From IMG/VR virus record IMGVR_UViG_3300009082_000023, positions 1 through 52,889 of that record: a stretch of 52,889 nucleotides of DNA; one strand, 5' to 3'. The position numbers and the translations under genes are program-made. The stretch comes from a virus. Numbering within the stretch: the first letter of the stretch is position 1; the number at the start of each line of letters is the position of its first letter. The notes beneath the pieces were generated by a model that was given only the letters and a program-made list of their open reading frames with translations, was not told the DNA's origin and did no database searches. Of the stretch, positions 1 through 52,889 are shown one piece after another.

Positions 1-123
1 CAAATGCACTTACCGACCTGTATAATAAATCAAGCCTGCGACAACTAAAGAATATTACCGTCAATCTTTGCATATTGTTTTCTATTCTGAATCAACTCCG
101 TTATCCTTAACTGCTCCGAGGTG
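1..123. repeat. Terminal direct repeat, left copy
   Basis: The first 123 bases are identical to the last 123 bases of the window. The glycosyltransferase gene that starts in the right copy (52839) would end inside unique sequence, while the gene at 45-803 ends inside this copy, so joining the ends gives two intact overlapping genes. This is best read as the overlap left by assembling a circular or circularly permuted genome of 52,766 bp, not as a biological terminal repeat. Confidence 0.95.
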
Positions 124-803
124 TTAATAGTACCGTCACAAATAGGATTCAGGTCATTGTAAAGGTACAAAATCTTATCAATAAATCTCACATGACCGTC
201 TGCCATTTCAATCATAGGATACATAAAAGCCAAATCCCATGCTACTTTAAAATACTGCCCGTCGTCGCCTCGCAAATCCTTATCTTCAATCCTATCCCAT
301 AAAGACTTCCGGAAAGTCCTCAGATGAGATGTTACCCAGTACCCGCTCCTGCGATACTCAGCCGGTGTGGTCTGTGCATCTACCAACCACCCCTCCTCAC
401 ATGGAACCCTCATCTTATCAAAAGCCTGACAGGTATTTTTATACTTTCCTGATACCGGAAGAAAAGAGCCGTAAGTCATCCATACGTCATTTGTATAAAG
501 AGAGTCAAGATGTGATAACACTTTATCATCTGCCAGCCGGTCATCACCGTCAACGGTTACAATAATATCCTCACCTATTAACTTAATGCCCCTGACAATG
601 TTTTCCAAAGCACCAAGCCTCTTTCTGTTCGTTATGGCAAATACAGGATATTCCTTAATTACCCCCCACGTGTCGTCTGTTGAACAGTCGTTAATGACCA
701 AAACATCATAGTTCAAATAATCCTGAGATAATATAGACTCTATACACCCCCCGATCCACTTCTCGGAGTTATAGACCGGCACTATAATATTAAACTTGTT
801 CAC
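45..803 (-). CDS. Family 2 glycosyltransferase
   Basis: 252-residue GT-A fold glycosyltransferase that would transfer a sugar from a nucleotide donor to an acceptor in the cytoplasm. The N-terminus has the classic IIVPVYN strand, followed by VINDCSTDDT near residue 37 and the metal-binding DGDD at about 85-88. No membrane segment is seen. The start is GTG at 803, chosen because it sits just before the first beta strand and overlaps the previous gene's end by 14 nt. The gene ends inside the left terminal repeat, overlapping the next glycosyltransferase (52839) once the circle is closed. Donor and acceptor cannot be read from sequence. Confidence 0.85.
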   Translation of the reverse strand: MNKFNIIVPVYNSEKWIGGCIESILSQDYLNYDVLVINDCSTDDTWGVIKEYPVFAITNRKRLGALENIVRGIKLIGEDIIVTVDGDDRLADDKVLSHLDSLYTNDVWMTYGSFLPVSGKYKNTCQAFDKMRVPCEEGWLVDAQTTPAEYRRSGYWVTSHLRTFRKSLWDRIEDKDLRGDDGQYFKVAWDLAFMYPMIEMADGHVRFIDKILYLYNDLNPICDGTINTSEQLRITELIQNRKQYAKIDGNIL

Positions 804-1605
804 TTATTAATTTTCTCCAGTAGCCAAAATCCATCTTATCAAGGTTCCACTTAACCACCGCCATACGTTTGTACTCATTGAACAGAAACATATCCGTAAG
901 CTCCTCCCAGTCATCAATAAACAATATCGGCAAATCGGTATAAAATTGATTATTTATATTGCGGACACAAATAGGGATAGTTTTCATATAAAGACACTCC
1001 CAAACTCGGTGTGTGTCTATTCCGTTACCCTCAGGACAAACAACAAAAGGATGGTTATATATATTATCCAGGTAGTTATCAAAGCCCTGCCCATTAGCAC
1101 CATTATGCGCTGTTACCCACCCTTTGCCCTTCAGTACATCGTATGGCCTCTGCCTCTTTGCAGGGTTTGTCTTAATGTTATGATTGAGATAAAGAAGATT
1201 CTTAAAATCCTTTTTGTGGAGCAGTTTCTTTATCATTTTTTCCTTCTTATCTTTCAGCCAGAAATCATTCTCTATTCCTATCGGTATTGATTTAACTCTC
1301 TCATGCTGAATGTTCACGTTTGTAGTGTACCACATCAGGCAGTTATCCGGTGGCTCAATATCTGCGGGTGTATCAGCATTATGAGTGATAAGGATATATT
1401 TCTTTTTTATATTTTGAAAAGCGTAGTCTGCAAAAAACGTATGAGTGTATATTATATCGCCGTCAACCAACAACCGGCTATCCAAAGTACTTACCATATA
1501 CCGATAGTCATTGTGAGTAAAGTTATTCAGCTCCGTCCCTGGCGGCGGTGCATACTGAAACTTCGCTATCGTACGATACTTATTGCCCTGAATAAAGTCA
1601 TTCAT
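790..1605 (-). CDS. Exostosin-like (GT-B) glycosyltransferase
   Basis: Protein of 271 residues. The C-terminal half holds the motif CPEGNGIDTHRVWE at about 190-203 followed by a hydrophobic KTIPI stretch. This resembles the nucleotide-sugar site of exostosin/GT47-like glycosyltransferases, in which a conserved G-D-T-x-R-x-W-E pattern contacts the donor. The N-terminal half is poorly conserved, as expected for an acceptor domain. ATG at 1605 overlaps the stop of the upstream sugar epimerase gene by 8 nt, indicating translational coupling; a TTG three codons further upstream is possible. It belongs to the sugar gene block; the sugar transferred is unknown. Confidence 0.7.
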   Translation of the reverse strand: MNDFIQGNKYRTIAKFQYAPPPGTELNNFTHNDYRYMVSTLDSRLLVDGDIIYTHTFFADYAFQNIKKKYILITHNADTPADIEPPDNCLMWYTTNVNIQHERVKSIPIGIENDFWLKDKKEKMIKKLLHKKDFKNLLYLNHNIKTNPAKRQRPYDVLKGKGWVTAHNGANGQGFDNYLDNIYNHPFVVCPEGNGIDTHRVWECLYMKTIPICVRNINNQFYTDLPILFIDDWEELTDMFLFNEYKRMAVVKWNLDKMDFGYWRKLISEQV

Positions 1606-2413
1606 ATAAGTCAATTATCTTTTTTATCCCTTCCTCCAAAGACGTCTCAGGCTCCCAGTATCTCAGAATATCAGTCCCCGGCTCTTGCAGGACACTCCGC
1701 TGAACATCGTCTATCTCATCACCCAAAAGAACCGGGCAATCATTAAAATAAGACGCTACAATCCCTGCCACATCTTTAATCTTCACCCACAGAAAACTTG
1801 ATACATCAAACTGCCTGTCTTTTATCTCATCAAACCGCTCCATTATGATATTTATACACCGGCAACAATCATCTACATATAAAAACTGTCTAAGCTCCTC
1901 CCCTGTCGTACACATCTGAATGAAGTTATTTTCTTTCGCCATCTTGATAAAATTAATTATAGCGTACGACTTCTCTCCGTTCCACTTAGCACCATATACA
2001 TTCCAGAATTTAATTACCTTGCCATTTAAAGCATTAGTATATTTCTCCCCGATGCGCTTTAGTGTTCCATAACTGCTGTGGTTCATCCCCGACATCTGAC
2101 TTGAGATGAATATAAACGGGACACTGAATCTGCTCAGACTATCAAAAGTATGATTCATGATCTTTATGTTATTTGAAATGAACCTGTAAGTATCCTGATT
2201 CTTTTTTAAATAAACAGCCCCCCCTACGTCAAAGGCAAGAAAAAATACAAAATCAACCCCTGGTATTATTTCATCCAACACACCGGGAATGCGCAAGTCT
2301 TGCATTGGATTTAAATGGTAATCAAACTCTATCACGTCATTATTCAATTCTCTTAGATAAGACGTTAATCGTGTTCCTATGTGCCCTGCCGAACCTAATA
2401 TAATTATCTTCAT
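1598..2413 (-). CDS. NAD-dependent sugar epimerase/dehydratase (extended SDR)
   Basis: 271-residue short-chain dehydrogenase/reductase of the nucleotide-sugar epimerase type. The N-terminus has the Rossmann signature GSAGHIG at residues 7-13, a central ISSQMS serine strand, and the catalytic YGTLK (YxxxK) about 10 residues later, then GEELRQFLYVDDC, typical of extended SDRs that hold an NDP-sugar. It likely modifies a nucleotide sugar used by neighbouring transferases. It is separate from the CapE/F/G-like trio at 47-50 kb, so the phage may make or modify more than one sugar. Substrate cannot be assigned. Confidence 0.8.
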   Translation of the reverse strand: MKIIILGSAGHIGTRLTSYLRELNNDVIEFDYHLNPMQDLRIPGVLDEIIPGVDFVFFLAFDVGGAVYLKKNQDTYRFISNNIKIMNHTFDSLSRFSVPFIFISSQMSGMNHSSYGTLKRIGEKYTNALNGKVIKFWNVYGAKWNGEKSYAIINFIKMAKENNFIQMCTTGEELRQFLYVDDCCRCINIIMERFDEIKDRQFDVSSFLWVKIKDVAGIVASYFNDCPVLLGDEIDDVQRSVLQEPGTDILRYWEPETSLEEGIKKIIDLYE

Positions 2414-2418
2414 AGTTA

Positions 2419-3195
2419 TTAATGGAATAGATGAATATTGTGCTGGATTACTAACTGATCATAAGGCGAGTTAGGAAAGTCCCCCCTCTCATTAATGCTA
2501 TACTGTGAAGGGTCTCTGTAAATTTCCCTTCCATATTTAGTACACAATAACGAGAACACAGACTGGTCAAAGAGATGGTATTTGAAATCTGGCAAATTAG
2601 GCTGACCGCAAACATTCATGTCATCCGTCACAATACGTGAATCAGTCATATACGTCTGCCATTCTGTTAAGAAAGCCATATTTCCGGGTGTTTTCATCCA
2701 TGAAGATATGGCAGCATTAACGCACCTGGTATGCCAATATAAAGGACTATCTAAACCCATTAAAATAAAAGTATCCCTCTTTGTATAAATAGAATGATAA
2801 TGAAGCCTCTCCGGCGTCTTTGATACTGCAAATATCATGCTCTTGTTCTTGTCTAATTGGGTGATCTCAAATAATGGGTCAAGGTTATTCACAACTCTCA
2901 TCCCCGCATCTATATATAAAACAATATCACCGTCCTCGCATAGCCTCATTGTTTCCAAAATTATGTAAGGCTTCCAAATCCAATAACTAGCCGTCCTTGT
3001 TTTGCGTGTCGCATTGTCATTAATGGGCCTTGACACTATACCCCAGTTTTCAATAAAAAATACAGAGTCTTTAAGATCATCATACGTATATTTCACAAAC
3101 TCATCAACCATACCCGTCTCAATAGATGACCTTTTAAGTATATCAAGATTTTCGTAATATCCTTTAGTACCGTATGATGTCACATATTTTCTCAT
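2419..3195 (-). CDS. Putative GT-A glycosyltransferase-like protein
   Basis: 258 residues. It contains YWIWKPYII followed by a DGDIVLYIDAGMR segment near residue 100. A hydrophobic strand ending in D-x-G is the kind of metal/donor site seen in several poorly characterised GT-A families encoded by viruses and bacterial surface loci. No signal peptide or transmembrane helix is apparent. The ATG at 3195 overlaps the stop of the preceding small gene, and the gene lies between confident sugar genes. Assignment as a transferase is from the motif and context; specificity is unknown. Confidence 0.6.
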   Translation of the reverse strand: MRKYVTSYGTKGYYENLDILKRSSIETGMVDEFVKYTYDDLKDSVFFIENWGIVSRPINDNATRKTRTASYWIWKPYIILETMRLCEDGDIVLYIDAGMRVVNNLDPLFEITQLDKNKSMIFAVSKTPERLHYHSIYTKRDTFILMGLDSPLYWHTRCVNAAISSWMKTPGNMAFLTEWQTYMTDSRIVTDDMNVCGQPNLPDFKYHLFDQSVFSLLCTKYGREIYRDPSQYSINERGDFPNSPYDQLVIQHNIHLFH

Positions 3196-3452
3196 GTATA
3201 GCTTTTAATTTCATCCAGAATATCGGTGCGCCCGTTGGTTGCCGCCTCGTTTATCTTCTTATCTATTGCCGACTTCAATAGACTCCTTTGCTTTGCCAGC
3301 CGTATGTTGTCCCCGCTCAGTTTAACAATCAGGTCTATATCTTCTTTTGACCTCTTTGCTTTATTGTCAAGTTCGGCTGTCTTATCCAGTAATTTAAAGA
3401 GTTTCATGTTTACTGTTATCAGCTTGTCAATTAATTCACTAATTGTTTCCAT
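3192..3452 (-). CDS. Small coiled-coil protein (DUF4254-like)
   Basis: 86 residues, predicted almost entirely helical. It begins TISELIDKLITVN and continues with charged heptads. The opening resembles a family of small proteins (DUF4254-like, start TxxELIDKLTIVN) that I know as common companions of glycosyltransferase genes in phages. The function of that family is not known to me; a chaperone or scaffold for a transferase is conceivable. The stop overlaps the next gene's ATG and two bases separate it from the upstream GT-B-like gene, so it is translated within the sugar operon. Confidence 0.55.
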   Translation of the reverse strand: METISELIDKLITVNMKLFKLLDKTAELDNKAKRSKEDIDLIVKLSGDNIRLAKQRSLLKSAIDKKINEAATNGRTDILDEIKSYT

Positions 3453-3454
3453 AA

Positions 3455-4132
3455 TTAAATTATGTTCCAGTTAAGCCTCAAAATCATCTGATCAAACGGC
3501 GCAGGTCTTACATATCTATGTAGGTTCAAGCTGTTATGTATTATATTCATCAGGTCAACAAATGCAACCAGCCCTGTTGTAAAAATATGTACCTCCTTAG
3601 ATTTCTCAATCAGATAAAGTGTGTCTAATATACTTACATTCTTCAGTTCAACTAAATGAATAATCCTGATGTCGGGGATATATCTTCTGTCAATCATAAA
3701 ACCCCTGGCAGGATCATCATGCAGAAAAACATATTCTTCATCGTCTTTTAACCCTAAATCATAAAATATATCCTTTTCTTTTTTCAGGTCACGTTCAAAG
3801 TAGAAATTGTCCCACATCAGATTTAAGGGTAGATTCATCCGGTCATAAAAGAACCTGACAAATGATATAGTAGGGTCTTCTTTGATAACATCAGCATATT
3901 CCTGCCATCCGAGATACAGAACGTCTTTGTATGTTTTGGGATCATCAGTATTGATTTGAACATTTTTTATACTGCTATAAAGCCTTCTTATATTCTCAAT
4001 ATGAAGATCGGAACAATGCTTCATGACGAAAAGTATTATATTATCATATCTTTTAGATAGCTCCTTAATCAAGCCATAACAGATAACATAATCTCCGAAA
4101 CCGTAATGAGTACAAATAAAAAGATCATTCAT
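3455..4132 (-). CDS. Putative GT-B (GT9-like) glycosyltransferase
   Basis: 225 residues. The N-terminus reads FICTHYGFGDYVICYGLIKEL, in which the G-x-GD-x(4)-G-L pattern matches the first loop of GT9/heptosyltransferase-like GT-B enzymes. A later segment, VFLHDDPARGFMIDRRYI, is followed by IHIFTTGLVAFVDLM-like sequence in the place where a second Rossmann domain would bind the donor. It is shorter than a typical GT9 enzyme, so it may be a reduced viral form. The four-base overlap with the upstream glycosyltransferase gene indicates coupling. Confidence 0.55.
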   Translation of the reverse strand: MNDLFICTHYGFGDYVICYGLIKELSKRYDNIILFVMKHCSDLHIENIRRLYSSIKNVQINTDDPKTYKDVLYLGWQEYADVIKEDPTISFVRFFYDRMNLPLNLMWDNFYFERDLKKEKDIFYDLGLKDDEEYVFLHDDPARGFMIDRRYIPDIRIIHLVELKNVSILDTLYLIEKSKEVHIFTTGLVAFVDLMNIIHNSLNLHRYVRPAPFDQMILRLNWNII

Positions 4133-4875
4133 AAATCTTCCGTATAAATATGTTCTGCCCTAAACTCTTTTTTATGCCTCAATTCTTTAAAAAGTGCCGC
4201 ATTCCTATTGTACTTGTTCTCATTAAACTCAAAGGCCTTATTGTCGTAATGGTACTGATGAAATACAAATGGCGAGTCAATGATACGAACATCCAATCCC
4301 AAACAGCGTACCTGATGAATGAAATAGTTATCTTCATAACCAAGCCCCTCAGAAAACCTCTCATCAAAGCCGTTAATCTTTTTAAGATTGTCCATAGTTA
4401 TAGCACAACAAAAATGAAGTGCTTCGGGCCGGTAAATAGAATGATTGTACCATGCACTGTCGCCATTGCTGACAGCTATCCGATTATTAAGACTTCTTAA
4501 ATCTACGTCCTGCCCTTTCCCTAGAGAGTAACAAGCAAATGAAAGATAATTATTTTGACTCAGATGCCTCTTTACATATCCTACTATGTCGCCACTATGA
4601 TAACACTCTGCATTCTGAATTATTACACTCGTAGCACCACCTTTTAATGCCTGAATAAATCCGAAGTTAAACACGGGGGCGGGGGCAAACCATTTCTTTT
4701 CGTTCAATCGTAGAATAGTTATCTCAAAAGGATAAGATTGGAGATTCAGCTCTTCAGGTGAATTGTCGTCAACTATAACAACATTAAAATCCGCCGGGTC
4801 ATACTGAAGAAAAGAATCTAGTGTTTTAAGCAGTTGTGAGAGGCGGTTATAATATGTGGCCACAATAGTTATCAT
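4129..4875 (-). CDS. Family 2 glycosyltransferase with galactosyltransferase-like C-terminus
   Basis: 248 residues from ATG 4875; a TTG at 4884 would add three. The protein opens ITIVATYYNR, continues with VVIVDDNSPEE, and has a C-terminal INGFDERFSEGLGYEDNYF segment, the NGFDE...GWG/EDxxF pattern of polypeptide-GalNAc- or beta-galactosyltransferase-like C-terminal domains. The expected DXD position reads IIQNAECYH, so the metal site is atypical (QNAE). It is the first gene of the roughly 10-kb sugar block in transcription order and follows the zinc-ribbon gene by about 45 nt. Confidence 0.75.
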   Translation of the reverse strand: MITIVATYYNRLSQLLKTLDSFLQYDPADFNVVIVDDNSPEELNLQSYPFEITILRLNEKKWFAPAPVFNFGFIQALKGGATSVIIQNAECYHSGDIVGYVKRHLSQNNYLSFACYSLGKGQDVDLRSLNNRIAVSNGDSAWYNHSIYRPEALHFCCAITMDNLKKINGFDERFSEGLGYEDNYFIHQVRCLGLDVRIIDSPFVFHQYHYDNKAFEFNENKYNRNAALFKELRHKKEFRAEHIYTEDL

Positions 4876-4920
4876 CCAACGCAATATAAATTAATTAGCT
4901 TTATATTCCTAAATTATTTA

Positions 4921-5232
4921 TTAACAGTAACAACTCGGGCAAATCTTCATTCCTTTGACTGATGACTGGAATGGCTGATTGCAGTGATCACATTTGCACT
5001 GGTACATCTTTGGTTCATCCGTAGGCTGTGGCTGATTCTCTGCAACTATCTTCTTCAAACAGTCAATACAAAACGAATGACAATATGTTTCTTTGTCGCA
5101 GTTGTCACATATTGAGGGCTTGTCCTCTTGCAGGGATTCAAGCTCAGTGGCAATAGATTCAATATGAACATTAAGTACCTTGTACCAATAAAGATGCTTT
5201 TTCAGCACTTCAACAATCTGTTCTTTTTTCAT
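4921..5232 (-). CDS. Small zinc-ribbon protein
   Basis: 103 residues with two cysteine clusters: CDNCDKETYCHSFCIDC in the middle and CKCDHC...CPSCYC at the C-terminus. The second matches a zinc ribbon; the first could bind a second zinc. The N-terminal third is helical. No function is assignable; such proteins often bind nucleic acid or another protein. The leader TTAAATAACCAGAC before its ATG is identical to that of the next gene upstream. Confidence 0.7.
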   Translation of the reverse strand: MKKEQIVEVLKKHLYWYKVLNVHIESIATELESLQEDKPSICDNCDKETYCHSFCIDCLKKIVAENQPQPTDEPKMYQCKCDHCNQPFQSSVKGMKICPSCYC

Positions 5233-5238
5233 GTCTGG

Positions 5239-5517
5239 TTATTTAATGTCAATTCCTGTGAGTCCTATTGATTCCAGTAATTCTTTCCCTGTTTTGAACT
5301 CTTCTCCTTTTGGGGTGTTCTCAAAATAATAAAAGGTTTCAGCCTTGCCAAAATTACCGTAAGTTCCTTTTCGCTTCTTTGTCTTGGTCTCACTGTAAAA
5401 CTCACGTCCATTGATAAGATTACCCGGTGCAATGATTGTATGTTTGCGCTTCATTAGGTGCGCCGTATCAAATGCCATGTGCATTATCATTTCAGATTTT
5501 ATATTAACTTCTTTCAT
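5239..5517 (-). CDS. Hypothetical protein
   Basis: 92 residues, basic in the middle (ETKTKKRKGTYGNF), with a C-terminal helix ELLESIGLTGIDIK. I do not recognise the family. It lies between small early genes and shares the leader TTAAATAACCAGACATGAAA with the downstream zinc-ribbon gene. Its own TAA stop is inside the copy of that leader belonging to the next gene, which tightly couples the two. Confidence 0.6.
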   Translation of the reverse strand: MKEVNIKSEMIMHMAFDTAHLMKRKHTIIAPGNLINGREFYSETKTKKRKGTYGNFGKAETFYYFENTPKGEEFKTGKELLESIGLTGIDIK

Positions 5518-5544
5518 GTCTGGTTATTTAAACTTTTGCGGGGG

Positions 5545-5745
5545 TTAATAATTCCAATTTACATTACCTGCGAAATCAATGGGTTCAATGGGTTCGTCAG
5601 AATATATGTAATAGTAACACTCTGTATAACTGCCCTGAAATTGTAATGTTCCTTTCTCATCAACAACCTTATATTGTGTTACTACCGTTCCCTGCCCGTC
5701 ATAAACAGGCTCAATTCTTAATTTTCCGTCACTAGTTACACTCAT
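5545..5745 (-). CDS. Hypothetical protein
   Basis: 66 residues, beta-rich and acidic (VSSD-like start, then QFQGSYTECYYYIYSDEP). I do not recognise it. The size, the start codon and the short spacing to neighbours (about 27 bases on each side) fit the run of small early phage genes. Confidence 0.55.
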   Translation of the reverse strand: MSVTSDGKLRIEPVYDGQGTVVTQYKVVDEKGTLQFQGSYTECYYYIYSDEPIEPIDFAGNVNWNY

Positions 5746-5771
5746 CTTATCTCTGTATTAAGTTTTACTAT

Positions 5772-6248
5772 TTACTTTTGCGGGTTAATTGCCCTCTCCT
5801 CCCTTGCACTGTCATCATTCAATAAGTCGTGCATGGTTGCTGATTTGCGGGAATTAAGGTATTCGTCAACCGCATCCGGTATTTCATCATCAAGCATTGT
5901 TTCTGTATTTACAGTCGTTGCAAACCTTATCAGTTCATCCCTCAATGTCACCCCCTCTGCTTTGTCAGGAGTTACTGATTGGAGAGTGGCAATTTCAGAT
6001 AGCAATAAATTAACTGAAGGGATGTTAAAAAACTCTTGTGATTTGGAAAGAGCAACTAATCTTCTGTATTCATTTATCAAACATTTCATCTTCTCAATGA
6101 TTAAATCCTTATTGCCCTGAGATTGAGAGGCAAAATCTTTCATCAATATAACCGCATGAATAGGAGTAATGTGATCACCTAATTCAGTTGCCTCTTCAGC
6201 CGTCATGCCTCCATTACGTTCTGCATAAAACTCGTCTGCTGTTTTCAT
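5772..6248 (-). CDS. Hypothetical protein, early region
   Basis: 158 residues from ATG 6248 (MKTADEFYAERNGGMTAEEA). I prefer this start over the longer reading from 6335 because a separate 44-residue gene ends with TAA just one base upstream of it. The protein is acidic and mostly helical, with no membrane segment or recognisable domain. The opening MKTADEFYAE is a pattern I associate with unknown Bacteroidota phage proteins. Function not assignable. Confidence 0.7.
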   Translation of the reverse strand: MKTADEFYAERNGGMTAEEATELGDHITPIHAVILMKDFASQSQGNKDLIIEKMKCLINEYRRLVALSKSQEFFNIPSVNLLLSEIATLQSVTPDKAEGVTLRDELIRFATTVNTETMLDDEIPDAVDEYLNSRKSATMHDLLNDDSAREERAINPQK

Positions 6249-6249
6249 A

Positions 6250-6384
6250 TTATTGGTTTTTAGGTTTACGTTCAAATTCAAATGCTTTATTGAATATCTG
6301 AATCCTGCTAAATCCGTTATAATAGTAGAAATCAAATATCTTCTTTATCCTGAAGTGAAAGTAATGTCCGCTTATAGTTTTCAT
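6250..6384 (-). CDS. Small basic hypothetical protein
   Basis: 44 residues (MKTISGHYFHFRIKKIFDFY, ending FERKPKNQ), below common ORF length cut-offs. Evidence for a real gene: its ATG overlaps the TGA of the upstream gene in the sequence ATGA, and its TAA lies one base before the ATG of the downstream gene. It is rich in aromatic and basic residues. Function unknown. Confidence 0.5.
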   Translation of the reverse strand: MKTISGHYFHFRIKKIFDFYYYNGFSRIQIFNKAFEFERKPKNQ

Positions 6385-6590
6385 TTGTCTTTACGTTCAA
6401 ACTTAGTTATCCGTTCCCTCATTACCGGGAACGCTTTGCCCTCATCCCTGAGCCAAATCTTATCATCTTCAACCCTAGTAACTTCATACAACCCGCTGAT
6501 GAAATGATGTGACCATTCGTTATGGCTCTCTTTGCCGTTACCGGTAGTAGCTTCAAAGTACCCAAACTCATTCAACTGTATATCTATCAT
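6381..6590 (-). CDS. Hypothetical protein
   Basis: 69 residues, predicted beta-rich (GLYEVTRVEDDKIWLRDEGKAF). It resembles an SH3-like small barrel in hydrophobic pattern, but I do not recognise the family. It is coupled through ATGA to the next small gene. Confidence 0.55.
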   Translation of the reverse strand: MIDIQLNEFGYFEATTGNGKESHNEWSHHFISGLYEVTRVEDDKIWLRDEGKAFPVMRERITKFERKDK

Positions 6591-6640
6591 CTATTCTTTA
6601 ATTGACAGAATTTCTATCCCTGTTTGTTTGCCGGCAAAAT

Positions 6641-7354
6641 TTAGATTCTAATCTTATTCTTTGAAAGTGAATGATTATAAACTTCCTCAATCATAGAAAT
6701 ATATTGTTTTGTGGTATGACATTTTACAAAGGCTCTCGGATTGCCGGAAATTTTCTCAATTAATATCTCTTGCTTATAGTTTTCTGTATTCATTGTTTTA
6801 CTAATAGCCAGAGGGAATCGGCTATCCCAAACAAACGTATATTGAAATTGCTTGTTCAATAAAGTGCATATTTCACAAACAGCAATAGCATGATTAATAT
6901 TTAATACATCTAAATATCCCTCTTTAAGTTGTGGCAAATCTCTCCGGCCTTCACTATTACTAAGGGTCAATAATGCACTTATTGACATGTCAGGATATTT
7001 ATTTATAAGATGACTTAATTGCATAAACTGATTAACTTTTTCAATAGTGTAAAAATTAATATAATCCATTGCCGTCCAGTTTTTCTGATAACTATTAAGC
7101 CGTGAAATATCTTTCCGGTCAACCGATGCAATTATATAATATATTTCAGTATTCAGATATTTTGCTGCCGATAACCTATGCTGTCCATCTATAACAAACA
7201 TATCTTTATTTACAAGTATCGGATTAACTGATAATAAATTTTTAGCTTCAATGGCATGTATTAATTTATTTACATGTTTCTGATCTACCTCCCGGTTTGA
7301 TGCAACCTCTTTGAATATTGCAAAATCTTTGGTTTTTTTAATTTCTACTTCCAT
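6641..7354 (-). CDS. ParB-like domain protein
   Basis: 237 residues. The N-terminal 100 residues carry a ParB/sulfiredoxin-like fold: NREVDQKHVNKL helix, NPILVNKDMFVIDGQHRLSAAK with the DGQHR motif, which in ParB proteins binds nucleotide. The rest is helical and lacks an obvious helix-turn-helix. No ParA partner is present, so this is more likely a phage DNA-binding or nucleotide-dependent regulatory protein than a partition system. There is no clear ribosome-binding purine tract, as is usual in Bacteroidota. Confidence 0.7.
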   Translation of the reverse strand: MEVEIKKTKDFAIFKEVASNREVDQKHVNKLIHAIEAKNLLSVNPILVNKDMFVIDGQHRLSAAKYLNTEIYYIIASVDRKDISRLNSYQKNWTAMDYINFYTIEKVNQFMQLSHLINKYPDMSISALLTLSNSEGRRDLPQLKEGYLDVLNINHAIAVCEICTLLNKQFQYTFVWDSRFPLAISKTMNTENYKQEILIEKISGNPRAFVKCHTTKQYISMIEEVYNHSLSKNKIRI

Positions 7355-7375
7355 GGTTTATATCTTTAATTGTAA

Positions 7376-7555
7376 TCATTCCCCGAAAAAGAAAAGAAAG
7401 AAAACGGCAAAAGAAAGAAAAGAAAAAGAAGTCCCCAAAGAAAAATATCTTTTGCCTATACTGGCAATTGCCTGATCCAAGCAACGCCGTTTTGCAAGGT
7501 TTGTCTTATTTGACCTTACAAACTTAATATCGTAAATCTTAAAATATAGTAGCAT
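7376..7555 (-). CDS. Small predicted membrane protein
   Basis: 59 residues (below common cut-offs) filling what would otherwise be an empty 235-base gap. The N-terminal 40 residues are basic (LAKRRCLDQA) and the C-terminus is one hydrophobic segment, FSFLSFAVFFLFFFGE, fitting a tail-anchored single-pass protein. A purine tract AAAAGAGG sits 6 bases upstream of the ATG, a good ribosome-binding site. The DNA for the C-terminal segment is a pyrimidine-rich run (7380-7435), so a chance ORF cannot be excluded. Confidence 0.45.
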   Translation of the reverse strand: MLLYFKIYDIKFVRSNKTNLAKRRCLDQAIASIGKRYFSLGTSFSFLSFAVFFLFFFGE

Positions 7556-7589
7556 AAATACCTCTTTTGAATAAGTATAAATACTTATT

Positions 7590-7856
7590 TTAAAATGGCC
7601 TATTCAACTCAAATAAATGAAATACCAGCCCGCCGTTAAGCATTTGAAATGTTCCGATATATGATTCTGAATGAGTTATTGTCATTCCTGTACCATATAA
7701 ATAGAATCTTCTTTCTACCATTTCTTCATCAGGATTAACTAACGCCCAGATATAAGGTTCTGATTTTTGCATTTGTACGGTTAATACCTTTGCACTCATT
7801 GGCATTTTAATGACTATCTCATCATTAACAGGAATCGGATATTTATATATTTTCAT
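7590..7856 (-). CDS. Small conserved phage protein (DUF7352-like)
   Basis: 88 residues with the pattern KIYKYPI...IKMPMSAKVLTVQMQ...PYIWALVNP...GTGM...YIGTFQ...LVFHLFE. I recognise this as a small, widespread phage family of unknown role (DUF7352-like). It is predicted all-beta with no membrane segment. It lies in the early region next to a lytic transglycosylase-like gene. Confidence 0.65.
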   Translation of the reverse strand: MKIYKYPIPVNDEIVIKMPMSAKVLTVQMQKSEPYIWALVNPDEEMVERRFYLYGTGMTITHSESYIGTFQMLNGGLVFHLFELNRPF

Positions 7857-7874
7857 ATTGGTTAATTTTGTGGT

Positions 7875-8309
7875 TTATAAATCTCTCATCACTTTTTGAT
7901 AATAATCGCACCACGTCATCCCGTCATGCTGTTTTCCCGTCCCGAACCACAACCTTATAGCCTTGTCAGGATAGTACTTAGGATTCTTAGCCCCCTGAAT
8001 AATGTACCAAATTTCTACACTCTTTGCCGGGTCATAGGCATCATTCCACGTGTACCGGGTATCGCTGTATTTATTTACCTCATTGATCATCACGGGTAAT
8101 ATTTGCAAAATGCCCCGTGCTTTAGTGTACGGATTAACAGCATCAGCATTATAGTTGCTTTCAAAGCGTATAATCGCCCTAAGAAACGGGTCTGATACGT
8201 TGTAGATATATAGTACCTCTCCCGCCGGTACGTCTGCCCTGCCATTGTCCGGGGCTGTCAGGGTTAGGTTTATCAGTATCAAAAAAATTGTTATCAACAT
8301 CTTTTTCAT
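7875..8309 (-). CDS. Lytic transglycosylase-like protein with signal peptide
   Basis: 144 residues from ATG 8309; a GTG two codons upstream is possible. Residues 1-19 are a lysine-then-hydrophobic signal sequence, so the protein is exported. The following domain has the goose-lysozyme/SLT core: IIRFESNYNADAVNP with catalytic Glu near residue 50, then KARGILQILP. Enzymes of this type cleave the glycan backbone of peptidoglycan. It is smaller than host transglycosylases. It lies in the early/middle region and not in the lysis module, so a role in local wall remodelling or superinfection is as likely as lysis. Confidence 0.75.
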   Translation of the reverse strand: MKKMLITIFLILINLTLTAPDNGRADVPAGEVLYIYNVSDPFLRAIIRFESNYNADAVNPYTKARGILQILPVMINEVNKYSDTRYTWNDAYDPAKSVEIWYIIQGAKNPKYYPDKAIRLWFGTGKQHDGMTWCDYYQKVMRDL

Positions 8310-8382
8310 CTCCACATTATTCGTTCATACTAGCAATCTTTTTAAATTGCGTTTCTCATCAGTCCCCCTTGTTTTTGCAAAT

Positions 8383-8760
8383 TTACAAAGAATTAATGAC
8401 AGGCATCCTGACACCCCGTCTCATCATTTCAACTGCAAAGTAATTCAGCTTCATGCCTCCCTGCCCATGAAGTCCCTTTTTGATGTTTGTCAGCTCCCTC
8501 CGGTAACTGTCTATTTGCGCCCGCTTAGTCTTATCGGTGTCATAATAGTTTTGAATAGCCTTGCAGGAATTGAATATGGTGCATCTGTCCTGCCCGAAGT
8601 ATGAGGCGATCTCTTCCTTTTTGCCCACATCAAACTCCAAGCAAAACGACTGGATCAACTGCCTTGTATAGACTATCTCTTTCTTTCGGGTGTGGGCGAG
8701 CACCTGCTCAAATGGCACGTGCTCCCGAAAACAAATCAACTTACAAATCTCTTTAAACAT
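8383..8760 (-). CDS. Stand-alone DnaA domain IV-like DNA-binding protein
   Basis: 125 residues. Residues 20-75 match the C-terminal DNA-binding domain of DnaA: HTRKKEIVYTRQLIQSF then IASYFGQDRCTIFNSCKAIQ, where DnaA has GxDHSTVxxAxxKI. The ATPase domain is absent. A domain IV-only protein could bind DnaA-box-like sites at a phage origin or compete with host DnaA. It lies directly downstream of the DNA methyltransferase and primase/helicase genes. Confidence 0.75.
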   Translation of the reverse strand: MFKEICKLICFREHVPFEQVLAHTRKKEIVYTRQLIQSFCLEFDVGKKEEIASYFGQDRCTIFNSCKAIQNYYDTDKTKRAQIDSYRRELTNIKKGLHGQGGMKLNYFAVEMMRRGVRMPVINSL

Positions 8761-8761
8761 A

Positions 8762-9568
8762 TCAGAATAATATTGGATGTGATTTACTTATTTCCGTTTT
8801 AGCATAACCGAGATCATTAATTTCATTTTCCTTTTGTTGCCATTCATTAATTAATTCGGTAGCTTCTTTATAGAAATTCTTTTTTATCTCAAATCCATAG
8901 GATTTTCTGCCAAGCTTCAGGGCTGCCAATAATGTAGTTCCGCTCCCGGCCACGGGGTCAATAACAACATCCCCTTTGTCTGTAAATACTTCAATAAGTT
9001 GTTTTAATAAAGGAACTGATTTCTGAGTAGGATGAATCTTCCTCGTTTCATTATCCCTCTCTACATCAAAACAGTTAAATATCATTTTACCATTGTTATT
9101 AAACTTGGGTAGTTTTTCACGGAATAAGATTAATCCATATTCACAATTTCCAACAACTCGCATATTAGCTTTTAAAACTTGTGCAGAAAAATTCTTTCTG
9201 AAAACCAGATTAATGTAGTTGTTTAGTCCGTATTCTTTTGCCAAGTTTATTAAATAGAATTGCTGTTCAAACTCACAAAACACAATCATACACGGAGCCT
9301 TGCCTCTTTCTTTCGGTTCTTTAATAAGCATGGTTGAGCAGAAGTGCATAAATTCCTTAACCCTAAAATCCTTATCCGTATCAAAAAACTCCTTACCAGC
9401 CAGTTTACTCTCTCCGTTCTTATTGTCTCCGTCAATATACCATGCAGGATTTGAGCCATAAGCGTTTATTCCGACATTATACGGTATGTCTGCAATTATC
9501 AGTTGCGCCTTTGGTATAGCATAAACTTTATAATTCTGAAAGTGATCGTTAAATAAATTATATTCCAT
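8762..9568 (-). CDS. DNA methyltransferase, N4/N6 class
   Basis: 268 residues. The catalytic motif is ADIPYNVG at about 26-33 (D-I-P-Y form of DPPY) and the SAM-binding motif DPVAGSGTT comes near the C-terminus. That order, catalytic motif first, is the beta class of amino-DNA methyltransferases. KIHPTQKSVPLL before the SAM motif is also typical. No restriction endonuclease partner is adjacent, so it is likely an orphan enzyme that protects phage DNA from host restriction. Target sequence is not readable. Confidence 0.85.
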   Translation of the reverse strand: MEYNLFNDHFQNYKVYAIPKAQLIIADIPYNVGINAYGSNPAWYIDGDNKNGESKLAGKEFFDTDKDFRVKEFMHFCSTMLIKEPKERGKAPCMIVFCEFEQQFYLINLAKEYGLNNYINLVFRKNFSAQVLKANMRVVGNCEYGLILFREKLPKFNNNGKMIFNCFDVERDNETRKIHPTQKSVPLLKQLIEVFTDKGDVVIDPVAGSGTTLLAALKLGRKSYGFEIKKNFYKEATELINEWQQKENEINDLGYAKTEISKSHPILF

Positions 9569-9619
9569 ATCAAAAATGTTTAATGTCGCTCATCTTATTA
9601 TCGGGTCACAGTTAATAAA

Positions 9620-11488
9620 TTAAAACGGTGCTTCATCTTTGTCCGTTTCATAAAAGTTAATTGAAATATTCTTACTTGGACCGCTCTTGACATCTAGCGG
9701 ATTAGGTATTTCTGTTTGTTCATTCATCTCATAATAACGCATCGCTCCTCTTTTGAATCGCATCTGAACAGTCCCCGGAGTGCCGCAAAGTTTCTGTTTC
9801 TTAATCTTCTGGCTGGTAAATTCCACATCCCGCCTCTCATAATCCGAAGTATAATAAGGTCTGTAAGTACACAGAACATTATCACATTTGTTGCTCCACA
9901 TAGCACCACCGGAAAGATCATAAACATTTGGCTTCTCATAATCACCGTTGCTGTTTTTACTAAGCGACCCCCGTGGATGCGCAATGATAACCATAAAGAT
10001 TTGATATTGTTGTGCAAGTCTTTTCTGCTGACTTAAAAATGCACTCAAATACAAATCTTCACGTCCGCCGTTTTTCTTAATGTCGGTGTCAAGTTGATTA
10101 TAAGGATCAATAACACAACCATCAACTTTGTGCTTTTTAATCAGTTCTACAAACCGGGTATTGATATAATCAGGTGACGGGCTTTCGTTCTCAGGATAGA
10201 TATAAAAGAAATGTTCTTTAATAAAATCCATTCCTTTAACGTACTCTGTTTCCGGCATCTGATTTGCAAACCCATACTGAGTATTCTCTCCGATATACAT
10301 ATGGATCAGATCATCATAAAAATCATCAGGGGGATCTTGTTCAGGGGAAAAGAAAGCATATTTATAACCTTCAAAAACAGCTTTCATCAAACAGAGTTGC
10401 ATTATCATTGTACTTTTCCCCTGGTTCATTATCCCGTGCATGAGTGTCAATTCTCCCCGCTTCCATTTAAAATGTTCATCAATCTTTTTAAAGTGAGTTG
10501 TTTCCCCCTGCGAGCGACCTGTTTTAAAACTAAGTAACATTGACTCCCTTACATTATCTAAGTAGATAACATCAGACAGAGGAACATTTGTTTCAATAGC
10601 CTCATAAACAAGTTCTTTTTTAGTGATTGTTTCAATAGGCTTTCCGGTCTTATCAAAATGAGCGGAACATGAAGTACCTGAAAAGTTCTTGTAAATTTTA
10701 TCGGCTATTAAATGAATATCTTTAGGATCTACTTTACTGGCTGCATTTTGATATTTAAAAGTGATCATTTGCTTCGCATCCAAAAGCGGAACACCAAACC
10801 GATTACAGGCAGCAAATATCTTTACCAGAAAATTATGTTTGTTCCCATCCTGATAATATTCCCCCTTAGTCTCCATCCATTTCTCAATATTAGAAATAAT
10901 AAGAGCGTAATCATAAATGACTTCGGTAGTTGCAATGGACTGTTTTATGATCTTCTCTTCTTTAAGAGTTGTAAAGACATCTGATTCCGGGTTATAGTAA
11001 ACATCAGGATCGTAACTCTCAAAACATATCCGGGAAACATCTTTGAACTCATCCAACTTCTCGTCTCCATAATAATCAGTAAGGGCAGCCGCACTTAAAG
11101 AATGTGTCTTTACAGAGTTCGGGATCTTAACAATAAGTTTTAACCCGTCTCCTGATGGAGAAATAAATAATAAGAAAGTATATTTATCACTTATCAGACG
11201 GGCTTTTAAATCGCTTAATCTTTCCCCTAAATGGTCAAAATCAATAGCTATTAACCCTGAGTGTTCAATGAGTGCCTTATCTTCACGTTTAGAAAACGTA
11301 CCCGAAAAACAAAGTGCCGGAAGTTGTTTTTTAATATCCCTCCGTTTCTTCTCATCTTCACAGGCACGAATCTGATAAATTAAAAGAGCTGATCGCCCGG
11401 ACTTAATACGCTGGATAACCTTATCTATCGTAATATGATAGGGTTCGTCAACCGATTTAGCGTTTCTGAATATGGTTATCTTTTGCAT
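9620..11488 (-). CDS. Primase/helicase: BT4734-like N-terminus plus DnaB-like helicase
   Basis: 622 residues. The N-terminus (1-175) matches the BT4734/VirE N-terminal domain common in Bacteroidota mobile DNA: SGLIAIDFDH at 77-86 and SPSGDGLKLIVKI at 110-122, resembling an archaeo-eukaryotic primase core. The C-terminus is a RecA-fold helicase of DnaB type: Walker A GIMNQGKST at 352-360 and Walker B DGCVIDPYNQLD later, then AQQYQIFMVIIAHPRG. It likely primes and unwinds DNA at the phage fork. It overlaps the upstream PD-(D/E)XK gene by 13 nt. Confidence 0.8.
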   Translation of the reverse strand: MQKITIFRNAKSVDEPYHITIDKVIQRIKSGRSALLIYQIRACEDEKKRRDIKKQLPALCFSGTFSKREDKALIEHSGLIAIDFDHLGERLSDLKARLISDKYTFLLFISPSGDGLKLIVKIPNSVKTHSLSAAALTDYYGDEKLDEFKDVSRICFESYDPDVYYNPESDVFTTLKEEKIIKQSIATTEVIYDYALIISNIEKWMETKGEYYQDGNKHNFLVKIFAACNRFGVPLLDAKQMITFKYQNAASKVDPKDIHLIADKIYKNFSGTSCSAHFDKTGKPIETITKKELVYEAIETNVPLSDVIYLDNVRESMLLSFKTGRSQGETTHFKKIDEHFKWKRGELTLMHGIMNQGKSTMIMQLCLMKAVFEGYKYAFFSPEQDPPDDFYDDLIHMYIGENTQYGFANQMPETEYVKGMDFIKEHFFYIYPENESPSPDYINTRFVELIKKHKVDGCVIDPYNQLDTDIKKNGGREDLYLSAFLSQQKRLAQQYQIFMVIIAHPRGSLSKNSNGDYEKPNVYDLSGGAMWSNKCDNVLCTYRPYYTSDYERRDVEFTSQKIKKQKLCGTPGTVQMRFKRGAMRYYEMNEQTEIPNPLDVKSGPSKNISINFYETDKDEAPF

Positions 11489-12006
11489 GATAACAGATAA
11501 TTTTCAGTTTTAAACTCATCCCTGCGGTGATCCCATATTAACCGGGCGTTAAAAACAATTCTCAAATATTCCTTGTCATTAAAAAAATATCTTTGCAATT
11601 CTCCGATATTAAATTGCCCTAAAAAAGTATTGACATTATGCTGACAAGCAAGGCTCCCTGATTCAAAAACATTATGCTGATGCATTAGCTTACCCTCATC
11701 TAAACATTTTCCGCTTATCTGTGGATAAGTCAAAACCATCACTTTACCGTAATTTACAAAAGTCTTCTCAGTATAGTCATTTGCTTGATGAAGCCATTGA
11801 CCAAGTAGTGAGCCGGTCTTCTTATCATCAGTCTTAATCTCTATACCGATAGGATACTTTCTTTGTATGTCGCTGTTATGAATCATGATTATATCAATTC
11901 TCCTCTTCGCATCCGTTGACCATACTTCCATTTCAACCTTAAAATAATTTGACAGGAAGCTAGCTATCTTAAATTGTAATTCTTTCTCAGTTAATGCTTG
12001 TTCCAT
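11476..12006 (-). CDS. PD-(D/E)XK nuclease-like protein
   Basis: 176 residues. RRIDIIMIH (Asp38) followed by IGIEIKTDD (Glu56, Lys58) forms the D...ExK active site of PD-(D/E)XK nucleases, placed on two adjacent beta strands after an N-terminal helix. It starts at the TGATG junction with the DUF4373 replication gene and overlaps the primase/helicase gene, so it belongs to the replication module and may process replication or recombination intermediates. It could instead be a regulatory protein with the same fold. Confidence 0.7.
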   Translation of the reverse strand: MEQALTEKELQFKIASFLSNYFKVEMEVWSTDAKRRIDIIMIHNSDIQRKYPIGIEIKTDDKKTGSLLGQWLHQANDYTEKTFVNYGKVMVLTYPQISGKCLDEGKLMHQHNVFESGSLACQHNVNTFLGQFNIGELQRYFFNDKEYLRIVFNARLIWDHRRDEFKTENYLLSCKR

Positions 12007-12716
12007 CAGTCTTCAATTCTTTTTCCCCATCCGTCCCTATCATACGCTTCTTCCGGCACACCACTTACCGTAACTTTCTTAAACTCATCATTGAAGTTTT
12101 TATCAGCCAAATATGTCCGGGCTTTCTTGCAATATTTCTTATCACTCAGGGAATCAAAATAAGGCTTTATGTTATCAATAGCTTTTTGCCGTTCATTATC
12201 ATTAAGTTTATCCCAATACTTTGAGGCAGCTTGAAAATCAGTTTTCTTTAACTTCGTAATATCATGATATGAGTCCCAAAAAAGACTTATAGATATTATA
12301 TTTTCTTTTTCTTTTCTTTTCTTTCCTTTGCTAGGTTTTGCTAGATTTTGCTTAGCAATTGCTCCGAGCCTACCTGCAACTGCCCGTTTTTCAGATAGTT
12401 CAGCCCTCTTCTCAAAGTTGTTATTTACCCTATTAGACCAGAAGTATTCATCATCAGATAAGAACAACTCACATGGCAAAAGGCAATATTGTATAATTGC
12501 TTGAATTTGCTCAGCACTTGCTAGCATTTGCTTGGCAATTGCTAGATAAAGATATTGTTTTAATGGCAATCTATGTTCAGAATTTGAATGTAACATCTCT
12601 ATAATGCGCCAAAAAACACCATAGCCAACAGCACCAAATTCACCAACAAGAGCCTGTAATTTTGGATCGCCTGTTGGTTCGTAGTCGTGTGAAAAATAAA
12701 AAGCCTCTTTACCCAT
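12006..12716 (-). CDS. Replication-initiation-like protein (Lin1244/DUF4373 type)
   Basis: 236 residues from ATG 12716, chosen because GGAGG lies 8-12 bases upstream. The N-terminus YFSHDYEPTGDPKLQALVGEFG...GYGVFWRIIEML matches the Lin1244/Lin1753 (DUF4373) winged-helix domain found at the start of phage replication-initiation proteins. The middle is basic and the C-terminus is helical, possibly a helicase-loader contact. A Bacteroidota promoter lies 150 bases upstream and a 46-codon reading frame overlaps its start, which suggests control of its translation. Confidence 0.8.
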   Translation of the reverse strand: MGKEAFYFSHDYEPTGDPKLQALVGEFGAVGYGVFWRIIEMLHSNSEHRLPLKQYLYLAIAKQMLASAEQIQAIIQYCLLPCELFLSDDEYFWSNRVNNNFEKRAELSEKRAVAGRLGAIAKQNLAKPSKGKKRKEKENIISISLFWDSYHDITKLKKTDFQAASKYWDKLNDNERQKAIDNIKPYFDSLSDKKYCKKARTYLADKNFNDEFKKVTVSGVPEEAYDRDGWGKRIED

Positions 12717-12849
12717 TACCCACCCTCCAAAAAACAACCCCGCCAGTAACAAAAAAACCACCGGTCACCCTGGAGCGTGTAACTCCGACCGATGGAAATT
12801 TTGCCCTGTGCGGGGTATTTTTAAGAACTGATAATTCAAAATAACTCAT
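12709..12849 (-). CDS. Leader ORF overlapping the DUF4373 gene start
   Basis: 46 codons from ATG 12849, which lies about 15 bases after the expected transcript start, to TAA 12709-12711. The stop lies within the first codons of the DUF4373 gene (sequence ATGGGTAA). The encoded peptide is glycine- and valine-rich (RVTGGFFVTGGVVFW). Its placement right after a good promoter and its overlap with the next start suggest a translated leader controlling replication-gene expression. It may have no peptide function. Confidence 0.4.
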   Translation of the reverse strand: MSYFELSVLKNTPHRAKFPSVGVTRSRVTGGFFVTGGVVFWRVGNG

Positions 12850-12868
12850 ACACGATTAATTTGGTACT

Positions 12869-12900
12869 GCAAATATAAACATCTTTTTTGAATAAACAAA
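12869..12900 (-). promoter_or_regulatory. Bacteroidota-type promoter for the replication genes
   Basis: On the minus strand TTTG (12900-12897) is followed after 19 bases by TATATTTGC (12877-12869), a full match to the Bacteroidota consensus TTTG-N19-21-TAnnTTTG. It faces the leader ORF and DUF4373 gene. Transcription should begin near 12862. Confidence 0.8.
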
Positions 12901-12916
12901 TTTATTTTATATTTAT

Positions 12917-13234
12917 TCACTCAGTATTCTTTATCTCAGCTTCCGGCCCAGGCTTCATAAAAGCATGAAACTTATGAGCGAACTCTACAAACGCCACGAT
13001 GACCTGCTCTTTATCCCTGCCCTTCATCTTGTTGATCTTAGTGAACTGATCATTGATTGTCTTATAAGCGACATCAGTGACCGGGAACAGGCGAATACAA
13101 GCGAGCAGGTAACGAAGCTCACCCTCAAAACTCTTCGCATCATCAACGCCCTTACGGTAAAGCACGACCCCGGCGATCAGGCAGATAGCTCCTATCAACG
13201 GAACAGCCACTTGAAAAAATGATTTCCAGTCCAT
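12917..13234 (-). CDS. Small membrane-anchored protein
   Basis: 105 residues with one N-terminal transmembrane helix (about residues 8-27, VAVPLIGAICLIAGVVLY) and a helical soluble tail. I do not recognise the family. It ends just before the replication promoter and overlaps the upstream gene by one base. Confidence 0.6.
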   Translation of the reverse strand: MDWKSFFQVAVPLIGAICLIAGVVLYRKGVDDAKSFEGELRYLLACIRLFPVTDVAYKTINDQFTKINKMKGRDKEQVIVAFVEFAHKFHAFMKPGPEAEIKNTE

Positions 13235-13467
13235 TAGTTTACAAATTTAAGATTTCTTATCTGCGATTTCTGACCGGGCAAATTAGCCCCTAATACAGTT
13301 AGTGCGATTTTGCTGATAATAACTTCAGCCTTTGCAGGTGCGTATCTATTCACGACTTGACCGACCGTCTTACCTGTCTGATCTTCGCAAATAAATGAAG
13401 TGCCGAGATAACGGAATAGTGAATCCATTACCTTGTCTGCGAGTTGTTTGTCTGTTTGTAGTGTCAT
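13234..13467 (-). CDS. Hypothetical protein
   Basis: 77 residues, alpha/beta, with no membrane segment or recognisable motif (DQTGKTVGQVVNRYAP in the middle). It overlaps both neighbours by a few bases, indicating coupled translation in the early operon. Function unknown. Confidence 0.55.
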   Translation of the reverse strand: MTLQTDKQLADKVMDSLFRYLGTSFICEDQTGKTVGQVVNRYAPAKAEVIISKIALTVLGANLPGQKSQIRNLKFVN

Positions 13468-13883
13468 AGGTTTATAGTTAATTCGTTTCCGGTCAAAGCA
13501 AAGTATAGATTTTGGAGTTGGTGAACGTATTTTATTTTAATAAAACTCAATAATTCATCTCCATTCTTATCTTCTATTCCTACATCTATACTCCATGCCC
13601 AACAAATATATTTATTCCATAATATATCTTTGTAAAAACCGCATAATCCAGCACCATCTTTTTTCTCAAACCCGAACTTTAATAGCCATTCTTCGGTTAG
13701 GGGAATACCAGAGATATGATTAGGATTTGTTTTCAATCCTTCGTGTTCAGGTGTATTGTTTGTCAATATTTCCCCAAATATTGTCATACCCTGAACCTGT
13801 GTTTCATGTGCCGGTATTGCTATTGGCGCATTCTGATATGGAATTAATATCCAATTCCCGATTCTCAATTCATTTGCTTTCAT
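13464..13883 (-). CDS. Conserved hypothetical phage/mobile-element protein
   Basis: 139 residues. It starts KANELRIGNWI and ends YVHQLQNLYFALTGNEL, with PLTEEWLLKFGFEK in between. I recognise this arrangement from many uncharacterised Bacteroides phage and prophage proteins. The role is unknown; the fold looks alpha/beta without membrane segments. Confidence 0.7.
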   Translation of the reverse strand: MKANELRIGNWILIPYQNAPIAIPAHETQVQGMTIFGEILTNNTPEHEGLKTNPNHISGIPLTEEWLLKFGFEKKDGAGLCGFYKDILWNKYICWAWSIDVGIEDKNGDELLSFIKIKYVHQLQNLYFALTGNELTINL

Positions 13884-13928
13884 TTTATTTATTTTAAAAA
13901 TCTATGTCTGTCACCTGCTAAAAAACAA

Positions 13929-14159
13929 TTATGAAGATATTGTACTTCGCCCTTTAGATAAAGGGACGTTCCCTATTCCATGCGCCCGGTCATGACATTT
14001 ACGGCACATAGCCATTAGATTACTGATTACATCCTTGCCCTTGCCTCTGCCCTCAATATGATGAATATCTTTTGCCGGACGGCCACAGGCTTCGCATAGC
14101 ATAACATCCTGCTCCCCGTAATCAAAGTACCTCATATAAACTTTACAGTGGCGGGTCAT
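13929..14159 (-). CDS. HNH endonuclease-like protein
   Basis: 76 residues with a compact HNH layout: CEACGRP (Cys22, Cys25), DIHHIEGRG (His33-His34, the catalytic pair), NLMAMCRKCHDRAH (Asn47, Cys52, Cys55, His56, His60). The two CxxC pairs would hold a structural zinc. Short HNH proteins in phages act in packaging, homing or recombination; being next to NinB-like and RecT genes, a recombination role is plausible here. Confidence 0.75.
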   Translation of the reverse strand: MTRHCKVYMRYFDYGEQDVMLCEACGRPAKDIHHIEGRGKGKDVISNLMAMCRKCHDRAHGIGNVPLSKGRSTISS

Positions 14160-14296
14160 TTCGCTCCGTGATAAATAGGTTTAGAACGCCCTCCGACATG
14201 AACATATTGAACGTGCCGTCCTCTGGTTAACTTCCGGTTGTTATGCGTTAAATAAAAACGTACTCCGATTCCACTTGTAATGTCTTTTAGTTTCAT
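14156..14296 (-). CDS. Small basic protein coupled to HNH gene
   Basis: 46 residues (KLKDITSGIGVRFYLTHNN, ending GGRSKPIYHGAK), strongly basic and beta-like. Its TGA overlaps the HNH gene's ATG in ATGA, which supports a real gene although it is below common length cut-offs. Function unknown; binding nucleic acid is possible from its charge. Confidence 0.5.
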   Translation of the reverse strand: MKLKDITSGIGVRFYLTHNNRKLTRGRHVQYVHVGGRSKPIYHGAK

Positions 14297-14306
14297 TGTA
14301 TAGATT

Positions 14307-14387
14307 TTAATTGTTTATCTCATCAGGATTACCGTAAATCTCTTCAGGGGAGAAGTCCTCTGCCTGGTCGTCTGGATAGTCGGTCAT
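14307..14387 (-). CDS. Very small acidic ORF
   Basis: 26 residues, acidic (DYPDDQAEDFSPEEIYGN). The ATG overlaps the TGA of the NinB-like gene in ATGA, which is the main support. A peptide this short may be a regulatory spacer between genes and not a functional protein. Confidence 0.35.
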   Translation of the reverse strand: MTDYPDDQAEDFSPEEIYGNPDEINN

Positions 14388-14824
14388 AATTTGTCTATAT
14401 AAAATTTATAAAACTCATCCCAATATTGGCTTTCGGGATCAGGTAAGGAAATTGATAAATCAGTATTGGCAAATATCTGAATACGATCTAAGTAATATTT
14501 GAATTGAGTCGTGTTCATATTAGTAGTTGTACGCCTTTGCCGGGATTCTCCAAATACTTTAATATCTTCAGGTATCAGGAACTTATCTTTGAAATAGTCA
14601 TGTAGATCATTTCTTTCGGTTCCTGTTTCAAATTCAATGCATGTGAGCCAAAGCCAGTAAAGATTGTTTTGAGAGATTGACCGTGTAGATTTCTTTTCAA
14701 TTACTTCAACGGTATAGAGCTTCTTAATATCCAACCGCCGGATAAAAGATATAACCATTTCACGGTCAACCTCTGTTTGTAGTTTGCGCTTCAATTTAGA
14801 ATGGAAGGTCGTCTCCCTCTGCAA
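14384..14824 (-). CDS. NinB-like recombination protein
   Basis: 146 residues. The pattern RSISQNNLYWLWLTCIE...DLHDYFKDKFL...NTTQFKYYLDRIQIFAN...SLPDPESQYW fits NinB, a small single-strand DNA-binding protein of phage recombination modules. The gene overlaps the end of the SSB-like gene by 29 bases and lies two genes after RecT, which supports the call. Confidence 0.7.
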   Translation of the reverse strand: MQRETTFHSKLKRKLQTEVDREMVISFIRRLDIKKLYTVEVIEKKSTRSISQNNLYWLWLTCIEFETGTERNDLHDYFKDKFLIPEDIKVFGESRQRRTTTNMNTTQFKYYLDRIQIFANTDLSISLPDPESQYWDEFYKFYIDKL

Positions 14825-15149
14825 TAGGTTTCAAGTCACTTACTGGTTCGGGTTCGGTATGTTCCCAAATAGATACATCACCCAGGATAGGGGTGCTTTT
14901 CTTTTGCTCGTCAGTCATTGCCTTAAATACCTCTTTCGGAAGTTTTTGCTTGATGAGGTGCGTTTTCTTGTCCTTTGCTTCTTTGAGTTCAAAAGCTGTT
15001 AGGTCAAGATACACCCCTTTTTCACCTTTGAATAGATGATTTTTTTCAAGTGGAATAATAAGGCACTCCACTGGTCCGGCTGCTCCTTTCTCAAAGCGAC
15101 ATGCACAAATAAGATTTTGCAAGTTTAGTTTAATGTTTAAGTTTGCCAT
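14796..15149 (-). CDS. Putative single-strand DNA-binding protein
   Basis: 117 residues with a predicted beta-rich core and a C-terminus ending EGDDLPF. A terminal acidic D-D-x-P-F tail is the hallmark of bacterial SSB proteins, where it binds repair partners. No canonical OB-fold motif is obvious, so this may be a divergent SSB. It sits between RecT and NinB-like genes, exactly where phages place their SSB. Confidence 0.65.
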   Translation of the reverse strand: MANLNIKLNLQNLICACRFEKGAAGPVECLIIPLEKNHLFKGEKGVYLDLTAFELKEAKDKKTHLIKQKLPKEVFKAMTDEQKKSTPILGDVSIWEHTEPEPVSDLKPIAEGDDLPF

Positions 15150-15150
15150 T

Positions 15151-15912
15151 TTAATATTTTTTAGGTTGATTCTCTTTGAGTTCTGTAATTATATTTTCCA
15201 TTTCAATATTTGTAATTTCAGGATCAGCAAGTTTCTTTTCAAAAACCTCTTTCATCTCTTCATCAAAATTAGATGTTCTGATAAGCTCCTCAGCATAACC
15301 AAAGGATTTAATACTCGGCTTCTCTTCATGATCTTTTGTTATGGCCACATCATTCTTGATCTCAAAATCTTCCTCCACTGCCAGTCCTGTTATGCCATAG
15401 GCTTTAGCAAGACAATGCGACTCAGCAACTTTCTTAATCATGGCTACTGGGTCGGCCTTCCAAACATTATACCCTTTGTTATAAGTATCAAAGTCAGCCC
15501 ATTCAATGGTAGCATATTCACATCCTTTGGGTTTGCTAATAGCATAGGCTCCGAGTATCTTTGCCTTTGAGGTCACGTCTTTTATATGTGAACAATGACC
15601 GAGAGCTATATTTAAATCAAAAAACTCTCCTTCCCTGACAGCATCTGAAGAAATCCCGTTCCATCGTGGATCTGATTGAGCTTTACTTAAAAAGCCGTCA
15701 CGTCCGGCAAATACAATGATATTGCCCTTTGTATCTTTATAGCCCCACACTTGTTTAAGGAATGGATTAAGGCCGTATGACTTCGCCACGTTAAGAAAAT
15801 ATGCAAGTTCCAGGTTTGTAAATCCCTTTGCAACGGTATCTTTGATTATAGATACCTCTTCCGGTGTCCATGTCTGTACCTGATCAGAAATTTTTTGTAA
15901 TGCTGTTTCCAT
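15151..15912 (-). CDS. recT: RecT-family single-strand annealing recombinase
   Basis: 253 residues. The RecT/Bet core is clear: LNPFLKQVWGYKDTKGNIIV, FAGRDGFLSKAQ, then KADPVAMIKKVAESHCLAKAYG near residues 165-190. RecT proteins anneal complementary single strands in phage recombination. No RecE-type exonuclease was recognised next to it; the PD-(D/E)XK protein at 11.5 kb is a possible partner. Confidence 0.9.
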   Translation of the reverse strand: METALQKISDQVQTWTPEEVSIIKDTVAKGFTNLELAYFLNVAKSYGLNPFLKQVWGYKDTKGNIIVFAGRDGFLSKAQSDPRWNGISSDAVREGEFFDLNIALGHCSHIKDVTSKAKILGAYAISKPKGCEYATIEWADFDTYNKGYNVWKADPVAMIKKVAESHCLAKAYGITGLAVEEDFEIKNDVAITKDHEEKPSIKSFGYAEELIRTSNFDEEMKEVFEKKLADPEITNIEMENIITELKENQPKKY

Positions 15913-15922
15913 AGTTTTGTTT

Positions 15923-16192
15923 TTATTGGTTTACGATTTCAAATTTAATTCCTTTAGGCTCTCCGTTCCAAAGATGATCCGGCACTACCCGAAACTCGCA
16001 CCGGCAACCGAGGCACTCATAAAGGCCATAGTCTAAGTCTTCTTTTATATACAGCTCCCAGTTGTTTTCAACAAACACTTTCTCCCTGCGAAGTATGTTT
16101 CCGCCACACCGAGGGCAGACACCCACGTCTTCAAGACTCTCAGGCTTAGGGTTGAAGTGAGCCATAATGTTGTTTACATCTTTTGCGTTCAT
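15923..16192 (-). CDS. Small zinc-ribbon protein
   Basis: 89 residues with CPRCGGNILRREK (CxxC) and YECLGCRCEF (CxxC) separated by about 30 residues, a two-knuckle zinc ribbon. It overlaps the upstream gene by four bases. Comparable proteins are often annotated restriction alleviation- or Lar-like, but I see no firm match, so the role is open. Confidence 0.65.
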   Translation of the reverse strand: MNAKDVNNIMAHFNPKPESLEDVGVCPRCGGNILRREKVFVENNWELYIKEDLDYGLYECLGCRCEFRVVPDHLWNGEPKGIKFEIVNQ

Positions 16193-16659
16193 AGCTTTAG
16201 TCTTTTATAAGCTGTTAAAACTTCTTCTGTTAAATATTCCCGACATATATCAGCCGACTTTTTTAGCGAACTTATTCGGGCGGCGGCATAGGCGGCATCG
16301 GCATTGGCGGCGGCATAGGCGGCATAGGCGGCATAGGCGGCATCGGCGGCATAGGCGGCATAGGCGGCATCGGCGGCGGCATCTAACTCTGCCCTTGTAA
16401 TTTTGCCATTAACATAATCAAAACAGGACTGTAAAGCATCTTTACTTCTTTGGTCTGTCATCAGATGTTCAACTTGTTTTGCACACATAGCCTTAGCCAT
16501 AGTTAATGCCTTATCGTCAACATCCAGCTTTTTAGCGAGCCATAACATCCAGTCGCCCCGCTCACAGTTTTGCCATGCGAGGATAGCAGATTTCTGTTCC
16601 CTTACATATTCAATAGCCTCTCTGCAAGCATTTAGTTTTTCAAGTTTGTCAGTCTTCAT
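16189..16659 (-). CDS. Helical protein with an Ala/Tyr repeat tract
   Basis: 156 residues. Residues 92-127 are nearly all alanine with periodic tyrosine and aspartate (AADAAYAAYAADAAYAAY), encoded by a 9-base DNA repeat. Flanking parts are ordinary helices (LEKLNACREAIEYVREQKSA). Several phage proteins have similar Ala-rich repeats and are annotated Imm-5-like, with no proven role. The tract may expand and contract by slippage, giving length variants. Confidence 0.6.
   Translation of the reverse strand: MKTDKLEKLNACREAIEYVREQKSAILAWQNCERGDWMLWLAKKLDVDDKALTMAKAMCAKQVEHLMTDQRSKDALQSCFDYVNGKITRAELDAAADAAYAAYAADAAYAAYAAYAAANADAAYAAARISSLKKSADICREYLTEEVLTAYKRLKL
16278..16384. repeat. GGCGGCATA-type tandem repeat
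   Basis: About 107 bases made of imperfect 9-base units GGCGGCATA/GGCGGCATC on the plus strand, encoding the Ala/Tyr tract of the surrounding gene on the minus strand. It is much richer in G and C than its surroundings and there are no spacers, so it is not a CRISPR. Confidence 0.9.
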
Positions 16660-16671
16660 AGTTTTAAGTAT

Positions 16672-16902
16672 TTAGTTATCCCATGTAATTATCTCTGCTC
16701 CCGGACGGTTGAATCGTTTAACGAGCCACTTTATGACGTCCCACTTTACGGACTTCGCCTTACCGTTTTGTAATCGCTGTATCATCAGCTCCCCGGATGT
16801 CTGTGATCCGAACAATTCAGCCTCAGTCATTTCCCGTGCGAGCTGAGCCTTTGTCAGCTTCTCACCGGATTCTGCAATAAGTCGTGTGAAATTTATCTTC
16901 AT
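16672..16902 (-). CDS. Small helix-turn-helix-like protein
   Basis: 76 residues. LTKAQLAREMTEAEL...SGELMIQRLQNGKAKSVKWDVIKWL suggests a helix-turn-helix of XRE-like type in which the second helix would be TSGELMIQRLQ. It is near the start of the early operon, a usual site for phage regulators. The match is by pattern only. Confidence 0.5.
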   Translation of the reverse strand: MKINFTRLIAESGEKLTKAQLAREMTEAELFGSQTSGELMIQRLQNGKAKSVKWDVIKWLVKRFNRPGAEIITWDN

Positions 16903-16927
16903 GTTAAAAGTTTTTAGCGGTAACGAG

Positions 16928-17140
16928 TTATTTAATAATATATGTTCCGTTATCTATTCCCCTTTGAAAGATTCTTATTGAAGTACAAGCTCTTCTCATT
17001 GTATTTTTCCCCCATGAACTTTTTTCAGCAATCCCTGTCCACCAACTAATTTTCTTATCCGTTACGTTTGATATTATAAATTCGGCACCAGTCGGAGTAA
17101 AAATCATTTTCATTCCTGTTTTTAAATCTGTTGCTTTCAT
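16928..17140 (-). CDS. Hypothetical protein, first gene of early operon
   Basis: 70 residues, predicted small beta barrel (LKTGMKMIFTPTGAEFIISNV, later ISWWTGIAEKSSW). It is the first coding gene after the tmRNA unit in transcription order, so it is likely expressed early. I do not recognise the family. Confidence 0.55.
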   Translation of the reverse strand: MKATDLKTGMKMIFTPTGAEFIISNVTDKKISWWTGIAEKSSWGKNTMRRACTSIRIFQRGIDNGTYIIK

Positions 17141-17215
17141 TTTGTTATTTATAATTAGTCTAAATAAAGATAATCTATTTTTCTATTTTGCTTAACGGGG
17201 TAAAGGTATATATTA

Positions 17216-17243
17216 CTTATATACTACAATATTATTATGTCAA
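17216..17243 (-). promoter_or_regulatory. Possible early promoter (weak)
   Basis: On the minus strand TTGACA (17243-17238) is followed after 16 bases by TATAAG (17221-17216). This is a sigma-70-like arrangement; the -7 box lacks the TTTG expected for Bacteroidota. It is placed correctly to drive the early genes. The rest of 17141-17394 is AT-rich near the gene and contains no convincing ORF. Confidence 0.3.
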
Positions 17244-17394
17244 ATAGAATGCAGATTTTTTGTAATTTATATTCATTATAAATAACACTACAAACCCCTT
17301 TATCTACGATTTCAGCCCTTCTGTTACAAAACGGCCTGCGCCACGACTAACGGGCAGATCATTCAACACACATCACCGGGCGCATCGTAGGAGC

Positions 17395-17425
17395 AAAAAA
17401 AGGAGGGTTACTATCTTCACCCTCC
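17395..17425 (-). terminator. Rho-independent terminator of the tmRNA unit
   Basis: On the minus strand GGAGGGT (17425-17419) pairs with ACCCTCC (17408-17402) around a 10-base loop, then seven T (17401-17395). It lies just after the tag-encoding piece and separates the RNA gene from the early operon. Confidence 0.9.
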
Positions 17426-17453
17426 TTAGTCGTCAAGAGTTGCCTCTTAGCAA

Positions 17454-17504
17454 TTACGCTGCCATGCGTGACTGTGACCTTTCGGTCATTGAAATTGTTT
17501 TGCC
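17454..17504 (-). other. tmRNA tag reading frame ending Ala-Ala-stop
   Basis: Within the coding piece the frame GGC AAA ACA ... ATG GCA GCG TAA gives GKTISMTERSQSRMAA and then stop. The Ala-Ala end is as in known degradation tags (usually LAA or VAA). The exact resume codon is uncertain; GGC at 17504 or a nearby codon is proposed. A hairpin TGACC-GAAA-GGTCA lies inside the frame. Confidence 0.55.
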
Positions 17505-17561
17505 TTTTATGGCTTTAGTCCTCCATTATTGCCTTGCATCCTGTCAAATCCAGTCATCCCC

Positions 17562-17631
17562 ATACTGGTTGTTAAGGCACAACCATAAGCCGGGGCTGTC
17601 TAAGCCGTCCACCATCCGGGATTAATCGGAG
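17562..17631 (-). other. Intervening segment of the permuted tmRNA
   Basis: 70 bases join the mature 3' and 5' ends in the precursor. They contain the perfect hairpin GGTTGT-GCCTTA-ACAACC (17584-17567) and a short GGCT/AGCC hairpin. In known permuted tmRNAs this segment is removed during maturation. Confidence 0.7.
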
Positions 17632-17694
17632 TGGAGATGCCGGGAATCGAACCCGGGTCCAGTGATACCGCCTTATAACTTCAACGAACTAAGG

Positions 17695-17726
17695 CAAATT
17701 TAAAACGTATTTATTTATTATGCAAA
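17695..17726 (-). promoter_or_regulatory. Bacteroidota-type promoter for the tmRNA
   Basis: On the minus strand TTTG (17726-17723), 20 bases, then TAAATTTGC (17702-17694): an exact consensus match. Transcription should start near 17688, immediately before the acceptor piece. The promoter lies just after the late-operon terminator. Confidence 0.85.
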
Positions 17727-17734
17727 TTTATTTT

Positions 17735-17767
17735 AAAAACAGAGAGCCGGAATGAACCGACCCTCTG
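17735..17767 (-). terminator. Strong terminator of the late operon
   Basis: CAGAGGGTCGG (17767-17757) pairs with CCGGCTCTCTG (17750-17740) as an 11-bp stem with two G-U pairs and a 6-base loop, followed by TTTTT. It closes the structural/lysis transcript. Confidence 0.9.
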
Positions 17768-17796
17768 CCCCTAAAACCAAGAAACTATGAAAACTA

Positions 17797-17818
17797 CCGG
17801 GGCTAACCACTTCCCCGG
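17797..17818 (-). terminator. Additional hairpin before the late terminator
   Basis: CCGGGG (17818-17813) and CCCCGG (17802-17797) form a perfect 6-bp stem 9 bases after the last lysis gene. The T-run is weak, so it may assist termination or protect the 3' end. Confidence 0.6.
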
Positions 17819-17826
17819 CTCAGAAA

Positions 17827-18552
17827 CTACTTAATAAACTGATGTCCGGTTATAAGGATGGCAGTTGTTAGTACCACATGAAACCAGGTCTTTTGATAAA
17901 ACTTCTTATTCTCCTTAATGATCAGTGCCTCCATTGAATTGACTTTCAGATAAGGATTTTCAGTTGTAAATATGCCAACCGGTTTAACTTTCAGGAATCC
18001 TGCTTTCTGATAACCGAGAGTCAGCTCCCCGGAAAACAAAGTCTCAAGTTTGAACCAAGCGAGTTTATTTGTGTCCATTCCTGCATTAAGAGTAAGATAC
18101 TTCTCGTTGATTTTTAATAGATCAAAAGGTATTTTAACATAACTCTGATAAACCCCTGATGTATCTTTTATAGTTATTATTGTCGTACCCGGAACCAATT
18201 TTAACGAATCCCTGAGTATCTTAATCGTACTCTCCAGTTTAGTATTTGCCAAAACCTGTTTCAAATGTAGGGCTTTCAGACGTTCTTTCTCAAGTAATCC
18301 TGCCCGGATAGCATCTTTTTGATCTTCAATAATGGCATTTTTTACTGATACAAAGTTTTCCAGTGACCCTATTTTAACAGAATACCTTTGAATTGTATCC
18401 CTGTACGCTGTCAGATTAGCCACATTTAAGGCTCTTTCTTTTTTCAAGGGGCTATGCCCAAAAAAATAACCTATGCTTAAAACGCAAATAAACGCTAAAA
18501 TAAGCCATATTCGTTTTTTTAACCAGTCAAGTAGTTTTGTAAACATCTGCAT
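17827..18552 (-). CDS. Membrane protein with coiled coil (spanin-like candidate)
   Basis: 241 residues with an N-terminal transmembrane helix (about 14-31, IWLILAFICVLSIGYFFG), a long coiled-coil or extended region, and a second hydrophobic segment at the C-terminus (WFHVVLTTAILITGHQF). No lipobox is seen. Last gene of the lysis module. Two ends anchored in membranes across an extended middle suggests a spanin-like role, but this is inference. The start at 18552 overlaps the holin-like gene by 26 bases; ATG 18546 is also possible. Confidence 0.55.
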   Translation of the reverse strand: MQMFTKLLDWLKKRIWLILAFICVLSIGYFFGHSPLKKERALNVANLTAYRDTIQRYSVKIGSLENFVSVKNAIIEDQKDAIRAGLLEKERLKALHLKQVLANTKLESTIKILRDSLKLVPGTTIITIKDTSGVYQSYVKIPFDLLKINEKYLTLNAGMDTNKLAWFKLETLFSGELTLGYQKAGFLKVKPVGIFTTENPYLKVNSMEALIIKENKKFYQKTWFHVVLTTAILITGHQFIK

Positions 18553-18763
18553 CGGTTACCATTTTAGTAATGAACTTAAAAAGCACAGCGAAAGCACTCC
18601 ATCCCCACGTAACCCACTCTTTACCGGCAAAGTCAGGGACTTCCATCATGATAGGATCAATAACCAGGATAGTTGCAAGGATAATATCTGCAATCTTTTT
18701 AAGCGTTACCGGTGTACGCTTACTGTAATTCTCCGGATGAATTGAATAGTTAGCGATTCTCAT
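18527..18763 (-). CDS. Small membrane protein, holin-like
   Basis: 78 residues with two hydrophobic stretches (IADIILATILVIDPIM and WGWSAFAVLFKFITKM), a size and layout common for holins. It begins at an ATGA junction with the 36-residue membrane protein and overlaps the following gene. It is one of two holin candidates near the endolysin. Confidence 0.55.
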   Translation of the reverse strand: MRIANYSIHPENYSKRTPVTLKKIADIILATILVIDPIMMEVPDFAGKEWVTWGWSAFAVLFKFITKMVTDADVYKTT

Positions 18764-18870
18764 TTCAGTATCTTATTAATGTTTGCAATAATCAGTACAC
18801 AAGCAATGATCAATATAATCCAGCCGTAATCATCAAAAAATTGATATGCTTTTTTAAACGTCTCTTTCAT
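18760..18870 (-). CDS. Very small single-pass membrane protein
   Basis: 36 residues: a charged start (KETFKKAYQFFDDYG) and one transmembrane helix (WIILIIACVLIIANI). Its ATG overlaps the endolysin 3' end by 17 bases and its TGA overlaps the holin-like gene's ATG (ATGA). It is too short for most gene finders. Position suggests a lysis accessory or pinholin-type protein. Confidence 0.6.
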   Translation of the reverse strand: MKETFKKAYQFFDDYGWIILIIACVLIIANINKILK

Positions 18871-19285
18871 TCTGAATCAGTTCAAAGTGAGGTTCATCCC
18901 GGAAGCTGTCATCATGAATGTCTCCATCCATATCAAAGTCAGCCCCGAGCCGTATCCGGTGCGAAATAGTTCCTATCCTGTAAAGCTGATCAGCACACGC
19001 CTTTACATATCCGGCAAAGAAAAGCATCTGATCCCGGGTCCAGTCAATTTTGCCTTTTACGTAAGGAGCAGCGTCAACGGCCCACGAAGGATTCTTATTA
19101 TGTTTTGAATTAGGATATTGCAGTTTACTTTTGCCCTCTGCAAATGCTTTGTCCTGTTCGGGCTTATCCCGGTGGCCACATACGATTGTCGTATCCATGT
19201 CTATAATAACATGGTTGAAAAGGGTCTGCAAGTCCCTGTGTGCGGTCTTTAGTCTTGCCTTGCTTGTTTCTGAAAAATGGTTCAT
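18854..19285 (-). CDS. Endolysin, M15-type L-alanyl-D-glutamate peptidase
   Basis: 143 residues. Zinc-peptidase motifs of the M15/VanY-like family are clear: CGHRDKPEQDKAFAEGKSKL, then NSKHNKNPSWAVDAAPY (His62, Asp71) and DEPHFEL (His133). Enzymes of this group cut the peptidoglycan stem peptide. There is no signal peptide, so release through a holin is expected. It is surrounded by small membrane proteins and overlaps both neighbours. Confidence 0.9.
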   Translation of the reverse strand: MNHFSETSKARLKTAHRDLQTLFNHVIIDMDTTIVCGHRDKPEQDKAFAEGKSKLQYPNSKHNKNPSWAVDAAPYVKGKIDWTRDQMLFFAGYVKACADQLYRIGTISHRIRLGADFDMDGDIHDDSFRDEPHFELIQNERDV

Positions 19286-19524
19286 TTCTGTGAGTATATT
19301 TCAATAAGGTGGTCTATTTTAGTGAGTATCTCTTTATGATCTTCCCTGTTTATCTTCTCTGCCAGAAGCGTGGCTATCTCTCTTTGAAGCAATTCTCTGT
19401 TAATAGCATTTATACGCATATCAACTTTCGTTATGTCAATCTTCAGCTTCAGGTAAACCCCGAATATTGTAGAGAGCAGAAAGACTGCTGATATGATAAC
19501 CGATATGACCTGAAAAGTATTCAT
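19282..19524 (-). CDS. Small membrane protein with coiled coil
   Basis: 80 residues: an N-terminal transmembrane helix (VISVIISAVFLLSTIFGVYL) and a charged coiled-coil tail (NRELLQREIATLLAEKINRE). The topology resembles an inner-membrane spanin or holin regulator. It overlaps the endolysin start by four bases. Confidence 0.55.
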   Translation of the reverse strand: MNTFQVISVIISAVFLLSTIFGVYLKLKIDITKVDMRINAINRELLQREIATLLAEKINREDHKEILTKIDHLIEIYSQK

Positions 19525-19745
19525 CTTAGTTCCTTTGTTGAGTCCTCCAGTCTCTTTATGAATATACTATCTTCCGTCACCGGGGTTCCATGTATTGCTC
19601 TTGTCGGTGCATTGAGGACTCTGTAATAATATATTGAATCGGAAAGCTCCTGCGAGTACTTGTATGACACATAACTGACCGTCCCTATGCTCATAAAGAT
19701 AAGTGCCACCCATATTGATAGAAAAACAATTACCCGTTTATTCAT
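19521..19745 (-). CDS. Small single-pass membrane protein
   Basis: 74 residues from ATG 19745, where ATGAATAA overlaps the stop of the upstream gene by 8 bases; the longer reading from 19847 overlaps that gene's coding sequence and is less likely. One transmembrane helix (VIVFLSIWVALIFMSIGTV) precedes a soluble tail. Member of the lysis-module membrane cluster; exact role unknown. Confidence 0.6.
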   Translation of the reverse strand: MNKRVIVFLSIWVALIFMSIGTVSYVSYKYSQELSDSIYYYRVLNAPTRAIHGTPVTEDSIFIKRLEDSTKELR

Positions 19746-19980
19746 CTTTGAGGTCATCAATTTTCTTTTCAAGTTTATCAATAGCCTTAATGACAAGTTC
19801 AAACTCATTACGGGATACTTTCTCCTTTTGTAGACACTGAATATCATACTCGGCTCTGTTTATTTTGGTCTCCATGATTGCTTTGCCGCCCCACAACCCG
19901 AAGGATATGGTTGTGACACTGATTATCAATGTCAACAACCACTGTGGAACAACTACCGTTTTTGATTTATCTATTGTCAT
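19738..19980 (-). CDS. Small membrane protein with coiled coil
   Basis: 80 residues: transmembrane helix near residues 13-35 (WLLTLIISVTTISFGLWGG) and a coiled-coil tail (AIDKLEKKIDDLKDE). Same topology as the 19282-19524 protein, perhaps a partner. It is the first gene of the lysis module after the tail genes. Confidence 0.55.
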   Translation of the reverse strand: MTIDKSKTVVVPQWLLTLIISVTTISFGLWGGKAIMETKINRAEYDIQCLQKEKVSRNEFELVIKAIDKLEKKIDDLKDE

Positions 19981-20022
19981 ATCTCATCTGTCATAATCTC
20001 TCGGAGACGCGTATCAGCTCCT

Positions 20023-21507
20023 CTAAGTTGGTTTATTCATTAGTTTCATTAAGAAACAATATTGAGCACACTGATTTGCAAGTGATGAATTATGAACCAA
20101 CATATAACCATCACTATCAATCTTAAAAGGTTTTTGCACTGATAGAAAAACCGGATGAACTGGCAGGTGTTGAAAATACTCATCCGGTATATTCTGCCAT
20201 GTCACACCATAATCATTTGATCCTACTATACTGGGAGAATCAGTAAAACGTGTTGATATCATGTGTTCCCCATATTCAGACAACCCTATCATGTCTTCAT
20301 TTACAGACCCCCCTGACAGAAATAATGCTGTATGATCTCCATGATCGGTACTGAATATATTTGCAAGTGAACATTGATAAATACCACCACCATCTCCTGC
20401 ATCATTTGTCCATATTACTGTACTTGCATCAGGGAATCTCATACCTGCCACTCTGAAGAAATTCCCCGCATCAGTCATCGCGTGCCATGTCAAAGTCCAT
20501 ACATCTGTTACAGTATTATAATGACCTTCCAATATTCCACATTCTACGCCATGATCCCCCGTACAGAAATAGAAAGTCTCATTATAAGAATTAAAAGCAG
20601 TATAATGGAAGTGATGACAGTAAATAGGATTAGTTACATCTCCGATAATATTTCCCCCTGCCCCCGCATAAGATGTACCGTCATCTCTTTCAGCAGGATT
20701 ATCACCAAACTTATACATTATCTTTATCGTTGCCCCACCATCTGCCGTATAATATATATTAATAGGTGTTGCCCCTACATCATCCTGCCCCTGCCAATAT
20801 GCCCCCCATGCAAGAACTTCAACACCATCTACCATATAAGATTCAGTCATAAGAGCACCAAAATATAAACCGGGCAATGCAGCATTCACAGGAACGTGCC
20901 TTACAAGACCGGGAACTGTGATTTCATTTACTGTCGTTAGTAAATCCTGAGAAGAATAAATCTTATTATCATCCTCCTTCCCTGCAACAATTACAGAACC
21001 ATCTTTAAACACCCATGCCATACGAAGGTTAGCTGCTGTAAATGCTATCTGTTTTGAATACGGCCACGTAGCCCCCCCGTCAGCCGAAAGATATAAAATA
21101 TCGCTTCCCCATATCATTGCTAACTTCCAATCATCCTGCTGACATACTATCCTTGCATAATCACTCCCAATATAAAGTTGTTTTAACTTTGGGAAAAATG
21201 GAGGTACTTCTGCCTGAAATAATTCTGCCTGTCCATTGACTATTCCAAAATTAGTATTCATCCCAGAGATTAAAGCTCCTGCCGTAGTTACTATGTCTGT
21301 ATGTGCCTTTGCCCTGCCTGTTGATGACTTATTAATATCATCAATAGCAGTATTAACCGAACTGACAAAATCCTGATATGTACTAACCGAACCAAGTACC
21401 GTATCAGAATCACCCGTTGCCATGTTCTCAATATCTGATATATTGGCATTAATGGCAGCTAATAGCCGAGTCCCGTTCATTGAATATGTTAATGTCTGAA
21501 TAGCCAT
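20023..21507 (-). CDS. Beta-propeller tail fibre or tailspike candidate
   Basis: 494 residues from ATG 21507 (TGATG overlap with the preceding gene). The N-terminal 80 residues are helical, like a trimerisation or virion-attachment part. The rest holds Asp-box-like repeats typical of sialidase-type propellers: YLSADGGATW, YYTADGGATI and GSNDYGVTW, with WTNDAGDGGG between. It is the last structural gene before lysis, a usual place for receptor-binding proteins. Whether it is an enzyme cannot be told. Confidence 0.7.
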   Translation of the reverse strand: MAIQTLTYSMNGTRLLAAINANISDIENMATGDSDTVLGSVSTYQDFVSSVNTAIDDINKSSTGRAKAHTDIVTTAGALISGMNTNFGIVNGQAELFQAEVPPFFPKLKQLYIGSDYARIVCQQDDWKLAMIWGSDILYLSADGGATWPYSKQIAFTAANLRMAWVFKDGSVIVAGKEDDNKIYSSQDLLTTVNEITVPGLVRHVPVNAALPGLYFGALMTESYMVDGVEVLAWGAYWQGQDDVGATPINIYYTADGGATIKIMYKFGDNPAERDDGTSYAGAGGNIIGDVTNPIYCHHFHYTAFNSYNETFYFCTGDHGVECGILEGHYNTVTDVWTLTWHAMTDAGNFFRVAGMRFPDASTVIWTNDAGDGGGIYQCSLANIFSTDHGDHTALFLSGGSVNEDMIGLSEYGEHMISTRFTDSPSIVGSNDYGVTWQNIPDEYFQHLPVHPVFLSVQKPFKIDSDGYMLVHNSSLANQCAQYCFLMKLMNKPT

Positions 21508-22631
21508 CACAGTCCATTTATTTCCTTCAGATTATTATATATAAGGGCTTTTGTTGCTGTATCACTTGCGGCATTTCCTAAAATAATATCTTTAACCTGA
21601 GCATTTGCCCACGAGCTTGCACCTAAACCTCGTGCAAATAATGTAAAACCACCAGCATTGGATGCCCCACAATCAAATACATCTGTTACTGTTTGATTTA
21701 TTTGAAATTCACTATTAACTCCATTAAACAATACTCTTATAATACCCCACGTATTAACAGCGAGATTAGCATTTTTTGCACTGGTACCCCCTATCCCGAC
21801 TTGAAGTTTCGGAGTAATATCCTCTTGCCAAAATTTCATTGTATCATTCGTATTCCCATCAAAAATCCTATCATAACGAGTCCATGTAACTTGTTTTATT
21901 ACCATCCATACCTCTTCGGGTTGACTCCAAGTAAAGGCAGCAGTTTTCAGAAAATCATCTGCCCCGTCACCTAATATTCCATCTGCACTCAATACGGGTT
22001 TTATTCCATCAGCACCCGCCTGTAAAAGAGGATTCGCAGAACCAAGCCAATCTGCCCATGCAGAGACTAACCCTCCAACTTGTGTAACGCCTGTTAAATA
22101 ATTATACCACTTATAGTGTCCATTATGTAACGGGCTCCATAACTTACTCGGCCTGTTTGACTTTAAAAATCCATTAAGATTAAGCTCATTGAAATAATAC
22201 ATATAGAGGCTAAAATCTTTGCTTAACTTGTCCTCTATTGTCTGAGTGATAGTTGCCGTTGACTTAAAAATAAGTATAGCCTCAATAGTATTAGGTGCAT
22301 CATTCAGATATTTTACAAATGTTCTCCCAAAATTATATCCTATTAATTCGGCAGTTGTTACTGTCCTTTGTGCTGCTGCGGATGTAAACCACACATAATC
22401 AGTATCAGCACTTTTATAAGTAGCAGTATTGGGACAGGTATAAGTCTCTGATCCGGCAACTCCGGCAACAGTAAGGTAATCAGTTGCACCCGAAACTTTA
22501 TTAGGCATCTGACCACCGGAAATGTCAGAATAAAGTCCAAAAAACAATACCTCTGATTGACGAGCCCAGTACTGGCTAAAGCTAAATCCACCGTGTTTAA
22601 AACAATTACCTATACCTATCCCGATAGCCAT
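21507..22631 (-). CDS. LamG-like tail surface protein
   Basis: 374 residues. After an N-terminal GGFSFSQYWARQSEVLFFG typical of Bacteroidota phage surface proteins, the C-terminal half (about 190-374) fits a concanavalin/LamG-like jelly roll: DGILGDGADDFLKTA, WMVIKQV, RIFDGN, NTWGIIRVLFNG. Such domains bind carbohydrate. Together with the propeller protein it likely forms host-binding fibres. Confidence 0.65.
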   Translation of the reverse strand: MAIGIGIGNCFKHGGFSFSQYWARQSEVLFFGLYSDISGGQMPNKVSGATDYLTVAGVAGSETYTCPNTATYKSADTDYVWFTSAAAQRTVTTAELIGYNFGRTFVKYLNDAPNTIEAILIFKSTATITQTIEDKLSKDFSLYMYYFNELNLNGFLKSNRPSKLWSPLHNGHYKWYNYLTGVTQVGGLVSAWADWLGSANPLLQAGADGIKPVLSADGILGDGADDFLKTAAFTWSQPEEVWMVIKQVTWTRYDRIFDGNTNDTMKFWQEDITPKLQVGIGGTSAKNANLAVNTWGIIRVLFNGVNSEFQINQTVTDVFDCGASNAGGFTLFARGLGASSWANAQVKDIILGNAASDTATKALIYNNLKEINGL

Positions 22632-22651
22632 GTCAATTATGTATTAATAAA

Positions 22652-22689
22652 GGTCACACAACGAGACAATATATATCCGTTGCATGACC
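22652..22689 (-). terminator. Strong intergenic hairpin in tail operon
   Basis: GGTCATGCAACG (22689-22678) pairs with CGTTGTGTGACC (22663-22652) as a 12-bp stem with two G-U pairs and a 14-base loop, followed by TTTATTAAT. The T-run is broken, so it may be a partial terminator or an RNA-processing site before the fibre genes. Confidence 0.6.
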
Positions 22690-22701
22690 CTGTTTCTCAT
22701 C

Positions 22702-23097
22702 TCAATATCCTACCGAAAATAACCCCGTAGTGCCAACATCGACAGAAAGTAATCGTGCTGGATACCACTGTCCTAAGTACGCCGTTGACTGTGTAGGGGT
22801 TATCATGAAGTCGCTCCCATCGGCGAGGGTAACATAATATATCCCCGCATCGGTTTCTATGGTTATCATAAACGTCCCGTCAAAATTAGTATTCGGATTA
22901 CCGTCAGGATCAACTCCCGGAGTATAGTCAGTAACAAGAGCTGCCCCGTCAATAGGGCCGAGTACATTAGTATCAGTACCCACGATCTGGAGGTCAACAT
23001 AACCCCCCAGGGAGTCTTTAAGTGCCGCTCCTTTTTCTGTATGATGCAGGTCGCCGCAAACTTGCTTCTTAAACCCGCTTGCTTTTGGTTCGCTCAT
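22702..23097 (-). CDS. Hypothetical structural protein
   Basis: 131 residues, predicted beta-rich, with a basic start (SEPKASGFKKQVCGDLHHT) and no membrane segment. It lies between other tail-tip genes and its ATG touches the stop of the upstream gene. Probably part of the distal tail; the family is not recognised. Confidence 0.55.
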   Translation of the reverse strand: MSEPKASGFKKQVCGDLHHTEKGAALKDSLGGYVDLQIVGTDTNVLGPIDGAALVTDYTPGVDPDGNPNTNFDGTFMITIETDAGIYYVTLADGSDFMITPTQSTAYLGQWYPARLLSVDVGTTGLFSVGY

Positions 23098-23888
23098 TAC
23101 TGTTCCCTCCCTTGTTCACCTTCGTTACTAAATACTTTCAAAGCCAGATTACCACATGAGTCTTCAGCAAAGACATTCTCTGCCAAAGCCCTCTCAGCCG
23201 GGATGTGATTGATAGCACACGTCCAGAAAGCTATCAGGTCATCACAGTAACCCTCTACAATAGCTATATTGATATAATAATGACCGTCATATTCTACAAT
23301 ACACCTTGCAAGTAATTCAATAAATGACTCCGGCGACTCCACACATTTTGTATGATAATCCGTAAACGTATCACTATCACTGAATAGCTTGATTAGCAAC
23401 CTGTCACAGTCATCTTTTGCAAAGACATTAGCGACAAGCAACCTTTCGGATTCAATGGCATTGGTGGTACAATCCAGTATTGGTGTCAGCTCACTGCATG
23501 ACCCGTGGTCAATGACTGCATTTATCTTCGTATGACCTGCATAAACAACTATACACCGTGCCAGCATCTCAAGAAACGAAATCTGCATCTCTGCACACTC
23601 ATTATAGTCTGTCCAGTCGTTATCGGAGTTTGAAAATATCTTCCATGCAAGATAATTACAGTCATCCAGGGCAAAGGTATTCTCAACTAACAGCCTGTCG
23701 GGAGTGAAATGGTTAGTGTCGCAATCTACAAGGGTACTAAGCTCAGTGCAATCATCTTCATATACCAAGCTATTAATCCGGTAGTGCGTCACGCCAGCAA
23801 TATCCTGATAGCCGTAAATCGTGGAACCAAGCATCTGGATAAACCTCAGTGCCAGGCTCCCGCATCCTGTATTCTGATCTGTTGCCAT
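23097..23888 (-). CDS. Cysteine-rich protein with internal repeats
   Basis: 263 residues built from a repeated unit of about 80 residues. Shared blocks include DCxTN-x(5)-ERLLVANVFAKDDC, LAxKxFSxSD and SFLEMLARCIVVYxGH. There are two full units with a half unit at each end, like a permuted solenoid. Cysteines occur at fixed places in each unit. It lies in the tail-tip region, so a structural or adhesin role is likely. I do not recognise the family. Confidence 0.6.
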   Translation of the reverse strand: MATDQNTGCGSLALRFIQMLGSTIYGYQDIAGVTHYRINSLVYEDDCTELSTLVDCDTNHFTPDRLLVENTFALDDCNYLAWKIFSNSDNDWTDYNECAEMQISFLEMLARCIVVYAGHTKINAVIDHGSCSELTPILDCTTNAIESERLLVANVFAKDDCDRLLIKLFSDSDTFTDYHTKCVESPESFIELLARCIVEYDGHYYINIAIVEGYCDDLIAFWTCAINHIPAERALAENVFAEDSCGNLALKVFSNEGEQGREQ

Positions 23889-24460
23889 TATGCTATGGGT
23901 GAAAAATGTTGACGGAAAGGATGATTCTTACTTGACCAGGTTACCTTTATCATGTACTTGATCAATTCCTGACGGCTCCTCGGTATGACCATGTTCATCT
24001 TAACCGATACGTCTAGCCCCTGCCATCCCCCGAACATTATACCGTCAGCAGTCTGATAGTTGGCTTTATAAGAACCGTTACATTCTGAACCGAGTAAGAA
24101 GTTATAGTTTATCTCATTGGTCTCGTCAACCTCTAAGTTAAGAGTAAACTTCTTATAACCATAGACAATACGGTCGCCAGATATGGTCGTCTCTGTCTGT
24201 TCCGGCTCTGGCTGTTCACCAATGACATGGATAGCCCTGATGTCATCTATCTCAGTGCCAGCTTCAGATAGATGAGTAAGCCAGTTAGCTATATGGTCAT
24301 ACTCGTCCTGATTTGCAAAAGGCGGGGTATCGCTGTCAACCCACAAATATAACCACTCAATCTCCCCCGGATGTGTCTCCGGCGCACACTCACTAAAACT
24401 CACCGCTTCCAATACTCCCTCGCAGGTAGTAGGACATTCGGGTAAAAGATAAATACTCAT
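23888..24460 (-). CDS. Hypothetical tail-tip protein
   Basis: 190 residues, predicted beta-rich with an acidic N-terminal half (LPECPTTCEGVLEAVSFSEC). No membrane segment. It is the first gene after an exact Bacteroidota promoter at 24486-24517, so the tail-tip genes may be expressed partly independently of the main structural operon. Function not assignable. Confidence 0.55.
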   Translation of the reverse strand: MSIYLLPECPTTCEGVLEAVSFSECAPETHPGEIEWLYLWVDSDTPPFANQDEYDHIANWLTHLSEAGTEIDDIRAIHVIGEQPEPEQTETTISGDRIVYGYKKFTLNLEVDETNEINYNFLLGSECNGSYKANYQTADGIMFGGWQGLDVSVKMNMVIPRSRQELIKYMIKVTWSSKNHPFRQHFSPIA

Positions 24461-24485
24461 TTCACTTCAATTTTAAATTAATACT

Positions 24486-24517
24486 CAAAAATAACTTATC
24501 TATATCTCTCACTCAAA
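24486..24517 (-). promoter_or_regulatory. Bacteroidota-type promoter inside the tail operon
   Basis: On the minus strand TTTG (24517-24514), 20 bases, then TATTTTTG (24493-24486), an exact match to TTTG-N19-21-TAnnTTTG. The transcript would start about 20 bases before the 190-residue tail-tip gene. Confidence 0.75.
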
Positions 24518-24521
24518 AACA

Positions 24522-26465
24522 TTATGTTAAATTATTACAACACCCTCCGACGACGAAAGCCTCGTCATAATCAAACGTTATGTCAAACTTGACATAGTAT
24601 TTATCATCAAAGAGATATTCATGTTCCGGATCCCAGTTATAAACATCATGTGTGTCACCAACACGGTCAATAAGTTCAATCGTATCGTGAAGCATGATCC
24701 TGTAAATCACATCTGCCATATATCCCGGAAGCTCTTTTGTTCGCAAAAGATATTTCTTGTCCTGCCGTCCAAACGAACGGATGAACTTGCCGTATCCGTC
24801 TTTTGAACCTTCTTCGTCTAACGGGAAAGTGTTCTCCATAGGCTCTGATTCCAGCCACATTGACTGCGTTAATCCGTCTTCATATAATATATCACCCAAG
24901 TCGCAGGTATTTGAGAAGTTTATCCTCGTGTATTTCTCGGAATATTGGCGAATGATTAAGACTTCTGATGTAGAGAAGTTTGCGGCGGCTGTGTTTGCGA
25001 GATACACATAATAAGTGTCGGCTGTGGTAGCCGTGAGAGTTATAACATTAAGCCCGGCAACAATAGCATTACTATCTACCCACCCCACGGTGTTCCTTAA
25101 ATAAATAGTGGGAAGCTGACCGCTATTCTGTGTATGAAAAAATATAACTGTTATATTCTCTAATTGTGTTAATACAAAAGTATCTGATTCCGCGCTTCCG
25201 TTAGCTCCTGTCTCAATGGCTGAAGTTATAGCTGTATCAACAGAGGTAAAGGTCTCGTATGTAGTGCTGCTCCACTCTGTTATGAGATTAGGATATATAC
25301 AATCCACATCAAAATAATCGGAATAATAAATATGACCGTCTGCGGTTGTGAATTTAAGATAGTAAAAACCTGCTGTTAATAGTGTCCCTAATGTGCCGCC
25401 CTTATACTGGAAATAATCATTAGTAAGGGCAGTATAAAGAGATGGGTGGACAGATATATAACCACTATCTATTATTTTTAGATTACAATTAACAAGTTCA
25501 GTATCAGAATTAAATATATAAACTCGTAAATCAACCCCGGTATTTATTATCGGTGTGAGATAAGCAACGTGTTCGCCGGCCACTAATGTCACAGTATTAG
25601 AACTTGTTACAAGACCTGTGGCTGCATCTCTTAATTCTATTTTAGGTGCAGTTCCTGAATTTAATGTCAAATCATAATATATTCTTAACTTATTTATTAA
25701 GTATCCGGGAATTAATATCTCGCCTGCTATTGTTGGTGCATAAGTCATTGTTAAATATGCAGTTTCTTCACCGGCCCCAACTGTTTTTCTTAAATCATCA
25801 ATATAGACATCCCCATAGCTTTGTGAGAATGTATCATAACTTACATTTTGTCCATCCGTAAGTTTAAATCTGTTAGAATAAAATAACTCATTAGAATATG
25901 GGAGACTTAATGAGACATTAGTAAATGAATAATTACTTGCGGCAACATAGCCCATTGCTATTTGATAATAATTATCCGCAGCTAATGTCCATGTATAATC
26001 ATTCTGTCCTGCCTGAGCTGTATATTGTGTTACTAATGCACCACCTGCAATATTACATCTTATTGATGGTGCTGAACCAGCCGCAAGAGAAAAATTGCCG
26101 GATAATGTAATAATATCTCCAACTCTCCCCCAGAATGTAATATGTAGATATATGTAATGTGCCACATTACTCTGTATAACTTGATTGACTTCAAGATTAT
26201 TAACATTAAATGTAGGACATGAATTATTTGACCATATATTATACCTATTAAATGAAGATGAGATATTGTTCCCGTCTTTGTTTTTAAGATCAATCCATGT
26301 TATCTCTCCCGGATCATCAGCCTCCACGTTCCATTCCATTGAAGGCAGTCGCCACTGCGGAGTCTTAATAGGAGAAAGCATATCAAGTTTTGAGGCTTTT
26401 ACTTTCTCGTAGTTCTGTTTTGCCAGCCTATCGTAAACAGGTAGTGTAGTGTAAATTGTTTTCAT
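24522..26465 (-). CDS. Large tail protein with repeated beta domains
   Basis: 647 residues from ATG 26465, which overlaps the upstream stop as TGATG; a TTG two codons earlier was not preferred. The middle carries at least three related beta-sandwich segments, with similar phrases such as TLSGNFSLAAGSAPSIR, LTLNSGTAPKIELRDAATG and FFHTQNSGQLPTIYLRN. A compact C-terminal part (YKFDITFDYDEAF-like) follows. Likely a distal tail or baseplate protein with carbohydrate-binding-like modules; exact role not assignable. Confidence 0.65.
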   Translation of the reverse strand: MKTIYTTLPVYDRLAKQNYEKVKASKLDMLSPIKTPQWRLPSMEWNVEADDPGEITWIDLKNKDGNNISSSFNRYNIWSNNSCPTFNVNNLEVNQVIQSNVAHYIYLHITFWGRVGDIITLSGNFSLAAGSAPSIRCNIAGGALVTQYTAQAGQNDYTWTLAADNYYQIAMGYVAASNYSFTNVSLSLPYSNELFYSNRFKLTDGQNVSYDTFSQSYGDVYIDDLRKTVGAGEETAYLTMTYAPTIAGEILIPGYLINKLRIYYDLTLNSGTAPKIELRDAATGLVTSSNTVTLVAGEHVAYLTPIINTGVDLRVYIFNSDTELVNCNLKIIDSGYISVHPSLYTALTNDYFQYKGGTLGTLLTAGFYYLKFTTADGHIYYSDYFDVDCIYPNLITEWSSTTYETFTSVDTAITSAIETGANGSAESDTFVLTQLENITVIFFHTQNSGQLPTIYLRNTVGWVDSNAIVAGLNVITLTATTADTYYVYLANTAAANFSTSEVLIIRQYSEKYTRINFSNTCDLGDILYEDGLTQSMWLESEPMENTFPLDEEGSKDGYGKFIRSFGRQDKKYLLRTKELPGYMADVIYRIMLHDTIELIDRVGDTHDVYNWDPEHEYLFDDKYYVKFDITFDYDEAFVVGGCCNNLT

Positions 26466-28309
26466 CAGCAAGTTGTTGAATAATCTCTTGTTAAATCATA
26501 ATTAGGCCATGCACCCCCGAGTTCATCGTCGACATGAGTCAGTACACAATCCGTTTGGTGACCTGCCCCATCCAGCCCCCATGCGATAGTTATAGTGGCC
26601 GTCCTGTCACCAGCAACAACGGCGGCATCCGTGCCTACATACCCGGAGTTCCATGTACCTCCATCAGCAGAGTGTTCACATATTATCCTCATCCGAGGCG
26701 GGTCAGCAGCAAGGGCAGCATCAGCAGCCTCCGTAAAGACAAGGTGGAACGTGGAGTCGTAGTTTGGCGCACCCCTGCCAACTTCAACAGCAAGAACGCA
26801 TTGTGAAGGTGCGTTGCCTGCATTGTTATTATTTTTAGGACCATAGAGGAGACTCAGTTTCATAAGTCCCGATGGCTCTAGCGATCCTTTCTCTACAATA
26901 GCCTTGACGCCTCCGAAATACGCCTCTCCCAACTCGGAAGTAATCTCTTTGTCAGGTTCAAACTCATCACAAAGGATAACAGATACCTCTTGTCTTTTTG
27001 TCTTCTTTGCCGTGTAGAAAGTCTCAAGAATACCATTCAGATAGCCCGTTATCATAACTCTATCGTGCCGGAAGAAAAACTCATGCAAAGCTCTCCACGA
27101 CAGGTCTCCGTTGAACTTAACAGGATAACCCGGAGCCACGCCCTTACCTGTCTCTGCAAGCTGAATATAATAGTTACCGCCGTCTTCGTAATTGGTCAAC
27201 AGAACAAAACCCTCATCCGAGATAACATCCGTTAAATCCGGGTCTGCCATACAATCCTGAATATACTCTATATCAGTGGTCACGTTTACCGATAGTTCCG
27301 TAGAGTTAGTTCCTGAGTCCTGGTTCACACATAACGAATCATACCATATATCATTAGCCATGAAATCCCCGTCGGCCTCTATGAATGCAAACTTCTCATA
27401 TTTAGGCATTGACTCTTTTGTGTAAACATATTTGTTTGAGGCCCTGGCTAAAGCATGGTCTATAAGGTTTATCCCACCGGCCACAGGCGGGTAGAAACTG
27501 ATATGTTCAACTCTTATGTTCCCCGCACTGTAATCCCACGTTACGTTAAACATCTTCAGCATATCCATAATAGAGTTGAAAGACACCATAGCGATAGTGG
27601 TGCCGTCTGTCGCCGCGGGGTGCTTTATGTCATTCTTTTGAGCTATCGTAACATAAAGGAGCCGGTTCACTGCTAAAGTAACAGGGTTATTCGCTGCTGT
27701 GAAGAAAGTGCTTGTAACACCCACAGCCCCTCCGCTGATGTCGTCAACAATATAAGTAATAACATCTAAAAGTAAGCGGTTACGAGTATAGGTATAAGTA
27801 GTCCCAGCCCGTGTCATCTCGGTAGTAACCAGCGGCACGTCGCCCGTTGGCATATCAATCATATTGTATTCGTTGTCGCCCTTGTCAAACCAAATGACAT
27901 AATCATCATCCAGCATAGGGGTTATCTCAAATAGACAGTTGTCAATATCAAACTTACCTTCAGATGTAGAAAAATAACCATTCCAGTACGTAGTCTCCAC
28001 GCCCGAAACAGTCTTCTTTATCTCTAATAAAACCTCTGCACACGGATCAGCCCCCTCAATTAACCAAAACAAATCCCAGTCATCCATACGGTTTTGTTCT
28101 GCCCCAGCATCATCAATGGCTATTGAATCAGTGCCGAACAGTAGTGAGCCGTTAAACTTTACCCGGTAAAAAATATGACCCGGTTCCTTTTCGTAAGTCA
28201 GTTGTGTAGATAGGAACTTCAAAGGAAATACTTCGTACTCTACCGCATCATACGTTACGTAAAATCTGTATAAAGGTATATTACCCGGTGTATATGGCCC
28301 GTAACTCAT
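26465..28309 (-). CDS. Distal tail/baseplate-like protein
   Basis: 614 residues. The N-terminal part (LYRFYVTYDAVEYEVFPLKF, then LTYEKEPGHIFYRVKFNG) reads like a beta-sandwich distal tail domain, and the middle is beta-rich. It directly follows the tape-measure gene with a four-base overlap, the usual position of Dit/Tal-type proteins in siphophages. No enzymatic motif is seen. Assignment is positional plus fold impression. Confidence 0.6.
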   Translation of the reverse strand: MSYGPYTPGNIPLYRFYVTYDAVEYEVFPLKFLSTQLTYEKEPGHIFYRVKFNGSLLFGTDSIAIDDAGAEQNRMDDWDLFWLIEGADPCAEVLLEIKKTVSGVETTYWNGYFSTSEGKFDIDNCLFEITPMLDDDYVIWFDKGDNEYNMIDMPTGDVPLVTTEMTRAGTTYTYTRNRLLLDVITYIVDDISGGAVGVTSTFFTAANNPVTLAVNRLLYVTIAQKNDIKHPAATDGTTIAMVSFNSIMDMLKMFNVTWDYSAGNIRVEHISFYPPVAGGINLIDHALARASNKYVYTKESMPKYEKFAFIEADGDFMANDIWYDSLCVNQDSGTNSTELSVNVTTDIEYIQDCMADPDLTDVISDEGFVLLTNYEDGGNYYIQLAETGKGVAPGYPVKFNGDLSWRALHEFFFRHDRVMITGYLNGILETFYTAKKTKRQEVSVILCDEFEPDKEITSELGEAYFGGVKAIVEKGSLEPSGLMKLSLLYGPKNNNNAGNAPSQCVLAVEVGRGAPNYDSTFHLVFTEAADAALAADPPRMRIICEHSADGGTWNSGYVGTDAAVVAGDRTATITIAWGLDGAGHQTDCVLTHVDDELGGAWPNYDLTRDYSTTC

Positions 28310-30204
28310 CGTTTCACTGTCCTTGTATTTGTTCCCTTTCTCACTATCGTAGAGTTACCCATTTCAACCACTTCACGGGATGTTTGCCGCCTCGGTTCTA
28401 ACTGTCTGCTTATCTGAGTGAGTTTATTATTCACCCTGTCCAGACGGTTATTTGAGCCGTTGTTATCCACGTTTATATTATTTACGGGTGCGATAATATT
28501 CTCAGGCATTATCTTTGTAAACCGGTTGACCATTAGTTTACGGTCGTCTTTGTTGATAGCCTCTAATACGCCTCTGTATTTAGCGGCAGGGCCTTTCTTT
28601 GTTACGAACTCCTCCTCATGCACTATACCCGCTACCCGCTCGCCCGTGTCGTCTCTCATGCCTCCTTTGCCCGTCCAACCACCTTTGGCAAATTTCTGGG
28701 ATACTATCAGAGCTGTTTGTAAAGCTCCAAAAATAGCGGCATAGGTAGCGGCTTTTGTAGCTAATGCAGGACCGACAACCGGGATACCGACCTGAGACAT
28801 ATAAGCCTTAATAACTGACTGAGCCGTGTCTATTAAAGACTGTGCAATGGCTATCTGCTTTTGTTTTTTTGAATATTCTTTCTCAATCTCAATCCGTTGT
28901 AATGCAGCGAGTGTTTCTATTGAATTTATCTTATTCGCATCATCTTTTGCAGCCTTAACTTTCATCTCTGTTTCTTTGTCAAGTGCTGCAAGTTCCTTTT
29001 CAAGGTTCTGATCTGTTATATTTGCTATTATCCCGAATACGGCTTGTTCACTTGCAATAATAGTATCCCATGCCTGTTTTTTTAATTCAAGTTTTGCCTC
29101 CTCTGCTTCTTTAACCCTATCAATTTCTGCTTGTTTCTGTTTCTTATCATATTCATCCAATTCTTTACCTATCTCTTTTTGTGCGTCGGCCGTCTGAATC
29201 TGGATACGCTTCATAAGAGTACTGTCTTTTATTGCCCATACTGTCTTTTGTTTTGACTGAAGTTTAAGATGATCCTCATACTTGTCACGCCATTTCTTTT
29301 GCCCGTCAAGTTCAGTCTTTAACTCTGCTTCAATTCCCGCCTTAACTAACCCGGTCATCATAGAGTTAAGTTCTTTCTTTGACGCATATCTTTTCTCTTC
29401 TATACCATAGAGTTTTATAGTCAATGCAGATTCTTCTTCTAATAAAGTAAGGTTATCCGGTGCTGTTTTTAACCATTCCCTGACAAGTCCAAGACGGGTA
29501 GCTGTATTCTCATTCTCAATATCAATAGCCCGATTATGTGCCGTTAAGGCATAGGTATAATTCTTTAATCTGTCTTCATTTGATTTTGTTAAATCTCTGG
29601 CATCAACTAAATATTTATTATATAATACCTGGTATTTAGCTACATCCTTCAAACTTTCTCTCTCAATCGCACGGAGCTTCATCATATTCGCCTGAATGAA
29701 AGCAACCTCTTCCATATTCTTCTTCCATTCTTTCATCGGGGTCTTATTAAGGATGTCATATAATAATTGCTTTGTAGCTGCAAGTATCACATTGAAATTA
29801 TTAAATCCTGTCTCAGTCTCCATAACTGCATTTTTCAATATCCTCATTGAAGATGCAACAGCAGCAATGGCAGCTACAATACCGGCATAAACCTTTGCTA
29901 ATTTACCTCCACTTTCAGCAACTTTCTCATTAGCCTGCACCCCCGCATCTTCATATTCTTTTAAATGCAGTTTTGCCTCATTTATTTTCTTGTTATATTT
30001 CTCAATGTCATCAACTGAATATGCTTTTCGTTTAGCTTCCTGTAGTTCCTTCAAAGATTCTTCAATATCTTCAATAAGTCCCTTTTCGCGCTTCATACCT
30101 TTCTCTGCCGTATCATGCAGGTTCTGGGTGGCACGTTGCGCCTCCTTGACCTTATTAACATAGTCGGTATTTGTAGCTTTGAGTATTAAATTAATCTCCG
30201 CCAT
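28306..30204 (-). CDS. Tail tape measure protein
   Basis: 632 residues, dominated by long charged helices (EDIEESLKELQEAKRK, KKQKQAEIDRVKEAEEAK) with hydrophobic segments at about 105-120 (VYAGIVAAIAAVASS) and 460-510. That mix is typical of tape measures, which set tail length and reach the membrane. At about 1.5 angstrom per residue it predicts a tail near 95 nm. ATG overlaps the preceding frame as TAATG. Confidence 0.85.
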   Translation of the reverse strand: MAEINLILKATNTDYVNKVKEAQRATQNLHDTAEKGMKREKGLIEDIEESLKELQEAKRKAYSVDDIEKYNKKINEAKLHLKEYEDAGVQANEKVAESGGKLAKVYAGIVAAIAAVASSMRILKNAVMETETGFNNFNVILAATKQLLYDILNKTPMKEWKKNMEEVAFIQANMMKLRAIERESLKDVAKYQVLYNKYLVDARDLTKSNEDRLKNYTYALTAHNRAIDIENENTATRLGLVREWLKTAPDNLTLLEEESALTIKLYGIEEKRYASKKELNSMMTGLVKAGIEAELKTELDGQKKWRDKYEDHLKLQSKQKTVWAIKDSTLMKRIQIQTADAQKEIGKELDEYDKKQKQAEIDRVKEAEEAKLELKKQAWDTIIASEQAVFGIIANITDQNLEKELAALDKETEMKVKAAKDDANKINSIETLAALQRIEIEKEYSKKQKQIAIAQSLIDTAQSVIKAYMSQVGIPVVGPALATKAATYAAIFGALQTALIVSQKFAKGGWTGKGGMRDDTGERVAGIVHEEEFVTKKGPAAKYRGVLEAINKDDRKLMVNRFTKIMPENIIAPVNNINVDNNGSNNRLDRVNNKLTQISRQLEPRRQTSREVVEMGNSTIVRKGTNTRTVKR

Positions 30205-30413
30205 TATGCAACATTTTTATTTTTCTTATTCCACGGGATATTACCCATCATTGCTTTGCTAATTTTTTGTTTAGTCGATTCAGACAATGGCTTTCTTTTT
30301 TTGCCAGTTAGTGCTTTTGAAATCTTTAAACAAGTTTCCTTGCTTACCTTTTTCCCTTTCTGAGAATAAGTTAATTTTTTACCTGTTAATGCGGCACTTA
30401 TTTTTTTCTTTCT
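30204..30413 (-). pseudogene. In-frame continuation of GIY-YIG gene after a TAA stop
   Basis: Downstream of the TAA at 30414-30416 the same frame stays open to TAA 30204-30206 and encodes further NUMOD3-like repeats: ISAALTGKKLTYSQKGKK, LKISKALTGKKRKPLSES and KISKAMMGNIPW. These continue the repeat series of the upstream protein, so a longer nuclease was truncated by one stop codon. The remnant's stop overlaps the tape-measure start as TAATG. Confidence 0.75.
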
Positions 30414-30887
30414 TTATTCTGATAATTTTTGTCCCTTAAGGGTGTTACTAATCTTTGCCCTTACTTCTACAGACATTTTTTTACCCTTAGCCGCATTGCT
30501 CATCTTTATACGAACCCACATAGGCATTGGCCCGTGTTTAATTCCTTTCTGCCATAATCCCAGTCTCTTACAGGTTTCTGCTGATCTTTTTACCCCCAAA
30601 CAATTATTAGCTATCTTACATATATTAAACCACGGATTAAGTCCGTCTATATAAAATTGTTCTTTCTTGATTAAATCTTCTTTATCACATTCAATTATTA
30701 TCGAGAAAACTAGATCATCTTTGCCGTACTTGTTATAATGGTTTTGGAGTTTGGAATTTCCGTGTTTATTCCGTCTTAATAGGCTTAAGTGTTGTTGCCA
30801 TCGTTCATAAATATTAAATGCACTACCAACATAATGTTTTTGGGGTTTTATTACAGATTCAATTTTATATATACCACATATTTTCAT
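30414..30887 (-). CDS. GIY-YIG homing endonuclease, truncated
   Basis: 157 residues. The GIY-YIG domain is at the N-terminus: CGIYKIESVIKPQKHYVGSA, then RWQQHLSLLRRNKHGNSKLQ (catalytic Arg) and Glu in KKEQFYIDGLNPWFN. The C-terminus has NUMOD3 DNA-binding repeats (RIKMSNAAKGKKMS, RAKISNTLKGQKLS). It ends at TAA with at least three more repeats encoded beyond the stop, so DNA binding may be weakened. It interrupts the tail chaperone-tape measure gene order, as expected for a homing gene. Confidence 0.85.
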   Translation of the reverse strand: MKICGIYKIESVIKPQKHYVGSAFNIYERWQQHLSLLRRNKHGNSKLQNHYNKYGKDDLVFSIIIECDKEDLIKKEQFYIDGLNPWFNICKIANNCLGVKRSAETCKRLGLWQKGIKHGPMPMWVRIKMSNAAKGKKMSVEVRAKISNTLKGQKLSE

Positions 30888-31033
30888 TATTTGTCTTTCA
30901 TTTTATTATCTATATAGGCAAAAAAATCAAATATATCAAAAGTCATTAAAGTCTTCATTTCCGAGGCGCTCCCCTCTGTTATGTTGAATAATAAGTTATT
31001 CCAATATTTATCTAATTCTTTAATTTCATTCAC
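30887..31033 (-). CDS. Second tail-assembly-chaperone ORF (possible frameshift extension)
   Basis: 48 residues if started at GTG 31033, which overlaps the TAG of the upstream gene (TAGTG). It ends TFDIFDFFAYIDNKMKDK, like the short second frame (gpT-type) of tail assembly chaperones. The -1 frame relative to the upstream gene is open across the junction back to at least 31090, so it may be made as a fusion by -1 frameshift; no classic slippery heptamer was found. TAATG couples it to the GIY-YIG gene. Confidence 0.5.
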   Translation of the reverse strand: MNEIKELDKYWNNLLFNITEGSASEMKTLMTFDIFDFFAYIDNKMKDK

Positions 31034-31524
31034 TATTCGCCCTCCGGTTCCGCCTTCGTTTTTGAACCATCTGGGATAATAATTTTGTAAGCGTCGGTCC
31101 AGTGAGGCGTTAAACTGGACGCTAACTGAAAAAAAGGCAAACAGTCAAGCTCCTTGCTCCAACACTCAATCTTATCCTTCGCCTTTGCCTCATCGTAAAC
31201 AGCAAGGTCTTCGCCTTCCTCGTTAATAAATAAAGCACATATTCTCCATGCAGGGTCGTCTTTCTCCTCTAAAGAGACAACACCGTACATTATATTGTGA
31301 AGCACCACAGCCGCATCACCAAGTTTAGCCTGATTCAGGAAGTCCCACGCCGTGCGGACATTCTTAAACAAATCCAGAAACGAAGCGGAGAAGCCAAACT
31401 CTAAATTGATTCTTTGCAGTTCACGGTAACGGTTAAAAGACAACTGCTCGGACTTAATGTAAAACTTTCGTCCGGCACATTCAAAATACTTTTTTTCAAA
31501 GTCAACGGTTTTTAGTTCATTCAT
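31033..31524 (-). CDS. Tail assembly chaperone-like protein
   Basis: 163 residues from ATG 31524, which overlaps the upstream stop by 8 bases; the longer reading from 31566 runs through that gene. Mostly helical, opening TVDFEKKYFECAGRKFYIKSE, a common start for siphophage tail chaperones, and ending in a basic, Glu-rich tail. Its place two genes before the tape measure supports a gpG-like role. Confidence 0.55.
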   Translation of the reverse strand: MNELKTVDFEKKYFECAGRKFYIKSEQLSFNRYRELQRINLEFGFSASFLDLFKNVRTAWDFLNQAKLGDAAVVLHNIMYGVVSLEEKDDPAWRICALFINEEGEDLAVYDEAKAKDKIECWSKELDCLPFFQLASSLTPHWTDAYKIIIPDGSKTKAEPEGE

Positions 31525-31810
31525 CGTGGTTGAGTTTATCGTAAAGGAATCCATAAATAACAACAAAGAATATCCCTAAAGCAGGGTAAAAAAGATGTTC
31601 TAATAAGTTGTAATCTTTATAATGAAGTATTAAATAAATCCATGCGAGGGCCTGCCCTGCGAAACATTTTTCGCACCAACCTAACGGATTCCTCAACCAC
31701 CACGGCAGACCCTCTATTAGTTTCTGATACCAACAGAAAATACCTTCCGGTTCTCCCAGACGGACAAACATGAAAGCTATAATTGATATTTGGAATATCT
31801 CAAAAATCAT
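31517..31810 (-). CDS. Small membrane protein (DUF1360-like)
   Basis: 97 residues with a hydrophobic N-terminus, the segment NPLGWCEKCFAGQALAWIYLI (a CxxC followed by a helix), and a C-terminal helix LGIFFVVIYGFLY. Similar small membrane proteins with a CxxC are found in Bacteroidota phages and resemble DUF1360. An unusual member of a tail gene cluster; the role is unknown. Confidence 0.55.
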   Translation of the reverse strand: MIFEIFQISIIAFMFVRLGEPEGIFCWYQKLIEGLPWWLRNPLGWCEKCFAGQALAWIYLILHYKDYNLLEHLFYPALGIFFVVIYGFLYDKLNHDE

Positions 31811-33174
31811 ATCTCTAAGTCATTACAAAGTTTAGCTGCTGAGTCCGTATGCCCGGCCTGAGCAATAATCTCGTTAGTGTTATTCTGACCCTCACCAACT
31901 GCGACAGACGTAGTGCCTATTGCGACATTCACAATATTGCTCCATGATTTTGATATACTCTGATCAGAAGGTGCGGCTTCGTAGTAAGTAGTTGCACCGT
32001 CAATATAAGATATTAACCCTCCGGCAGGCCCCGTGTCCCCGATCACATAAGCCCCTGCGACATCTACAAATGAGCGACAAGCCCGGACATGATATAAAGA
32101 TGTCTTATTCTCATTAATAAGCCATATTCCGGTATTAAAATCTATACCCTCGGAACTTGTTGCATCATCTTCAGTTGACGACCAATATACAGCATCTGCA
32201 AAGTCTCCCAATCCCAGAGCGTGCAATGAATACATAGCATTAAGTTCATCAATAGACGGCAGGAACCAGTCACAAAACAAAGTAGTCACCGTAATCACAT
32301 TGGAGCTATCGCTTGTATCATTGTCATCATAACACCGCACCCGGTAGTAATATATAGTATGATCAGTAAGTCCTGTTACTGTATATTCCTGAACATCACC
32401 TACATCTAAATTTTGATAACCCGCAACAAATGAAGCAAATGTATTAACGGTAGATACATCTAAATAATATCCGGTAGCCTCCGTTTCAATTTCCCAGACA
32501 GCTTTAAACGAAAGACAGTCTATATCTTCAGCCTCTGATGCCACGGGCGTCATCTGGTCAATGACATCTTCACATGGAGCCGGCACCACATCAGAATCCA
32601 GACATATAGCGAAATCGGTCTTAATAGTCAGTGCAAAATAATCATACGGGTACATCAGGTACTGGATATGCTTCTCATCAAAGGTGTACTGAGAAAAAAT
32701 AGAGTTACTCCGTGGCTCTTGTCCAACTACCTCACTGTAAAACTGATGAAAAGGCGTGTGCTCTTCTGGGAACAAAGGTAAAGCCCTGATTATCTCCGTT
32801 ATGATATGTGCAGACCGTGTGCAGACCGTTCCTGTCTTGCAGGTATCAGATATTATCTTTGCAATGTTTATCCAGCAGACCAATTTAAGGGTAGAGGTAT
32901 AATATTTTTTATTGCTCTCATATTTGACAAAACTCACTCCCCCGTCCTCAAAGTAAATCACAGTATTATAAGCACTGTTAGGCATCAGGTCGTTATATGC
33001 ACCCTCTTTGCAGTCGTCGGCTGTGGTGCAACAGGCAATAGGAAAAGACTTCTCCACTGGCCCGTCTGGCCCCTTAATCTCAATGTGAGCCGTTGAGACA
33101 AGACCCGCTATCTTATCAACGAAGTCAAGTCCTTCAATCTGTCCTTTTATTATGTCAGCTACTGCCTGGTTCAT
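31807..33174 (-). CDS. Tail protein with FN3 and DUF1566-like domains
   Basis: 455 residues in three parts. The first 205 resemble a small neck/tail-completion protein found at this position in other phages. Residues about 215-300 are a fibronectin type III domain (TGYYLDVSTVNTFASFV, then YTVTGLTDHTIYYYRVRC). The C-terminal 150 hold WFLPSIDELNAMY...YWSSTEDDATSSEGIDF...VRACRSF, the signature of DUF1566/Lcl-type lectin-like domains. The extra domains probably decorate the virion and may bind sugar. Confidence 0.7.
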   Translation of the reverse strand: MNQAVADIIKGQIEGLDFVDKIAGLVSTAHIEIKGPDGPVEKSFPIACCTTADDCKEGAYNDLMPNSAYNTVIYFEDGGVSFVKYESNKKYYTSTLKLVCWINIAKIISDTCKTGTVCTRSAHIITEIIRALPLFPEEHTPFHQFYSEVVGQEPRSNSIFSQYTFDEKHIQYLMYPYDYFALTIKTDFAICLDSDVVPAPCEDVIDQMTPVASEAEDIDCLSFKAVWEIETEATGYYLDVSTVNTFASFVAGYQNLDVGDVQEYTVTGLTDHTIYYYRVRCYDDNDTSDSSNVITVTTLFCDWFLPSIDELNAMYSLHALGLGDFADAVYWSSTEDDATSSEGIDFNTGIWLINENKTSLYHVRACRSFVDVAGAYVIGDTGPAGGLISYIDGATTYYEAAPSDQSISKSWSNIVNVAIGTTSVAVGEGQNNTNEIIAQAGHTDSAAKLCNDLEI

Positions 33175-33758
33175 GCTAATCCGTTGTTTTTAAATATCTG
33201 CAAAACATCAAGGTTATACTGTTCCTTTAGTGTATCAATTTCTTTTGGTGATAAGTCAAGTATATCGCCCCGGCTCTTTGTATTCCCTGCGAGTTTTTTC
33301 TTTTCGCTATCATTTTTTGCTCCTATCACTGCTATACCTTGTTGATGTTGTGAGTTATTACTTATAACGTTTATATCTGCCCACATACGCCCGGAAAGCA
33401 TGAAGTCTACATGGTTGACTTGCGCCCCGTATATCTGCCTGTATTGCCTATAACCGCCTGGAAGTATTGCCAGCCTGTGACCCTTAACCGTCCGCCACTC
33501 CATTGCCCTACGTTTTTCCTTACTTCCAAATAAGGTATTACACTTATCCCGAGGTAATGACTTACACCCTACAAGCATTGCCTTCGTAGAATAAGGTCTG
33601 TATTTAGCTCCCTCTGCATTTTCCCCTTTTTGCTGTACCCTCTGTCTTAATAGAGTTAGTGCCGTCATTGCCATCCGTACCATAACCTGACCATGCGCCC
33701 CTGTCTGAAGGTCGCTGATTACATTGTTAAGTCTGTCATTGTACTCATCTATGGTCAT
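33171..33758 (-). CDS. HK97 gp10-like / virion morphogenesis protein
   Basis: 195 residues: helical N-terminus (LQTGAHGQVMVRMAMTALTL), then KYRPYSTKAMLVG and a beta-rich core with SGRMWADINV. That layout fits gp10-type head-tail joining proteins. Position between head and tail genes agrees. It overlaps the FN3 protein gene by four bases. Confidence 0.65.
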   Translation of the reverse strand: MTIDEYNDRLNNVISDLQTGAHGQVMVRMAMTALTLLRQRVQQKGENAEGAKYRPYSTKAMLVGCKSLPRDKCNTLFGSKEKRRAMEWRTVKGHRLAILPGGYRQYRQIYGAQVNHVDFMLSGRMWADINVISNNSQHQQGIAVIGAKNDSEKKKLAGNTKSRGDILDLSPKEIDTLKEQYNLDVLQIFKNNGLA

Positions 33759-33787
33759 AACATCTGCGACTGTCTTTTATATAAATT

Positions 33788-33943
33788 TCATCTTTTTAAT
33801 CTTCTTTTTTTTAGATATTTTGCACTCGCTTTTAAATATGCTCTTTGATAATTCCTTCGTAATCTTATCTTAAAACGAGTGTTTCTGCCCGACCTGCCAG
33901 TATGTGGCCCTGCTGCATTTTGATTCCCCATCGGTGCTCCCAT
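33788..33943 (-). CDS. Small, very basic protein
   Basis: 51 residues. The start GAPMGNQNAAGPHTGRSGR is followed by a run of Arg/Lys (FKIRLRRNYQ, KYLKKRRLKR). The opening resembles the flexible start of small terminases (compare APKGNKNALGN in the TerS here). It is too short for most gene finders and lies in a 217-base gap. Its charge suggests DNA or RNA binding. Confidence 0.5.
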   Translation of the reverse strand: MGAPMGNQNAAGPHTGRSGRNTRFKIRLRRNYQRAYLKASAKYLKKRRLKR

Positions 33944-33975
33944 TGCTTTGAAATTTTAAATTAATATTAAAAAAA

Positions 33976-35061
33976 TTATAACATTTGTGACTGTCTTTTA
34001 TAGCCGTGCGGACTTTTGCATTTTAAGCACTCATTCCGATCTTCGGTCATATTCTCTCCGATGAACTCAATCATCTCTTTATACTTAGTTTCGTAGAACT
34101 GTATATTAGCCGACAATCCCTCAACGCCCAAGAGAGTGTATCTATTGACCTCTTCGGAGTCCATTATATAAGCTGTCAGGAAGCTCCCTGCCTTGTAAAG
34201 AATAGCCCAAGCGATAGCATAATCCACGGGGTCTTGTGTCCAGTCAGCGTGTTCATTGCAAAGCATAGTAAGAATGTCGCACTCAAAGTTACCATGAAGG
34301 ATCAGACCCCGTGCATCTCTGGAAGTTCCCCAGTCATCCCTAACGGTTAAATCCGATCCATGCACACCGGCAACCATAGCCCACTCTGTCCACTTGTCCC
34401 GTGAATACTTATAGCAAGGTTTATTAACATCAAAACACCACGAAAACCCTCCACAGTTACAAGTCAGCTTATTGTTTTTAGGCACTCCCCCGGCTGTGGA
34501 ATATAAGAAATACAAATCACCCTCCAGATCAAAACTTACTGGAGTGATAGCCGTGTATTTCGGTCTCCCTGCCAAAGAAGTTAAGGCAATAGTCTCAATA
34601 GCCGCCCCGCCGTCTTCGTCGTCCTGCCCCGTGTAAACATTCAAATTGATAGCTTCAGTAGTATCAAGTATTAAGGTAACACCCCGTAAATTGAACGAGC
34701 CTCCGATAATATCTGAATACATCCGTAGCCCGTGGTAAGTATCAGCACTCAGCGAAGATGAAAAAGCCTTACCTCCTATGTCGCCGTAGAACCTATTTCG
34801 TGCCGGTTCCTTAGTCTTGTATATCTCTCTCAGGACGTCAACCTTAAAAGCATTAACAGCATTCTCGCGGGCATAGGTCATCTTCTCCCATATAGAATAA
34901 TTACCACCTGTGGTACTCAAAAGCCTTAACGCCATCCCCGGCAACTCATCAATAAACAACCCGGAGTCAGATTCAGAATAAGAAGCATCGTAACCAGACA
35001 CACAAGCATCCGTCTTTCTCGTGAATCCGATTACATTTTCCAAACAAACATACACACTCAT
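33976..35061 (-). CDS. Hypothetical structural protein
   Basis: 361 residues, mixed alpha/beta, with several cysteines including CNCGGFSWCFD and a C-terminal CLKCKSP. I do not recognise the family. It lies between capsid-side beta proteins and the tail joining genes, so it may be a head-tail connector or decoration protein. ATG at 35061. Confidence 0.55.
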   Translation of the reverse strand: MSVYVCLENVIGFTRKTDACVSGYDASYSESDSGLFIDELPGMALRLLSTTGGNYSIWEKMTYARENAVNAFKVDVLREIYKTKEPARNRFYGDIGGKAFSSSLSADTYHGLRMYSDIIGGSFNLRGVTLILDTTEAINLNVYTGQDDEDGGAAIETIALTSLAGRPKYTAITPVSFDLEGDLYFLYSTAGGVPKNNKLTCNCGGFSWCFDVNKPCYKYSRDKWTEWAMVAGVHGSDLTVRDDWGTSRDARGLILHGNFECDILTMLCNEHADWTQDPVDYAIAWAILYKAGSFLTAYIMDSEEVNRYTLLGVEGLSANIQFYETKYKEMIEFIGENMTEDRNECLKCKSPHGYKRQSQML

Positions 35062-35072
35062 CTTATTTTATA

Positions 35073-35987
35073 TTACTGATAAACAACTATTGTACCCACT
35101 GAAATCCACTCCGTCCCTGACCATCTTTTTAGCTTGCTATCTGATACGCCCCCTGATGCTGTTTCTTCACCGGCGGTAAACAGATGAAACTTTTGATTAA
35201 CCGATACCGACGGGTCTATCCTCGCTTCAATAGTGCTCCCTGCTCCAAAGTTCAACCCATCATAAAAAGGTATCATACCGAACATACCCCCACTGGGCCG
35301 TGTGCATCCTACTGAATCAGATACAGGAAACTCCATGATCACCATGCCATTGATAAGCAACTGTAAATGTCCCATCATAAAATCACCTACCTGGGTCTGA
35401 AGCGTAATGTCCTGCAAAGTAAATCCACCCGTAAGGACAGTATAAGAAGCGATAATTTGATTAGCCGTCTCCACGGTTATTATCGTCCTCTGTTTATCTA
35501 TTATCGTTGCACACGTAGAGGTATTAACACCAATAAAAGAAACGTTATAACAGACCTGAGGCGATCCGGTAGTGGCTAATTTATCCTGAGTAACAATAAG
35601 CCGTACAATGTCCCCCTCTGCGAATTGCACCCCGTCATAAAGTAGTAACTGTCTTCTGCTTATGTCAAAATCAGCCGTACCAAGCGACCCGCCAAAGGTT
35701 GACTTTATACCTCCGATACGGAACTCCATTTTATCCACTCCATTGACCTGAAGTTTAACTATACCAACAGGCATAGATGCAAGCGAGGGAACTCTCGGTA
35801 TATTTGCAAACTGTCCGAAAGGCCAGAGAAACTTAACGCATGACGAATAACCATCAGGCACGGTATATTTACCAATGCTTACAGCACCGTCACGCATGGG
35901 GTGTCTGCTTGACCAGTTAGAAGTGAGATCGGGAAGCGTCCCAACCTTCTCCTGTGAGTCAATGGTTATGGTCTGCTTGTTAAACAC
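35073..35987 (-). CDS. Two-module beta protein (decoration-like)
   Basis: About 304 residues. The start is non-ATG: GTG 35987 (or TTG 35993) overlapping the end of the upstream gene. It has two copies of a beta module: VKLQVNGVDKMEFRIGG in the first half and LQLLINGMVIMEFPVSD in the second. The same module occurs alone in the next gene upstream (35980-36339), so this is a duplication family. Likely capsid or tail decoration; function unknown. Confidence 0.6.
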   Translation of the reverse strand: MFNKQTITIDSQEKVGTLPDLTSNWSSRHPMRDGAVSIGKYTVPDGYSSCVKFLWPFGQFANIPRVPSLASMPVGIVKLQVNGVDKMEFRIGGIKSTFGGSLGTADFDISRRQLLLYDGVQFAEGDIVRLIVTQDKLATTGSPQVCYNVSFIGVNTSTCATIIDKQRTIITVETANQIIASYTVLTGGFTLQDITLQTQVGDFMMGHLQLLINGMVIMEFPVSDSVGCTRPSGGMFGMIPFYDGLNFGAGSTIEARIDPSVSVNQKFHLFTAGEETASGGVSDSKLKRWSGTEWISVGTIVVYQ

Positions 35988-36339
35988 TGTCAAAAAATAA
36001 ACTTGCCGTCCATGTATAAGAAGTCGTTGCCGCAGGGGTTACTTTTACATCCACCGCCTCTGACCCCGAGAAAGCCAAACCATTACCAAGTGGAATAACT
36101 ACTATTCCCGCAAGGGTATCGTTATCGGTGTTCTGAAGCCTGAACTCCATTTTATCTACACCTCCAACCTGAAGGTAGATAGTTCCGAGGTTAGATTCTG
36201 TTGCCGACCATGTAGTGGGATAACCCGCTATCACGATAGTCTTTAACTTTAAACCACTCGCCGGAGTATTGGTGAGAATTGTTTGTTTTGCTGTTGTTGC
36301 TGTGGTCACTAAGCGACCATAGGCGATTGTCTGTGCCAT
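35980..36339 (-). CDS. Single-module beta protein
   Basis: 119 residues, Thr-rich and beta-predicted, with IYLQVGGVDKMEFRLQN. This block is nearly identical to one in the following gene, marking a paralogous pair. It follows a 100-residue fibre-like protein and precedes its two-module relative. Confidence 0.6.
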   Translation of the reverse strand: MAQTIAYGRLVTTATTAKQTILTNTPASGLKLKTIVIAGYPTTWSATESNLGTIYLQVGGVDKMEFRLQNTDNDTLAGIVVIPLGNGLAFSGSEAVDVKVTPAATTSYTWTASLFFDSV

Positions 36340-36344
36340 ATAAA

Positions 36345-36647
36345 TTAAGTATTAGTATTTATCCATAAATCACCCGTTGAAGGGTTTGCGGGTTGTGTTG
36401 TTCCAACTGTTATCTTTGCCAGTCCTGAAAATTGCAGGTGCGCCGATTGACTATGTGAGTAAGCAGGCGAAATCTTTGCTATCTCGGTATCGGCAACAAG
36501 ACTCTTGCCCGTCACCTTATCCACCTTACCGGATATATCGACGGGATGTTCAGTGAAGTAATCAGCCACAGCCGTAGCAATAGTCTCGCCGGTACTGACT
36601 ATCGTCTGAACGAAACTCGCAAACCTATTTGAACCCCGTGCATACAT
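36345..36647 (-). CDS. Small structural/fibre-like protein
   Basis: 100 residues. SGKVDKVTGKSLVADTEIAK is a pattern common in phage fibre shafts, and the end (TTQPANPSTGDLWINTNT) matches the P-x-x-G-DLWI motif of tail-surface proteins. It comes immediately after the capsid-gene terminator hairpin. Confidence 0.6.
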   Translation of the reverse strand: MYARGSNRFASFVQTIVSTGETIATAVADYFTEHPVDISGKVDKVTGKSLVADTEIAKISPAYSHSQSAHLQFSGLAKITVGTTQPANPSTGDLWINTNT

Positions 36648-36657
36648 ATTTTAAAAT

Positions 36658-36694
36658 AAAAAAAGGTACATCCCAAAATTAATCAAGACGTACC
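36658..36694 (-). terminator. Terminator-like hairpin after the major capsid gene
   Basis: GGTACGTC (36694-36687) pairs with GATGTACC (36672-36665), one G-U, with a 14-base loop, followed by TTTTTTT. It would reduce read-through from the highly expressed capsid gene into tail genes. TAATTTTG inside the loop region resembles a -7 box, but its -33 partner is imperfect. Confidence 0.75.
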
Positions 36695-36722
36695 TCTCTT
36701 TTAAAAACATTCTGTTAAAAAC

Positions 36723-37721
36723 TTACTCGCATTCAAATATGAGCACACCCGTATTCGTCTCATCGCACGGGAAAGGATTAGCAGCAAACAGCCCGGTAAA
36801 GGTGATCTTCAAAGCCCTGTAATACTCGCCATCTTCGCAAGTATCTTTCATCAGGAAATCATAATATATCCCCGGAAGATTCTTGCTTTCTTCGCTCCAT
36901 TCCCAGTACTGACCGGCAAACGGTTGTGCGTTGATCGGGTTGATCTTGTGCCATGCCTTATTCAATAGTGCCACGGCTGTTTTATGAACCATGAATGTCT
37001 GTCCTGAAGCATGATCTTCAATATTCTCAGGATCCTGATAAACCCTCATCGTGTTCATCTTCTTGAATCCACCGAGGTCACCGGCTGTCCCAGCCTCCAG
37101 CGGACGGTTAAATAGTAACTGATAAAGGTTGTTACCTGTTATAAGGTAAGGATTGCGGAACTTATTGAGCCTCTTAACCTGGTCAAAATAACCCCAGATG
37201 TTGTCATCCCAGTACTGAGCAGCTATGGTCGTCGGGTTACCTCCGGGTGCGCCCACTCCTCCTGTAAACAGGTTAGTGCCGGCGGCAGCAGTAAGTCCAG
37301 CGATAACATATTCAACCACTCTCTCGTCAAGGGCGGTCATGTGAGCCAGCTTCTGGAAAGCTATTGACTGATCCTGTTCAATAGTGCGCTCCCTGTATGC
37401 CTTGAAAGGCACTTTAAAGGCGGTCTCATACAGACATTCAATCTCATAATCCTTGCATTCAGGATCAGCATCTTCACCCTCAATGTCGCATGAAGCGGCA
37501 CAGGCGGTGACTTCGGGGCTACACTTGGTAAGCCACTCAACTCTCAGTTCATTGTTTTTCCCTCCGGTAATCTCAGTGAAATTAACCGACTGATTTTCAA
37601 GCACGGCCTTTGCAGTGACTACGTCACCGATAAGGTCGTTATTCTTCATAGGATCGGTCCATATATCATCGGCCATCCTTTGAATAGTATGCAAATATCC
37701 ACAACTAATCTCTAAACTCAT
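36723..37721 (-). CDS. Major capsid protein (HK97-like)
   Basis: 332 residues. It follows the scaffold gene by 4 bases, precedes a terminator, and has the mix expected of an HK97-fold capsid protein: a long helix (QKLAHMTALDERVVEYVIAG), then beta-rich A-domain sequence (YLITGNNLYQLLFNRPLEA). No protease gene is evident nearby. Assignment rests on position, size and composition. Confidence 0.75.
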   Translation of the reverse strand: MSLEISCGYLHTIQRMADDIWTDPMKNNDLIGDVVTAKAVLENQSVNFTEITGGKNNELRVEWLTKCSPEVTACAASCDIEGEDADPECKDYEIECLYETAFKVPFKAYRERTIEQDQSIAFQKLAHMTALDERVVEYVIAGLTAAAGTNLFTGGVGAPGGNPTTIAAQYWDDNIWGYFDQVKRLNKFRNPYLITGNNLYQLLFNRPLEAGTAGDLGGFKKMNTMRVYQDPENIEDHASGQTFMVHKTAVALLNKAWHKINPINAQPFAGQYWEWSEESKNLPGIYYDFLMKDTCEDGEYYRALKITFTGLFAANPFPCDETNTGVLIFECE

Positions 37722-37725
37722 TTTT

Positions 37726-38589
37726 TTAATCTTTTAAGGTTTCCATCAAATCTGTAAACTTCTTGCGATCTGCTGGAGTGATTTTCGGGTCTTTGAGTTT
37801 TTCAATACAGTCAGCTTTCGTTCTCGGCTCACCACCTGTTGTTGTCGTTGTGGTTGATTGATTGCCGGATGAACTTCTTTGCTGTGCCGTTGGATATTCA
37901 AAATACTTATCGGAAATAGACTTCTCATACTCTTCAAAAGTCACGGTATTGCCGTGCGAGTCTCTCATCACGTTACCATCCTTATCAAGGACTATTGGTG
38001 TTCCGTCTTCGGACTCCTGGTAATTACCAGCTCTCAATTCATTCAGATAAGTCTCCTTCCATACCTGAGCCTTCTTCGGGTCGGACGGAAGTATTGGTTT
38101 GCGTGCCTCTAAGTTGACAAGTGCCTTATCTTTAATCTTCTCAAACAGCTTCTCTTTGCCAAATTCCTTCTCACGTGCCTCCAATTTGTCCTTCCACTCT
38201 TTATCCCTCGCCTTCAGCTGCTTATCAATAGAAGCCTCTAAAGCAATGAAGTCAGGATGTTTCTTTATATCCTTCGGGTTAGCGGCCACTGATTCTGTCT
38301 TTTGCTTAACAATAGACTCTACTAACTCTACTCCAATGAGATCAGATTCAACTTCATACTTCTCCTTGAGTTCTTTCTCCAGCTTTTCGGCACCTTCCTT
38401 TATGCCTCGGTTACGCTGTTGAGTTTTCTCAGTTGTGAATTTAGACATCCGTAATTCGTCTGCTTTTACAACAACAGATAAGTCTGTCAAATCTCCGGCC
38501 TCGTTATAGAGTGTGGCCAACTGCTCCGCATCCAGTTTATAGACTTTGGATAGTGTCTCATTTAATTTAGTCTGCTCTTCAGCCTTCAT
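37726..38589 (-). CDS. Capsid scaffold-like protein
   Basis: 287 residues, almost all charged helix (KELKEKYEVESDLIG, KEWKDKLEAREKEFGKEK), then a low-complexity Ser/Thr linker (SGNQSTTTTTTGG) and a short helical C-terminus. Immediately upstream of the capsid gene; the composition is typical of scaffolds. Confidence 0.75.
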   Translation of the reverse strand: MKAEEQTKLNETLSKVYKLDAEQLATLYNEAGDLTDLSVVVKADELRMSKFTTEKTQQRNRGIKEGAEKLEKELKEKYEVESDLIGVELVESIVKQKTESVAANPKDIKKHPDFIALEASIDKQLKARDKEWKDKLEAREKEFGKEKLFEKIKDKALVNLEARKPILPSDPKKAQVWKETYLNELRAGNYQESEDGTPIVLDKDGNVMRDSHGNTVTFEEYEKSISDKYFEYPTAQQRSSSGNQSTTTTTTGGEPRTKADCIEKLKDPKITPADRKKFTDLMETLKD

Positions 38590-38767
38590 TCTTTTTTACT
38601 TTTATTTTCTTCAAATCCTTAGGTATCTCTGTTGAAATTACAGGGCGCGATCTCAAATCCGTAACCGTGAACCGCTTCAGTATCTCAGGCTTACGAACCA
38701 GTAATGCAAACTCTTCCTCACTCAATATCTGCACATAACCCGTCTTCTTTGACTTTATCTCTTTCAT
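38579..38767 (-). CDS. Hypothetical small protein
   Basis: 62 residues, basic at both ends (KEIKSKKTGYVQIL, KKIKVKKNEG), with EEFALLVRKPEILKRF in the middle. It overlaps neighbouring genes on both sides. Probably a head assembly accessory; the family is not recognised. Confidence 0.5.
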   Translation of the reverse strand: MKEIKSKKTGYVQILSEEEFALLVRKPEILKRFTVTDLRSRPVISTEIPKDLKKIKVKKNEG

Positions 38768-39135
38768 TTCTTACGCTTTACTGTTTTCCTAACCACTTTC
38801 TTTACAGGTTCCGGCCCCGGTTCCTTTATCGGTTCATCAGGAACAGGTTGAGTCGTGACTGCCTCAATAGGAGCCGTCGATGATACATTGTCTCCGGGAT
38901 ATTCAACAGGTACTTTCTCAGGAATAGGTTCAATCTTCGGACGTATCTCATCCAATACCGGAACAATCACTTTCTTTGGGGGGCTAAGCAGTTCCTTTGG
39001 TGTGTTACGAAATGTCTTATCCGAAGCCAATACTGCCCCGAAATGCTTCGTTATATCTTGAACAAGACTCTCCGACACCATACGAGTCGTGCCATTAGGC
39101 ATGATTACTTCTACTCTGTCAGTTCTTTTTGGCAT
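38764..39135 (-). CDS. Hypothetical protein with Pro-rich tail
   Basis: 123 residues: a short ordered start (VEVIMPNGTTRMVSESLVQD) and a long Pro/Glu/Val tail ending in basic VRKTVKRKK. Disordered tails of this kind occur in head assembly proteins. Function unknown. Confidence 0.5.
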   Translation of the reverse strand: MPKRTDRVEVIMPNGTTRMVSESLVQDITKHFGAVLASDKTFRNTPKELLSPPKKVIVPVLDEIRPKIEPIPEKVPVEYPGDNVSSTAPIEAVTTQPVPDEPIKEPGPEPVKKVVRKTVKRKK

Positions 39136-39200
39136 AACTAAAATTTTCGTTAAATTACTATATCATCAAAAAATACATACAAACATCTCGTTAAATTAGA

Positions 39201-40154
39201 CTACTCCGCAAGTTCAGGACGCATCTTAAACGCCAAATCATCAGGAATCCAGCCCAGAGAGTGACGGCAGTTATATCCGCCCCGGTCAATAAGCGGATCA
39301 TAACCCGGATAACCCATATACGAAGGCACGGCGTAAACATCTTTCTGCTTTATCTCATAACCTGCTGGATATTCACCTTTAGAAGGTGTCCACTCCGGCC
39401 ATTCTTTTGCCTCCTCTACGCTCCAGACCTTATTATTATGTGCAGCGCAAAAATCCCGGCTGTCCTTAATCAGTCCCCCCTGATAAATAAAGTACTTAAA
39501 CCCGAACTCATTACCGAGAGTCTTATTATAAGCCGCATCATATTGCTGGTACAAATCGTAAGCAAACCGCTGATACTGTCTCTCCATGACCCCGGCCTTC
39601 TGATCCACACCCGTAATCTTATCCCTGAGAAGATCAATAAACTCCTTGCGATCCATACCCGAGGACACGGCCTTAGAGGTCATCTCCTTTAACTCTGTTC
39701 CTATGGTATTGGAATTAAAAAAAGACTCCAGAAATCCACCCCTGATAAACTTACCTCCTTTTAATCCTATTCGTAAGTCAATGAGTTCATTTGCTGTGGT
39801 CACAACTTTATCAAACCTTGCAGGCAAATCGCCTGACAATACTATCTTAAAATAATCCACTGACAACTCAGCAATCTTACCCGTGGCCTTAACTATCTGA
39901 TCAGCGATAACAGGATTAACCCCGGAAGCAAATCCTTTATAGATTTTGTCAATAGAAGATATGAGCCGATAGTTCTTTGCCGTCTCCTGAATAACCCCGT
40001 CCTTAATGTCAAGTTCTGGGATCAGCTCTTTAAGTACATCAGCAAGCAACCGGGACTGTGACCTTACAACAGAGGACTCCAGCTTACTTCTGGCAGCATC
40101 CAGGTACTCGTCTTTCTTCTTTAATATGTCTGCAATTCTGCGAGGTATTCTCAT
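39201..40154 (-). CDS. MuF-like minor head protein
   Basis: 317 residues. The C-terminal part has KDSRDFCAAHNNKVWSVEEA, YPAGYEIKQKDVY and DRGGYNCRHSLGWIP, the C...C-R-H pattern of Mu gpF-type head morphogenesis proteins. The N-terminal half is helical. In many phages it lies next to the portal; here three glycosyltransferase genes separate them. It overlaps the preceding gene by 71 bases. Confidence 0.75.
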   Translation of the reverse strand: MRIPRRIADILKKKDEYLDAARSKLESSVVRSQSRLLADVLKELIPELDIKDGVIQETAKNYRLISSIDKIYKGFASGVNPVIADQIVKATGKIAELSVDYFKIVLSGDLPARFDKVVTTANELIDLRIGLKGGKFIRGGFLESFFNSNTIGTELKEMTSKAVSSGMDRKEFIDLLRDKITGVDQKAGVMERQYQRFAYDLYQQYDAAYNKTLGNEFGFKYFIYQGGLIKDSRDFCAAHNNKVWSVEEAKEWPEWTPSKGEYPAGYEIKQKDVYAVPSYMGYPGYDPLIDRGGYNCRHSLGWIPDDLAFKMRPELAE

Positions 40155-40386
40155 TTCGTTTCTCGTAGTTCAAATCAATGAATGACTCCCTCATCCGGGA
40201 GACGGTGACAATAGCCACGTTAATATCGTAAGGCTCTTTTACAAAAGCATAGTAACGTTCAATGGCCTGCTTTAGAGTTATCGTAGGTACAAGGTCTTTT
40301 TGAGCCTCTACCCAAAATAGTAAGGCAATAGACTCAAAGTTCTTTTTATACAGCCTATGGATCGGTCTATTTATGTCTGCAGTCAT
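40084..40386 (-). CDS. Hypothetical head-region protein
   Basis: 100 residues, helical (TLKQAIERYYAFVKEPYDIN). Its last 24 codons overlap the start of the MuF-like gene in another frame, an unusually long overlap for this genome. It also overlaps the upstream glycosyltransferase by 20 bases. Not recognised. Confidence 0.5.
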   Translation of the reverse strand: MTADINRPIHRLYKKNFESIALLFWVEAQKDLVPTITLKQAIERYYAFVKEPYDINVAIVTVSRMRESFIDLNYEKRNENTSQNCRHIKEERRVPGCCQK

Positions 40387-41023
40387 AATATCTTTGTCTT
40401 TCGTTAAACTTACCTAACTCACCGAGTTCATATTTGCGCCTCATCCGTGTAGAGGTTTTCTTTAAAGTTGCTGATCCGATATGATCCACCTGAACACTCG
40501 TGAATAGTGCGTGCTTTATCCCTGCCGTCTTTATCTGCTCCCCATAGAGGTTATCCGAGAACCAAAAGGTCATTGTCTCATCTAGTTTGCCAATAGCATC
40601 CAAAACGGTACGGTCAATAAATATACACCAGCCGTTAAGGATAGCCCCTATGGCATAACCTTCGTACATCATTCCGTCTTTCTGAACAGGTGTTCCAACC
40701 GAGTAAGCCGAAGCTGAGTGATAGCCATTCATTCGCATCAAATCCCCTATCTTTGACCACCCCGGACGGAAGATCAGATCATTGTTTGCCAATATGTAAA
40801 TATCACCTTTGACGTGTTTAAGCCCTAAATTCAATGCACGGTTATAATTAAACTCCCCATTGTACTGAATGAACTTATCTACGCCTTTATATTTGTAAGG
40901 ATTGCCCGTCTCAATAAGTATCACATCGACGTTACCCTCAGCCCGAGCAGAGTCAATGCACCGTTGCGTTACCGGTGTCAGTATCGGTGTACTCTTTGAT
41001 ACTATGATGAGGTCATAAGTCAT
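40367..41023 (-). CDS. Family 2-like glycosyltransferase in head gene cluster
   Basis: 218 residues. GT-A signs: LIIVSKSTPILTPVTQRCI at the start, FNYNRALNLGLKH, then DIYILANNDLIF (NND in place of DXD) and GAILNGWCIFIDRTVLDAIG with a later FWFSDNLYGEQIKTAG. This is the layout of GT2/rhamnosyltransferase-like enzymes. It is placed with portal and MuF genes and could modify the virion. Confidence 0.75.
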   Translation of the reverse strand: MTYDLIIVSKSTPILTPVTQRCIDSARAEGNVDVILIETGNPYKYKGVDKFIQYNGEFNYNRALNLGLKHVKGDIYILANNDLIFRPGWSKIGDLMRMNGYHSASAYSVGTPVQKDGMMYEGYAIGAILNGWCIFIDRTVLDAIGKLDETMTFWFSDNLYGEQIKTAGIKHALFTSVQVDHIGSATLKKTSTRMRRKYELGELGKFNERQRYYDCRHK

Positions 41024-41202
41024 TTACAAGTATTAGGTTGGTCTCTTAGAATTTCTATTAGAATTTCTTCGGCCAGTAATTTGCGCCCCTTCCAAAAAAA
41101 TTCTGCATTTGGTTGAAAACATTCAGGATATTTTTTGACATTTTTTAATGTTATACAAGCAATGTCAATCTCATTTCTAACACAATGTTCAATTGCATTC
41201 AT
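41020..41202 (-). CDS. Small hypothetical protein
   Basis: 60 residues, with CVRNEIDIACITLKNVK and NAEFFWKGRKLLAEEIL. It overlaps both adjacent glycosyltransferase genes by four bases. Function unknown; a cofactor of a transferase is possible. Confidence 0.45.
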   Translation of the reverse strand: MNAIEHCVRNEIDIACITLKNVKKYPECFQPNAEFFWKGRKLLAEEILIEILRDQPNTCK

Positions 41203-41813
41203 AATACATATTCTTTAGTTGGTGTGCTTTGGTTTATTCCTATATGTCGCATCTCTAAATCCAGAAGATAACAAGGGTGATAAGCATGACGAAGGAAATA
41301 CTTACCTATCATTGAGTCACCGCATTTCAGATGTTTAAACTCCATGCAAAGCCTCTCACAAATTGAGTACGGTATCATCTGAAAAGCCCCGCCGGTATGA
41401 GTCGTCAGCTTCACGGGATAGTCATTGATAACACCTTCGGTAAGCACTTCAGGTGCATAAGCCCTGTCAAGATTCAGATCAATGGGCGAACAGACATAAT
41501 TCCTGCTATATTCATAAAAACCCAGCATCTTATTAATAATGTCATCTGTCACCGTTTCAATGTCGTTGTCCAGCTTCAGGATAAAGTCATAACCTTTCAG
41601 TTGTTTGACAGCATCCCTGAATGCGTAAGCTATCCCGAAGTTGCGCCCCAAAAGAATGCGGTTGAAGTCCTTTAGGTATTCCTGCGTCCCATCCGTCGAT
41701 CCATTGTCAATGAACAAATGATAATCTACCGAAGTCTTATCATAAAAACTTTCAACTGTCTTTTTAGTTAAGTCCAATCGGTTATATGTTATCGTAACAG
41801 CGGCGACTGTCAT
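41199..41813 (-). CDS. Family 2 glycosyltransferase in head gene cluster
   Basis: 204 residues. Clear GT2 domain: AAVTITYNRLDLTKKTVES, LFIDNGSTDGTQEYL, GYDFILKLDNDIE with DND as the metal site, and a later GGAFQMIPYSICERL. It begins at an ATGA junction with the 46-residue gene. Donor and acceptor unknown. Confidence 0.85.
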   Translation of the reverse strand: MTVAAVTITYNRLDLTKKTVESFYDKTSVDYHLFIDNGSTDGTQEYLKDFNRILLGRNFGIAYAFRDAVKQLKGYDFILKLDNDIETVTDDIINKMLGFYEYSRNYVCSPIDLNLDRAYAPEVLTEGVINDYPVKLTTHTGGAFQMIPYSICERLCMEFKHLKCGDSMIGKYFLRHAYHPCYLLDLEMRHIGINQSTPTKEYVL

Positions 41814-41950
41814 ACAGATATTAATTTTATCAATATCTTATATTTCAATTTTGTTCTTATCCACCAAATCCAAAGAGGATGAATCTTAATAAGTAATTCC
41901 CCTTTATTTTCTGAGGGAATAGATTTCATATACCATTTCAATTTAGCCAT
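41810..41950 (-). CDS. Small basic aromatic protein
   Basis: 46 residues, Lys/Trp-rich (LKWYMKSIPSENKGELL, IHPLWIWWIRTKLKYK). Its TGA overlaps the next glycosyltransferase ATG (ATGA) and it begins 3 bases after the preceding stop, so it is probably translated. Amphipathic or membrane-peripheral character is possible. Below usual gene-finding limits. Confidence 0.5.
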   Translation of the reverse strand: MAKLKWYMKSIPSENKGELLIKIHPLWIWWIRTKLKYKILIKLISV

Positions 41951-41952
41951 AA

Positions 41953-42555
41953 TTACAGGTCATACCCTCCTTTACCGGGCAAATGCAAAACGTAATACTC
42001 CCCCCCTTCAATTTTACGATAGTTCGGATACCTTCGCAGCTCCTGAACGAAATAGTAGTCGTGTGCATAGCCTGAGTGTTTCCAACGTACCGGAAGGGCT
42101 TGCCGGTGACAGATATTACTCGTACCGTGCCTTCCTATCTTCGTAATATCGCAGGGGTTTTGATACCAACGCCCGGACTTTGGCATATAACGGACGTCAT
42201 CAAACCACACCCAGTCACTCTCTCCTATCTGCTCTGCTATTCTTTGCAGATGATTCTCACCCCAGATGTCGTCAATATCCAAGTAAACAATATACTCTCC
42301 CTCCGCCTCCTCAATTCCTTTGTTACGAGGTTCGCCAGACCATAACGGCGACTTAGGAATAAGAAACGTCCGCACCTCCATACCCCGAAGCAAGTCCACG
42401 GTCTTTTGACAGCCATCAGCAACAACAATGATCTCAAAGTCTTTAAACGTCTGTTTGAATACCGAACCTATTGCCCGGAATATCTTATTCTCCCTATCCC
42501 GTGCTGCATTTGGATAAGGTGCGAGTAACGAAGGTATGACGACTGTAAACTTCAT
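41953..42555 (-). CDS. Family 2 glycosyltransferase next to portal
   Basis: 200 residues. FTVVIPSLL start, then IGSVFKQTFKDFEIIVVADG, EPRNKGIEEAEGEYIVYLDI with DIDD metal site (about residue 94), all GT2 hallmarks. It overlaps the portal stop by four bases, so it is made with the portal. Confidence 0.85.
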   Translation of the reverse strand: MKFTVVIPSLLAPYPNAARDRENKIFRAIGSVFKQTFKDFEIIVVADGCQKTVDLLRGMEVRTFLIPKSPLWSGEPRNKGIEEAEGEYIVYLDIDDIWGENHLQRIAEQIGESDWVWFDDVRYMPKSGRWYQNPCDITKIGRHGTSNICHRQALPVRWKHSGYAHDYYFVQELRRYPNYRKIEGGEYYVLHLPGKGGYDL

Positions 42556-44315
42556 TGGAAATTAATTGCTTCAATTGGTTCCGGTGTCTCGTCTTTTATT
42601 GTCTGAATGTACTCCGCTGTCTTTGCTTTCACTAATTCAAGTATCTTCTTGTAAGCCAAATCAAACAGCCACGGGTTCTGATTCTCTGCCTCCAAGTCCT
42701 GAAAGATACTCTCAAAGTTTTCCCACAAAGTCCTGTTATACAGAGGCACGTTGTTTTGTGAAATGATAAACCGAATATCAGCCTCAGTGTATCCCCGGAA
42801 CGGATTAATCAAATTCTTGATCTTCATCTCCTTCAGCTCATCCGGGCGGTCTGAATACAGTATCTCGTTTATGTCATCTTCAATAGCTGATATAGTTGAC
42901 GTGGAAGCCCCAGCATCTTTAGCAGCTTTCAGCTCTGTCATCAGCTCCTGAAGTCCTTTCATCTTAAAGTCATTTGGGAACTTATGCTGAACCTCCAGCC
43001 CCTCTCTCAGATCCGTAAACGTGGCAATGTCCATAACGACAAACTCCCATACTGAAGAGTAATGTCGGGCAAAAGGATACAGGGTGTCATTCATATTATC
43101 TGTCTCCAGTATCTTCTCCGTAGCCGTCACTGATACCTCCTCTCGGGTAAACAGATCAGCGTTGAACATCATTGCATGGACAGACTTCTTAAGATACTCA
43201 ATATAATCCTGCTGAAAAGTCAGTAGCTCAATCGGAGGTGCTTTATAGACAAGCATATTATCAAGGGCTATCATCTGTGCCGGGTCTTTAGGCAATGCAA
43301 GTGTTATCATGTCCATCGTCCCCCGGTGCATAGGCTGAACACCCGTTCCCCCGCACACCTCACACATAGAACCGTCAGGCAAATAACCCTTGTTACACTC
43401 TCTCACAGTACACGGAGTCACATAAGCAAACCTCTGCGGGAAAGCTGTCATGGCCGTACTCAAATCCAGCTCAGAGTCAATCTTTAGTGTCTTTTCAAGG
43501 TAAGCCAGCACGGAATGAAACACTGATACAAACGTCCTGCCCTTAGTCTCGGTATCCCTGTTAAACCCGAACCTCACAGCCGGTACTTTCTCATTCTTTG
43601 GCTCGTAATATGTTATCTTGTAGTATTTCTTATCAATTTCTACGTACTCACCGTCCTTTATAGGGCTGTTATACTCGCTCTCCCCAACCTGAACAAGCTC
43701 CACGGTATCCATACCCAGATACATAGTATATTTGAATCCGTCCTGCTCAGTTTCTTTCTCAATGAACTTTATCGGTAGTTTCACAACAAGATATTCAAGT
43801 ATCTCATTCCGGTATTGAAACATTATAGCCTCTGCTGATGTGGCAATGAACGGATACGGCTGTGCTTTCTCTTTGATAGGATTGAATGTGTCAAACTCGG
43901 TTATCAGGAAAGCATTAGGATCGGTGTAGTTGTAATCAATGAAAGCATATTCAAGGAACTTCTCCAGCGACTTGTCACCCCAATACTTTGCAATGAAATC
44001 TTCCAGTTCCTGTTTCTTGTCAGTATCTGCAAAGTCAATCTTTCGGACAATAGGCTGTTTGCGTGAAGCCTTTTGAAATGGTAGCTTCGTAGAGTTCAGT
44101 ATCGCAGGACAGACCGACTTGGTTATGTTTGTCCGTTGTTTGAACTCATCCTCTGTCTCCCTGGTTATTATCCGTGCGAGTAGGTCTTCAATACCTTTAC
44201 CGGTAAATAGCTTGAAATACTTGTCTGCCAAATCAGTTACCCTATCGTAATCCTGATGTGTCAAGTTATCCTTGACAATCCCCTTCAATAACTCCAGCCC
44301 TTCAATTTTATCCAT
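42552..44315 (-). CDS. Portal protein with DnaJ-like zinc knuckle
   Basis: 587 residues. Located right after the terminase region, with an N-terminal helical part, a central beta/alpha portal core (RFGFNRDTETKGRTFVSVF) and a helical C-terminus. Around residue 310-335 is CTVRECNKGYLPDGSMCEVC followed by GGTG, a pair of CxxCxGxG-type knuckles that likely bind zinc. Size, position and the helix MKGLQELMTELKAAKDAG agree with portals of Bacteroidota phages. Confidence 0.8.
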   Translation of the reverse strand: MDKIEGLELLKGIVKDNLTHQDYDRVTDLADKYFKLFTGKGIEDLLARIITRETEDEFKQRTNITKSVCPAILNSTKLPFQKASRKQPIVRKIDFADTDKKQELEDFIAKYWGDKSLEKFLEYAFIDYNYTDPNAFLITEFDTFNPIKEKAQPYPFIATSAEAIMFQYRNEILEYLVVKLPIKFIEKETEQDGFKYTMYLGMDTVELVQVGESEYNSPIKDGEYVEIDKKYYKITYYEPKNEKVPAVRFGFNRDTETKGRTFVSVFHSVLAYLEKTLKIDSELDLSTAMTAFPQRFAYVTPCTVRECNKGYLPDGSMCEVCGGTGVQPMHRGTMDMITLALPKDPAQMIALDNMLVYKAPPIELLTFQQDYIEYLKKSVHAMMFNADLFTREEVSVTATEKILETDNMNDTLYPFARHYSSVWEFVVMDIATFTDLREGLEVQHKFPNDFKMKGLQELMTELKAAKDAGASTSTISAIEDDINEILYSDRPDELKEMKIKNLINPFRGYTEADIRFIISQNNVPLYNRTLWENFESIFQDLEAENQNPWLFDLAYKKILELVKAKTAEYIQTIKDETPEPIEAINFQ

Positions 44316-44814
44316 TATCTTTAATATTTATCATCCAACAACCTTCAAAATCATAATCCTTAATAACATCATCACCAAATATCTCGTCAACAGCACCTAT
44401 CACCCCCGGATATGTAGGTATGTAATCATGTCCGGCAATTACACCCCGAACCTTTGGCAGCCATGCCAGTATGTCGGCCTTCACATTCTCATAGTCGTGT
44501 GCCGCATCAATAAATACAAGGTCAATAGACTTATCTGCAAACCTATCTGATGCTTCTGTACTCTTTGCCACGATCAAATCATACTGATAAGGCTTCAGGT
44601 TATTCTTAAATACGGTAAGTAGCCCCTCGCTCTGCCCCTCAAAATGATCAACGCCTGTTATATTAAATTGCTTGCCTGCCCGTGAAGACGTCTCTATCAG
44701 GTAAATAAGCGACTGCCCTTCAAGTAACCCGACCTCTACGAACACGCTCCCTGAAGGGAACCTGTCAATCATGTCCTTATAAAACGTGGGCCATGTAAAG
44801 AATCCGTTAACCAT
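44308..44814 (-). CDS. Class I SAM methyltransferase (Methyltransf_24-like)
   Basis: 168 residues from ATG 44814, an 8-base overlap with the terminase stop (ATGGTTAA); the reading from 44895 lies inside the terminase gene. SAM motif FVEVGLLEGQSLIYL, then FNITGVDHFEG and DLVFIDAAHDYENVKADILA, typical of Methyltransf_24/CmcI-like enzymes that often methylate sugars. Placed between terminase and portal. Confidence 0.75.
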   Translation of the reverse strand: MVNGFFTWPTFYKDMIDRFPSGSVFVEVGLLEGQSLIYLIETSSRAGKQFNITGVDHFEGQSEGLLTVFKNNLKPYQYDLIVAKSTEASDRFADKSIDLVFIDAAHDYENVKADILAWLPKVRGVIAGHDYIPTYPGVIGAVDEIFGDDVIKDYDFEGCWMINIKDNG

Positions 44815-46291
44815 TATAAAAGTTTTTAAAAAGTTCCACTGCCTCATATTCAAATAGATCCCCGAAGTGTCCATACTTCTGATACTTCTCTCCACTATCG
44901 GGATCGGTAACTATATGCTTATCTTTACCCCCGTCAATCCCCTGCTTACAATACATCAGGTCATTGATCAGATGAACACATCTTTTGTCAATGATAACAT
45001 TAATAGGGAGCTTACCTTCAAACATACGATTCACAAAGTCCCTGCGCAATACAACTGAGGGATTTGCTATTAAAGTCCGGTCGCTCCCGTTAAACAGATA
45101 TTTCCTTAGTTTAAATTCAATGACTTCATAATGATGAGAGAAATCCTTGTTCATTGTTGAGCGGTTATGGCCGGAAGCATCACCGTAAAATAATAATCCT
45201 GCTTTATGATTAGGATAACGCTTTATAAACTCATCACAGACCTCTTCTGTTGAGTTATGAGGGTTTATAAGGGCTATCTCGTCAATCCATCGCCAGTCCC
45301 ATGTCCGTACTCCGTTAGTTATCTTTGACTCTTTTATTTGTGCTATCCCTGCTGAGTTGTAAGGTACTGAGTTCTGATCAAATGAAATGTGAATCGGAAG
45401 CGACGGATCATATTTAACATCGCCTACGTGTTTAAATCTACTGAATGAACTGTAAAACTCTCCACCGGTTGTTGCAAAAGGATTGCCATAAACAAGAGCT
45501 TTTCCTCTTTCATCACTATTATTAGCAAGAATATTATTTATGTAGTTAATCCCTACATTATGAACATTATGGTAAGTAGAACTTATTACAACCTTTTTAT
45601 TTCCAAACTCTTTTTCAAAAAACGTTTTATCTGAATATATTTTCGCACTTATTTCATCTATATATTTATCAAGTTCAAACATCTCATTGATCCAGTCCAC
45701 ACGAGCAGGAGACGTAAGACAATAAAGCGGATTGTATTGTTCTTCTGATTTACCAATATGGCTTAGTTTGCCATTAACCATATATATTCCCGGCTGTCTA
45801 AGTCGTGTTAATATAACCTCCTTAAGTGCTTCTTCTTTAGTATCTTTTGTTTCATCAAGTAAGCAAAACCCAAACTCCTTCCCACTATGACTCATGTAAT
45901 TGTCCAGCGACCCGGTAAATATTAAACCACCATTACAAAATGATATTATATTATTGAACCGGTCAAAGTTACGTCTACATTTAACCCAGGTAGAGGGAGG
46001 TTCACTTCCTGAAACATAAGTGCCATTAGGATTTTCTTTATTCCATTCCGTTATTCCTACACTTGCCCAATACTCACGTATTCTAAACAATGTACTGGTA
46101 TTAAGCTGGTCATACGTATTGCTAAATATAGCCCCCATTACTTCAGAAAAGTTCTTTATATAATAAATTGAAATAATACCACCTATAAATGTTTTTCCTG
46201 ATCCAGTGCCGGCCATGAATAGATTATTTGCTACTGTACTGGTGAGCATTGCCATTTGAGGTTTAGATACTATTTGTTCAATAGCTTCCAT
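44807..46291 (-). CDS. terL: Terminase large subunit
   Basis: 494 residues. ATPase motor: Walker A AGTGSGKT at 27-34 and Walker B FGFCLLDE at 140-147. Nuclease part: HISFDQNS near 297, LLFYGDASGHN near 365 and HFGDLFEYEAVELF at the end supply the acidic residues of the RNase H-like fold. It packages DNA into the procapsid. A GIY-YIG remnant separates it from the small subunit gene. Confidence 0.9.
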   Translation of the reverse strand: MEAIEQIVSKPQMAMLTSTVANNLFMAGTGSGKTFIGGIISIYYIKNFSEVMGAIFSNTYDQLNTSTLFRIREYWASVGITEWNKENPNGTYVSGSEPPSTWVKCRRNFDRFNNIISFCNGGLIFTGSLDNYMSHSGKEFGFCLLDETKDTKEEALKEVILTRLRQPGIYMVNGKLSHIGKSEEQYNPLYCLTSPARVDWINEMFELDKYIDEISAKIYSDKTFFEKEFGNKKVVISSTYHNVHNVGINYINNILANNSDERGKALVYGNPFATTGGEFYSSFSRFKHVGDVKYDPSLPIHISFDQNSVPYNSAGIAQIKESKITNGVRTWDWRWIDEIALINPHNSTEEVCDEFIKRYPNHKAGLLFYGDASGHNRSTMNKDFSHHYEVIEFKLRKYLFNGSDRTLIANPSVVLRRDFVNRMFEGKLPINVIIDKRCVHLINDLMYCKQGIDGGKDKHIVTDPDSGEKYQKYGHFGDLFEYEAVELFKNFYNG

Positions 46292-46304
46292 TAAATAGCC
46301 ATTC

Positions 46305-46409
46305 TTAATTTTCTTTTAATCCATTTGATATATTTAAAGCACTTCCAATATAAATTCTTTCGGGCTTTATAATTGATTGTATCTTATATATCCCGCTTGT
46401 CTTAATCAA
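46305..46409 (-). pseudogene. Remnant of a GIY-YIG endonuclease
   Basis: The frame from about 46409 to TAA 46305 reads IKTSGIYKIQSIIKPERIYI and then GSALNI. The intact GIY-YIG gene at 30.9 kb reads KICGIYKIESVIKPQKHYVG and then SAFNI. The match stops after about 26 residues and the rest of the enzyme is missing. It is therefore a decayed homing gene between the two terminase genes. A TTG at 46409 might start it, but function is unlikely. Confidence 0.8.
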
Positions 46410-46791
46410 TCTTTGCTTTTATTATTATATCCGGTAATTGCTGAATATTTACATTATGATCTATCTCTTGTTTATCTGACCATTTCATATTCTTTAAAGC
46501 AAATATAGATCCAGTTGCGTTTCCAGTTTGAAGATTTTTCTCATAAACCATTTCAATTCTTAGCCTTGCTCTTTTTATTGTGTAAGAAAACTCTACATTT
46601 TCTTCATAGTCATAAAATGATTGACGGCTTTCAAATCCGAGATAATATGCAAGTCCGCAAATAGTCTTTTTCTCTCTCTTGATCTTGAAATAAGAATCAA
46701 TCCTGCTTTGTAATACCGTTGCAGTATCAAAGAGAGCTGGTCTCCCTCCTGTATTGCCTAATGCGTTCTTATTCCCTTTTGGTGCTGCCAT
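46402..46791 (-). CDS. terS: Terminase small subunit
   Basis: 129 residues. The start APKGNKNALGNTGGRPALFD followed by a helical region with ICGLAYYLGFESRQSFYDYE (helix-turn-helix-like) is typical of DNA-packaging small subunits of Bacteroidota phages. It recognises the packaging site. An 18-base palindrome lies just before its start codon. Confidence 0.85.
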   Translation of the reverse strand: MAAPKGNKNALGNTGGRPALFDTATVLQSRIDSYFKIKREKKTICGLAYYLGFESRQSFYDYEENVEFSYTIKRARLRIEMVYEKNLQTGNATGSIFALKNMKWSDKQEIDHNVNIQQLPDIIIKAKID

Positions 46792-46793
46792 AT

Positions 46794-46811
46794 TAATACT
46801 AAATAGTATTA
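46794..46811. promoter_or_regulatory. Perfect palindrome before terS
   Basis: TAATACTA-AA-TAGTATTA: 8-base arms with a 2-base centre, ending 2 bases before the terS ATG (46791). It overlaps the possible -10 box. It may be an operator or a hairpin controlling translation of terS. Confidence 0.55.
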
Positions 46812-46837
46812 TACCTATTTATCCTTTATTAAGTCAA
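46808..46837 (-). promoter_or_regulatory. Possible sigma-70-like promoter for terS
   Basis: TTGACT (46837-46832), 18 bases, TATAAT (46813-46808) on the minus strand. The start of transcription would fall inside the palindrome, giving a leader of about 10 bases. The Bacteroidota TTTG-type -7 box is not matched. Confidence 0.35.
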
Positions 46838-46843
46838 AAAAAA

Positions 46844-46909
46844 CTATTTCTTAGGCGGTATCTTCTTTCCCCCGCACTTACACTTAGATTCAACTGTCAG
46901 TTTACGCAT
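46844..46909 (-). CDS. Very small Cys-Lys-rich ORF
   Basis: 21 residues (RKLTVESKCKCGGKKIPPKK). The CKCGGKK centre looks like half a zinc knuckle. It overlaps the end of the previous small ORF. Only position and composition support it. Confidence 0.35.
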   Translation of the reverse strand: MRKLTVESKCKCGGKKIPPKK

Positions 46910-47010
46910 ATCGGATATTTTAAAAGTATGTTAATATGTTCTAATCTTATTGTGATTCGCTCCCACACCCTGATCATCAACTCATCAACTTCTCTGTCTG
47001 TTAAAGTCAT
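46897..47010 (-). CDS. Very small helical ORF
   Basis: 37 residues, amphipathic helix (LTDREVDELMIRVWERITIR). It starts about 25 bases downstream of the proposed late promoter and overlaps the next small ORF. Function unknown. Confidence 0.4.
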   Translation of the reverse strand: MTLTDREVDELMIRVWERITIRLEHINILLKYPICVN

Positions 47011-47038
47011 TTAACTAATTCTTTCGTTAAATAATTCT

Positions 47039-47070
47039 GCAATTTAATAAATAATATTTCAAAATACAAA
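47039..47070 (-). promoter_or_regulatory. Probable late promoter (imperfect Bacteroidota type)
   Basis: TTTG (47070-47067), 20 bases, then TAAATTGC (47046-47039), one T short of TAnnTTTGC. It lies in an AT-rich gap between the sugar block and the packaging genes, where the late operon should begin. Confidence 0.5.
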
Positions 47071-47084
47071 AATATTTATTAACA

Positions 47085-47189
47085 TCATAATACTGTGTTC
47101 GGTGCTTCCGATAACCCGATAGTCTTTATCCCGGTCATCTCTTCATCCTCTTTAAGCTCCTCATCCAATTCCAGAACAAGCGGTATCAT
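47085..47189 (-). CDS. Very small acidic ORF ending the sugar block
   Basis: 34 residues (IPLVLELDEELKEDEEMTG). Its ATG overlaps the TGA of the CapE-like gene, suggesting translation. Last ORF of the sugar block. Confidence 0.4.
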   Translation of the reverse strand: MIPLVLELDEELKEDEEMTGIKTIGLSEAPNTVL

Positions 47190-48154
47190 CTTAGCCACCC
47201 TCCTAATCTAAGCAAATCTATTAAATATTCTTTATCTTTCAAATTATCAGCAGATGAAAATTCTTTTATCCCCGCCGGTGGTCTCTCAAAATAATCCCTG
47301 CCCGTCTTAACTTGCGGGTAAATAACGAAGTAATCTTCATTGACATACCGTGTCCTGTCCGCCTCATCGTGCGAGATAAGCACCTCATGAACCTTCTCTC
47401 CCTCCCTGCGACCTGTCTCAATGACTTCCGTCTGTCCGTAAAAGTCAATAAGCACCTCAAACAAATCCTTAATATAAAACGAAGGCATATTCATAACAAA
47501 CGTCTCTCCACCCTGCCCTAACTCCGTAGCCTGAAATAATAATCCTATTGCCTGCTCAATAGTCAAAAAGAAACGGGTCATTGTGGGATCTGTCATATAA
47601 ACCGGACTCCTTGATTTGATCTGATTAATAACATAAGGAACCAGCGAGCCGTTAGTACCTAAAACATTTCCGCCCCGGATGCAGATGAAGTCCGTATCCG
47701 AACTTAAACAGTTAGCCTGAATAGATAACCGCTCCCCAATCCCTTTAGTGTACCCGTAAAGATTAACCGGGGCCACAGCTTTATCCGTTGATACGTCAAT
47801 AAATTTCTTAATACCGTTTCGGATAGCTGCTGTTATAAGATTCTTTGTACCGATTATATTAGTCTGAATAGCCTCATAAGGATAATTCTCACAGATAGGG
47901 ACGTGTTTTAAAGCTGCCAGATGATAAACATAATCCACCCCTCTCATTACCTGCTCCACTGCTTCCTGATCCCTGACGTCACCGATAACGAAACGAAGCC
48001 TCTTGTCATTAAACTTGCGCTCCATGTCAACCTGGTTTATCTCTCCACGCGAAAAGATAATGACCTCTTTAGGATTCTTTAAAAGCAGTTGCCGGGTCAA
48101 CTCCCGGCCCCAGCTACCAGAACCACCGGTAAGCAGTATTTTAGTATTCATCAT
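47186..48154 (-). CDS. UDP-GlcNAc 4,6-dehydratase/5-epimerase, CapE/FnlA-like
   Basis: 322 residues from ATG 48154 (or 48151). Extended SDR: KILLTGGSGSWGRELTRQLL (NAD site), IGDVRDQEAVEQVMRGVDYV, HLAALKHVPICENYPYEAI with catalytic-region Lys, FIDVSTDKAVAPVNLYGYTK, then TDPTMTRFFLTIEQAI. This matches the FlaA1/CapE group, which turns UDP-GlcNAc into a 4-keto-6-deoxy L-sugar. It follows CapG- and CapF-like genes in one overlapping operon, giving the pathway order. PseB is the alternative member of this group, but no PseC partner is present. Confidence 0.8.
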   Translation of the reverse strand: MMNTKILLTGGSGSWGRELTRQLLLKNPKEVIIFSRGEINQVDMERKFNDKRLRFVIGDVRDQEAVEQVMRGVDYVYHLAALKHVPICENYPYEAIQTNIIGTKNLITAAIRNGIKKFIDVSTDKAVAPVNLYGYTKGIGERLSIQANCLSSDTDFICIRGGNVLGTNGSLVPYVINQIKSRSPVYMTDPTMTRFFLTIEQAIGLLFQATELGQGGETFVMNMPSFYIKDLFEVLIDFYGQTEVIETGRREGEKVHEVLISHDEADRTRYVNEDYFVIYPQVKTGRDYFERPPAGIKEFSSADNLKDKEYLIDLLRLGGWLR

Positions 48155-49277
48155 GGCCCTGCCTTTCATATCTGTAATCTTTCCCTAAAAGAATCCTTAC
48201 AACGGTATCAGACACATTCTCCTTAGTGTAATCCGGCAGTCCGCCCCACAGTTGATTCATCTTCATTATTCCCCTGTAAGCATTTAATATATCTTCTTTG
48301 TTTGTTGCTGAAAGTATCACTGATCCGTTTTCAATAAGCTCCTGCCTCTCGGTCGTATTACGAAGTATTATCGTAGGCACTCCAAATAATGAGGTCTCCT
48401 CGGGTACTGTCCCGCTATCAGTTAAAACTAATTTAGCTGACTTTTCAAGTTTAACAAAATCAAAAAATCCTATCGGGTCTATTAACTTCACTTTATCAGA
48501 AAATCTTATGCCATGTTTACCAAACTGATCCTTTGTCCGGGGATGAAACGAATAAACTACCGGCATATCTTCTGCTATCTCATTAACGGCCTCTACAACG
48601 TTCCTGGCACGGGAAGGGTTATCAACATTCTCGGTACGGTGAAAAGTAAGCAGGGCAAATGATTGCGGCTGTTCATAAGGCTTATCATCAAAATCTATAA
48701 ACTTACTCAAATTAAGCCTCTTCAAAATTTCACTATTATCAATTTCATACTCATAAAATTTCAGTACCTCGTTAATCGGGTTGCCAGTCTTGTAAACGAA
48801 GTTCTTTGAATGACCCTCCCTGATAAGATTCTCCTTTGAGTTCTCGGTATAAGGCAAATTATAAGTGGCAAACGAATCAATTATCTTCCGGTTACTCTCC
48901 TCGGGAACCAAAGGATCATAACATCTATTTCCTGCCTCCATGTGATAAACCGGGATGCCGCGTTTAGCTGCCATAATTGTAAGAAGTGAACTGTTTGTGT
49001 CACCCAGAACCAAAACCTTATCCGGCTTCTCTTTAATAAGTATCTGCTCAAATTGCATAAATCCATTACCGATAAATTCCCCTGTTGAATGTGTTCTGGA
49101 GAATATATAGTCAGGTTTGCGAATCCGTAAGTCCTTTAAAAAGATGTCGCTTAGATTCGGGTCGTAGTTCTGCATAGTGAAAACGTGAACGTGACGGCAA
49201 ACATCATCCAATTTACGAAGGATAATTGAGAGCCTTATCAGTTCCGGTCGGGTTCCTGTAATGGTTAATACTGTCAT
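48141..49277 (-). CDS. UDP-N-acetylglucosamine 2-epimerase family, CapG/FnlC/QnlB-like
   Basis: 378 residues. TITGTRPELIRLSIILRKL at the start, VLGDTNSSLLTIMAAKR, YHMEAGNRCYDPLVPEESNR and later LTDSGTVPEETSLFGVPTII are the WecB/CapG signatures. The MEAGNRC...VPEE-x-NRKIxD form with NLPYTENS points to the CapG branch acting on 6-deoxy L-sugars over ordinary WecB. It would invert C2 to make UDP-L-FucNAc or UDP-L-QuiNAc. Confidence 0.85.
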   Translation of the reverse strand: MTVLTITGTRPELIRLSIILRKLDDVCRHVHVFTMQNYDPNLSDIFLKDLRIRKPDYIFSRTHSTGEFIGNGFMQFEQILIKEKPDKVLVLGDTNSSLLTIMAAKRGIPVYHMEAGNRCYDPLVPEESNRKIIDSFATYNLPYTENSKENLIREGHSKNFVYKTGNPINEVLKFYEYEIDNSEILKRLNLSKFIDFDDKPYEQPQSFALLTFHRTENVDNPSRARNVVEAVNEIAEDMPVVYSFHPRTKDQFGKHGIRFSDKVKLIDPIGFFDFVKLEKSAKLVLTDSGTVPEETSLFGVPTIILRNTTERQELIENGSVILSATNKEDILNAYRGIMKMNQLWGGLPDYTKENVSDTVVRILLGKDYRYERQGHDEY

Positions 49278-49945
49278 TTTTTATAAGTTAAATATAATTT
49301 ATTCATTAGTTCCGTCGTAGGTATTATATCGTCTTTAAACTCAGATATTATCTGGGCAACCTCGCCAACAGTTGTGAGATAAACCGGCTTCACTGTCAAA
49401 TATTCTTTTGACTCCCTGAATATGCTCCCCTCCATGAGATTACGAAACTCATTAACAACGTCGTCAACATATACAAGCATGAGCTCTTTATTCGGGTCGT
49501 TTATTTTAAGGTCAATGCCATAGCAGACATTAAATAGGAACGTATTTATTGCTGAGTTATATTCAGGCCTCCCCCAGCGACCAAATACATTAGCGAGCCG
49601 GTATAGATAAACCTTGCCTTTATACCACATTAAAAGCTCCTCCTCCAGACGCTTGTATTGCCCATGTTCCGTATTGCCCATTGCAAGTATTGAAGATGTG
49701 TAAATAATCGGGGGGTAGTTCTCATGCCTGTCAAGTGAAGAAAGAATAAACTGAGTGAGGTGGGTGTCAAATCCCTCCTTTATCCCCGATGCAAGATGAA
49801 AGATAAAATCTACATCTCTAAGGACAATATCAAGATACTCATAGGTATGTTCTTTGTCAAACAACAGGACTTTGTAATCCTGAAGTGCAAACAATAGATT
49901 TTTACCTATAAAGCCGTTGGTTCCTGTTATTAGTATTTTTTTCAT
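49274..49945 (-). CDS. CapF/WbjC/WbvR-like SDR reductase lacking cupin domain
   Basis: 223 residues. ILITGTNGFIGKNLLFAL start, VYLYRLANVFGRWGRPEYNS, INDPNKELMLVYVDDVVNEF: these closely follow the SDR half of CapF from memory. CapF is about 370 residues with a C-terminal cupin that epimerises C3; here the protein ends where that domain would begin. The place of the usual YxxxK reads HGQYK, so the catalytic Tyr is displaced or replaced. It would reduce the 4-keto sugar. Stop overlaps the CapG-like start. Confidence 0.75.
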   Translation of the reverse strand: MKKILITGTNGFIGKNLLFALQDYKVLLFDKEHTYEYLDIVLRDVDFIFHLASGIKEGFDTHLTQFILSSLDRHENYPPIIYTSSILAMGNTEHGQYKRLEEELLMWYKGKVYLYRLANVFGRWGRPEYNSAINTFLFNVCYGIDLKINDPNKELMLVYVDDVVNEFRNLMEGSIFRESKEYLTVKPVYLTTVGEVAQIISEFKDDIIPTTELMNKLYLTYKK

Positions 49946-50769
49946 ACGTTTTTAATTAAGTTACCTATTATTGTGTTCGGCAGGTTTTTCTCCCCCCCGC
50001 CGGTACGATTAAGAAAGTCAGTCCAGATAACGTTCCCCCCGTACCAATGACATCCTATTGAACCTTCAGTAAACCTTACAGGCGACGACCTCATTAGCTC
50101 ACCAGCAGATACATGATGACAGTCATAAGCATATACTACGTCCATATCCAAGTTAACACCCTTCGGGATCATGTCCATATTCCTGAAATACTTATTGAAT
50201 AAATCCGGCCCCCAGCATTGATATTCCCGGACTTTGTAATTACCGTTAAAGCTATTCTGAAGTATCTCAAAAAACTCGCTGTTCTTTACTGCCAGGTTAA
50301 AGCCAGTAGAGTGTCCGTAATCAGCAATACAAACAAAAACATCCTTATCGGCGTTCTCAGGACAGTTGGCTTTCATATTCTCTATGGGAGCAAAGTAAAG
50401 AATATCCATATCAGTCCACAGTCCCCCTTGCTGATGAAGAGCAACTATACGAATGAAGTCAGCCTTATGAACCTCTGGGGTCTGCCGTGCAAAACCTATT
50501 TTATCAAAGTCCACTTCTTTCATCTCTACGTTTAACTTAGGAAGTTCGGAAAGATAGTTTTTACAAACCTTATCATTAACTACCGGAGTGCCTTTCATAT
50601 AATTCCATGACGGCTGTCCTCTGTAAGGAACTTTAGGATACCACACCACCACCCTCCAATCAGGGTTATGCTTTATGAAAGTCTTTAATGTCAGGTAACG
50701 GATATAAAGCAGATGATCCCCGCCCCAAAAGGTGTGAAGGATTTTCGGTATTCTATTCAGATGCCACAT
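49942..50769 (-). CDS. GT32-like glycosyltransferase (DXD type)
   Basis: 275 residues. IPKILHTFWGG at the start and FIRIVALHQQGGLWTDMDIL (DMD at 120-122) match the Gly_transf_sug/OCH1 (GT32) family, with NSEFFEILQNSF and HWYGG near the end. Such enzymes add hexoses or amino sugars to glycans. It precedes the CapF-like gene with a four-base overlap. Confidence 0.85.
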   Translation of the reverse strand: MWHLNRIPKILHTFWGGDHLLYIRYLTLKTFIKHNPDWRVVVWYPKVPYRGQPSWNYMKGTPVVNDKVCKNYLSELPKLNVEMKEVDFDKIGFARQTPEVHKADFIRIVALHQQGGLWTDMDILYFAPIENMKANCPENADKDVFVCIADYGHSTGFNLAVKNSEFFEILQNSFNGNYKVREYQCWGPDLFNKYFRNMDMIPKGVNLDMDVVYAYDCHHVSAGELMRSSPVRFTEGSIGCHWYGGNVIWTDFLNRTGGGEKNLPNTIIGNLIKNV

Positions 50770-50772
50770 AGT

Positions 50773-51582
50773 TTATAAACATTTCATCATTGCCTCTTTT
50801 AAAATATCTTCGTACTTGTAATGCTTTAACCCATACTCATAGTTGTCGCCTACAAGCGAAAGCATACGCTCATAAACTTCAGGGGTGAGCTGATTACAAA
50901 CGTTTATTATATCATCAACACTATCAACCATAATCATACCGTATTCATTGAAGTATTCTCCAATCACTGTGCACCCCCAATAAATAGGAACCGTCTTTGT
51001 AATAAAGCAGTCAATTAATTTCTCCGAGAAATAATAACTATTCCTGAATCCCTCAATACAAATATGAAACATACAATCAAATACGTTTACTTTCCACTTC
51101 TTATTAGGCCACGGAGGCATCGGCAAAGTATCTGCCGTCGGTTCAAACTGATTCCATGATCCGCGGTAAATGTCAAACGGTATCTTTATCTCTTTGCGCC
51201 TTGCATAAAGCTCATGCCTTAGTGGATGTCCGGGGGCCACGTTGCGGCTTGTCATCACAATAGACACCCCGAATTTCTTTTTCAGGTCGGGGGCGGGATC
51301 AACAAATGAGCCATTGCCAATCAGCTTAATAGATTTCGGCAATGTTAATAGCTCTGGATATTGAGTAAGCAAAAACGTATAAGCCTGTGGGTTATCTAAT
51401 ATGATTTTGTTATAGTCTCTCCACCCCTCGGTAGTGACAAAAAAACGAATAGTATCTTCAGGTACAGGTGTGAGGTTCTGCGGAATAGTGTTATCAATAC
51501 AGCACTCTACCCGCTTATCAGTTGGCAGGTCTATATTGGCCTCAATGCCTTCAGGGAATATAGATTTCATTAATACTTTCAT
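50773..51582 (-). CDS. GT10-like (fucosyltransferase-type) glycosyltransferase
   Basis: 269 residues. The C-terminal half has IVMTSRNVAPGHPLRHELYA and then FHICIEGFRNSYYFSEKLID with TVPIYWGC and IGEYFN: the F-x-F/I-E-N...Y-x-TEKL...PIYWG signature of GT10 alpha-fucosyltransferases. A 6-deoxy-L-sugar donor fits well with the adjacent L-amino-deoxysugar pathway. ATG overlaps the SGNH gene stop by four bases. Confidence 0.8.
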   Translation of the reverse strand: MKVLMKSIFPEGIEANIDLPTDKRVECCIDNTIPQNLTPVPEDTIRFFVTTEGWRDYNKIILDNPQAYTFLLTQYPELLTLPKSIKLIGNGSFVDPAPDLKKKFGVSIVMTSRNVAPGHPLRHELYARRKEIKIPFDIYRGSWNQFEPTADTLPMPPWPNKKWKVNVFDCMFHICIEGFRNSYYFSEKLIDCFITKTVPIYWGCTVIGEYFNEYGMIMVDSVDDIINVCNQLTPEVYERMLSLVGDNYEYGLKHYKYEDILKEAMMKCL

Positions 51583-52151
51583 GTTTGCATTTTTAAAAAT
51601 TCAGTAAGAAAAATAGGATTAGCGATGTGCCCGCAATCATCACGATACTGAAGATTGAAATATCCATTCTCGTCAGCATATTTATCGTAAACATCAAAAT
51701 ATATAAACCCAAATTCCCCGCATCTATTTTTCAAACATTCATTAAAAAATCTTACATAGCATCTTCTTTCCTCATCTGTGCCTGTACTTGGAAAAGGAGA
51801 TGCAGAAGCAGTCGCCTGAATATTGGATGGTACTACATTAAACACAAATTTTTTGGCTATTTTATATTGGTTAATAGCAAAGAAATAATTTTCAACAATC
51901 TTATCTATAATTTCTTTATAGTATTCTTTATTTCTTCCTATATGAACCCGGCAATCTATTTCTCCAAAGCAAAAACATACCCAATCATTTTTTCTAACCC
52001 CCATATCATAAATAGATGGCCTTTCTATTCCAAATGCAGCACAAGTTTTATCTATTAAATAATGGCAAATAATATTTAATCCAGTTATATTAATACCTCC
52101 CCATGTAAACTCTCTCGCATGACTATCACCTATGATATGTAAATTTATCAT
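51579..52151 (-). CDS. SGNH/GDSL hydrolase-like protein
   Basis: 190 residues from ATG 52151, 4 bases after the previous stop; the longer frame would overlap that gene. INLHIIGDSHAREF is the block I serine motif, CFCFGEIDCRVH resembles block III, and YRDDCGHIANP is the C-terminal DxxH. Such proteins add or remove acetyl groups from sugars. It lies within the sugar operon, so glycan esterase is likely. Confidence 0.7.
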   Translation of the reverse strand: MINLHIIGDSHAREFTWGGINITGLNIICHYLIDKTCAAFGIERPSIYDMGVRKNDWVCFCFGEIDCRVHIGRNKEYYKEIIDKIVENYFFAINQYKIAKKFVFNVVPSNIQATASASPFPSTGTDEERRCYVRFFNECLKNRCGEFGFIYFDVYDKYADENGYFNLQYRDDCGHIANPIFLTEFLKMQT

Positions 52152-52155
52152 ATTT

Positions 52156-52839
52156 TTATTTCTCGTTTCCTGTTTTATATTCACTCCTTCCATAGCCTAT
52201 ATTCACAGCATGGTCTTCTAATAAGCAGGCACTACGATAGCCTAAGTCGTGATACCGCTCTCCTATGGCCTGCTCCCGATGCCAGATAGTACCCTGCCAC
52301 GGGATGTCAGCGTATGGCGCAACTTTCTTATAATCTGAAAGTCTTTTCAACCCGCAAGCCGTAGTAAATCCATGCCATGCAAAGTCATTATATCCGTTTT
52401 GTCCTCTCTGATAGTTATCGCAAACCAACTTATAAGACACGTTACCGGCTTTCAATATCTCAGGCTCTAAGGGATGTCCGTTGTAATCCTGCAACCAGAC
52501 CTCTTCTATTTTAGGGTCTTTCATTATTTCCATTGACCGTTCTATAAATCCGGGCTTAGTAATACACCAGTCATCCTCTACGTGGAAAAGCCAGCCCGTC
52601 TTAATGTGCGAATAACCTATGTCAATACTCTTTATCAGTCCATAGTTCTTATCATTCAAAACAAAGGTAACATTAACATAGGTATCTCTTAATTGCCGGT
52701 GTATATTAGTATCGCCTGAGTCGTTGACTATTATAAACTCACTTATCGGATAAGTGTTTATCTCTACAAATGCACTTACCGACCTGTATAATAAATCAAG
52801 CCTGCGACAACTAAAGAATATTACCGTCAATCTTTGCAT
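52156..52839 (-). CDS. Family 2 glycosyltransferase
   Basis: 227 residues. LTVIFFSCRRLDLLYRSV, EFIIVNDSGD, then TGWLFHVEDDWCITKPGFIE with EDD as the acidic metal site: a GT2-type enzyme. Its start lies in the right terminal repeat and, on the closed circle, overlaps the end of the gene at 45-803 by 29 bases. Sugar specificity unknown. Confidence 0.8.
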   Translation of the reverse strand: MQRLTVIFFSCRRLDLLYRSVSAFVEINTYPISEFIIVNDSGDTNIHRQLRDTYVNVTFVLNDKNYGLIKSIDIGYSHIKTGWLFHVEDDWCITKPGFIERSMEIMKDPKIEEVWLQDYNGHPLEPEILKAGNVSYKLVCDNYQRGQNGYNDFAWHGFTTACGLKRLSDYKKVAPYADIPWQGTIWHREQAIGERYHDLGYRSACLLEDHAVNIGYGRSEYKTGNEK

Positions 52840-52889
52840 ATTGTTTTCTATTCTGAATCAACTCCGTTATCCTTAACTGCTCCGAGGTG
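52767..52889. repeat. Terminal direct repeat, right copy
   Basis: Identical to bases 1-123. It contains the start of the glycosyltransferase at 52156-52839 and the end of the one at 45-803. Evidence for circular completeness of the assembly. Confidence 0.95.

Follow-up and report, generated by a model that had tools for sequence, protein, structure and literature searches.

A circularly permuted, probably two-piece tmRNA gene in a phage of Bacteroidota

Background

tmRNA releases stalled ribosomes and tags the incomplete proteins on them; its permuted form is on record from three lineages of bacteria, from phages of these and from organelles. A locus in the viral contig IMGVR_UViG_3300009082_000023 (52,889 nucleotides, the whole of which is referred to here as the window) raises the question of whether phages of Bacteroidota also encode a tmRNA of this kind and, if so, whether its permutation arose independently. 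A first-pass annotation, made from the letters of the window, had placed such a gene at 17402-17690 and was aware of no other in a Bacteroidota phage. Our analysis indicates that this interpretation is largely right, yet the permuted form is already present in the databases.

Results

Read along the minus strand from 17726 to 17395, the locus opens with a promoter, which is followed by the acceptor piece, the spacer and the coding piece that contains the tag frame; an intrinsic terminator closes it (Table 1). The outer coordinates proposed earlier are consistent with the mapped elements, and the details proposed with them hold as well: the T-arm and the 3' acceptor strand lie upstream of the 5' signature on the same strand, the spacer (17631-17562) being 70 nt; the acceptor stem has 7/7 pairs with G-U at pair 3; and the matching helix 2 has 8 bp (8/8), one base of its 3' strand being bulged out. 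CCA is not encoded in the acceptor piece, and the discriminator is an A. The precursor probably spans from about 17688 to 17395, i.e., about 290 nt. A terminator scan tool, with a loop limit of 8 nt, reported none at the tmRNA 3' end. The promoter motif TTTG-N-TAnnTTTG is enriched in the window (9 found against 1.58 expected; 0/100 shuffles), but not clearly so at the loci of most relatives, which was counted against a functional gene.

Table 1. Elements of the predicted tmRNA gene in the window, and RAGATH RNAs at crAss-like loci
Feature	Position	Strand	Evidence
Bacteroidota-type promoter TTTG-N20-TAAATTTG of the tmRNA precursor	17695..17726	-	pattern search
Acceptor piece (helix-2 3' strand, T-arm, acceptor 3' strand, discriminator A17632)	17632..17688, 5' end approximate	-	
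Helix 2, 3' strand, one-base bulge	17660..17669	-	8/8 pairs and covariation, 13 sequences
T-arm CCGGG-TTCGATT-CCCGG	17640..17656	-	T-stem 17656-17652/17644-17640, 5/5 pairs
Acceptor stem 3' strand CATCTCC	17633..17639	-	7/7 pairing with 17561-17555 and covariation
Intervening sequence, exactly 70 nt, predicted to be removed	17562..17631	-	
Acceptor stem 5' strand	17555..17561	-	pairs with 17639-17633, G-U is pair 3
Coding piece, from predicted RNase P site G17561 to terminator	17395..17561	-	
Helix 2, 5' strand, begins at C17543 (C of TTTGAC)	17532..17543	-	
Predicted tag frame GGC...TAA, GKTISMTERSQSRMAA*	17454..17504	-	frame and resume context common to relatives
Intrinsic terminator, stem-loop then T7	17395..17425	-	sequence and fold
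RAGATH RNAs	L274 2289-2457, L275 1128-1306, L289-L295		

The permuted model RF04321 (tmRNA_permuted), which merges the alpha, beta and cyano tmRNA families RF01849-RF01851, matches 17454-17692 of the minus strand over the full model length with 62.6 bits (E 8.3e-10; curated cut-off 47 bits). The standard model RF00023, at 42.0 bits, falls short of its own cut-off of 47 and covers the 3' part only; the locus is thus a member of the permuted family and not of the standard one-piece family. The Rfam comparison had been suggested together with the first-pass annotation, and its outcome, a permuted match above cut-off, differs from the adverse one of a standard tmRNA only or nothing. The suggested ARAGORN check came out otherwise: no call was obtained at the locus, relaxed thresholds included, and the matches that appeared under relaxed thresholds were random, lay elsewhere in the window and were discarded.

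When a profile is made from nine further phage copies and the window is left out, it finds the locus with E 1.4e-22 and 74.3 bits, the best value among 100 dinucleotide-shuffled windows being 9.3. The covariance model from the same nine (three rows with the acceptor one column off in the first full-family alignment were omitted) scores the window at 102.5 bits and the prophage copy L239 at 116.5 bits; the remaining viral permuted loci that were tested have 53.6-91.1 bits, and no standard Bacteroidota gene exceeds 29.4 bits. The window therefore belongs to a Bacteroidota-phage subfamily that scores above permuted genes of the alphaproteobacterial type; since the order of the model gives every permuted gene an advantage over standard ones, these scores show the subfamily and not its origin.

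In the acceptor stem and T-stem, all 144 cells of the alignment are paired, with six doubly changed pairs (0/500 shuffles as good); the search pattern fixed much of the acceptor, so the informative pairs are acceptor pair 5, where all four Watson-Crick types occur across the copies, and the outer T-stem. Helix 2, which joins both pieces, is paired in 87/104 cells over 13 sequences, and none of 20,000 random re-pairings equals it, although this count is flattered by the bulged topology having been picked by eye. Unconstrained co-folding of the two predicted pieces, another of the suggested checks, recovered every acceptor, T-stem and helix-2 pair; its energy gain is mildly unusual, 15/300 shuffles being equally good, so the energy test is weak.

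One could suppose that misassembly, or a chance adjacency of tRNA-like halves, produced the permuted order, considering that the window is a single metagenomic contig. We regard this as next to negligible: the covariation of helix 2 spans the permutation break, and the same order is found in about ten other viral contigs, in crAss-like genomes, in one isolate and in one chromosomal contig. On the sequence evidence, the window gene is a permuted, probably two-piece, tmRNA.

A scan of viral contigs with a permuted-order pattern returned 98 loci, mostly of the alphaproteobacterial type (TTCGAC, GCA resume codon). The combination of TTTGAC and a glycine resume codon, as in the window, was found in L020, L055, L090/L261, L091, L115 and L117; L002 and L114 form a separate branch, and L095 has an Asp resume codon. 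ARAGORN calls L261, L263, L264, L265 and L268 permuted, with frames that agree with the predicted ones, the start in L263 being two codons earlier. Three further loci with TTTGAC (L064, L116, L118) were excluded from the set because their tags are of the alpha type. GGAC before the T-arm is missing in L020/L264 (GCAC) and L095/L265 (ACAC), the remainder of each being a permuted tmRNA.

The tag of the window is likely GKTISMTERSQSRMAA*, as read from an intact frame with a Gly resume codon and U-A at -5/-4, a context shared with most relatives and with Bacteroidota standard genes. Similar tags are predicted for the relatives: GKSIKMSDQSLRMAA (L020), GKTIQMFNQPLRMVA (L261), GNIFKMFTPQVRLAA (L055), GKLIAFGRPALKVAA (L091) and GKVVQLNPSTLSQVAA (L117). 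At 16 residues the window tag is longer than the host GENNYALAA type, and a strong hairpin GACC-GAAA-GGTC sits within its frame; both features were counted against a functional tmRNA.

The tags also bear on the possibility that the RNA is a decoy or serves host takeover, i.e., that it is charged and bound by SmpB but carries a non-degrading tag, so that host trans-translation is inhibited or redirected. The phage tags mostly terminate in R/K-[M/L/V/I]-AA and not in the host YALAA, and tmRNA is inhibited by a tmRNA-like RNA that has no tag, of the phage DS6A type (PMC11915505, PMC4131195). However, stop-terminated tag frames stay open across very divergent phages, and a pure decoy needs none. 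A hydrophobic-AA tag end, moreover, resembles known degrons. We consider the decoy unlikely, and retain the reading of the gene as a functional tmRNA.

The window contig encodes terminase, portal, tail and endolysin proteins, and its primase-helicase matches almost only phages of Flavobacterium, Cellulophaga, Nonlabens, Tenacibaculum and Maribacter. Together with the RF04321 match, the stems and the enriched promoter motif, this host-phage evidence bears out the claim of a permuted tmRNA in a Bacteroidota phage. A search of the window contig for smpB and ClpX-like genes found neither; smpB was likewise absent from the phage contigs searched, and one was found in the Bacteroidota genome G260. 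Glycosyltransferases, a UDP-GlcNAc 2-epimerase and polysaccharide-synthesis epimerases lie at both ends of the contig (45-5000 and 47186-52839), perhaps for surface or DNA glycosylation.

No permuted tmRNA gene was found in G003 and G008, two TerL relatives with long contigs, so the tmRNA looks accessory in this phage group, helping in some settings. Such absence in related phages, and the frequent use of tmRNA genes as integration sites, would also suit a decayed remnant or attachment-site relic of a host tmRNA. Yet both pieces, every stem, the tag frame, the promoter and the terminator are intact, and a relic of integration would not be permuted, since the sampled hosts have the standard order; we find this explanation very improbable, and a working phage gene remains the preferred one.

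The belief that no permuted ssrA was known in a Bacteroidota phage did not survive the search of other such phages, which the first-pass annotation had itself suggested. The same architecture occurs in the RefSeq crAss-like genomes cr125_1, cr10_1, cr114_1, cr115_1, cr52_1, cr60_1 and cr50_1, annotated SsrA and permuted according to ARAGORN, and in the isolate Chryseobacterium phage MA9V-3, also annotated SsrA, where the tmRNA has a Gly resume codon and a predicted tag A-GNVIDINKYVAKLEVAA. The MA9V-3 paper lists the tmRNA and does not mention the gene order (PMC13120357). The same phage is annotated with a ClpX of its own (PMC13120357; AAA_2 match at PV245944 26938-27777). Two-piece tmRNAs in phages have been published, 53 being counted among the phage genomes available in 2021 (PMC9004378), and a tmRNA collection has 79 entries from phages (PMC11915505); some of the 53 or the 79 may be crAss-like genes. 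A search of the main texts of openly accessible papers turned up no account of permuted tmRNA in phages of Bacteroidota.

Several other observations concern the crAss-like loci. An antisense endonuclease gene of about 580 bp lies in the tmRNA spacer of cr113_1 and cr56_1 (L289 1507-2280 and L290); in L289 the acceptor strands TAGCTCC/GGGGCTA of the split tmRNA still form 7/7 pairs, and GNTSYVMDYTRLVA* remains an open tag frame. The T-arm is unusual and has no TTCGA. At 9/9 crAss-like loci examined, RAGATH-9, RAGATH-20 or RAGATH-22 lies on the upstream side of the permuted tmRNA, in most cases no more than about 1.5 kb away; in L274 and L292, RAGATH-9 and the 5' end of the tmRNA gene as annotated overlap. 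Hatchet ribozymes occur near the permuted tmRNA in L274 and L275, and a tRNA-His gene stands between the acceptor and coding pieces in cr114_1 (L291 1070-1142).

Among 396 sampled Bacteroidota genomes, RF04321 gave one match above cut-off; four of four inspected matches below it proved to be standard one-piece genes. The sole match, with the tag GKVIQMNNAPVRLAA, has two tRNA genes beside it on a contig of 1.6 Mb, in a prophage-like region with DNA polymerase, rIIA/rIIB-like, DnaB-like and integrase genes nearby, and its genome also has a standard one-piece tmRNA (160 bits) and smpB. In a second sample, of 398 genomes from the taxonomic order of that genome, the family model found no other match above 49.5 bits. 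The strict permuted pattern with TTTGAC had no match in 84,980 species genomes. The signature GGGGNTGNNNTGGNTTTGACAG was found in species genomes at no fewer than 80 loci; among the matches listed, 77 are titled Bacteroidota, and the T-arm lies downstream (standard order) in 71/80 and upstream in 0/80.

Discussion

The window shares with the permuted tmRNA of RF04321 the order of acceptor piece, spacer and coding piece, the tRNA-like domain and the G-U at pair 3. It is distinguished from the alphaproteobacterial type by the Gly resume codon (alpha-type viral loci mostly have GCA), the TTTGAC signature and another tag family, CCA not being encoded. The two-piece tmRNA of marine phages (Melnitz, pelagiphages; PMC9004378) is phage-borne and permuted, like that of the window, but the Melnitz gene is reported to be related to alphaproteobacterial ssrA and the host phylum is different (PMC9004378). 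The crAss-like genes (cr125_1, cr10_1, cr50_1) and MA9V-3 agree with the window in the permutation, the Gly resume codon and Bacteroidota hosts, and are otherwise divergent in sequence; the crAss-like phages differ in their GNxxVTDYTRIAA-type tags and longer spacers, which measure 99-166 nt in two of them and hold an endonuclease gene in two more. The Bacteroidota standard tmRNA has the TTTGACAG signature and the GGC resume codon, like the window, but is in one piece, unpermuted and with YALAA-type tags.

Concerning the origin, the 16 bases through GGAC fit the Bacteroidota standard profile better than the alpha profile in 11 of 13 members (the window by 4.3 bits, L055 by only 0.2), while those of L095 and L239 fit the alpha one better. 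The resume contexts ATAACT-GGC, CTAAAT-GGC and ATAAAC-GGC of several members are identical to those of Bacteroidota one-piece genes. Over 64 de-permuted columns, most relatives are nearer to the Bacteroidota standard than to an alpha-type gene, whereas the window is slightly nearer to the alpha type (13 against 15 differences), where an under-resolved tree also placed it; 64 columns are too short for a tree to settle the origin. Weighing the profile and the resume contexts against this ambiguous placement, we consider an independent permutation within Bacteroidota plausible. It is tempting to go further and propose a fourth, phage-confined lineage of permuted tmRNA, born in Bacteroidota separately from the events in alphaproteobacteria, betaproteobacteria and cyanobacteria, with a tag family of its own and hosts that keep the one-piece gene; we offer this tentatively, as a proposal with nearly even chances.

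With good confidence, we presume that the locus is a working, circularly permuted ssrA gene with which a Bacteroidota phage rescues ribosomes via host SmpB. This relies on the sequence, the pairing and covariation, the conserved frame, the promoter and terminator motifs, and a phage contig without smpB; by analogy, the function is likely trans-translation with host SmpB. The gene's own promoter would drive a precursor of about 290 nt, and cleavage by RNase P is predicted immediately 5' of G17561; the acceptor piece would acquire its mature end at A17632 through 3' processing and the addition of CCA, with the 70-nt spacer lost, and the acceptor stem of 7 bp and helix 2 would keep both RNAs joined. 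The G-U pair should permit charging by the host alanyl-tRNA synthetase, and with host SmpB and EF-Tu the charged RNA would enter stalled ribosomes. Translation would then restart at GGC 17504 and run through the tag GKTISMTERSQSRMAA to its stop codon. The presumed benefit to the phage is the recycling of ribosomes during infection, truncated proteins being marked for host proteolysis.

The finding points to a detection gap, the window copy being missed by ARAGORN and found by a 2025 Rfam model. With a phage-borne set in Bacteroidota and one-piece genes in the sampled hosts, one can examine whether the permuted form originated in phages or was spread by them. Two further questions are the reason for which phages prefer it and a possible steering of host proteolysis by their tags. 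Since gut crAss-like phages carry the gene, the effect could be common.
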